Under the pieces are notes generated by a model, which saw only the letters and a program-made list of their open reading frames with translations, made no database searches and was not told the origin of the DNA. Shown here piece by piece: positions 1 to 32,523 of a stretch of 32,523 nt of DNA. How positions within the stretch are numbered: the first letter of the stretch is position 1; each line of letters starts with the position of its first letter. The position numbers and the translations under genes were made by a program. Source of the DNA: Marivita sp. (GTDB lineage: Bacteria; Pseudomonadota; Alphaproteobacteria; Rhodobacterales; Rhodobacteraceae). The stretch spans positions 1 to 32,523 of the forward strand of contig NZ_JALEGT010000117.1 of assembly GCF_022763305.1 (NCBI RefSeq). Direction: 5' to 3'.

Positions 1-50
1 GGGAAAAACCACTTTTTTGGTTTGTCATTGATCGTGCTCTGACTATCTTC

Positions 51-80
51 GGTCCCGTATTCGGTTTACTTCTCGGGACC
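51..80 (+). promoter_or_regulatory. Inverted repeat in the leader of the DUF4214 gene
   Basis: GGTCCCG (51-57) and CGGGACC (74-80) are perfect inverted repeats separated by 16 bases. The right arm ends 8 bases before the ATG at 89, where a ribosome-binding site would lie, so a folded leader could mask it. No stronger Shine-Dalgarno sequence is visible. The function is inferred, and a chance occurrence is possible. Confidence 0.3.
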
Positions 81-88
81 TTCGGACA

Positions 89-1687
89 ATGTCATACAGT
101 CTTTCGCTGACTCAAAATCAGTCAACGGCAACGCTTGTCGTCACCTTGACGGAAAGCGTCTTTTCCAACTTCCTTTTCTCTTTCGACGTTGCGTTGGAGC
201 TTGATGGGGCCAGAAGCAATGGCATCGACCTTCTTGTCAGTGCCGAAGTGGACAATCAGGGCGGTACGGTGAACGGACGGTTCACCGGGTCCACATCGGG
301 GACGTTCATTGGCCCGATCGAGGCAGGCACCGCGCTTCTGGCCTATGAATTTACCGTGCAGGAGTCTGGATCCATTACGGTCACGTCGTTTGCGGCCACC
401 CGAAACGAAATACTGCAAACTGTTCCGGCGCTGCCGCAGATTGATCTGGTGGAGCCCGGACCCCTTGGCGCGGCGATCCTCGATGGGGCGTTCGAGGTCG
501 GCGGCACCTTGACCGTCGCTACCTCGGCTCTGCCGGACTTCAGTTTGTTTTCGGGCGATTCAGCCGAATACACGTGGTTCAGGAACGGAACGATTGTCCA
601 AAGCGGCGAAGGGCCGGGGTTTGCCAGCTATGCGGTGACCGAGGCTGATCTCGGGGCGGAAATCAGTGTTCGTGTGTCCTATCGGGATTTCCGCAACGAC
701 GAGCGCATCGTTTTCAGCAATGACAATGAAACCGTGGGCACCACCGGATCGGGGGGCAGCGGTGATCCCAACGGTCCGAACGAGATCACGGGGAATGACG
801 ACCCGACGCTTTTCGAAACGGGCGGCGGGGACGACACGATCATCGGTCTGGGTGGCGATGACACGATCAACGGTCAGGACGGGATTGATACAGCGGTCTA
901 TAACGGCTCGCAAAGCAGCTATACGCTGACCCTGTCGCCGGACGGGATCACGCTGCAGGATCGGCGCAGCGATGGCGACGGGACCGACAGGCTTATCAGT
1001 GTAGAGCGCCTGAAGTTCGACGGGGATGCGGCCATCCCGCCGGTCGAGCTGGACAAACTGGACGGGGCGGTGACGCTGTCGGCGGCCGAGATGAACACGA
1101 TCATCGAGCTCTACATCGCCTATTTCAACCGCGCGCCGGATGCCATCGGTCTGAATTTCTGGGCCAATGCCTATGCGGAGGGAACTTCGATCGAACGGAT
1201 GGCTGAACTGTTCGCGCCACAGCCCGAAACCGTGGCCGCCTATCCGCCGGGGACCAGCAATCTGGATTTCGCGACCATTGTTTACAACAATGTTCTGGGC
1301 CGGACGCCGGATCAGGATGGTCTGACCTTCTGGGTCGATGCGCTGGACAGCGGTATGGTGACCCGTGACCGGTTCATTCTGGAAGTGCTGAAAGGTGCCA
1401 ACGGACCGGCGCAGCCTGAACGGGGGCCGGACTTCGTTGCGCAGCAACAGGCGGATCGGCTGTATCTTGAAACCAAGACCGACATCGGCGCGTATTTCGC
1501 GGTGCATCTGGGCATGTCGGATGTCGACAACGCGCGGACCGTGATGGACTCCTTTGATGGCGCCCTGTTCACCGAAGCTGACGCAAGGGCGCAGGCCGAT
1601 TTCTATTACCAATTTGCCACGGGCGGGATCACGGGCGAATTCCTGATGCCGCTTGTGGGTGTTCTGACCGACGACTTTGTAGGCTGA
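89..1687 (+). CDS. RTX-type calcium-binding protein with DUF4214 domain
   Basis: This is a 532-residue acidic protein, probably exported by a type I system. It has no N-terminal signal peptide. Residues 1-115 look like a beta-sandwich. Residues 135-205 resemble the Ig-like modules common in RTX proteins (YTWFRNGTIV, then ADLGAEISVRVSY). Residues 245-271 hold three glycine/aspartate nonapeptides (GGGDDTIIG, LGGDDTING, QDGIDTAVY), the calcium-binding beta-roll signature. Residues 336-500 match DUF4214, with two related units (YIAYFNRAP..GLNFW and YNNVLGRTP..GLTFW). No type I transporter genes lie in the window. The gene stands alone and converges on the minus-strand operon that begins 12 bases later. 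Domain assignment is confident. The biological role, possibly adhesion or surface structure, is unknown. The start was taken at the first ATG after the leader inverted repeat. Confidence 0.85.
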   Translation: MSYSLSLTQNQSTATLVVTLTESVFSNFLFSFDVALELDGARSNGIDLLVSAEVDNQGGTVNGRFTGSTSGTFIGPIEAGTALLAYEFTVQESGSITVTSFAATRNEILQTVPALPQIDLVEPGPLGAAILDGAFEVGGTLTVATSALPDFSLFSGDSAEYTWFRNGTIVQSGEGPGFASYAVTEADLGAEISVRVSYRDFRNDERIVFSNDNETVGTTGSGGSGDPNGPNEITGNDDPTLFETGGGDDTIIGLGGDDTINGQDGIDTAVYNGSQSSYTLTLSPDGITLQDRRSDGDGTDRLISVERLKFDGDAAIPPVELDKLDGAVTLSAAEMNTIIELYIAYFNRAPDAIGLNFWANAYAEGTSIERMAELFAPQPETVAAYPPGTSNLDFATIVYNNVLGRTPDQDGLTFWVDALDSGMVTRDRFILEVLKGANGPAQPERGPDFVAQQQADRLYLETKTDIGAYFAVHLGMSDVDNARTVMDSFDGALFTEADARAQADFYYQFATGGITGEFLMPLVGVLTDDFVG

Positions 1688-1704
1688 TCCCCGACGGGAT
1701 CAGC
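1683..1704. terminator. Stem-loop covering both stop codons of a convergent pair
   Basis: GCTGATCCC (1683-1691) and GGGATCAGC (1696-1704) form a perfect 9-bp stem with a CGAC loop. The stem contains the TGA of the upstream plus-strand gene and the TCA (reversed stop) of the minus-strand gene. No T-tract follows on either strand, so it may block or pause transcription, or protect 3' ends, rather than act as a classical intrinsic terminator. Confidence 0.5.
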
Positions 1705-3742
1705 TTCGCCGTCCTTCGCGGAGCCATGCTCCAAGGATGAGGCCCGAGGCCAGCAGCAGGACAAGCCAGCCGGGCAGCATCGGGGTCTGGGTCACGTCCA
1801 GTGTTTCGAACGCCTCGCGCGGGGTGATGCCCAGCCAGCCGCGGCCGGCTGCGGGGCGGCCTTCGCCGACGGCGCGGATTGTTGGCAGGCCTTCTTCGAG
1901 GCGCCGCACACCGCCATTGGTGCCGTCCACCACAGCCTCGAGGACCTCGCCGCTGGCGATGGTCTGTTCGAATTCGCGCGGTGCGGCGGGGCCAAGGCCG
2001 ACGACGGCCTCCTGATCGCCCTCGGCGAGGCGGTAGAGACCAATCTCCGGCCCTGTGTAGAGCGCCTCGAAGCGGCCTGGTGTGACCTCTTCGAGCGTGA
2101 TCTCTTCTTCGGTGCCATCTGGGCGGGTGATCGTGACGGTCCCGATGGTTTCATCGAGGGTGCGGCGGATGATGCGCATGGTCTGGCCGGTGGGTTCAGC
2201 CCAGAGCGCCTCTTCCTCAAGGTCGGGTTCCTTCATCATCCAGTGTGCCAGGCGGCGCAGAAGGTCGAGCTGCGGACCGCCACCTTCAAAGCCGCGCGAC
2301 CACAGCCAGGCGTGATCCGATGCGATCAGGGCAACGCGGCCTTCACCGACGCGGTCGAGGATGAGAAGGGGTTTATCATCGATCCCGCTCATGACGACAT
2401 CGCCGCCGATGGGATCGACTTCGATCTGGCGCATCCAGCGGCCCCATGTGTCAGCCCCGGCCATACCTGACGTGACGGGGTGACGGTCGCCGAGATCGGT
2501 GATGCCAGGGCGGTAGCCGCGTTCAATGACGCGCGCGGTGGGTTCGGCGGGAATGATGCTGGCCAGAGGCGAGCGGTAGATGCTGTCTGCGCTGGCGAAA
2601 TCGGGGCCAGCGGCGATCAGGACCGCGCCACCTTCCTGCACATAGTTCGCGACGTTATCGAGATAGATCGCGGGCAGGATGCCGCGGCGCTTGTAGCGGT
2701 CAAAGATGATGAGGTCGAAATCCTCGATCTTTTCGAGGAACAGCTCGCGGGTCGGGAATGCGATCAGCGACAGTTCGGTGACCGGGACGCCGTCCTGTTT
2801 CTCGGGGGGTCGCAGGATGGTGAAATGGACAAGGTCAACCGAGCTGTCGGATTTCAGCAGATTGCGCCATGTGCGGCCCCCGGCATGAGGTTCGCCGCTG
2901 ACCAGCAGCACGCGGAGACGGTCGCGGACTCCGTTGATCTGCACCAGCGCAGTGTTGTTGCGATCGGTCAGTTCGTCTTCGGCTGTCGGAACGGTGAACT
3001 GGATCACGTTCAGCCCGCCATGAGGCAGCGTGATGGGCAGTTCGATGTCCCGACCGATGGGCATGTCAAAGCGCTGCGGTTCGGCCCCGTCGACAGAGAT
3101 GTCGATCACGGTTGAAGTGGCCTGTGGTGCCGCGCCATCGTCTTCGACCCGCAGGGTCAGCGTGACGGGTTCGCCAAGGATGGCGAAGGCGGGGGCGTTC
3201 TTGACGATGAGCCTGCGGTCCCAGTCGGTTTCCTTGCCGGTGAGCAAGAGGTGCAGCGGCGCGGGCAGGTCGGGGGTGCGTTCCAGATCGTGAACGCGGC
3301 CATCGCTGAGCAGGAAGATGCCCGCGATGCGCCCGCGCGGTTCTTCGGCCAGCGCGTCCGATACGGCGGACATGAGCAGCGTGCCGGTGTCCCCTTCGCC
3401 GTCGCCCACTTCGATCCGGCGGATCTCTGTGTTGTCGCGGGCGTTCAGCTGCGCAGCAAGCGAAACGGCTGCATTGGTTGTGTCGTTGAAGCGTTCCCCC
3501 AGCGATTGGCTGGCGCTCTTGTCCACGACGATCAGGACGATGTTGGAGAGCGGTGCCCGGTCTTCCACCTGATAGGAGGGCTGCGCGAGGGCGGCGAGGA
3601 CGACAAGGGCGGCTAGCGCCCTGAGCGCCCAGCCCTGCAGCCCGCGCCAGAGCGCGAGCGCCACGCCAAGTGCTGCGGCCACGGCCAGAACGGCGATGAA
3701 CCCCCACGGGAGAAGTGGATCGAAGACGATGCTGCCGGTCAT
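1700..3742 (-). CDS. VWA-like membrane protein, last gene of the moxR operon
   Basis: This is a 680-residue envelope protein. Two N-terminal membrane segments (about 10-32 and 38-55) are followed by a von Willebrand A-like region with an intact MIDAS start (D74, S76, S78 in VVDKSAS). A long periplasmic part follows, including a class-I glutamine-amidotransferase-like Rossmann region (RVLLVSGEPHAG, DLIIFDRY, GGAVLIAAGP), and there is a C-terminal membrane helix (MLPGWLVLLLASGLILGAWL). The ATG at 3742 shares its A with the TGA of the preceding gene (TGATG), so I prefer it over the TTG one codon earlier. It is the fourth gene of a coupled operon with MoxR, DUF58 and DUF4159 proteins. Such sets are thought to act in envelope stress or protein maturation. 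The exact substrate is unknown, and no amidotransferase catalytic triad is evident. Confidence 0.8.
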   Translation of the reverse strand: MTGSIVFDPLLPWGFIAVLAVAAALGVALALWRGLQGWALRALAALVVLAALAQPSYQVEDRAPLSNIVLIVVDKSASQSLGERFNDTTNAAVSLAAQLNARDNTEIRRIEVGDGEGDTGTLLMSAVSDALAEEPRGRIAGIFLLSDGRVHDLERTPDLPAPLHLLLTGKETDWDRRLIVKNAPAFAILGEPVTLTLRVEDDGAAPQATSTVIDISVDGAEPQRFDMPIGRDIELPITLPHGGLNVIQFTVPTAEDELTDRNNTALVQINGVRDRLRVLLVSGEPHAGGRTWRNLLKSDSSVDLVHFTILRPPEKQDGVPVTELSLIAFPTRELFLEKIEDFDLIIFDRYKRRGILPAIYLDNVANYVQEGGAVLIAAGPDFASADSIYRSPLASIIPAEPTARVIERGYRPGITDLGDRHPVTSGMAGADTWGRWMRQIEVDPIGGDVVMSGIDDKPLLILDRVGEGRVALIASDHAWLWSRGFEGGGPQLDLLRRLAHWMMKEPDLEEEALWAEPTGQTMRIIRRTLDETIGTVTITRPDGTEEEITLEEVTPGRFEALYTGPEIGLYRLAEGDQEAVVGLGPAAPREFEQTIASGEVLEAVVDGTNGGVRRLEEGLPTIRAVGEGRPAAGRGWLGITPREAFETLDVTQTPMLPGWLVLLLASGLILGAWLREGRRS

Positions 3743-6513
3743 CAATTGCCCAATCTGTCAAGAAGTGCAGGCACGTGAACCTGATCGGATTTGTAGTTGC
3801 CGGTCAGCACGTGCATGACCAGATTGACCCCGAAACGATAGGCGATCTCGCGCTGGCGTTCGCCGGAATAGCCGCGTCCGATGGGGAACAGTGCGTTGCC
3901 GCGTTCGTCCATCGCCCAGGCGGAGGCCCAATCGTTGCCGCCGATGATGACCGGGGTCACGTTGTCGTTGAGATTGCGGAAGGGCATGCCTTCAACCAGT
4001 TCTGCATCGGGAGGTGCTGCTTCGACCCAGACATCGCGGCTGTTGTGGCGACCGGGAAAGTCCTGAAGCAGGTAGAAGGTGCGGGTGAGCACGTGGTCCT
4101 CGGGCACCGGTTCCAGCGGCGGAATGTCGAGCGGCGCCGCGAGTTGCTGCAACTTGCGGCCATTCGGGCTGCCTGTGCCGAACCGGGCGATGTCGGCATC
4201 GCGGGTGTCGAACATGATCATGCCGCCGGACCGGAGATAGGTGTTCAGCTTGGCGTACGCCTCGGCGGACGGGGTCGGTTGATCTGGCGTGATCGGCCAG
4301 TAGAGGAACGGGAAAAACGCCAGTTCGTCGGTCTCGAGGTTGACGGCGACAGGCGCGGACGGTTCCACGGAAGTGCGGAAGAACAGCGTTTCCGACAGTC
4401 CGACAAGTCCCGCATGAGCGGTTCGGTCGAGCGTGTCATCGCCCGTGATGACATGGGCAAAGGTCACTTCCGATGTGGCGGCGATGGCGAACTGATCCTC
4501 GGTGGATTGCGCCTGTGCCGGGGCCGTGGGCATCAGCAGTAGGGCCAGAACAACACCCGCCGCTGTTGTGGCTCTTGGGCCCGACAGACGCCCCGAGAGG
4601 AACAGCGATGCAATGATGTCTGCCATCAAAAGCGCGATGGCGAGGGCCAGAAGCCAGCCGGCGAGCGGCGTTTCCTCGGATTGGGTCAAGCCTTCAACCG
4701 TGACATCCGATGGCCAGCTTGCGGGTACGAGCGCTGCCTCTGCGCTGAGCACGTTGCGCGCAAGGGCGCGATCCTGACTCTGATACAGACCGGGCCGCAG
4801 GTCGGGGCCAAGTGCAGCCTCGACAAGGTCTTCGCCGGTCACACCGGGCAGCGTGCTGCCGTCTGACAGCGATCCGAAGGCATCCAGCACCATGTTCGGC
4901 TGCCAGATCGTGCCTGCCAGATCCTCGGCGCTGGGCTGCGTGCCGCCGCCAGCGGCGATGGCCAGCCGTTCGAGCATCTGCACGAAGAGACCAGACAAGG
5001 GCAGAGACGACCATTCGGCATTCGCGGTGACGTGAAACAGGATGATCTGGCCCTGTCCCACCGCCTTGCGGGTGACAAGCGGGGTGCCATCGCTCAGCTG
5101 TGCGATCACGCGCTCGGCAAGGGCGGGGTCAGGTTGTGCCATGACCTGCGCGGTGACGGTCACATCCTCGGGGATCGACAGACCGAAGAACGGGCTGTCT
5201 TCGCCAAACTCGGCCAGTGATTTCGGTTCACCCCAGCTCATCGCGCCGCCGACGCTGCGGCCGCCGGCGCGCAGACGTACGGGCATCAGGGGGTCTTCGG
5301 ATTCGCGGCTGACGTCGCTGGCCGCAAGGCGCGGACCGGCAAAACGCAGGAGTATGCCCCCCCGGTCGAGCCAATCGAGCAGCGCCTCTTCCTCGGCATT
5401 GGCGAGGGTGGCCACATCAGCCAGCGCGATGACATCCGGATTGGCCGGAATCATGTCCATCAGGGCGCCGGTCAGCAGGTCGGCGCTGGGTTCAAGGGCC
5501 TTTTGAAGATAGTGGAGCGGCGACAGAAGCTGAAGGCCTTCGCGGTCCTCGCGACCAGCGATCAGGGCCACTTCACGGCGGCGCAGGCTATCGTCGGGCA
5601 GCGTCGTCGCACCTGCACTGCGATTGCCTTCGATCTCGAACCGCGTGATCCGCGCGCGCAATTCTGACGGGAGGGCCAGCGCGGTTTCGGCGATTGTGGC
5701 GTCGGCCTCGAACGTGGCTGTGGCGCGGGCAAGAACTGCAGGGTTGCCCGCCGGGTCGCGCCCTTGGGCGAGGATCGTCACGTCGCGGTCGCTGCCGGAT
5801 TGCGCCCGCAGGGCGGTCAGCACGATGTTGCCGTCCTCAAACCGGGCGGGTGCAAGGCCAAGAATGGTCTGCCCCGCCTGAAACACGGTGACTGTCCCGC
5901 GGGTCTCAAGCTGTTCCAGCAGGTCCATGCGGGTGGCGTGCTCCAGCCCGTCAGACATCCAGTAGGTGTCGAAATCGCCATCCGGCAGAAGATCAACCGC
6001 GCGGGAGATCTGCGCCTCACCGGGCTCCCATGGCTCAGGGGTCAGGCCAACGATCCGTGCGCGAAGGTCGTCGGCGGTCTGGAAGCTGGTCGGTTCGGGC
6101 GCACTGAGTTTGATCAGCGCGACGCGCCGGTCATCGCGGGCCGCCTGAGCCAGAAGCCCGTCCAGTGCCTGCGTGCGTGCGCGCCAGCTGGCCGCACTTG
6201 CCCACGATCCGTCCATGACGACAAGAAGCGGGCCGTCACTGGCTGCAATGTCGTCGGTCTGAGGGTTGAGGATCGGCCCTGCCAGCCCGATGATGAGCGC
6301 GGCCACCGCCAGCATGCGGAGCAGCAGAAGCCACCACGGGGTGCGGTCGCTGACCTGATCGTCGTCCTTGAGGCCGAGCAGAAGAACAACGCCGGGGAAC
6401 ATGCGGCGGATCGGGGCAGGCGGCACGGCGCGCAGGATCAGCCAGAGGATCGGCAGCGCCAGAAGCGTCAGCAGAAGCCAGGGTGTCGCGAAGCCGATGC
6501 CAAATAGCGTCAT
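3742..6513 (-). CDS. BatA-like / DUF4159 domain membrane protein
   Basis: This 923-residue protein has two parts. The N-terminus is BatA-like, with membrane segments at about 7-28 and 60-80 (PWLLLTLLALPILWLIL; WWLLLLRMLAVAALIIGLAGPIL) and a VWA-like strand (LLVVMDGSWASA, residues about 97-108). Another membrane segment near 640-660 precedes a hydrophobic stretch that resembles an internal signal (VVLALLLMPTAPAQAQ). The C-terminal 220 residues match DUF4159 (SEVTFAHVITGDD, YLRSGGMIMFDTRD, and YRFGVNLVMHVLTGNYKSDQ near the end). The start ATG overlaps the upstream DUF58 stop (ATGA). The final TGA overlaps the next ATG. It probably works in the membrane as partner of the MoxR ATPase. Domain calls are good, and the molecular role of DUF4159 is not established. 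Confidence 0.85.
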   Translation of the reverse strand: MTLFGIGFATPWLLLTLLALPILWLILRAVPPAPIRRMFPGVVLLLGLKDDDQVSDRTPWWLLLLRMLAVAALIIGLAGPILNPQTDDIAASDGPLLVVMDGSWASAASWRARTQALDGLLAQAARDDRRVALIKLSAPEPTSFQTADDLRARIVGLTPEPWEPGEAQISRAVDLLPDGDFDTYWMSDGLEHATRMDLLEQLETRGTVTVFQAGQTILGLAPARFEDGNIVLTALRAQSGSDRDVTILAQGRDPAGNPAVLARATATFEADATIAETALALPSELRARITRFEIEGNRSAGATTLPDDSLRRREVALIAGREDREGLQLLSPLHYLQKALEPSADLLTGALMDMIPANPDVIALADVATLANAEEEALLDWLDRGGILLRFAGPRLAASDVSRESEDPLMPVRLRAGGRSVGGAMSWGEPKSLAEFGEDSPFFGLSIPEDVTVTAQVMAQPDPALAERVIAQLSDGTPLVTRKAVGQGQIILFHVTANAEWSSLPLSGLFVQMLERLAIAAGGGTQPSAEDLAGTIWQPNMVLDAFGSLSDGSTLPGVTGEDLVEAALGPDLRPGLYQSQDRALARNVLSAEAALVPASWPSDVTVEGLTQSEETPLAGWLLALAIALLMADIIASLFLSGRLSGPRATTAAGVVLALLLMPTAPAQAQSTEDQFAIAATSEVTFAHVITGDDTLDRTAHAGLVGLSETLFFRTSVEPSAPVAVNLETDELAFFPFLYWPITPDQPTPSAEAYAKLNTYLRSGGMIMFDTRDADIARFGTGSPNGRKLQQLAAPLDIPPLEPVPEDHVLTRTFYLLQDFPGRHNSRDVWVEAAPPDAELVEGMPFRNLNDNVTPVIIGGNDWASAWAMDERGNALFPIGRGYSGERQREIAYRFGVNLVMHVLTGNYKSDQVHVPALLDRLGN

Positions 6514-7385
6514 CCGTGGGCCCCATCCATAGCCCGGTAAATCCAGAGAAGCGCGGATTGTGCGCTGTCGCTTGTGTGGTGGCAGAGGTATTGCCAGCCG
6601 GTGAGCCGTGACAGGCGGTCGAGCCGATCTTTCCGTTCGGCCAGCCGGTCAAGGTAACGGCTGCGCAGATCGCCTGCCTTGAGTGTTTCGTGCACGACGC
6701 CGCCGCCCACGCTTTGGAAAATCGTGCGCCCGTCGAAGGGGAAGTTTTCTTCGCTGGGGTCGAGGATCTGCACCAATGCGCCCCGCACGCCGCGGTCGGC
6801 GGCCTTGGTCAGCGCGGCTTCGACCGGGGCGGGATCGCCGAGGAAGTCCGAAAAGAAGATCGCGCGGGACTGCGGAATCATGCCGCGCGCTTCGGGTTCG
6901 GCGTAATCATCGCCGTGATCGACGGACAGCATGTGCGCAAGCCGCGTGATCTGGGCCTGCCCGCGTCGAGGCGGCAGGTCGAAGCCGGTGAGGCCGACGC
7001 GTTCGCCACCCCGGATCAACAGGATCGAGCTGGCCAGAGCCAGCGTGCGGGCGCGGTCAGCCTTGGTGGGTAGGTTGGCGTCGGAGGCAAACCGCATGGA
7101 GGCCGCCTGATCCACCCAGAGGATCACGCTCTGCGCGATCTGCCATTCGCGTTCGCGCACGAATTGCGTGTCGCTGCGGGCCGAACGGCGCCAGTCGATA
7201 TCGCGCAGGGCATCGCCATGCTGCATCGGCCGGTATTGCCAGAAATCGTCCCCAAGCCCCGAGCGCCGCCGTCCGTGTTCACCCAGCAGAACCGTGCCTG
7301 CAAGGTGTTCGGCGCGCGCCAGCAGCGCGGGAAGTTTTGCCGCTTCCTCTTCGGAGCGTTGGCGAAGGGCAGTGACGGCTGTCAC
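6510..7385 (-). CDS. DUF58 domain protein (MoxR partner)
   Basis: This is a 291-residue cytoplasmic protein of the DUF58 family. The family signature is clear at residues 37-72 (RRRSGLGDDFWQYRPMQHGD, then ALRDIDWRRSARSD), followed by a VWA-like fold beginning ILWVDQAASM. The MIDAS motif is degenerate: D92-Q-A-A-S replaces the canonical DxSxS, so one metal-ligand serine is an alanine. DUF58 proteins are usually encoded directly after MoxR ATPases and are believed to be their adaptors or substrates. Translation begins at GTG, with GTGA overlapping the moxR stop, and the gene's own TGA overlaps the ATG of the DUF4159 gene. Tight coupling suggests fixed stoichiometry of the four products. Confidence 0.88.
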   Translation of the reverse strand: MTAVTALRQRSEEEAAKLPALLARAEHLAGTVLLGEHGRRRSGLGDDFWQYRPMQHGDALRDIDWRRSARSDTQFVREREWQIAQSVILWVDQAASMRFASDANLPTKADRARTLALASSILLIRGGERVGLTGFDLPPRRGQAQITRLAHMLSVDHGDDYAEPEARGMIPQSRAIFFSDFLGDPAPVEAALTKAADRGVRGALVQILDPSEENFPFDGRTIFQSVGGGVVHETLKAGDLRSRYLDRLAERKDRLDRLSRLTGWQYLCHHTSDSAQSALLWIYRAMDGAHG

Positions 7386-8389
7386 GCAGCCGCCTCGGTC
7401 GCCACCATGCGGTGGGCCACTTCGTCGATCAGATTGCCAAGGTCTTCACCCCGGGCACGGGCCGAGAAGGTCAGCGCCATCCGGTGGGTCAGAACGGGTC
7501 GGGCCATGTTAATCACGTCTTGAGGCGATGGAGCGAGACGCCCCTCCAGAAGCGCGCGGGCGCGCACGGTCAGCATCAGAGCCTGCGCGGCACGCGGGCC
7601 GGGGCCCCATGCAACGGTGTCTTTCACGCGGTCACCGGCCAGCGGGTCGTGCGGGCGGAACGCCCGGACCAGATCGAGGATCATCTCGACCACGGCATCG
7701 CCGACGGGCATGCGGCGGAGCAGTTTCTGTGCGGCAATCAGTTCTGCGGCAGTAAAGACCTCGTAAGCGTCGGCCTCTTCCGCACCGGTGGTGGCGAGCA
7801 GGATTTCCTTTTCGGTCTTGCGGTCGGGATACTGTACGTCGATCTGGACAAGGAAGCGGTCAAGCTGCGCTTCCGGCAGCGGGTAGGTGCCTTCCTGTTC
7901 GATCGGGTTCTGGGTCGCCAGCACATGGAACGGTGCGTCGAGCTTGCGCGTTTCCCCCGCAACCGTGACCACCTTTTCCTGCATCGCCTGCAGAAGGGCC
8001 GATTGGGTGCGCGGGGAGGCGCGGTTGATTTCGTCGGCCATCAGCAGCTGGCAGAAGATCGGGCCCTGAATGAACTTGAACGCCCGGCTGCCGTCGGCGC
8101 CGGTTTCCAGAACTTCAGAGCCAAGGATGTCGGCGGGCATCAGATCGGGCGTAAACTGCACGCGGTTGCCGTTGAGGCCCATCACGGTCGACACGGTTTC
8201 CACGAGGCGGGTTTTGCCGAGGCCCGGAAGGCCGATCAGCAGCCCGTGACCGCCGCAGAGAAGCGAGGTCAGTGTCAGGTCGACAACCCGTTCCTGGCCG
8301 ATGAAGCGGCGGGTGATCGCGGTCTTGGCCTGGGCCAGCTTGTCTTCCAGCGCTTCGATCTCTGCGACCAAATCTTCGCCTGCGGCCAT
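7382..8389 (-). CDS. moxR: MoxR family AAA+ ATPase
   Basis: This is a 335-residue chaperone-like AAA+ ATPase of the MoxR group. Walker A is GLPGLGKT (53-60) and Walker B is LLMADEIN. The downstream [20 protein letters not shown] segment and LDRFL are typical of the family, and the C-terminal lid extends to RMVATEAAA. The frame stays open for 67 codons further upstream, but I chose the ATG at 8389. It gives the usual family length and follows a GGGAG ribosome-binding site, and the upstream extension overlaps the divergent DUF1285 gene. It is the first gene of the four-gene operon with DUF58, DUF4159 and VWA-like membrane proteins. MoxR ATPases remodel or mature partner complexes, often at the envelope; the client here is unknown. 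Confidence 0.93.
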
Positions 8390-8447
8390 GACGTGTCTCC
8401 CTTGCGCATTAGGTCCGTTTGAAGAAAGTGTAACTCGCAAAGGGAAA

Positions 8448-9050
8448 ATGGCAAAAGCAATGAGCGCACAAGATCGTGTAATTCCGTCCGCCGAAGGCAT
8501 CGCTGCCTCCGTTCGCGCCACCAAGAGCAAAGGTTTGCCGCCGGTGCATCTGTGGAACCCGCCCTTTTGCGGCGATCTGGACATGCGCATCGCCCGCGAC
8601 GGGACGTGGTTCTATCTTGGGACGCCGATCGGACGCGCGCCGCTGGTCAAGCTGTTTTCATCGATTCTGCGCAAGGACGGGAACAGGTATTTCCTTGTGA
8701 CCCCGGTCGAGAAGGTGGGAATCACCGTGGATGATGCGCCCTTCGTGGCCATCGACTTCGAGGCGTCGGGCGAGGGTGCGGAACAGCTTCTGACCTTTAC
8801 CACCCATGTGGGCGATACGGCAGTTGCCGGGCCGGAAAACCCGATCCGGGTGGAGCGCGATGCAGAGACCGGAGAACCATCACCCTACGTTCTGGTGCGC
8901 GCCAATCTTGAGGCGTTGATCGACCGCAAGAGTTTTTACCGTTTGGTCGAATATGGGACGACCCATGCGGTGGATGGCGCCGACTGGTTCGGTGTCTGGT
9001 CGGGCGGTGCATTCTTTCCTATCATTCCGTCGGATGAGTTGCCGGATTAA
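8448..9050 (+). CDS. DUF1285 domain protein
   Basis: This 200-residue protein of the DUF1285 family is recognised from [20 protein letters not shown], the [20 protein letters not shown] block and the [20 protein letters not shown] segment. It ends [24 protein letters not shown]. The family is of unknown function. The fold is made of small beta-rich modules, and no catalytic residues are known to me. The ATG at 8448 is preceded by AAGGG. A second ATG four codons later is possible but less well spaced. The gene diverges from moxR with only 58 bases between the two starts, so both promoters must share that short interval or lie inside the opposite gene. Confidence 0.85.
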
Positions 9051-9055
9051 ACCAG

Positions 9056-9874
9056 TCAATCGCCCAGCTTGGCGTGCACTTCGTCGAGGTCGATCTCTCC
9101 GATGGGCATCTTGTTTCCCGGGTTTTCGAAATCGTATTTGAAAAGCTCGAAATCCTTTTTGTAGATCTCGTAGACGAGGTGCATCGACAGGTTGTCGAAA
9201 TAATCCTCGACCGGATGCGCCCGCTTGGGGCCATGCCCTTCGCTTTCGTTGAAACGTGGGATTTCTTTCAGGTCGATCTTCTGTTTGGTGTCGACATGGT
9301 TCAGGACGTCGGCCATCCCGTCATTGAACGTTTCTGTCCAGAAGATCTTGTCGTAGCGTCCTCCATTCACGATGAAAGTGCTGATATGACCTGACATCGC
9401 CGACCAGTGGATGTCCGGGTCCATCGGGCGACGCCAGCGGATCGTGTCACGGGCAAAGAGAAGAAAGCGGCGGAAACTCTTGATCTGGTCGAAGTCCTGC
9501 TTGCCGTCTTCGCCGCCAACCTCGATCCCGTATTTCTGGATCAGCAGCGGCACGAGATTGCCGCGATAGCGTTTCCCGTTGCGCTGAATGCCGCAGATCT
9601 TGTCGAAGAACGAGCTCAGGATGCGGGTGTAGGGATTGCGCACGCAGGTGAAGGCATAGGTGTCCTGAGCCTGAATGCGCTTCGTGATCGGGTCCTTTGA
9701 ATGGTCGAGCGCCCATTTGTGCAGGCCAGACTGCGCATCGTGGATGTCGCCGTCAAAGAATTCGCCGTGATCCGAGAAATACATGATCTGACCGATGGTC
9801 GAGCACGCGCATTTCGGCACTACGCGATAGACCATGCTTTCGCTTTCAGTCATCCATGTTCCGGGAAATCCCAT
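9056..9874 (-). CDS. PAPS-dependent sulfotransferase family protein
   Basis: This 272-residue protein is predicted to transfer sulfate from 3'-phosphoadenylyl sulfate, most likely to a carbohydrate, as in the Sulfotransfer_2 (carbohydrate sulfotransferase) group. The 5'-phosphosulfate loop is PKCACSTI (20-27, with K21, S25 and T26). The 3'-phosphate motif is RNPYTRILSSF (R79, S87/S88). Further conserved blocks are SFRRFLLFARDTI, DIHWSAMSGH and LVYEIYKKDFELF near the C-terminus. There is no signal peptide or membrane segment. I chose the ATG at 9874 because GGAGG lies upstream and the PAPS loop then sits near the N-terminus as usual. The frame extends 21 codons further. It diverges from a branching glycosyltransferase (10016-11593), a pairing repeated at the right end of the window. 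The acceptor is unknown. Confidence 0.85.
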   Translation of the reverse strand: MGFPGTWMTESESMVYRVVPKCACSTIGQIMYFSDHGEFFDGDIHDAQSGLHKWALDHSKDPITKRIQAQDTYAFTCVRNPYTRILSSFFDKICGIQRNGKRYRGNLVPLLIQKYGIEVGGEDGKQDFDQIKSFRRFLLFARDTIRWRRPMDPDIHWSAMSGHISTFIVNGGRYDKIFWTETFNDGMADVLNHVDTKQKIDLKEIPRFNESEGHGPKRAHPVEDYFDNLSMHLVYEIYKKDFELFKYDFENPGNKMPIGEIDLDEVHAKLGD

Positions 9875-10015
9875 TTGTCTGCCGCCTCCAGCCTCGTTCC
9901 GGGCTCTTGTCGTCCGGTAACGTAAACAAAAAATCAAAGAAAGTCGGTTTATTCAATCACTGAACGCGCTTATCACTACAAGAACGAGGTGAAATTAGGG
10001 CAGATGAAGAGCTGA

Positions 10016-11593
10016 ATGGCGAATATTGCCTTCATACTCCTGTGTCACAAGGATCCGGACGCGATCATCCGACAGGCGCTCAGCCTGACAGCGGTCGGAG
10101 ACTTCATCTCGATCCATTTCGATGCCCGCGCCGACGCGGCGGCCTTCGCATCGATCCAGAAGGCGCTGTCCGACAACCCGAACGTCACTTTCGCCAAGAA
10201 GCGAATCAAGTGCGGCTGGGGAGAATGGTCGCTGGTGCAAGCGACGCTCTACGCGGTCGAGGCAGCGGTTGAGGCGTTTCCGAGGGCCACGCACTTCTAC
10301 ATGTTGTCGGGCGATTGTCAGGCGATCAAGACAGCCGAGTATGCGCATGCCTATCTCGACCGGATGGATGCGGATTTCATTGAAAGCTTTGATTTCTTCG
10401 CGTCCGACTGGATCAAGACCGGGATGAAGGAAGAGCGGCTGATCTATCGCCACTACTTCAACGAGCGCACCCAGAAAACGATCTTCTATCACAGCTTCAA
10501 TCTGCAACGGAAACTGGGGCTCAAGCGCAAGATCCCCGAAGATCTGGAAATCCAGATCGGCAGCCAGTGGTGGTGCCTGCGACGGCGCACGATCGAAGCG
10601 ATCCTCGATTTCGTGCGGCAGCGTCGGGATGTGATGCGGTTCTTCAGCACCACATGGATTCCTGACGAGACGTTTTTCCAGACGCTGGTGCGGCACCTTG
10701 TGCCCGAAAACGAGATCGAATGCCGGACGCTGACCTTCCTGATGTTCTCGGATTACGGGATGCCGGTCACGTTCTACAACGATCACTTCGATCTTCTGCT
10801 CAGCCAGGATTTCCTGTTTGCCCGCAAGATCAGCCCGGAGGCGCTGCAATTGAAAGAGCGGCTGGGGTCGCTCTATTCCGCCAAGGGTGTCAATTTCCAG
10901 ATCTCGAACGAGGGCAGGTCGCTCTACAAGTTCCTGACCGGCAAAGGGCGCATCGGGCGCCGGTTCGCGCCGCGCTTCTGGGAAACCGAAAGTACATTGG
11001 GGCGCGAGCGCGAGTTGCTGATCGTGATCTGCAAGAAATGGCACGTGGCCAAGCGCCTCGTGGCGCGCATCCGACAGCTGACCAACGTGCCCTGCATCGA
11101 ATATCTGTTCAATGAAGAGCAGACCGACCTGCCGGATATGGGCGGTATCCAGTCCACGCTGGGCAAGCGGCACCGCCATCGCCGGTCGCTGATGCGGATG
11201 TTGTTCGACTATTTCGATTCCGACCGCATGGTGGTGTGCATGGATCCGGGCAATCTCGACCTTCTCGAGGATTTCTGCCGCGACCGGGCGACGACGCGCC
11301 TGCTCGAAATCAACTGTACCTTCTCGGATGAGTACCTGATCGGCCACGCGATGCGCGTCGGGCTGGCCGGAGAGCGGACGCCGCAGGAAACGCTGGAACG
11401 GCTTTTGCCGACGATCCGCAACGACATCGTGCATGAAAGTGACCGGATTCGGGATGCGGAGTTCGAAAACCACCTGCGCATCCGTGAAGAAGACAGTATC
11501 GACGTGAACGCCGCTGCCTTGGCCAGCTTCCTGTCCATCACCAAGGAACAGGCGCTGGACATTGCCCGCACGGACCACCTGTTTGCAGACTGA
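10016..11593 (+). CDS. Core-2/I-branching-type glycosyltransferase with extra C-terminal domain
   Basis: This is a 525-residue predicted beta-1,6-N-acetylglucosaminyltransferase-like enzyme (Branch, GT14 fold). Residues 1-272 carry the family blocks IHFDARAD (33-40), CGWGEWSLVQA, MLSGDC (96-101), FIESFDF, GSQWWCL (182-188), WIPDETFFQTL (214-224) and FLFARKIS. The remaining 250 residues form a separate domain (starting about ELLIVICKKWHVAKRLVARI) that I believe corresponds to DUF5928, although I could not check the name. The GT domain aligns closely with the one encoded at 29990-31696. It diverges from a sulfotransferase gene and is followed after 11 bases by a HIT gene, probably in one transcript. 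There is no signal peptide. The product likely acts in the cytoplasm on a glycan precursor. Sugar specificity is inferred only from the family. Confidence 0.82.
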   Translation: MANIAFILLCHKDPDAIIRQALSLTAVGDFISIHFDARADAAAFASIQKALSDNPNVTFAKKRIKCGWGEWSLVQATLYAVEAAVEAFPRATHFYMLSGDCQAIKTAEYAHAYLDRMDADFIESFDFFASDWIKTGMKEERLIYRHYFNERTQKTIFYHSFNLQRKLGLKRKIPEDLEIQIGSQWWCLRRRTIEAILDFVRQRRDVMRFFSTTWIPDETFFQTLVRHLVPENEIECRTLTFLMFSDYGMPVTFYNDHFDLLLSQDFLFARKISPEALQLKERLGSLYSAKGVNFQISNEGRSLYKFLTGKGRIGRRFAPRFWETESTLGRERELLIVICKKWHVAKRLVARIRQLTNVPCIEYLFNEEQTDLPDMGGIQSTLGKRHRHRRSLMRMLFDYFDSDRMVVCMDPGNLDLLEDFCRDRATTRLLEINCTFSDEYLIGHAMRVGLAGERTPQETLERLLPTIRNDIVHESDRIRDAEFENHLRIREEDSIDVNAAALASFLSITKEQALDIARTDHLFAD

Positions 11594-11604
11594 GGACACG
11601 CCGC

Positions 11605-11976
11605 ATGGCCTACACCTATGACGACCAGAACATCTTCGCCAAGATCCTGCGCGGCGAGATCCCCAATGCCACCGTTCTCGAAACCGAACACACGCTGGCG
11701 TTCCGGGACATCCAGCCGCAAGCCCCGGTGCATGTGCTGGTGATCCCGAAGGGGCCTTACGTGTGCTACGATCACTTCGCGCTTGAGGCGAGCGATGCCG
11801 AAATCGTCGATTTCAACCGCGCCGTGGGCGATGTGGTGAAGGCCGAAGGGTTGCAGGAAGGTGGATACCGGATCATCTCGAACGCCGGCGAAGCCGGAGT
11901 GCAGGAGGTGCCGCATCTGCATGTCCACGTGCTGGGCGGCCGGGGTCTGGGACGGATGCTGCAACGGGCGGGGTAA
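11605..11976 (+). CDS. hinT: HIT family nucleotide-binding protein (HinT-like)
   Basis: This 123-residue histidine-triad hydrolase is expected to cleave aminoacyl-adenylates or purine-nucleoside phosphoramidates as a homodimer. The triad is H104-L-H106-V-H108 within VPHLHVHVLGGRGLG. The N-terminal FAKILRGEIPNATVLET and FRDIQPQAPVHVLVIPK blocks are typical of HinT/PKCI. Length matches the family. The ATG at 11605 has GAGGAC 10 bases upstream and lies 11 bases behind the glycosyltransferase stop, so the two are probably cotranscribed. Functional linkage between them is not obvious. The gene is followed at once by the twin-palindrome element. Confidence 0.93.
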   Translation: MAYTYDDQNIFAKILRGEIPNATVLETEHTLAFRDIQPQAPVHVLVIPKGPYVCYDHFALEASDAEIVDFNRAVGDVVKAEGLQEGGYRIISNAGEAGVQEVPHLHVHVLGGRGLGRMLQRAG

Positions 11977-12020
11977 AAGCGCCTTCGAAGGCGCTTGGTC
12001 AAGCCGCTTCGAAGCGGCTT
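11977..12020. repeat. Twin-palindrome element, copy A
   Basis: Two perfect 20-base palindromes are separated by GGTC: AAG-CGC-CTTCGAAG-GCG-CTT (11977-11996) and AAG-CCG-CTTCGAAG-CGG-CTT (12001-12020). They fit the frame AAG-NNN-YTTCGAAR-NNN-CTT that is also found at 17304-17346. The element begins one base after the HIT stop and ends 9 bases before the ABC ATPase stop, between convergent genes. A bidirectional transcription terminator or a REP-like element are the main possibilities. There is no T-tract. Confidence 0.8.
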
Positions 12021-12029
12021 GCGCCCCCC

Positions 12030-12947
12030 TCAGGCCGAGCGCGTGAGCGACAGGAACACGTCCTCCAGATCGGCCTGTTCGGTGCGCACGTCACGGATGC
12101 GGACGCCGTTGTCGCGCAGCATCGACAGAACGTCTTCGGCCGAGGTCTGGCGCGCGCGATAGCTGACTGCCAGCGTGCCGTCCTCGCGGGTGGTGACGCC
12201 GATGCCGTCGACCTTGGGCAAGGTGCCGACGTTGCCCTCGGGCTGGATCACCATGGTCTTGGCATCGAGCGCCCCCAGCAGATTGCGCGTGCTGTCGCGG
12301 GCCACCACCGCGCCGTGGTTGATGATCGCGATCTCGTCACACATCTCTTCGGCCTCTTCGAGGTAATGCGTGGTCAGGATGATCGTCATGCCCTCGTCGC
12401 GGTTCAGCTTGCGCACATTGGCCCAGAGCATCTGCCGGAGTTCGATGTCAACCCCGGCGGTGGGTTCGTCCAGCACCAGCACATGCGGCCGGTGCACCAG
12501 CGCCTTGCCCAGAAGAAGCCGCCGCCGCATGCCGCCTGACAGCGTGCGGGCATAGGCTTCGGCCTTGTCGGTGAGGCCGATCATGTCGAGGATCTCGTCG
12601 GATCGCCGTTGCGCCTTCGGCACGCCGTAGAGACCCGCCTGCACCTCAAGCGCCCCGCGCGGGGTGAAGAAGGGATCGAGGTTAAGCTCCTGAGGCATGA
12701 CCCCGATCGAGGCGCGCGACTGGCGCGGATTCACGTCCTGATCCCAGCCCCAGATCGTCACCCTGCCGGCGGATTTCGTCACGAGACCGGCCAGAATGTT
12801 GATCAGCGTGGATTTTCCGGCCCCGTTCGGCCCCAAAAGTCCGAAGACCGATCCGCGCGGAACCGTCAGGTCGATGCCTTTGAGGGCTTCCTTGCCTCCG
12901 GAATAGGTCTTTTTCAGCCCTTCGATCTCAATGGCATCCTGTGTCAT
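12030..12947 (-). CDS. ABC transporter ATP-binding protein (ABC-2 / CcmA type)
   Basis: This 305-residue ATPase has Walker A GPNGAGKS (39-46), the Q-loop region MPQELNLDPFFTPR, the signature LSGGMRRRLLLGKAL, Walker B VLVLDEPTAGVD and the H-loop ILTTHYLEEAEEM. A C-terminal extension of about 85 residues is typical of ATPases serving ABC-2-type exporters such as NodI or drug and polysaccharide exporters. I chose the ATG at 12947 (MTQDAIEIEGLKKTYSG); 14 further codons upstream look unlike coding sequence. No permease gene is adjacent: the neighbours are the HIT gene (convergent) and the CHCC zinc-finger gene (divergent). The partner membrane subunit must be encoded elsewhere. The substrate cannot be told from the ATPase. 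Confidence 0.9.
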   Translation of the reverse strand: MTQDAIEIEGLKKTYSGGKEALKGIDLTVPRGSVFGLLGPNGAGKSTLINILAGLVTKSAGRVTIWGWDQDVNPRQSRASIGVMPQELNLDPFFTPRGALEVQAGLYGVPKAQRRSDEILDMIGLTDKAEAYARTLSGGMRRRLLLGKALVHRPHVLVLDEPTAGVDIELRQMLWANVRKLNRDEGMTIILTTHYLEEAEEMCDEIAIINHGAVVARDSTRNLLGALDAKTMVIQPEGNVGTLPKVDGIGVTTREDGTLAVSYRARQTSAEDVLSMLRDNGVRIRDVRTEQADLEDVFLSLTRSA

Positions 12948-13023
12948 CGCTGTCTCTTGCTCCCGTGGCTTCGTCGTCTTAAACCGCACCTAGTGGAAAT
13001 TCCGGACGAAGGAAACGCAGCAG

Positions 13024-13209
13024 ATGGCAACGCAAGCGCCCGAAACCAAGATCGTGGACAGCTACCGCATCGCCTGTGACGGCGGCGAAGGGGCCCTTGG
13101 CCACCCGCGCGTCTGGCTGCAGATTCCGCATGACACCGGCTGGGTCGAATGCGGCTATTGTGACGCGAAGTTCATTCACCGGGATTTCGCCGACCAGCAG
13201 GACACGTGA
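13024..13209 (+). CDS. CHCC zinc-finger protein (NDUFS6-like)
   Basis: This is a 61-residue zinc-finger domain protein. The ligands fit C-H-C-C: C18, H27 (in [10 protein letters not shown]), C43 and C46 ([10 protein letters not shown]), followed by the characteristic IHRDF tail. Alphaproteobacterial members of this family (zf-CHCC) are relatives of the mitochondrial complex I subunit NDUFS6 and may accompany the NADH dehydrogenase, but no nuo genes are present here. AAGGA precedes the ATG at 13024 by a good distance. Its TGA overlaps the GTG start of the downstream Pr6Pr membrane protein, implying translational coupling. Confidence 0.9.
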
Positions 13210-13832
13210 CGGCCAAACGTTTGTGTGCAGCGCTTCTGGCGCTGGCGGTCTGCGTGACCATCGTCACGCGCATCTGGCTGCGGATCGACCGATACGACAT
13301 CGGGCTGCTTGACACGCTGGCGTTCAATTACCGCTATTTCACCCTCTGGACCAACACGCTGGTCGGCTTGACCTGTGCGTGGGTGGCGCTGGGCGGGCGC
13401 GAACCGGCGAAGGTGCAGGGCGGGCTGCTCTTGTCGATTGCGATGGTGGCCATTGTCTATCACGTGCTGTTGGCGCATCTGCGGGATTACCAGGGCATCG
13501 ACAGGGTGATCGACGTGATGCTGCACACGGCGCTTCCATTGGCGTTTGCGGGGTATTGGCTGGCCTTTGTGAAGAAGGCCCATCTGCGATACGCGGACAT
13601 TCTGCCCTGGCTGATCCTGCCGCTATTGTACTGCATCGTGGCAATGCTGCGTGCGACGTTCCTTGACGGGCGCTATCCCTATCATTTCCTCAACCTTGCC
13701 GATCTTGGCCCGCTGCGCACAGGGATCAACATCTTCGGGCTGCTGGTGGTGTTCTCGGGTTTCGGGGCGCTGATCGTCTGGGCCGGGCAACGGCTGGGCC
13801 GCCGCCCGGTCTTTGCGGGAAGCGCCTCCTAG
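13206..13832 (+). CDS. Pr6Pr family integral membrane protein
   Basis: This is a 208-residue polytopic membrane protein with about six hydrophobic segments, starting [20 protein letters not shown] and ending [20 protein letters not shown]. It includes [19 protein letters not shown] and [20 protein letters not shown], features I associate with the Pr6Pr (FAR-17a/AIG1-like) family, whose function in bacteria is not established. Translation starts at GTG (13206), overlapping the stop of the zinc-finger gene as GTGA. The stop codon overlaps that of the convergent minus-strand gene by two bases (13830-13832 versus 13829-13831), so the two coding regions abut with no terminator between them. Confidence 0.8.
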
Positions 13833-14341
13833 CTGATCGGGATGGGCGCAGGACCGCAGGGCAAGACCGGCGTGTCATCATCCGGCCCGGTCAGGAATTG
13901 CAGCACCTTCTCGCCGGACCACGCTGTGATCTCGCGCCCCTGATTGTCGAGCCCGCTGCCGATCACCGTGCCGGTTTCGTTGTTGAGCGTGTGATAGAGC
14001 ACATTGGCCTCGACCCCGTTCTCGCAGATCATGTTGGCCCGCCCCGGCGTCTGCGGCCCTCCGGCGACCCATTCGCCATTACAGGGCGTGCCGTCGTCCA
14101 GAAATCCGATCAGGATGCCGGTGTCCCAGCCATGGGCCTGACCGTCGAAATAGACACCGTCCGAGCCGATGCAGGCAAGGGCGCGGACGCAGTTGGTTTT
14201 TTCGTAGGGTGTGTTTTCACATTCAGGCAGGCTGGCCCTTGGATCGGCTTGGGGGCTCAGCCCGTCAAGGTTCAGGGTCTCATTGGCGTGGACGGACGCT
14301 GATGAGATGACAAGCAACAGGGCACTGGTCAGACAACGCAC
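13829..14341 (-). CDS. Secreted protein of unknown function
   Basis: This is a 170-residue protein that I do not recognise. It begins with a clear Sec signal peptide (MRCLTSALLLVISSASVHA, cleavage probably after AHA-like VHA at about residue 19). The mature part has several cysteines (PECENTPYEKTNC, ALACIG, GTPCNG, MICENG, LPCG) that could form disulfides in the periplasm, and repeated aromatic/glycine motifs (YFDGQAHGWDTGILIGFLDD, ITAWSGEKVL). The start is GTG at 14341, supported by an upstream GGAGGAG. The frame continues open to 14935, but that extension overlaps polA on the other strand and lacks sense. It diverges from polA. Confidence 0.7.
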   Translation of the reverse strand: MRCLTSALLLVISSASVHANETLNLDGLSPQADPRASLPECENTPYEKTNCVRALACIGSDGVYFDGQAHGWDTGILIGFLDDGTPCNGEWVAGGPQTPGRANMICENGVEANVLYHTLNNETGTVIGSGLDNQGREITAWSGEKVLQFLTGPDDDTPVLPCGPAPIPIS

Positions 14342-14414
14342 GAACTCTCCTCCGTGTTGGATTGGATTACATGTGGCAGATTTAGGATCGCACATGTGCC
14401 CTGCCAATGACTGA

Positions 14415-14426
14415 GTCAGCGCTGAC
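14415..14426. promoter_or_regulatory. Short dyad upstream of polA
   Basis: GTCAGCGCTGAC is a perfect 12-base palindrome in the 153-base divergent interval between the secreted-protein gene and polA. The same interval also holds two copies of ACATGTG (around 14370 and 14392). Either could be an operator; nothing identifies the regulator. Confidence 0.2.
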
Positions 14427-14494
14427 GTTCCTGCTGGCACCTCTGCGCCCGGCGTGGCAAACCTTGGCACATCACGGATACGAGGACGCGCGAC

Positions 14495-17296
14495 ATGGCA
14501 TTCGGCAAAGGACATCACCTTCACCTGATCGACGGGTCGGCCTTTATCTTTCGCGCCTACCACGCGTTGCCGCCGCTCACGCGCAAATCCGATGGCCTGC
14601 CCATCGGGGCGGTCAGCGGGTTCTGCAACATGCTGCAGCGTTATGTGGAAGGGAATGCCGGGTCGGACGTGACCCATGTCGCTGTGATCTTCGACAAGGG
14701 CAGCCACACGTTCCGCAACGACATGTACGACCAGTACAAGGCCAACCGCGAGGCGATGCCCGAAGACCTGCGCCCGCAGATCCCGCTGACCCGCCGCGCG
14801 ACCGAAGCGTTCAATATCGCCTGCAAGGAGCTTGAGGGGTACGAAGCCGACGACATCATCGCGACCCTTGCCTGTAAGGCGCGCGAGGCTGGGGGCAGGG
14901 TGACGATCATCAGTTCGGACAAGGACCTGATGCAATTGGTCGGCGACGGTGTCGAGATGTTCGACGCCATGAAGAACCGCACCATCGACCGCGAAGGGGT
15001 GTTCGAGAAATTCGGCGTCTATCCGGACCGCGTTGTCGATGTGCAGGCGTTGGCGGGCGACAGCGTCGACAACGTGCCGGGCGCGCCGGGGATCGGGATC
15101 AAGACGGCGGCGTTGCTGATCAATGAATTCGGGTCACTGGAGGAGCTGCTGGATCGCGCCGAAGAGATCAAGCAACCCAAGCGCCGCGAAACGCTGATCG
15201 AAAAACGCGACCAGATCGAATTATCGAAGAAGTTGGTTCTTCTCGATTGCAACACGCCGCTGGATTTCACGCTGGATGATCTTGAAGTGAAGGATCCCGA
15301 TCCAGACAAGCTGATGCCGTTTCTTGCGGAAATGGAGTTCCGAACGCTGACGAAGCGTATCGCCGACGCGCTGGAGGTAGAGCCGCCGGTGATCACCGAC
15401 ACGACGCCGGAAGGTGCCAATCCGCCCGAGCGCGACGCGCCGGAATGGCCGGCGATGGACACCGAGGGCTATGACTGCGTGCGCGACATGACGGCGTTGC
15501 AGGGCTGGATCGCCGCCGCGCGGGAGCGCGGCTGGGTCGCGGTCGATACCGAGACCACGGGTCTCAACGAGATGATCGCCGAGCTGGTGGGTGTGTCGCT
15601 GTGTGTCGAACCGGGCAAGGCCTGCTACATCCCGTTGATCCACAAGGCGGAAGGCGGAGAAGGGCTCTTCGGCTCCGATGATCTTGCCGATGGCCAGATC
15701 GCGATGGACGAGGCACTGGCTGCGCTGAAGCCTCTGCTCGAGGATCCGGCGGTGATGAAGATCGGGCAGAACATGAAATACGATGCCAAGATCCTCTGTC
15801 GCTATGGCATCGATATCTCGCCCATCGACGACACGATGCTGATGTCCTACGCGATGAATGCCGGGTTGCACGGGCACGGCATGGACACGCTCAGCGAACG
15901 GTATCTTGGCCACAATCCGATTCCGATCAAGGACCTGCTGGGAAGCGGCAAGAGCATGATCACCTTCGACCGCGTGCCCATTGAGCAGGCGACGAAATAC
16001 GCCGCCGAGGATGCCGAGATCACACTGCGCCTCTGGCACATGTTCAAGCCGCAGCTGCACCAGGTGCATGTCACGCGCGTCTACGAAGGGATGGAGCGGC
16101 CCCTTGTGCCGGTTCTGGCAGAGATGGAACGCGCGGGTATCAAGGTTGATCGCGACACGCTCAGCCGTATGTCGAACGCGTTCAGTCAGAAGATGGCGGG
16201 GCTGGAGGACGAGATTTACGAGCTTGTGGGCCGCAAATTCAATGTCGGATCGCCCAAGCAATTGGGCGAGATCCTGTTCGACGAGATGGGTCTGGACGGC
16301 GGCAAGCGCGGCAAGACAGGGGCCTATGCCACGGGTGCCGATGTGCTGGAGGATCTGGCCACCGAGCACGAATTGCCGCGCCGGGTGCTCGACTGGCGGC
16401 AATTGTCCAAGCTGAAATCGACCTATACCGACGCGCTGCAGGATCACATCAACCGCGACACGGGGCGGGTGCATACGTCCTACTCCATCGCGGGGGCCAA
16501 CACCGGGCGTCTGGCCTCGACCGATCCGAACCTGCAGAACATCCCCGTCCGTACCGAGGAGGGCCGCCGCATTCGCGAGGCGTTTGTCGCGGAAGAGGGC
16601 AAGACGCTGGTCTCGCTCGACTACAGCCAAATCGAGTTGCGCATACTGGCCCATATCGCCGACATTCAGGCGCTGAAGGATGCCTTCAAGGAGGGGCAGG
16701 ACATTCACGCAGCCACTGCGTCGGAAATGTTCAACGTTCCTCTGGACGAGATGACGCCGGATGTGCGCCGTCAGGCCAAGGCGATCAACTTTGGTGTGAT
16801 CTACGGGATCAGCGGCTTCGGTCTTGCCCGCAACCTGCGCATCCCGAGGGCCGAGGCGCAGGGCTTCATCGACCGCTATTTCGAACGCTTCCCGGGCATC
16901 AAGGCGTATATGGACGACACCACCGCCTTTGCGCAGAAACACAATCGGGTTGAGACGCTGTTCGGTCGCGTGATCCATACGCCCGAGATCAATGCGAAAG
17001 GCCCGCGTGCAGGCTTTGCGAAGCGCGCCGCGATCAACGCGCCGATTCAGGGCACGGCTGCTGACATCATCCGCCGGGCGATGATCCGAATGCCGGACGC
17101 GATCAAGGGGCTGCCTGCGAAGATGCTGCTGCAGGTGCATGACGAATTGCTGTTCGAGGTGGATCAGGGCGCCGAGGACGACCTGATCAAGGTCGCGCGC
17201 GAGGTGATGGAAGGCGCCGCCGATCCGGTGGTTCACCTGACTGTGCCTCTGGTCGCGGATGCCGGGCAGGGCAGGAACTGGGCCGAGGCGCATTGA
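14495..17296 (+). CDS. polA: DNA polymerase I
   Basis: This is a 933-residue polymerase with three domains. Residues 1-290 form the 5'-3' exonuclease (IDGSAFIFRAYHALPPL, GYEADDIIATLA, SSDKDLMQLV, GDSVDNVPGAPGIGIKTA). Residues about 335-535 form the 3'-5' proofreading exonuclease, which appears intact: VDTETTG near 350, QNMKYDAKIL and YAAEDAEITLR. The polymerase domain has motif A SLDYSQIELR (about 706), motif B RRQAKAINFGVIYGISGFG (about 758) and motif C LQVHDELLFEV (about 881). It fills gaps in repair and removes Okazaki primers. GAGGA precedes the ATG at a normal distance. The downstream twin-palindrome element separates it from the YdeI-like gene. Confidence 0.98.
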   Translation: MAFGKGHHLHLIDGSAFIFRAYHALPPLTRKSDGLPIGAVSGFCNMLQRYVEGNAGSDVTHVAVIFDKGSHTFRNDMYDQYKANREAMPEDLRPQIPLTRRATEAFNIACKELEGYEADDIIATLACKAREAGGRVTIISSDKDLMQLVGDGVEMFDAMKNRTIDREGVFEKFGVYPDRVVDVQALAGDSVDNVPGAPGIGIKTAALLINEFGSLEELLDRAEEIKQPKRRETLIEKRDQIELSKKLVLLDCNTPLDFTLDDLEVKDPDPDKLMPFLAEMEFRTLTKRIADALEVEPPVITDTTPEGANPPERDAPEWPAMDTEGYDCVRDMTALQGWIAAARERGWVAVDTETTGLNEMIAELVGVSLCVEPGKACYIPLIHKAEGGEGLFGSDDLADGQIAMDEALAALKPLLEDPAVMKIGQNMKYDAKILCRYGIDISPIDDTMLMSYAMNAGLHGHGMDTLSERYLGHNPIPIKDLLGSGKSMITFDRVPIEQATKYAAEDAEITLRLWHMFKPQLHQVHVTRVYEGMERPLVPVLAEMERAGIKVDRDTLSRMSNAFSQKMAGLEDEIYELVGRKFNVGSPKQLGEILFDEMGLDGGKRGKTGAYATGADVLEDLATEHELPRRVLDWRQLSKLKSTYTDALQDHINRDTGRVHTSYSIAGANTGRLASTDPNLQNIPVRTEEGRRIREAFVAEEGKTLVSLDYSQIELRILAHIADIQALKDAFKEGQDIHAATASEMFNVPLDEMTPDVRRQAKAINFGVIYGISGFGLARNLRIPRAEAQGFIDRYFERFPGIKAYMDDTTAFAQKHNRVETLFGRVIHTPEINAKGPRAGFAKRAAINAPIQGTAADIIRRAMIRMPDAIKGLPAKMLLQVHDELLFEVDQGAEDDLIKVAREVMEGAADPVVHLTVPLVADAGQGRNWAEAH

Positions 17297-17301
17297 TGCG
17301 C

Positions 17302-17346
17302 GGAAGAGATTTCGAAATCTCTTCCCAAGGCTCTTCGAAGAGCCTT
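17302..17346. repeat. Twin-palindrome element, copy B
   Basis: The first palindrome, AAG-AGA-TTTCGAAA-TCT-CTT (17304-17323), is extended by GG/CC to 24 bases at 17302-17325. The second, AAG-GCT-CTTCGAAG-AGC-CTT, lies at 17327-17346. They share the fixed frame of copy A (11977-12020) but have different, self-complementary inner triplets. This copy lies between two genes in the same direction, 6 bases after the polA stop and 9 bases before the next ATG, where it replaces a recognisable ribosome-binding site. Confidence 0.8.
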
Positions 17347-17354
17347 TCCCGCCC

Positions 17355-17912
17355 ATGACCGAGGTCGAAGTCAAATCCCGCGCCGAGCTGCGCGCGTGGC
17401 TGGCCGAGAACCACACCCGGACCGAGGGCGTCTGGCTGGTCGTCTACAAGAAACACACCGACCACTACCTGCCGTGGGGGGATGCGGTCTCGGAACTTCT
17501 GTGTTGGGGTTGGGTCGACAGTGTCACGCGTAAGGTGGACGCGGATCGCTCGTCTTACCGCATTGCGCCGCGCAACCCCAAATCCGCATGGTCGGCGGTC
17601 AACAAGGCCAAGGTCGAGGAAGCCCGCGCCGCCGGGCTGATGACACCCGCCGGTGAAGCGCTGATCGCGGCGGCGCAGGATAATGGCATGTGGGTTTTCC
17701 TTGACGATGTGGAGCGGCTGGAACGGCCCGACGATCTCACAGTCGCGCTGGGCGATCTTGGTTCGGTTTGGGACAACTACCCGAAATCGGTCAAACGCGG
17801 CACGCTGGAATGGATCAAGACGGCCAAGACCGAGGCAACCCGCAGGAAACGGATTGAGGATGTCGTCAGTTCGGCTCAGTCAGGTTTGCGTCCTAGCCCC
17901 TTCCGACGCTGA
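17355..17912 (+). CDS. YdeI / OmpD-associated family protein
   Basis: This 185-residue cytoplasmic protein resembles the YdeI/OmpD-associated family. It has an N-terminal SRAELRAWLAENHTRTEGVW and VYKKHTDHYLPWGDAVSELL, the strongly conserved CWGWVDSVTRKVDADRSSYR segment, PRNPKSAWSAVNKAKVEEA, and a C-terminal helical repeat region (WDNYPKSVKRGTLEWIKTAKTEATRRKRIEDVV). The biochemical role is uncertain; some relatives are linked to resistance to cationic peptides. The ATG at 17355 gives the usual N-terminus. The frame runs upstream through the twin-palindrome element into polA, but that part is not family-like. No Shine-Dalgarno is visible, because the palindrome occupies its place. Confidence 0.85.
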   Translation: MTEVEVKSRAELRAWLAENHTRTEGVWLVVYKKHTDHYLPWGDAVSELLCWGWVDSVTRKVDADRSSYRIAPRNPKSAWSAVNKAKVEEARAAGLMTPAGEALIAAAQDNGMWVFLDDVERLERPDDLTVALGDLGSVWDNYPKSVKRGTLEWIKTAKTEATRRKRIEDVVSSAQSGLRPSPFRR

Positions 17913-17929
17913 TCACAGGTGGAGATGAC

Positions 17930-19105
17930 GTGACCGTCCTCAGAATACCGAACCGGACCGCGCGACAGCTTTGGCTGCAGGTCAATGGCTTGGGCGATAC
18001 GCCGACTGGTCCGCTCGACCTCAAGGCGCTGATTCACAATCTTGGATTTGTCCAGCTCGATACGATTCAGGTCGTGTCCCGGGCGCATCACCACATTCTG
18101 TGGAGCCGCAATCAGAACTATCGCGAACCGATGCTGAACCGGCATCTGGCACTGGATCGCGGCGTGTTCGAGCATTTCACCCATGACGCCTCTGTCCTGC
18201 CGATGGCGTTCCTGCCGATGTGGCAACGACAGTTTCGGCGGATGCGGGACAAGGTCAGCCGGTCCTCGTGGTTCGGCAAACATCTGGCCGACGATCATCT
18301 CGACCACATCCGACGCCGGATCAGGGACGAGGGGCCGCTGTCCACCCATGATTTCGACACGAAAATTCAGGGTGCACGCGAGATGTGGAAACGTCCGCCA
18401 CATAAGATCGGGCTGGACTACCTTTGGTATGCGGGCGAATTGGCGACCTGCCATCGGGACGGTTTCACCAAGTACTACGATCTGGCCGAGCGGGTGTTTC
18501 CCAAAGAGTTGCGCAGCCAGGACGTGCCGGATCAGAAGCAGATCGACTGGCTGTGCCAAGCGGCTTTGGACCGGATCGGTGTCGGCAAGCAGGGCGAGAT
18601 CCGCAAGTTCTGGGACGCGACAGAGGTGTCCGAAGTGGCTGAGTGGGCGGAGCGGTCTGCATCCTCACTGGTGCCCGCCCAGATCGAGTCTGCCGAAGGA
18701 GGCTGGACCACGGCGCTTGCCACCTCGGACATCGAGGAGCGGCTTGCCAGACTGACGCCACCCACCTCGCGGCTGCGCATCCTCAACCCGTTTGACCCCG
18801 CGATCCGGGATCGGGTGCGGCTCAAGCGGCTGTTCGGGTTTGACTACACGGTCGAGATGTTCGTGCCCGCCGCGAAACGCGTCTGGGGGTACTATGTGTA
18901 TCCGCTTCTGGAAGGCGACCGCTTTGTCGGGCGGATCGAGGCCAAGGCGGATCGCAAGCAGGACAGGCTCACGGTCCAGAACCTGTGGTGGGAACCGGGT
19001 GTTCGGGTCACACCACAGCGGCAGGCCAAGCTGGAAAGCGAACTGGTCCGGCTGGCGCGATTGGCGGATGTGTCTGAGATCGTCTGGCAGGCGGCGACGC
19101 CGTAG
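17930..19105 (+). CDS. ycaQ: YcaQ-type DNA glycosylase (winged helix, HTH_42)
   Basis: This 391-residue protein of the AlkZ/YcaQ family has tandem winged-helix folds that excise alkylated or cross-linked bases. The N-terminus RTARQLWLQVNGL leads to the catalytic-type motif Q42-L-D44 in GFVQLDTIQVVSRAHHHILWSR. QxD is the YcaQ form, in contrast to QxQ in AlkZ. Further family blocks are LPMWQRQFRRM, GPLSTHDFD, LDYLWYAGELAT, LRILNPFDPAIRDRVRLKRLFGFDY and EMFVPAAKRVWGYYVYPLLEGDRFVGRIEAKADR. The GTG start at 17930 has GGTGGAG just upstream, and the gene lies 17 bases after the YdeI-like gene, so they may be cotranscribed. Family-level function, interstrand cross-link unhooking, is established for E. 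coli YcaQ and inferred here. Confidence 0.88.
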   Translation: MTVLRIPNRTARQLWLQVNGLGDTPTGPLDLKALIHNLGFVQLDTIQVVSRAHHHILWSRNQNYREPMLNRHLALDRGVFEHFTHDASVLPMAFLPMWQRQFRRMRDKVSRSSWFGKHLADDHLDHIRRRIRDEGPLSTHDFDTKIQGAREMWKRPPHKIGLDYLWYAGELATCHRDGFTKYYDLAERVFPKELRSQDVPDQKQIDWLCQAALDRIGVGKQGEIRKFWDATEVSEVAEWAERSASSLVPAQIESAEGGWTTALATSDIEERLARLTPPTSRLRILNPFDPAIRDRVRLKRLFGFDYTVEMFVPAAKRVWGYYVYPLLEGDRFVGRIEAKADRKQDRLTVQNLWWEPGVRVTPQRQAKLESELVRLARLADVSEIVWQAATP

Positions 19106-19112
19106 CGTCGCC
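19093..19112. terminator. Stem-loop over the ycaQ stop codon, convergent pair
   Basis: GGCGACGC (19093-19100) and GCGTCGCC (19105-19112) form a perfect 8-bp stem with a CGTA loop. It covers the TAG of ycaQ and lies 8 bases before the end of the minus-strand kinase gene. There is no T-tract. It resembles the stem-loop at 1683-1704 and probably marks the boundary between convergent transcripts. Confidence 0.45.
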
Positions 19113-19120
19113 CCGTCGGT

Positions 19121-20113
19121 TCAGATCAGCCCGGCTGATTTGAACAGGTCCTGAAGGTTTGCTTCGGGACGCGGCCCGATATGCGAGATCACTTCGGCGG
19201 CAGCGACGCACCCCATGCGTCCGGCGGTCTCCATGTCGCGCCCTGTCGCGAGGCCATACAAGAACCCGGCAGCGAACTGATCGCCTGCACCGGTGGCATC
19301 GACCGGGACAACCTTGTCCACGGGAATGTCATAACGCGCGCCGTCGTGGATGATCGACACGCCATCGCCCGACCGGGTGCAGACCACCAGCGGACAGATC
19401 GCGGCAACGGCGGCCAGATCGGCCTCGAGATCGTTGTTCTGGTAGAGCGACATGATCTCGGCCTCGTTGCCGATCACGTAGTCCATCTCATTCTCTATCA
19501 GCTTCAGGAAGTCGTCGCGGTGGCGTTCAACGCAGAACGGATCGGAGATCGCGATCCCCGCTTTCCCGCCCGCAGCGCGGCAGGTGCGGGCGGTGCGGAT
19601 GAACGCGTCCTTTCCTTTATCCTTGTCGAAGAGATAGCCTTCGAGGAACACGATCTCGGCCTCAGACGCGACATCTTCGGACACGTCCTCGGGCCCAAGC
19701 TCTGCTGAAATTCCCAGGTAGGTGTTCATCGACCGTTCGCCATCAGGCGAGACGAAGATCATAGACCGAGACGTGGGCAATTCGCCCCCCGGCACCGGCG
19801 GGTTCACGAAAGCTGTGCCGTCTTTTTCCATTGCCTCGGCGTAGAACCGACCCAGCGCATCGTCATGCACCCGCCCGATAAAGGCGGTGCGCAGGCCGAG
19901 ATTGCCCAGCCCGGCCAGCGTGTTGGCGACAGATCCGCCCGGCGTCTGTGTCCGTTCTTTCATGGCGGCATAGAGCGTTTCGCCGCGTTCGCGCTCGACG
20001 AGTTGCATGATTCCTTTCTGGATGCCCATCAGGTCCAGAAACGTGTCTTCGGCGCGGGCGATCACATCGACGATGGCGTTGCCGATGCCGACGATCTGAT
20101 AGGTCTTGGTCAT
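19121..20113 (-). CDS. PfkB family kinase, likely adenosine kinase
   Basis: This is a 330-residue ribokinase-fold kinase. The N-terminal substrate region YQIVGIGNAIVDVIARAED and the GGSVANTLAGLGNLG motif fit the adenosine/ribokinase branch. The C-terminal PfkB signature VDATGAGDQFAAGFLYGL places the catalytic base at D278. Sequences of this type in alphaproteobacteria are usually called adenosine kinase, which would phosphorylate adenosine to AMP for purine salvage. Other nucleoside or sugar substrates remain possible. Translation starts at the ATG at 20113, overlapping the nth stop codon (ATGA). An upstream extension of the frame lies wholly within nth and is rejected. The gene converges on ycaQ. 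Confidence 0.88.
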   Translation of the reverse strand: MTKTYQIVGIGNAIVDVIARAEDTFLDLMGIQKGIMQLVERERGETLYAAMKERTQTPGGSVANTLAGLGNLGLRTAFIGRVHDDALGRFYAEAMEKDGTAFVNPPVPGGELPTSRSMIFVSPDGERSMNTYLGISAELGPEDVSEDVASEAEIVFLEGYLFDKDKGKDAFIRTARTCRAAGGKAGIAISDPFCVERHRDDFLKLIENEMDYVIGNEAEIMSLYQNNDLEADLAAVAAICPLVVCTRSGDGVSIIHDGARYDIPVDKVVPVDATGAGDQFAAGFLYGLATGRDMETAGRMGCVAAAEVISHIGPRPEANLQDLFKSAGLI

Positions 20114-20754
20114 TCTGTCTTGTCCTCGAATGGGCAGAGATCGCGGATCACGCAGACGCCGCATTTGGGTTTCCGGGCCACACAGGTGTAGCGCCCGTGC
20201 AGGATCAGCCAATGGTGGGCGTGCTGCTGGAAGTCGACCGAGATATGGTCTTCGATGGCACGCTCCACCGCGACCACATCTTTGCCGGGGCAGATTCCGG
20301 TACGGTTTCCGACGCGGAAGATATGCGTGTCGACCGCTTGTGCCGGATATTGCCACCACATGTTCAGCACCACATTCGCGGTCTTGCGCCCGACACCCGG
20401 CAGGCTTTCCAGTGCGGCGCGGGAATTGGGCACTTCACCGCCATACTGGTCGACAAGGATCTGGCTGAGTTTGATAACGTTCTTGGCCTTGTTGCGATAC
20501 AGACCGATGGTCTTGATGTGCTCGATGACGCCGTCTTCGCCAAGTGCGAGCATCTTTTCCGGCGTGTCGGCGATCTTGAACAACTCGCGCGTCGCTTTGT
20601 TCACCCCCACATCGGTCGCCTGCGCCGACAGAGCGACGGCGACGACCAGAGTGTATGCGTTGACGTGCTCAAGCTCTCCCTTGGGTTCGGGGTCCACCGC
20701 CTGAAAGCGGGTGAAGATCTCGCGGATCGTGTGGTAATCAAGCTGCTTGGCCAT
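20110..20754 (-). CDS. nth: Endonuclease III
   Basis: This is a 214-residue bifunctional DNA glycosylase/AP lyase for oxidised pyrimidines. The helix-hairpin-helix LESLPGVGRKTANVVL contains the catalytic lysine (K124), and the catalytic aspartate is D142 in AVDTHIFRVGNRTG. The [4Fe-4S] cluster ligands are C191, C198, C201 and C207 (C-6-C-2-C-5-C). Length and N-terminus match E. coli Nth. It is translationally coupled to the downstream kinase gene and diverges from the Ada-like gene across 121 bases. Confidence 0.97.
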   Translation of the reverse strand: MAKQLDYHTIREIFTRFQAVDPEPKGELEHVNAYTLVVAVALSAQATDVGVNKATRELFKIADTPEKMLALGEDGVIEHIKTIGLYRNKAKNVIKLSQILVDQYGGEVPNSRAALESLPGVGRKTANVVLNMWWQYPAQAVDTHIFRVGNRTGICPGKDVVAVERAIEDHISVDFQQHAHHWLILHGRYTCVARKPKCGVCVIRDLCPFEDKTE

Positions 20755-20875
20755 ACCCGACCCATATGCCGTGCAGGGATCGCAGGGGCAAGCGTTCAGC
20801 TTGCGCAGGTTTCGGGTCGCCGTGTCCGTGCCCTATCGGCTACATGTCGGGGCAGGGATCGAAAGGATGGGGCGG

Positions 20876-21721
20876 ATGAAACACCTCGCAGAAGACACCG
20901 GCGGCTATCATTTCCACCTCATGCGCCGCGCACTTGATGTGATCGACGCGCAGGGGCCTGCGGTCTCGCTCGAGGCGTTGGCGTCGGAGATGAACATGAG
21001 CCCGGCGCATTTCCAGCGGGTGTTCTCACGCTGGGTCGGTGTCAGCCCGAAACGGTATCAGCAATATCTGACGCTCGGCCATGCGAAGTCGCTGCTCGCT
21101 GAACGGTTCACCACGCTTGAGACCGCGCATGAGGCCGGGCTGTCCGGCGGCGGGCGTCTGCATGATCTTTTCCTGCGCTGGGAGGCGATGAGCCCCGGTG
21201 ACTTCGCCCGCAAGGGCGAAGGGCTGACCATAAATTGGGGCTGGTTTGACAGCCCCTTTGGCCCGGCTTTGGTGATGGGGACTGACAAGGGGCTGTGCGG
21301 CATCGGGTTTGGTGCCGAATGCACCGAGGCCGAGGCGATGCAGGATCTGACCGGCCGCTGGCCTCTGGCGCGCTATGTCGAAGCGCCGGACAGGCTCGAT
21401 CCTTGGGTGCGTGCCGCGTTCGGGCAGGCCGAGGGCGATGTTCCGCTTTTCATGATCGGTGCGCCCTTTCAGATCAAAGTTTGGGAGGCGCTGATGCAGA
21501 TCCCATCGGGCCATGTGACCACCTATTCCGAGATCGCGGAATTCATCGGCCATCCCAAAGCGGTCCGCGCCGTGGGCACTGCCGTCGGGCGCAACCCGAT
21601 CAGCTATCTGATCCCATGTCACCGGGCCTTGCGCAAATCCGGCGGACTGGGCGGTTATCACTGGGGTCTACCGGTCAAGCGCAGCATCCTTGCCTGGGAA
21701 TCCGCCCGCGTTGAGGCCTGA
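20876..21721 (+). CDS. AraC-type regulator fused to O6-alkylguanine-DNA methyltransferase (Ada-like)
   Basis: This is a 281-residue two-domain protein. Residues about 10-105 form an AraC-type double helix-turn-helix (LEALASEMNMSPAHFQRVFSR, WVGVSPKRYQQYLTLGHAKSLL, and a second HTH ending LFLRWEAMSPGDFAR). The rest is the suicide methyltransferase, with the acceptor C248 in LIPCHRAL and the HTH segment IPSGHVTTYSEIAEFIGHPKAVRAVG. The N-terminal zinc domain of classical Ada, which senses methylphosphotriesters through a cysteine, is absent. Regulation by that route is therefore not expected. I chose the ATG at 20876; one at 20867 in the same frame is also possible, and an extension to 20747 lacks homologous features. 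It diverges from nth. Confidence 0.9.
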   Translation: MKHLAEDTGGYHFHLMRRALDVIDAQGPAVSLEALASEMNMSPAHFQRVFSRWVGVSPKRYQQYLTLGHAKSLLAERFTTLETAHEAGLSGGGRLHDLFLRWEAMSPGDFARKGEGLTINWGWFDSPFGPALVMGTDKGLCGIGFGAECTEAEAMQDLTGRWPLARYVEAPDRLDPWVRAAFGQAEGDVPLFMIGAPFQIKVWEALMQIPSGHVTTYSEIAEFIGHPKAVRAVGTAVGRNPISYLIPCHRALRKSGGLGGYHWGLPVKRSILAWESARVEA

Positions 21722-21758
21722 GCCTTGCGCGGAAACGTGCCGATTTTTCTGCGACATC

Positions 21759-21789
21759 CGGGAACTTTCCCGCTATGTTATCGCATAGC
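21759..21789. promoter_or_regulatory. Two adjoining inverted repeats upstream of the OmpA-like lipoprotein gene
   Basis: CGGGAA-CT-TTCCCG (21759-21772) is a perfect dyad. It touches GCTATG-N6-CATAGC (21772-21789). Both lie 47-77 bases before the ATG at 21836, where a promoter or operator is expected. The first could also be a weak 3' hairpin of the preceding gene, which ends at 21721. No regulator is identified. Confidence 0.3.
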
Positions 21790-21835
21790 AGCAAAGAGAC
21801 CCTTACACTCGGGCGCAGTTAGACGAGGCAAACTT

Positions 21836-22504
21836 ATGACATTTTCCAAACTTCCCATGACAGCCGTGCTGTGCAGCGCATTGGCACTTTCTGCGTGCAC
21901 GACGGGCACCTTCAACGATCCGAACGACCCCAACCGCCAAGCCAAGCAAGGCGCACTGATCGGCGCTGGCACCGGTGCCGTGATTGGCGCCTTGATGGGT
22001 AACGATCCCGAAGAGCGTCGCCGCAATGCCGTTCTGGGTGCGGCCATCGGTGGTGGTGGCGGTGCGATCATCGGCAACCGGCTCGACCGACAGGAAGCTG
22101 ACCTGCGCGCGCAGATCGGCAACAACAACGTCGACATCCGCAACACCGGCGACCGCCTGATCGTGACTCTGCCGCAAGACATCCTGTTCCCCACCGATAG
22201 CGCCACCCTGCGCCCCGATCTGCAGCGCGATCTGCGGACCGTGGGCCAGAACCTGCTGGCCTATCCGGATACAACAGTTCAGGTCATTGGCCACACCGAC
22301 AATACCGGCGACGCGGGCTACAACCTCAACCTGTCGCGCCAGCGGGCGCAATCGGTTGCGAACATCCTGATGAGCGAAGGCGTGCCGTCGTTCCGCATCC
22401 AGAGCATTGGGCGCGGTGAGGATCAGCCGATCGCAAGCAACCTGACGCCGGAAGGCCGGGCGCAGAACCGGCGTGTGGAAATTGTGATCCTGCCCAACGC
22501 CTGA
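21836..22504 (+). CDS. OmpA family outer-membrane lipoprotein with glycine zipper
   Basis: This is a 222-residue envelope lipoprotein. The signal peptide MTFSKLPMTAVLCSALALSA ends in the lipobox LSA-C21. Residues 39-76 form a glycine-zipper region (GALIGAGTGAVIGALMGND and VLGAAIGGGGGAIIGN). Residues about 100-220 form an OmpA-type peptidoglycan-binding domain (ILFPTDSATLRPDL, VIGHTDNTGDAGYNLNLSR, RIQSIGRGEDQPIASN, NRRVEIVI). The protein probably anchors the outer membrane to the cell wall. GAGG lies 8 bases before the ATG at 21836. The frame extends to a TTG at 21725, but the lipobox and ribosome-binding site fix the start. A strong intrinsic terminator follows. Confidence 0.93.
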   Translation: MTFSKLPMTAVLCSALALSACTTGTFNDPNDPNRQAKQGALIGAGTGAVIGALMGNDPEERRRNAVLGAAIGGGGGAIIGNRLDRQEADLRAQIGNNNVDIRNTGDRLIVTLPQDILFPTDSATLRPDLQRDLRTVGQNLLAYPDTTVQVIGHTDNTGDAGYNLNLSRQRAQSVANILMSEGVPSFRIQSIGRGEDQPIASNLTPEGRAQNRRVEIVILPNA

Positions 22505-22527
22505 TCGCGGTATCTGCGCAAAAAGGC

Positions 22528-22558
22528 GGCCCGCATCCTTGTGATGCGGGCCTTTTTT
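22528..22558 (+). terminator. Rho-independent terminator after the OmpA-like gene
   Basis: The stem GGCCCGCAT (22528-22536) pairs with ATGCGGGCC (22544-22552) across a 7-base loop and is followed by six T residues (22553-22558). This is the clearest intrinsic terminator in the window, 24 bases after the stop codon. Confidence 0.92.
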
Positions 22559-22635
22559 CTGTCCTGAAGGGGCTTCCGGCTTGCCTCGGGGATGCGCTGC
22601 GCCAAGTGTCTGCCCGACAGATCAGGAGAGCGGAC

Positions 22636-23190
22636 ATGGAACAACTGAAACTCGTGGGTCTTTGCGGGTCGTTGCGCACAGCATCGACCAATCGACTGCT
22701 CATGCACGAAGCGGCGCGGCGCTTCGGCGAAGCCGAGTTCATCGAGGCCAATCTGCGCCTCCCGCTTTATGACGGCGATATTGAGGAGCAGTCCGGCATT
22801 CCTGCCGATGTGCAGACCCTGTCCGATCAGATCGCCGCTGCCGATGCGGTGATCGTTGTGTCGCCGGAATACAACAAGGGCATTTCCGGTGTTCTGAAGA
22901 ATGCGCTGGATTGGGTCAGCCGGACGAAAGCGAAGCCTTGGGTCAACAAGCCGGTGGCCCTTATGTCCGCTGCGGCAGGGCGGGCCGGAGGCGAAAGAAC
23001 CCAGAACATGGCGCGCCTTTGCCTTACGCCGTTCCGGCCCCTGTTGCTTACCGGGCCGGAAGTCATGGTCGCCGCGACCTCCAGCCAGTGGGACGATCAG
23101 GGTCGCTTGATCAACGAGCTGAATGCGAAGGCGTTGGATGAGTTGATGCAGGCGCTGCGCCATCATGCGATGGCGCAACGGTCGGCCTGA
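22636..23190 (+). CDS. NADPH-dependent FMN reductase family protein
   Basis: This is a 184-residue flavodoxin-like oxidoreductase. The N-terminal FMN phosphate loop LVGLCGSLRTASTNRLLMH, the ADAVIVVSPEYNKGISGVLKNALDWVSR segment and KPVALMSAAAGRAGGERTQ are typical of the FMN_red (ArsH/chromate/quinone reductase) family. It would use NAD(P)H to reduce FMN, quinones or similar acceptors. The ATG at 22636 is preceded by AGGAGAG; a start 10 codons upstream is less likely. The stop TGA abuts the reversed stop of the sugar transferase gene, making TGATCA, so the two genes converge without spacing. Confidence 0.92.
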   Translation: MEQLKLVGLCGSLRTASTNRLLMHEAARRFGEAEFIEANLRLPLYDGDIEEQSGIPADVQTLSDQIAAADAVIVVSPEYNKGISGVLKNALDWVSRTKAKPWVNKPVALMSAAAGRAGGERTQNMARLCLTPFRPLLLTGPEVMVAATSSQWDDQGRLINELNAKALDELMQALRHHAMAQRSA

Positions 23191-23880
23191 TCAGCAGCCG
23201 GTGCCTTTGGTCACGACACCTACTGTCTTGAACATCACGCACAGGTCCTCGGCCAGAGTGACCTTGCGCAGGTATTCCGCATCGTACTGCGCGCGCTCGG
23301 CAAAGCTGCTCTCGTTGCGCACGGACACCTGCCAGAAGCCGGTGATGCCGGGGCGCAGCGCGTAGTAGGCGGAACCCGGGTACATCGACTGCTGGTCCAC
23401 CATCATCGGGCGCGGACCAACCAGCGACATGTCGCCTTTCAGCACGTTCCAGAGTTGCGGCAGTTCGTCGAGCGATGTCTTGCGCAGGATTTGGCCGATC
23501 TTCGTGATCCGCGGGTCGTTGCGCAGCTTCTGGTTCCGGTCCCACTCGATCCGGGCGGCCGGATTGCTCCGCAGATAGGACTCCAGGGCAACATCGGCAT
23601 TTGCCACCATGCTGCGCAGCTTCCACATCTTGAATGTCTTGCCGAACCGGCCGATGCGGGTCTGCTGATAGAAAGGCGAACCGCCATCCCGCGCCACCAG
23701 AAGCGCGCAGATCGCCAGAACGGTCAGAACGGCAGGTGCCGCCAGGATGACCAGAGCGATGTCCAGGAAACGCTTTACGTAGTCACGATAGACGTTTTTC
23801 GGTGCGGTGTTCGAGAAAGCTGCACTGACCAGAGTTTCGATTTCGGTGTGCGGACGCGGTTGGCGAATGTGAAGTGTCAT
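23191..23880 (-). CDS. Bacterial sugar transferase (ExoY-type initiating glycosyltransferase)
   Basis: This is a 229-residue membrane-anchored phosphoglycosyl transferase that starts polysaccharide repeat synthesis by linking a sugar-1-phosphate to undecaprenyl phosphate. One membrane helix (about 41-63) is followed by the family core: GSPFYQQTRIGRFGKTFKMW, KLRSM, RITKIGQILRKTSLDELPQL, NVLKGDMSLVGPRPMM and YYALRPGITGFWQVSVRNES. It ends with YLRKVTLAEDLCVMFKTVGVV. The short length matches ExoY-like monotopic enzymes. AGGG lies a few bases before the ATG. The 905 bases upstream are free of genes and hold possible control elements. It could feed the same surface glycan as the glycosyltransferase/sulfotransferase loci, but this is inference. 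Confidence 0.92.
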   Translation of the reverse strand: MTLHIRQPRPHTEIETLVSAAFSNTAPKNVYRDYVKRFLDIALVILAAPAVLTVLAICALLVARDGGSPFYQQTRIGRFGKTFKMWKLRSMVANADVALESYLRSNPAARIEWDRNQKLRNDPRITKIGQILRKTSLDELPQLWNVLKGDMSLVGPRPMMVDQQSMYPGSAYYALRPGITGFWQVSVRNESSFAERAQYDAEYLRKVTLAEDLCVMFKTVGVVTKGTGC

Positions 23881-23979
23881 TCAAGACCCTGTTGACCCTA
23901 GTGATCGGGCCGTTCGCCAGTTGCCATGGGCAAGAAAATTCCGTTCGCTCACAGCGTGCTACTGCGAACATTCCGTCGT

Positions 23980-24000
23980 GGATCATGGATCACGGATCAG
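23980..24000. repeat. Triple heptad repeat upstream of the sugar transferase gene
   Basis: GGATCAT, GGATCAC and GGATCAG follow each other without a gap, three 7-base units differing only in the last base. They lie 100-120 bases upstream of the sugar transferase ATG on the other strand. Seven-base periodic direct repeats are sometimes binding sites for response regulators. A chance or slippage origin is also possible. Confidence 0.5.
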
Positions 24001-24046
24001 ATTTTCAGACTAAGTGGCAGACTTCAGCAGACGACCCTACACAACT

Positions 24047-24074
24047 CCCAAGTGGAAGCACCAACCCCCAAGTG
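24047..24074. repeat. CCCAAGTG direct repeat with 20-base period
   Basis: CCCAAGTG occurs at 24047-24054 and 24067-24074, exactly 20 bases apart (about two helical turns). Another AAGTGG lies near 24012. The spacing would place two bound proteins on the same DNA face. No factor is known. Confidence 0.35.
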
Positions 24075-24087
24075 CCTTACGAAAATG

Positions 24088-24108
24088 CGGCAGGATTGTG
24101 ACCTGCCG
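24088..24108. promoter_or_regulatory. Stem-loop in the leader of the sugar transferase gene
   Basis: CGGCAGG (24088-24094) and CCTGCCG (24102-24108) form a perfect 7-bp stem with a 7-base loop. Read on the minus strand it is followed by CATTTTCG, a weak T-rich tail. It lies just downstream of the minus-strand promoter candidate, so it could act as an attenuator or the end of a short RNA. Confidence 0.35.
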
Positions 24109-24120
24109 AAGCATGTTCTC

Positions 24121-24149
24121 TTTATGGCGGTGTGCCCCATTTTGGTCAA
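24121..24149 (-). promoter_or_regulatory. Candidate sigma-70 promoter facing the sugar transferase gene
   Basis: On the minus strand TTGACC (24149-24144) is followed after 17 bases by CATAAA (24126-24121). Transcripts would start near 24114, cross the stem-loop at 24088-24108 and reach the sugar transferase ATG after about 235 bases. The -10 match is only four of six, so this is tentative. Confidence 0.3.
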
Positions 24150-24509
24150 CTTTCAGAAAACGGGGAAACTTTTTCGTGTATTCCCATAGTTCTTTCGCCA
24201 TATGCGTGTGTGCAGGATCGTTGCCGCTTTCGAAAAAATCAAGGCTGACATCACATTTCATCATGTCCGGCTAAAATGGGTGCGTCGCTTGCCGTGCCCG
24301 ATCCGTGTCGATGGGGGCTCTGAGGGTCCTATTCGGTTTCGAGAGAGATTGTTCCCGAACTGCGATCAAAGATGCTGCACTTGCGAGACTGATCGTCGAT
24401 TTGGTCCTATTGCGTCACCAGTTGCGGCGTCGGACCAGAATTGTTGCGCAACTGGCGACAGTTGGCCTGAGGTGTCAATCGGTGTCTCTTTGCAGGTTTG
24501 TTGCAGAAG

Positions 24510-24539
24510 TTGAAACAGTTTCTGGGCCAATTGTTTCAA
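24510..24539. promoter_or_regulatory. TTGAAACA inverted repeat
   Basis: TTGAAACA (24510-24517) and TGTTTCAA (24532-24539) form a perfect 8-base inverted repeat with a 14-base gap (half-site centres two helical turns apart). The TTGAAA core recurs twice about 65 bases further on, next to a TATAAT. It may be an operator for the rnd-lpt transcript. Confidence 0.3.
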
Positions 24540-24601
24540 AACATGCACATGATCAGCATGAAATCGGGTGCTCAACCGGTGTGCCTAGCGGTCATCACGT
24601 A

Positions 24602-24632
24602 TTGAAATAAATTGAAATATATTTGGTATAAT
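24602..24632 (+). promoter_or_regulatory. Candidate promoter for rnd-lptCAB, with tandem TTGAAA motifs
   Basis: TATAAT at 24627-24632 is an exact -10 consensus. TTGAAA occurs at 24602-24607 (19-base spacing, longer than ideal) and again at 24612-24617, within the tandem ten-mers ATTGAAATAA and ATTGAAATAT. Transcription would start about 145 bases before the rnd ATG. The -10 is convincing, but which TTGAAA serves as the -35, if either, is not clear. Confidence 0.45.
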
Positions 24633-24785
24633 TGCGACTATCTTTAGACAGCTTGTGACACGAATGCGCCCGAATCGAGCCCTAAAAATCAGAATCAGAC
24701 GAAACTGCGGCAAACTTGGGCTGGTTGCGCCACAATCGGGGAAGGGCTATCTGCGCAGCAGGTTCCTTGCACAGGATGACGTCGC

Positions 24786-25400
24786 ATGTCCCATTCCGTC
24801 TACAAACGCGATCTGCCCGATGGTCTCGACCTTGGGCCTGTGGTTGCCATTGATTGCGAAACCATGGGGCTGCATCCGCACCGTGACCGGCTCTGCGTGG
24901 TGCAGCTGTCCGGAGGCGATGGAACCGCGCATCTCGTTCAGATCGAGAAGGGTCAGACATCGGCGCCCAATCTTGAACGGCTTCTGGCGGACCCGGAGGT
25001 ATTGAAGCTATTTCACTTTGGACGCTTCGACATCGCCGCACTGTTGAACACGTTCGGCGTGCTGACCGCTCCGGTCTATTGCACCAAGATTGCGAGCCGC
25101 CTTGTGCGCACCTATACGGATCGTCACGGCTTGAAGGTTCTCTTGCAGGAACTGCTCGGCGTGGACATTTCAAAGCAACAGCAATCCAGCGATTGGGGCG
25201 CGGACACCCTGAGCCAGGCACAGGTGGACTACGCCGCGTCGGATGTCCTCTACCTTCATAAACTGCGCGAGGCGCTACAGGCGATGCTAGAACGGGAAGG
25301 GCGTGCAGAGCTGGCACAGTCCTGCTTCGATTTCCTGCCGACCCGCGCTCGGCTCGATCTGGTGGGGTGGCCCGACACAGACATCTTTGCGCACGCCTGA
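24786..25400 (+). CDS. rnd: Ribonuclease D-like 3'-5' exonuclease
   Basis: This 204-residue protein consists of a DEDDy exonuclease domain only. Catalytic residues are D23 and E25 (AIDCETMGL), D82 in HFGRFDIAAL, and Y149 with D153 in DYAASDVLYL. The C-terminal HRDC domains of E. coli RNase D are absent, so this is the short form common in alphaproteobacteria. It should trim 3' ends of tRNA or other small RNAs. The start ATG has AGGA 10 bases upstream. It lies 15 bases ahead of lptC and is probably the first gene of the rnd-lptC-lptA-lptB transcript. Confidence 0.92.
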   Translation: MSHSVYKRDLPDGLDLGPVVAIDCETMGLHPHRDRLCVVQLSGGDGTAHLVQIEKGQTSAPNLERLLADPEVLKLFHFGRFDIAALLNTFGVLTAPVYCTKIASRLVRTYTDRHGLKVLLQELLGVDISKQQQSSDWGADTLSQAQVDYAASDVLYLHKLREALQAMLEREGRAELAQSCFDFLPTRARLDLVGWPDTDIFAHA

Positions 25401-25415
25401 GCGCGGTCGGCTGCG

Positions 25416-26012
25416 ATGTATTCCCGCCTGATCGCCTGGTTGAAGATCCTGCTTCCGCTGGGTGCTCTTGCGCTGCTGTCCACGATTTTTCTTTATGCGC
25501 GCGGTCCCGATCCGATTGCGACCATCCCTGTCCTGACAGGGGGCGCTGACCCGACGCTGACCGAACAGGTCGGCAGTCCCTTCTATGCCGGCACTACCGA
25601 AAACGGTCAGGGTCTGACGCTGGCCGCGCGGCAGGCCCGGTTCAGCGCACCGGACGATTCCGGTATGATTGCCGAAGACCTGCGGGCTGTCATCGACATC
25701 CGCGACGGGAGCCGCATCGTCATCGACGCCGTCATCGGCCAGATGGAGGAAGGTGATCGCCTGCGCCTGCGCGAGGGCGTCATTCTGGAAAGCAGCGCGG
25801 GCTACACCGTGCGGACCAACGGCCTCGATGCCGAGATCGACAGGGTTGCGATTGAAAGCACGGATTCGGTTGCGGCGGACGGACCCGGCGTGACGCTTTC
25901 GGCGGGAAAACTCCGTGTTGAAGAGACAGGAGACAATTCAGACATTCAGTTGCTGTTCACGGAGGGTGTAAAACTGATATACATCCCGCAACAGGACGGG
26001 GCCGAAGAATGA
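25416..26012 (+). CDS. lptC: LPS export protein LptC
   Basis: This is a 198-residue bitopic inner-membrane protein. A single N-terminal helix (about residues 8-28, AWLKILLPLGALALLSTIFL) is followed by a periplasmic beta-jellyroll with the LptC-type pattern (GLTLAARQARFSAPDDSG, AVIDIRDGSRIVIDAVIG, VAADGPGVTLSAGKLRVEE). It would accept lipopolysaccharide from the LptBFG transporter and pass it to LptA. Sequence conservation in the family is low, so the call relies on topology, length and its place before lptA and lptB. Its TGA overlaps the lptA start (ATGA). No good Shine-Dalgarno is visible. Confidence 0.88.
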   Translation: MYSRLIAWLKILLPLGALALLSTIFLYARGPDPIATIPVLTGGADPTLTEQVGSPFYAGTTENGQGLTLAARQARFSAPDDSGMIAEDLRAVIDIRDGSRIVIDAVIGQMEEGDRLRLREGVILESSAGYTVRTNGLDAEIDRVAIESTDSVAADGPGVTLSAGKLRVEETGDNSDIQLLFTEGVKLIYIPQQDGAEE

Positions 26013-26491
26013 TCCGAACGATTTTGACCGTGCTCGCGATGGCCGGAGCGACGCTTGCGCAGGCGCAGGGCACACAAGTGGCGTTCGGCACCGTGCAACA
26101 GGACACGTCGCTGCCGGTCGAGGTCAGCGCAGACACTCTGTCGGTCTCTCAGAATGACGGATCGGCGCTCTTTACCGGAAACGTGATCATCGGGCAGGGC
26201 GAGATGCGCCTCTCTGCTCCACGTGTCCTTGTCTTCTACACCGAAAACCAAAGCGGCGTGGAGCGGCTCGAGGCGACCGGCGGCGTGACCTTGGTCAACG
26301 GTGAACAGGCCGCCGAGGCCGACACTGCGGAATACGAAGTCAATCGCGGCACGATCCGCATGGTGGGCAATGTTCTTCTGACCCAAGGCGCGAACACGCT
26401 TGTGTCAGACAGTATGGATGTCGATCTGGAAGCGGGCACCGCGTTGATGAACGGACGCGTGCGCACCGTGTTCCAGTCAGGCGATAACTGA
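26009..26491 (+). CDS. lptA: LPS transport periplasmic protein LptA
   Basis: This is a 160-residue periplasmic protein. The signal peptide [19 protein letters not shown] is followed by the OstA/LptA fold: [60 protein letters not shown] and [19 protein letters not shown]. LptA oligomers form the bridge carrying LPS across the periplasm. Overlapping starts and stops with lptC (ATGA) and lptB (TGATG) indicate a single coupled operon. Confidence 0.93.
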
Positions 26492-27249
26492 TGGCGGGTC
26501 CAACCCTTTCGGTTACCAAGGGTGAAAGCGGGCTGCTGGTCAGGCATCTGCGCAAGAGCTACAAAAAGCGCGTGGTGATCCGCGATGTCTCGCTCGAAGT
26601 GCATCGTGGCGAGGTTGTGGCCCTGCTCGGCCCTAATGGCAGCGGCAAGACCACATCCTTTTATGCCATCGCGGGTTTGGTGAATCCCGAAGGCGGTCAG
26701 GTTCTGATCGACGGGCAGGATGTCACGTATCTGCCAATGTACCGCCGCGCCCGTATGGGCATCGGTTATCTGCCACAGGAAATGTCGATCTTCCGGGGCA
26801 TGAGCGTCGAGGACAACATCAGTGCGATCCTCGACATCAGCCAGCCCGACCGCCACAAGCGGCGCGAACGGCTCGAGGAATTGCTTGGCGAGTTCTCCAT
26901 CGAACATCTGCGCCGCGCGCCTGCGCTGGCGTTGTCGGGCGGGGAACGGCGGCGCGTGGAGATCGCCCGCTGTCTTGCCGCCGATCCCAAGTATCTGCTG
27001 CTTGACGAACCCTTCGCCGGGGTGGACCCGATCAGCGTCGGAGACATCCGTCACCTGGTGGCCGATCTCAAGAAGCGGGGCATCGGTGTTCTCATCACCG
27101 ACCACAACGTGCGCGAAACGCTCGAGATCGTGGACCGCGCCTATATTCTTCATGACGGCAAGGTCCTGATGTCCGGATCGCCCGATGAAGTGGTGCGCAA
27201 TGAAAACGTGCGCAGGGTCTATCTGGGCGACAGTTTTCGCATCGGATAA
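26491..27249 (+). CDS. lptB: LPS export ABC transporter ATPase LptB
   Basis: This 252-residue ATPase has Walker A GPNGSGKT (47-54), the Q-loop [18 protein letters not shown] (strongly LptB-like), the signature [15 protein letters not shown], Walker [20 protein letters not shown] and the H-loop [20 protein letters not shown]. It energises extraction of LPS from the inner membrane together with LptFG, which are not encoded here. The ATG shares its A with the lptA stop. In many proteobacteria rpoN follows lptB; here it does not. Confidence 0.97.
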
Positions 27250-27274
27250 TTCCCGCTCCGTTTTACGGAAATGA

Positions 27275-27303
27275 TTGACAGGCTGCCATCGCAGGATTGA
27301 AAT
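27275..27303 (+). promoter_or_regulatory. Candidate sigma-70 promoter for hpf-ptsN
   Basis: TTGACA (27275-27280) is an exact -35 consensus, followed after 17 bases by TGAAAT (27298-27303), a four-of-six -10. A short stem-loop, GGTCC-TGTC-GGACC (27422-27435), lies in the 160-base leader that would precede hpf. This would let hpf-ptsN be expressed independently of lptCAB, for example on entry to stationary phase. Confidence 0.4.
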
Positions 27304-27474
27304 GATGGTATGGCGTTTGAAGTCTCAGACCGTCGAAAATCATGCCACCTGCCGTTCCGGCTGGACAATGAAACACAACGGTCGAAACGTCATCTCCCTT
27401 TTGCTTCCGAACCTGGTGCCCGGTCCTGTCGGACCACTTCGGCTGCAAAATCAAAACAATAAAAAGGACATGCT

Positions 27475-28038
27475 ATGCGTTACCAGATAACCGGCAAACA
27501 GATTGATGTTGGTGAAGCCCTTCAGACTCATGTGAAGTCAGAGCTGGACGCGATGCTGGGCAAATATGCCGGCCGCCCAACCGATGCGACCGTCATCTTT
27601 TCCAAGAGCGCGCATGAATTTGTTTGTGAGACAGTTGTCCATCTGTCCACCGGTTTGAATGCAACCGCCAAGGCGCATGCGACGGAAATCTACGCCGCGT
27701 TCGACGCCTGTTGCGAGAAGATGGACAAGCAGCTGCGCCGCTACAAGCGGCGTCTGAAAGATCACCACAAGGACCGTACGGAACCCGTTGCACTCTTTGG
27801 GGCATCCTCATATATCCTCGCCAGCGAAGCTGATACACAAGACGACGAGCCTGAATCGCTTCAGCCCATCATCGTCGCCGAGATGGAAACCAAGATTCCA
27901 TCGCTGACCGTGGGTGAAGCCGTGATGCAGATGGAACTGGCGGGGTTGCCTGTCCTCGTGTTCCGAAACGACAAGAAGGACGGTGTGAACGTCGTATATC
28001 GCCGCGAAGACGGTAATATCGGGTGGATTGATCCGTAA
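27475..28038 (+). CDS. hpf: Ribosome hibernation promoting factor, long form
   Basis: This is a 187-residue protein. Residues 1-100 form the HPF/YfiA domain (MRYQITGKQIDVGEALQTHV, HEFVCETVVHLSTGLNATAK, DACCEKMDKQLRRYKRRLKDH) that binds the 30S decoding centre. Residues 130-187 form the dimerisation domain of long HPF (SLTVGEAVMQMELAGLPVLV, and NVVYRREDGNIGWIDP at the end). Long HPF makes 100S ribosome dimers without RMF. AAGGAC precedes the ATG by 6 bases. It is 41 bases upstream of ptsN. Confidence 0.96.
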   Translation: MRYQITGKQIDVGEALQTHVKSELDAMLGKYAGRPTDATVIFSKSAHEFVCETVVHLSTGLNATAKAHATEIYAAFDACCEKMDKQLRRYKRRLKDHHKDRTEPVALFGASSYILASEADTQDDEPESLQPIIVAEMETKIPSLTVGEAVMQMELAGLPVLVFRNDKKDGVNVVYRREDGNIGWIDP

Positions 28039-28079
28039 ATCCGATATACGGGCGACCTCGTCCTAATAACGAGCAGCAC

Positions 28080-28544
28080 ATGAAGTTTGCAGACCTTTTG
28101 AATTCGAAGGCCGTCAAGGCGGTGACATCGGCATCCAGCAAGAAACGGCTGATGCATGACATCGCCGATATTGCAGAATCCGCTTATGGAATCCCTGCAC
28201 AACGCGCCGTCGAAGCGCTGCTTGAACGCGAAAGCCTTGGCCCCACCGGTGTGGGCCACGGCGTCGCCCTGCCGCATGCGCGTCTGGACAGTGTGACCTC
28301 GGTCGTTGGCGTGTTCATGTTGTTGGAAAAACCCATCGACTTCGACGCGATCGACCGTCAGCCGGTGGATGTCATCTTTGCGCTGTTCGCACCTGAAGAT
28401 GCCGGTGTCGAACATCTCAAGGCCTTGGCGCTGGTGTCGCGAACTCTGCGGGATCAGAATTTCTGCGCCAAGCTGCGGGCCAATCCTGACCCCGCCACCT
28501 TGCACACGATCATCACCGAAGCGGCCAGCGTTCAGGCTGCCTGA
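28080..28544 (+). CDS. ptsN: PTS IIA-Ntr regulatory protein PtsN
   Basis: This is a 154-residue EIIA-type phosphocarrier of the nitrogen PTS. The phosphorylated histidine is H66 in GVGHGVALPHARLD. The VIFALFAPEDAGVEHLKALA and LRDQNFCAKLRANPDP segments are typical of IIA-Ntr. It takes phosphate from NPr and regulates potassium, nitrogen and stress functions through protein contacts. A small stem (CTCGT 28057-28061, ACGAG 28069-28073) lies just before the ATG and includes the only purine-rich stretch there, so initiation may be weak or controlled. Its stop lies in CTGAGCTCAG, shared with the convergent sulfotransferase gene end. Confidence 0.95.
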   Translation: MKFADLLNSKAVKAVTSASSKKRLMHDIADIAESAYGIPAQRAVEALLERESLGPTGVGHGVALPHARLDSVTSVVGVFMLLEKPIDFDAIDRQPVDVIFALFAPEDAGVEHLKALALVSRTLRDQNFCAKLRANPDPATLHTIITEAASVQAA

Positions 28545-28546
28545 GC

Positions 28547-29986
28547 TCAGCTCCGTTGGACGGGGTCGAACGCACTGAATCCGAACATCATGTAGTCGCG
28601 CGGATAGGCGTCGCGGCAAAGCCGATCCAGATCGCCATCATGGATCGCGACCAGCCGCGCCAGATGCGGCTCTGGGACTGAGGGCCATTCCGGCGCGGAT
28701 CCGGCGCCAAAACGCAGGGCCATCTCGGAAAGGTCCCGTGCAAGGTCCTCTTCCCGCAGAACCCGGTCTGGCAGGCAGAACTCCGACATGCCCTGAAGGC
28801 AGGTCGCCTGACTGGCCCAGTGGGCATCGACCCTCACGCTGGTCTGACCGTTCAGATTGGCGCGCAGGAACATCAGGAACGCCTCGAACGCCTTGCGATG
28901 CGCGGCAAGATCGAAGGACGGATCGGCACCATCCTCGGGCAGTGCGAGTCCGTGAAACCGCATCAACTGCTGGCGGATCTTGGCGTAGCTTCCCGGACCC
29001 GTATTCAGGATCTTGTCGCAGAAGGCGGCATGCGCCCGGATCAAAGGGTGCCTGAGGACGGTAAAACGCTGATGCCCCGGATTGTCCTGCAACCAGCCGC
29101 GCAGGGTCTTTTGGTTGAACTTGCCGACAAGCTCGGACCCGTCGCCGTCCAGTGCTGTCATCCAGGCGGTCACCTGTTCTTCCGGGCCCGAGCGGATCGG
29201 CATGTAGAGCAAAGGATATGTGCTGCAGGCGAGGTAGGTCGGCACGACAGGCCCGCGCCGCGGTTCAAAGTTCGGCGTGCGTGTCAGATCGAAGCGATCC
29301 AGCGCCCGCAAAGCAACTTCCATCTGCGGGTAGTTTGCGACCTTGTCCGCCAAAGCCTGTGGGTTCTGCGGCTTGAGAGTTGACTGAAAGACCTCGGGCT
29401 CCGCTTCGACCCCCAGCCAACGCGCAAGCCCGCTCAGCACTTCGGTATCGTGGAGATCGTCATAGCCGATATAGAACGCGCTTTGCCCCGTCACCTGCAG
29501 CGCCCGCATGATCTCGAGCTGGAAGCTTTGTGTCTGCCCAAGATGGCGTTCGAATTCCGTAAGGTCGAAATAGGCTTGCGCGTCCTTGCGGTTCTTGACG
29601 TTGGTCAGCTTCCACTGGTCCGTCGCACGCGCGATCTTGAGGCTGATATAGCTATCAAGCGGATTGCGGGTCAGGATGATCTTGGCGCAGCGCGGGTCCG
29701 ACAGGATTGGCGCAAGCACGCGCGGATCATGGTCGTGGAAATAGCGAAAGCCGCCCAGCCCCTCGGTCTTGTCGCGGATCGCGCGCAGGAGCCTGTCGGG
29801 ATTGTCCTCGCGCTGCCGATGGGTGATGCCAAGGATATCGTCGCGCTTCGGATACCCTATGAAATTCGGATTGAACGCCTCGCCGTGACAGGTCACGCGG
29901 GCGATCTGGTTCAGATAATCCTCGAGGAGGTTCGACCCGGTGCGCATTTCCGCGAAGACGACAAACAGATCAAAGGGCACGGTCAA
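28547..29986 (-). CDS. Tandem two-domain sulfotransferase family protein
   Basis: This is a 479-residue protein, apparently a fusion of two sulfotransferase-like domains. The N-terminal domain (1-245) resembles the Stf0 type: 5'-phosphosulfate loop R15-TGSNLL, and 3'-phosphate motif R107-NPLDSYIS. The C-terminal domain (about 250-475) aligns with the stand-alone sulfotransferase at 9056-9874: FTVLRHPLIRAHAAFCDKIL against FTCVRNPYTRILSSFFDKIC, FEAFLMFLRANL against FRRFLLFARDTI, and DAHWASQATC against DIHWSAMSGH. In this second domain the PKxxxST loop has become PIRSGPEEQV and the 3'-motif serines are alanines (A320/A321). It is therefore probably not catalytic. It is the last gene of a three-gene minus-strand operon, 3 bases after a branching glycosyltransferase, which suggests sulfation of a glycan. 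Confidence 0.8.
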   Translation of the reverse strand: MTVPFDLFVVFAEMRTGSNLLEDYLNQIARVTCHGEAFNPNFIGYPKRDDILGITHRQREDNPDRLLRAIRDKTEGLGGFRYFHDHDPRVLAPILSDPRCAKIILTRNPLDSYISLKIARATDQWKLTNVKNRKDAQAYFDLTEFERHLGQTQSFQLEIMRALQVTGQSAFYIGYDDLHDTEVLSGLARWLGVEAEPEVFQSTLKPQNPQALADKVANYPQMEVALRALDRFDLTRTPNFEPRRGPVVPTYLACSTYPLLYMPIRSGPEEQVTAWMTALDGDGSELVGKFNQKTLRGWLQDNPGHQRFTVLRHPLIRAHAAFCDKILNTGPGSYAKIRQQLMRFHGLALPEDGADPSFDLAAHRKAFEAFLMFLRANLNGQTSVRVDAHWASQATCLQGMSEFCLPDRVLREEDLARDLSEMALRFGAGSAPEWPSVPEPHLARLVAIHDGDLDRLCRDAYPRDYMMFGFSAFDPVQRS

Positions 29987-29989
29987 AGG

Positions 29990-31696
29990 TTACTTCTTCA
30001 CCAGGTAGGGGCGGGGGCGCGGCGCATTCAGGGCGGGCCCCTGTGCGATCGGGTCGGCGGGGAAATCACCCATGAGATAGGGATGCATCCCCTGGTTCTT
30101 GAGGTTCTGCAGGAACTGCCCGAACCCGGTCAGGTCCACCATCTTGGGCGCTTCGGTCAGACGCCGTTGCGGTTGTGTTCCGATTTCGTCAACGATCACC
30201 TGGATCGCTTCCATCGGGCTTTCGATAAATTCCGCCATCGTCCAGATGCGTCGGCGGCATTTGGAATAGGGCGACCGCAGAGCATTCAGCATCTCGGTCT
30301 CGATCTTCTGCAACTGCGCCGCCTCGCGCCGCAATTCGGCAAAGCTCCGGTTGGACTGGAAGAGCGGGATCGCCCAGGCGCCCGAGATGACCGACACCTG
30401 CGCGTTGGGGTCCTTGGCGATGTCCCAAACGACATGCCGCGTGCTGCTTGGCCCAAGCTGAAAGCACTGCCGTTCCCCGCGCGTGTTCCACAGGAGGTTG
30501 GTCAGGAACATCTTGGTGTCATAGTCGCGCAGCGTCGCGTTGTCGGACAGCGCACCGTTCATCACCGTTTGCCCGTCGGCGAAATGCGCCCGGTCCGGGG
30601 CAAAGAGATGCCCATGCACCCGCGCCCCTGTCACCTGCGCAAGCCACGGTTCGAAATCGGTGAAAAGCTCTGTGAAGCCCTGAAACACCGAATACTTGGC
30701 TGCCGTGACCCCGTTTTCCCAATCCTCGTTCGGGAAACGGCTTTGCATGTAAAGCCCCGGACGTCCGCGTGTCCGCCGGTCCACCGCCTTTGCAAAGATG
30801 CGGTCGATCTTGCCGGGGTTGGGTTCCTGCAGGCTCAACTCTCCCGGTTTGGGGCTGAGGAAGGTCTCGTACAGGCGGTCCGCATTGTGCCAGATCTTGC
30901 GCGCCACAAAGCAGTCCGACCGCCGCAGCAGTTGCAGATGGTCGTCGTAAAAGATGTGCGGTTTGCCTTGGAAATCGAACTTTGACAGCGTGAGCGAACG
31001 ACTCACGATATTGGTCGAATAGAGCCGCGCGAGTGTCTGGAAATAGCTTTCATCCGGAATCCACACGTGGCGGAAATACCGATCATAGACCTTGCGCTTG
31101 GGGTCTTCGAGGATCGACGCAAGCGTCTGCCGCGTGAGACACCACCATTGGCTGCCCATATGTGGCGTAAGCCCGTCGGGGATATTGCGCTTGTAGCCGA
31201 CCTTGCGCTGGAGTTCGACGAACTTGTCGAACAGATACCGATTGCGCCGCCACGAGAACGGGAAGCGCATGGTAAAGCGTTCTTCGTCCAGCCCGCCCAC
31301 GGTCCACGGCACATCCGCCGTTGTTGCGCTTTCGATGTGATCGGTGCGCGGGCGCGCCTTGAGATAGTCGATCAGTTCCTGAACCGGGCGCAATGGCAGG
31401 CAGGACCCAGACGTGAGGTAGACGTGGCTCACATCCTCGAATTCCGACAGCATCAGCTCACTGGCGTCCTGACTGGCGGCCACCAGACCCCACGTGCCCC
31501 AGTCGCAGCGGTGTCTTCGCGAAAAGCGGATCAGGGGATCATCGCTGAGCCGTTCAATGAAGATCTTGTAGCGCTTTGCCGACACGACCTGATCCACATG
31601 GATCACCACCGGGCAGCCCGCCTTGGTCCAGTGGCGCGCCACCTGCTCGGCCCGGTGAAGCGCGGTGTGCGCCAGCATGATGATTCCGATGCTCAT
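29990..31696 (-). CDS. Core-2/I-branching-type glycosyltransferase, second paralogue
   Basis: This is a 568-residue predicted beta-1,6-N-acetylglucosaminyltransferase-like enzyme. Its first 270 residues share the same ordered blocks as the enzyme at 10016-11593: VIHVDQ (31-36), CDWGTWGLVAA, TSGSC (95-99), HIES, LQRKVGYKRNIP, GSQWWCL (181-187), VWIPDESYFQTL and DCFVARKIW. The C-terminal 300 residues differ from the other paralogue (containing RGRPGLYMQSRFPNEDWENG and LLWNTRGERQCFQLGPSSTR) and probably correspond to DUF5927, a name I could not verify. Its ATG overlaps the stop of the upstream GT2 gene (ATGA), and a sulfotransferase follows after 3 bases. The three products likely build one glycan. 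Confidence 0.82.
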   Translation of the reverse strand: MSIGIIMLAHTALHRAEQVARHWTKAGCPVVIHVDQVVSAKRYKIFIERLSDDPLIRFSRRHRCDWGTWGLVAASQDASELMLSEFEDVSHVYLTSGSCLPLRPVQELIDYLKARPRTDHIESATTADVPWTVGGLDEERFTMRFPFSWRRNRYLFDKFVELQRKVGYKRNIPDGLTPHMGSQWWCLTRQTLASILEDPKRKVYDRYFRHVWIPDESYFQTLARLYSTNIVSRSLTLSKFDFQGKPHIFYDDHLQLLRRSDCFVARKIWHNADRLYETFLSPKPGELSLQEPNPGKIDRIFAKAVDRRTRGRPGLYMQSRFPNEDWENGVTAAKYSVFQGFTELFTDFEPWLAQVTGARVHGHLFAPDRAHFADGQTVMNGALSDNATLRDYDTKMFLTNLLWNTRGERQCFQLGPSSTRHVVWDIAKDPNAQVSVISGAWAIPLFQSNRSFAELRREAAQLQKIETEMLNALRSPYSKCRRRIWTMAEFIESPMEAIQVIVDEIGTQPQRRLTEAPKMVDLTGFGQFLQNLKNQGMHPYLMGDFPADPIAQGPALNAPRPRPYLVKK

Positions 31697-32523
31697 GCCC
31701 AGTTGCCCATCGACATGAGGCCCAGGATTTCAAGCTGCCGCCAGTTGATGTATTTTTCCGACCACTTGCACCACAGTTCCGGATGGTCCTGCAGCGCATT
31801 TGCATAGGCGACATATTCAAGACTGCCCGCATAATGTTCGCGCCGCTTGAGTTCTTCCATCGCCTTTTCATTGAACGTGCTCAGAAACTTGGTGTGGAGC
31901 AGGGCACCCGACGCTTTTTCGCCGCCCCATTCGTCGTACACCTTGTTCAGACCGCGAGGCAGAAGCATGTGTGTCGAACTGGCATAGGCGTACCGGTGGT
32001 GCCATTTCACAAGCGGGATCTTGTTCAGCGCAGGCGCCGCTTCGGGACGGTCGGCAAAGAAAACGCGCGCTCGTGGTCCACCCTGTATCCACAGGTTGCC
32101 GAGAAGATGATTGCGCTTGAGCGTGTAATTCCCGGAGTCGAACCATGACGCGATTTCGAGCGGGTTCTGTCCCGCCTGATACTGGACTGCGTCGATCCGG
32201 CCTTTGGGATACATGTCGAGCAGCATCGCGCTGAACGACCGGATCGAAGACGCATCAAGCCAATCCGTCAGCGCAGGCAGCGGACGCGAATCGCAGAACG
32301 GGTAGACGAAGAATTCATCCGGATCGACGGTCAGGCACCAGTGATCGTGGCCATAGCGCCGAAGCAGCCAGTTGATCCAGTCCATGCCGAAACGCGACCG
32401 CTTGTAACTTTTGCGCGTGTGCCAGACCGACACGTCCGGCTGCTTCGACAGCATCTCCACCGTGCCATCGGTGCTGTCATTGTCGACGAAGAAGAAATGG
32501 GAAATCCCCATTTCCCTGTAGTA
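31693..32523 (-). CDS. Glycosyltransferase family 2-like protein (5' end outside window)
   Basis: The frame is open to the right edge; upstream of the methionine at 32511 the codons read YYRE and continue out of the window. The true N-terminus, probably 20-100 residues, is therefore missing. The visible part starts within the nucleotide-binding strand MGISHFFFVDNDSTDGTVEM. It contains the metal-binding DxD-type motif in WCLTVDPDEFFVYPF, then WFDSGNYTLKRN, KIPLVKWHHRYAYASSTHML and a C-terminal YINWRQLEILGL. This matches the glycosyl transferase family 2 variant (Glyco_tranf_2_4) frequent near surface-glycan genes. It is first or early in the operon with the branching glycosyltransferase (ATGA overlap) and the tandem sulfotransferase. 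Confidence 0.85.
   Translation of the reverse strand, partial: YYREMGISHFFFVDNDSTDGTVEMLSKQPDVSVWHTRKSYKRSRFGMDWINWLLRRYGHDHWCLTVDPDEFFVYPFCDSRPLPALTDWLDASSIRSFSAMLLDMYPKGRIDAVQYQAGQNPLEIASWFDSGNYTLKRNHLLGNLWIQGGPRARVFFADRPEAAPALNKIPLVKWHHRYAYASSTHMLLPRGLNKVYDEWGGEKASGALLHTKFLSTFNEKAMEELKRREHYAGSLEYVAYANALQDHPELWCKWSEKYINWRQLEILGLMSMGNWA

Follow-up and report, generated by a model that had tools for sequence, protein, structure and literature searches.

The window analysed here is a 32,523-nt stretch of DNA from a Marivita species, in which two gaps between genes hold the same kind of element. The first gap separates two convergent genes, a HIT-family gene on the forward strand (11605-11976; gene call, Pfam HIT, E 7.6e-23) and an ABC-transporter ATPase gene on the reverse strand (12030-12947; Pfam ABC_tran, E 1.7e-31). 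Array 1 (11977-12020) fills the 53 nt between their stop codons, leaving 0 nt to the HIT-family gene and 9 nt to the transporter gene. It is made of two perfect palindromes, palindrome 1 at 11977-11996 (arm AAGCGCC) and palindrome 2 at 12001-12020 (arm AAGCCGC), joined by the 4-nt spacer GGTC (11997-12000). Array 2 (17304-17346) lies between co-directional genes, 7 nt downstream of polA, the gene for DNA polymerase I (14495-17296, forward strand; Pfam DNA_pol_A, E 4.1e-151), and 8 nt upstream of the called start of a YdeI/OmdA-type gene (17355-17912, forward strand; gene call, Pfam OmdA, E 8.1e-12). Here the spacer is CCC (17324-17326), with palindrome 3 at 17304-17323 (arm AAGAGAT) and palindrome 4 at 17327-17346 (arm AAGGCTC) on its two sides. 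An earlier note on this DNA had described four perfect 20-base palindromes in two pairs, with spacers of 3-4 bases and both pairs starting less than 10 bases from a stop codon, and this description is borne out in full: the pattern AAGNNNYTTCGAARNNNCTT has exactly four matches in the window, at the places just given, all of them perfect palindromes, and the maximum in 100 dinucleotide shuffles of the window is 0. In RNA folding, array 1 reaches z scores of -4.5 and -3.7 on its two strands and the sense strand of array 2 reaches -4.4, beating 200 of 200 shuffles for either array. A canonical hairpin with a T-rich tail on each side, at 22528-22552 and 3' of the gene at 21857-22504, offers a good internal contrast to the arrays. 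The window also carries two clusters (9056-11593 and 28547-32511) of sulfotransferase-like genes (Sulfotransfer_2; weak in the second cluster), with Core-2/I-branching glycosyltransferase genes fused to DUF5928 or DUF5927 and a family 2 glycosyltransferase; these are possibly surface glycan genes.

How widespread are these palindromes? In the source genome (G000 in our numbering; a draft of 121 contigs and 4.43 Mb) the pattern of the earlier note has 26 exact 20-mer matches, all perfect palindromes, and a looser core-and-ends pattern has 39 against 2 for its control. The note had allowed that the motif might be no commoner than base composition predicts, which the 26 matches against 0 for the reversed control pattern speak against. 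The pattern is present in 17/17 Marivita genomes, with 3 to 57 copies each, and outside Marivita in 6 of the 44 other genomes searched, G018 having the most (40 matches). When one genome was taken for each of 295 genera of the bacterial family, 51 had at least one match and 20 at least five (up to 93), the remaining 244 had none, and the reversed control never gave more than two. Among the matches listed, the twin form occurs in Nioella, Tropicibacter, Roseovarius, Marivita, Histidinibacterium, Pseudoponticoccus, Maliponia, Rhodosalinus, Aestuariivita and other Rhodobacteraceae. A covariance model built from 51 four-unit arrays gives 62 both-strand matches in the source genome (150 of 2271 candidates scored), merging to about 32 places, with a possible double count of one place, since L444 and L448, at two contig ends, have 78 identical bases in common. 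The places include both window arrays, array 1 with 51.7 bits (E 8.3e-10) and array 2 with 43.7 bits (E 8.1e-8), these E-values being rough. With 62 candidates scored per genome, the same model finds 18 of 61 genomes, namely all 17 Marivita and G018. The array family is real, non-random and lineage-specific: tandem perfect palindromes at gene 3' ends.

Other carriers were considered and rejected. Of 116 stretches among the matches listed, the 22 from outside Rhodobacteraceae (set apart by title) are not palindromic, with 2-6 mismatches over 10 arm positions in the first unit. A phage origin fares no better, as in 48 of the 50 IMG/VR stretches fitting the twin pattern the first unit is no palindrome, with 2-6 mismatches; one true array (L378) is similar to the array in L054, and another stretch (L374) is a CTTCGAAG-type repeat. 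In PLSDB plasmids, blastn with one four-unit array as query gave no match at E up to 0.01. In the Bacteroidetes MAG GWE2_42_24, dispersed CTTCGAAGC-type direct repeats fit the twin pattern without being palindromic units (L051, L053, L059, L065, L078, L085, L099 and L151). In G075 and G293, the same palindrome comes back after about 110-140 bp (as at G075:C1:28921 and 29033), like two arrays around something.

Across the loci collected there are 183 arrays of at least two units, of which 94 have two units, 29 three, 57 four and 3 five. The name 'twin' given in the earlier note therefore suits the window pairs but covers just a part of the family, which elsewhere also has arrays of three or four units. 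Neighbouring units keep a centre-to-centre distance of 22-25 bp in 318 of 335 cases, the spacers between them varying from 2 to 6 nt, and 394 of the 518 units begin with AAG and 446 have TTCGAA at the centre. Because arrays of three and four units, ACGC-type starts and TTGCAA centres exist, the earlier pattern finds a part of the family. The four-unit arrays can be aligned as a single oriented element with the units U1 (AAGGCC), U2 (ACGCG), U3 (AAGCGC) and U4 (AAGCCG), mostly centred on TTCGAA, with the exceptions mainly in U2. This alignment holds 51 of 53 arrays (L133 and L293 were left out), six of which (L087, L094, L102, L110, L116 and L136) were re-oriented by eye with the ACGC unit second; the unit consensus depends on this step, whereas the pairing counts hardly do, because each unit is its own reverse complement. 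By this consensus palindromes 1, 2 and 4 of the window resemble, and may correspond to, U3, U4 and U1, respectively. Orthologous loci differ in unit number between species (4, 2, 2, 3 and 4 recognisable units in one group), so a short array, such as either of the two in the window, is probably a four-unit element that was shortened or has decayed. The left flanks of arrays are G-rich and the right flanks C-rich. An outer stem enclosing the array was rejected, its partners showing no covariation (z of at most 2.1 at each of 12 positions). A polarity relative to the gene was likewise not apparent, since U1 comes first in 15 co-directional four-unit arrays and U4 in 10. A species-specific arm code is at best suggested, with an arm identity of 0.66 within and 0.63 between genomes and 28 of 500 permutations as high.

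Where do the arrays lie? Of the 183, 78 are between convergent genes, 80 between co-directional and 7 between divergent ones, 6 are inside a called gene and 12 at contig edges. Thus 158 of 183 stand between convergent or co-directional genes, against a background of 130 convergent, 310 co-directional and 127 divergent gene pairs with gaps of 30 nt or more at the same loci (array pairs included). The commonest distance between stop codon and array is 5-9 nt. Between co-directional genes 66 of 80 arrays are closer to the upstream stop than to the downstream start, individual starts being uncertain because genes were called by a simple codon-usage script, and between convergent genes 30 of 78 have at most 15 nt on either side. 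According to earlier work reported in PMC12306157, translation is down-regulated by E. coli REPs that lie less than 16 nt behind a stop codon.

The sequences of the arms vary in a compensating way. In the 51-row alignment 97.7% of 1630 pair cells are paired, and 274 paired double changes, spread over 24 of the 32 pairs, stand against a shuffle mean of 66 (0 of 500 shuffles as high), with 7 cells in which a one-sided change keeps a pair. Sliding the partner columns by 1-3 destroys the signal, and RNAalifold, given the alignment as its sole input, predicts the same 32 pairs in four hairpins. Orthologs tell the same story: 63 comparisons hold 77 paired double changes, where about 8.5 would be expected under independent arms, along with 10 other double changes and 100 one-sided changes, the latter under-counted because units with more than one mispair go unseen. 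These comparisons were made star-wise against one reference, after the largest group (12 rows of mixed paralogs) had been dropped. At orthologous loci the arms diverge at 7% of sites and the spacers at 35% (155/444). The idea that selection or copying acts on the dyad as a whole, put forward from the four window palindromes, is strengthened by both counts, and its possible undoing, inner triplets that vary without compensation in other copies, was looked for and is not what the 274 double changes show.

Is the pairing needed in RNA or in DNA? The kind of mispair that occurs is the most informative test of this. Over arm positions 3-10, 476 of the 518 array units are perfect, 37 have one mispair (9 G.T and 9 A.C) and 5 have two; since the arrays were mostly collected via perfect or near-perfect units, this count is biased towards perfect copies. 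The unbiased figure is 185 of 197 units perfect over arm positions 4-10, counted where one arm lay outside the search pattern, in the Rhodobacteraceae stretches among the matches listed. U-tract terminators in the same loci behave differently, with 22 of 47 perfect and G.U in 18 of 25 single mispairs; the finder allowed one mispair, and the 47 include at least one array unit (perfect). G.T among single mispairs (9/37 in arrays against 18/25 in terminators) differs with Fisher p 3e-4. Behind co-directional genes, read on the mRNA strand, the 17 single mispairs in 219 units comprise 2 G.T and 6 A.C (p 1.5e-4 for this subset). G.T is not preferred even there, where a single strand forms a 3' UTR, and therefore pairing is demanded on both strands. 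The array family is under selection for such pairing. Three possibilities are left: hairpins in the RNA of either strand, a hairpin in the DNA, or template-switching correction added to selection.

The two window junctions can be followed through Marivita. At the HIT junction 12 of 17 genomes have at least one palindrome of at least 8 pairs (one mismatch allowed), and these are of several sequence types: G000, G001 and G014 have one arm pair in common, the others carry 1-3 units with different arms, and G002, G007, G012, G013 and G015 are without a palindrome. At the polA junction both palindromes are kept in G000, G001, G003 and G016 and one in G007, with a coupled CG-to-GC change at one palindrome centre in G003; decayed remnants are recognisable in G005, G013 and G015, and the remaining Marivita genomes have no such array, G006 being unreadable there. 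The apparent next gene also follows closely behind the polA array in G001, G003 and G016; in G003 and G016 the sequence after the array resembles the start of the 17930 reading frame of the window, which would lie one gene further on. From these histories it follows that the element is inherited in place, is altered by compensated substitution and unit loss, and can be lost.

Which known element does this resemble? In the wide sense of REP, dispersed extragenic palindromes of 20-40 bp near gene 3' ends, the arrays at about 32 places in the source genome belong here. The label 'REP-like' in the earlier note is apt in that the arrays are dispersed, lie between genes and keep close to stop codons, but it does not extend to the tags and transposase of described REPs. 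According to the available text of a 2013 survey (PMC3733652), GTAG REP/BIME elements are dispersed extragenic palindromes in small composites, often downstream of coding regions, with complementary stem variants in which G.T pairing is often observed. The arrays share with these elements of E. coli and Pseudomonas (associated with RAYT/TnpA-REP) the dispersal, the small clusters, the gene 3' ends and the complementary stem variants; unlike them they have no GTAG tag, no RAYT in the source genome and no G.T excess, and they have four ordered units. GTAG occurs at 0 of 1034 positions directly 5' of units and at 10 of 360 array flanks, where chance would give 7.9. A link to RAYT is not supported, as the Y1/RAYT transposase family PF01797 has no match in G000, G011 or G018, which have 26, 30 and 40 pattern matches; it does have matches in four other Marivita (G005, G009, G014 and G016). 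The same survey text describes CGTC REPs as prominent in Alphaproteobacteria, with stems of 8-9 bp, loops of 4-5 nt, a predominance of head-to-head dimers and no dedicated transposase (PMC3733652). Stem and loop size, paired units and the lack of a transposase are likenesses; the arrays differ in having up to four units and in lacking the CGTC tag, which stands at 3 of 1034 unit flanks and at 4 of 360 array flanks (8.4 expected by chance). Rhodobacter, Roseobacter, Roseovarius, Ruegeria and TTCGAA do not occur in the survey text available.

The other proposal of the earlier note, a terminator family, is not supported in the sense of intrinsic termination: arrays have no U tail and no G.U preference, and array 2 ends 8 nt before a called start. 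In the 8 nt 3' of arrays the fraction of T is 0.12 and that of C 0.52, and 4 of 236 tails have at least five T. Canonical terminators are about equally frequent with and without an array, at convergent junctions (17/44 with, 15/55 without) as at co-directional ones (4/38 with, 34/235 without), so the arrays do not replace them; at L010 a hairpin with T-rich tails adjoins the array. Tandem or U-tail-less intrinsic terminators come in U-, V- and I-shaped classes. They too are tandem hairpins 3' of stop codons without a U tail, as generally described, while the arrays differ in being paired perfectly on both strands, with tip and base conserved and the units in a fixed order, and in covarying between paralogs. 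Integron attC sites, in their usual description, are likewise folded palindromic DNA 3' of a stop codon; the perfect pairing of the arrays, free of extrahelical bases, is unlike that description. None of the 4227 Rfam covariance models matches the window at gathering score, and none matches the 301 bases around the four-unit array of L262 at E up to 1; the open-access PMC papers found on palindromes, repeats or terminators in this bacterial group describe no such family in their titles or at the start of their abstracts. In their working the arrays are most like REP/BIME, yet in the features tested they agree neither with the two described REP superfamilies nor with intrinsic terminators.

What, then, could the arrays be doing? 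The reading we prefer, with a probability a little under one half (about 0.48), is a hairpin module of gene 3' ends, REP-like and independent of orientation, that selection on both strands maintains. Judging by the folding predictions, transcription of either strand would give a row of stable RNA hairpins directly 3' of the stop codon. This row may form a 3' boundary that works in either orientation and blocks 3'-to-5' exonucleases, it may affect the terminating ribosome or the trailing polymerase, and it could serve one gene or both convergent genes at once. The effect on RNA ends, and its direction, we infer. Some results sit badly with a 3' boundary: selection on RNA of one strand would predict tolerance of G.U behind co-directional genes, where the 17 mispairs hold few G.T, and copies at the polA and HIT junctions are lost or decayed in several Marivita, alongside the 100 one-sided changes in orthologs. 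With about 32 places in a 4.4-Mb genome and 244 of 295 genera without a match, the role is not an essential one.

The main rival to the 3'-boundary module is selection of a DNA hairpin, either a cruciform or a fold of single-stranded DNA in replication, which some protein would bind or cut or which would manage supercoiling at gene ends, the RNA hairpins being a by-product. Supercoiling management at gene ends has been proposed for BIMEs. This alternative is possible, if somewhat doubtful. It accounts well for Watson-Crick pairing on both strands even behind co-directional genes, for the high share of perfect units, and for the sequence conservation of base and tip, even though a hairpin leaves its central bases unpaired; against it, a distance of 5-9 nt from the stop codon is more natural for a role in RNA or translation, and there is no candidate protein, Y1 transposase, the one family tested, being absent from the source genome. 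A related but rather unlikely version takes the four hairpins, in their fixed order, as one DNA element that is selected either as DNA or as both-strand hairpins and is read by a putative factor; the two- and three-unit arrays, both window arrays among them, would be shortened forms of it. Since the TTCGAA tips are self-complementary, kissing between its hairpins would be allowed.

Could the arrays instead be selfish, REP- or MITE-like repeats that prefer gene ends and owe their perfection to quasi-palindrome template switching rather than selection? The family is dispersed and patchy (at least five matches in 20 of 295 genera) and decayed copies and array-free junctions exist, as at HIT and polA in Marivita. 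The correction has a precedent in E. coli, where, according to PMC7202029, template switching turns imperfect inverted repeats perfect or more perfect. This explanation is nevertheless improbable: copies are kept at orthologous junctions with arms that diverge less than spacers, something correction by itself would not predict (one-sided changes being under-counted), perfect stems are less frequent among the U-tract terminators of the same loci, the source genome has no RAYT, and copies within a genome share arms hardly more than copies from different genomes. Very unlikely are bidirectional intrinsic (Rho-independent) terminators of this lineage, which would suit the position between convergent genes and the stable hairpins on both strands but not the T-poor sequence after the arrays, the missing anticorrelation with canonical terminators, or the closeness of a downstream gene to array 2 and to the polA arrays of G001, G003 and G016. 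An ordinary double-stranded site for a dimeric protein, for which the constant AAG and TTCGAA and a pitch of about two helical turns could be cited, can hardly be the answer, because the freely varying positions vary in pairs (274 double changes), which a dimer site, or any duplex binding site, does not need.

Palindromic repeats of the best described kinds are marked by a tag and frequently accompanied by a transposase, and G·U pairs are usually tolerated in RNA hairpins. The array family has no tag, no tested transposase (in the source genome) and no G·U tolerance; its four units keep their order from genus to genus, and its copies remain at the same junctions between genes as mutations are compensated. 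Because close species have, shorten or lose arrays, the purpose of gene-end palindromes is directly testable in culturable relatives, and the covariance model gives annotators a handle on a repeat with no Rfam match.

A second dispersed sequence was seen near some arrays. About 250 nt long and conserved in the blocks GCGGCGCCGCC, GACCTGT, ACCGGTCTCTCATGGTC, GGGAGTGACCCT and GTTAA, it has copies at L215:1688-1949 (+), L221:2012-2266 (-), L228:1562-1816 (+) and L399:974-1229 (-), among others; at the loci inspected it lies outside every called gene and is apparently non-coding. With one copy as query it was found in 16 of 17 Marivita (2-11 matches each, at most 12 candidates being scored) and in 0 of 44 other genomes, and an Rfam search of seven loci gave no convincing match (one at E 0.52, below gathering score). 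It may be an undescribed RNA or repeat, often situated next to a palindrome array. A TTCGAA or TTGCAA palindrome lies within 450 nt of 12 of the 28 located copies, and RNAalifold predicts 29 pairs for the repeat, 8 of them with double changes.
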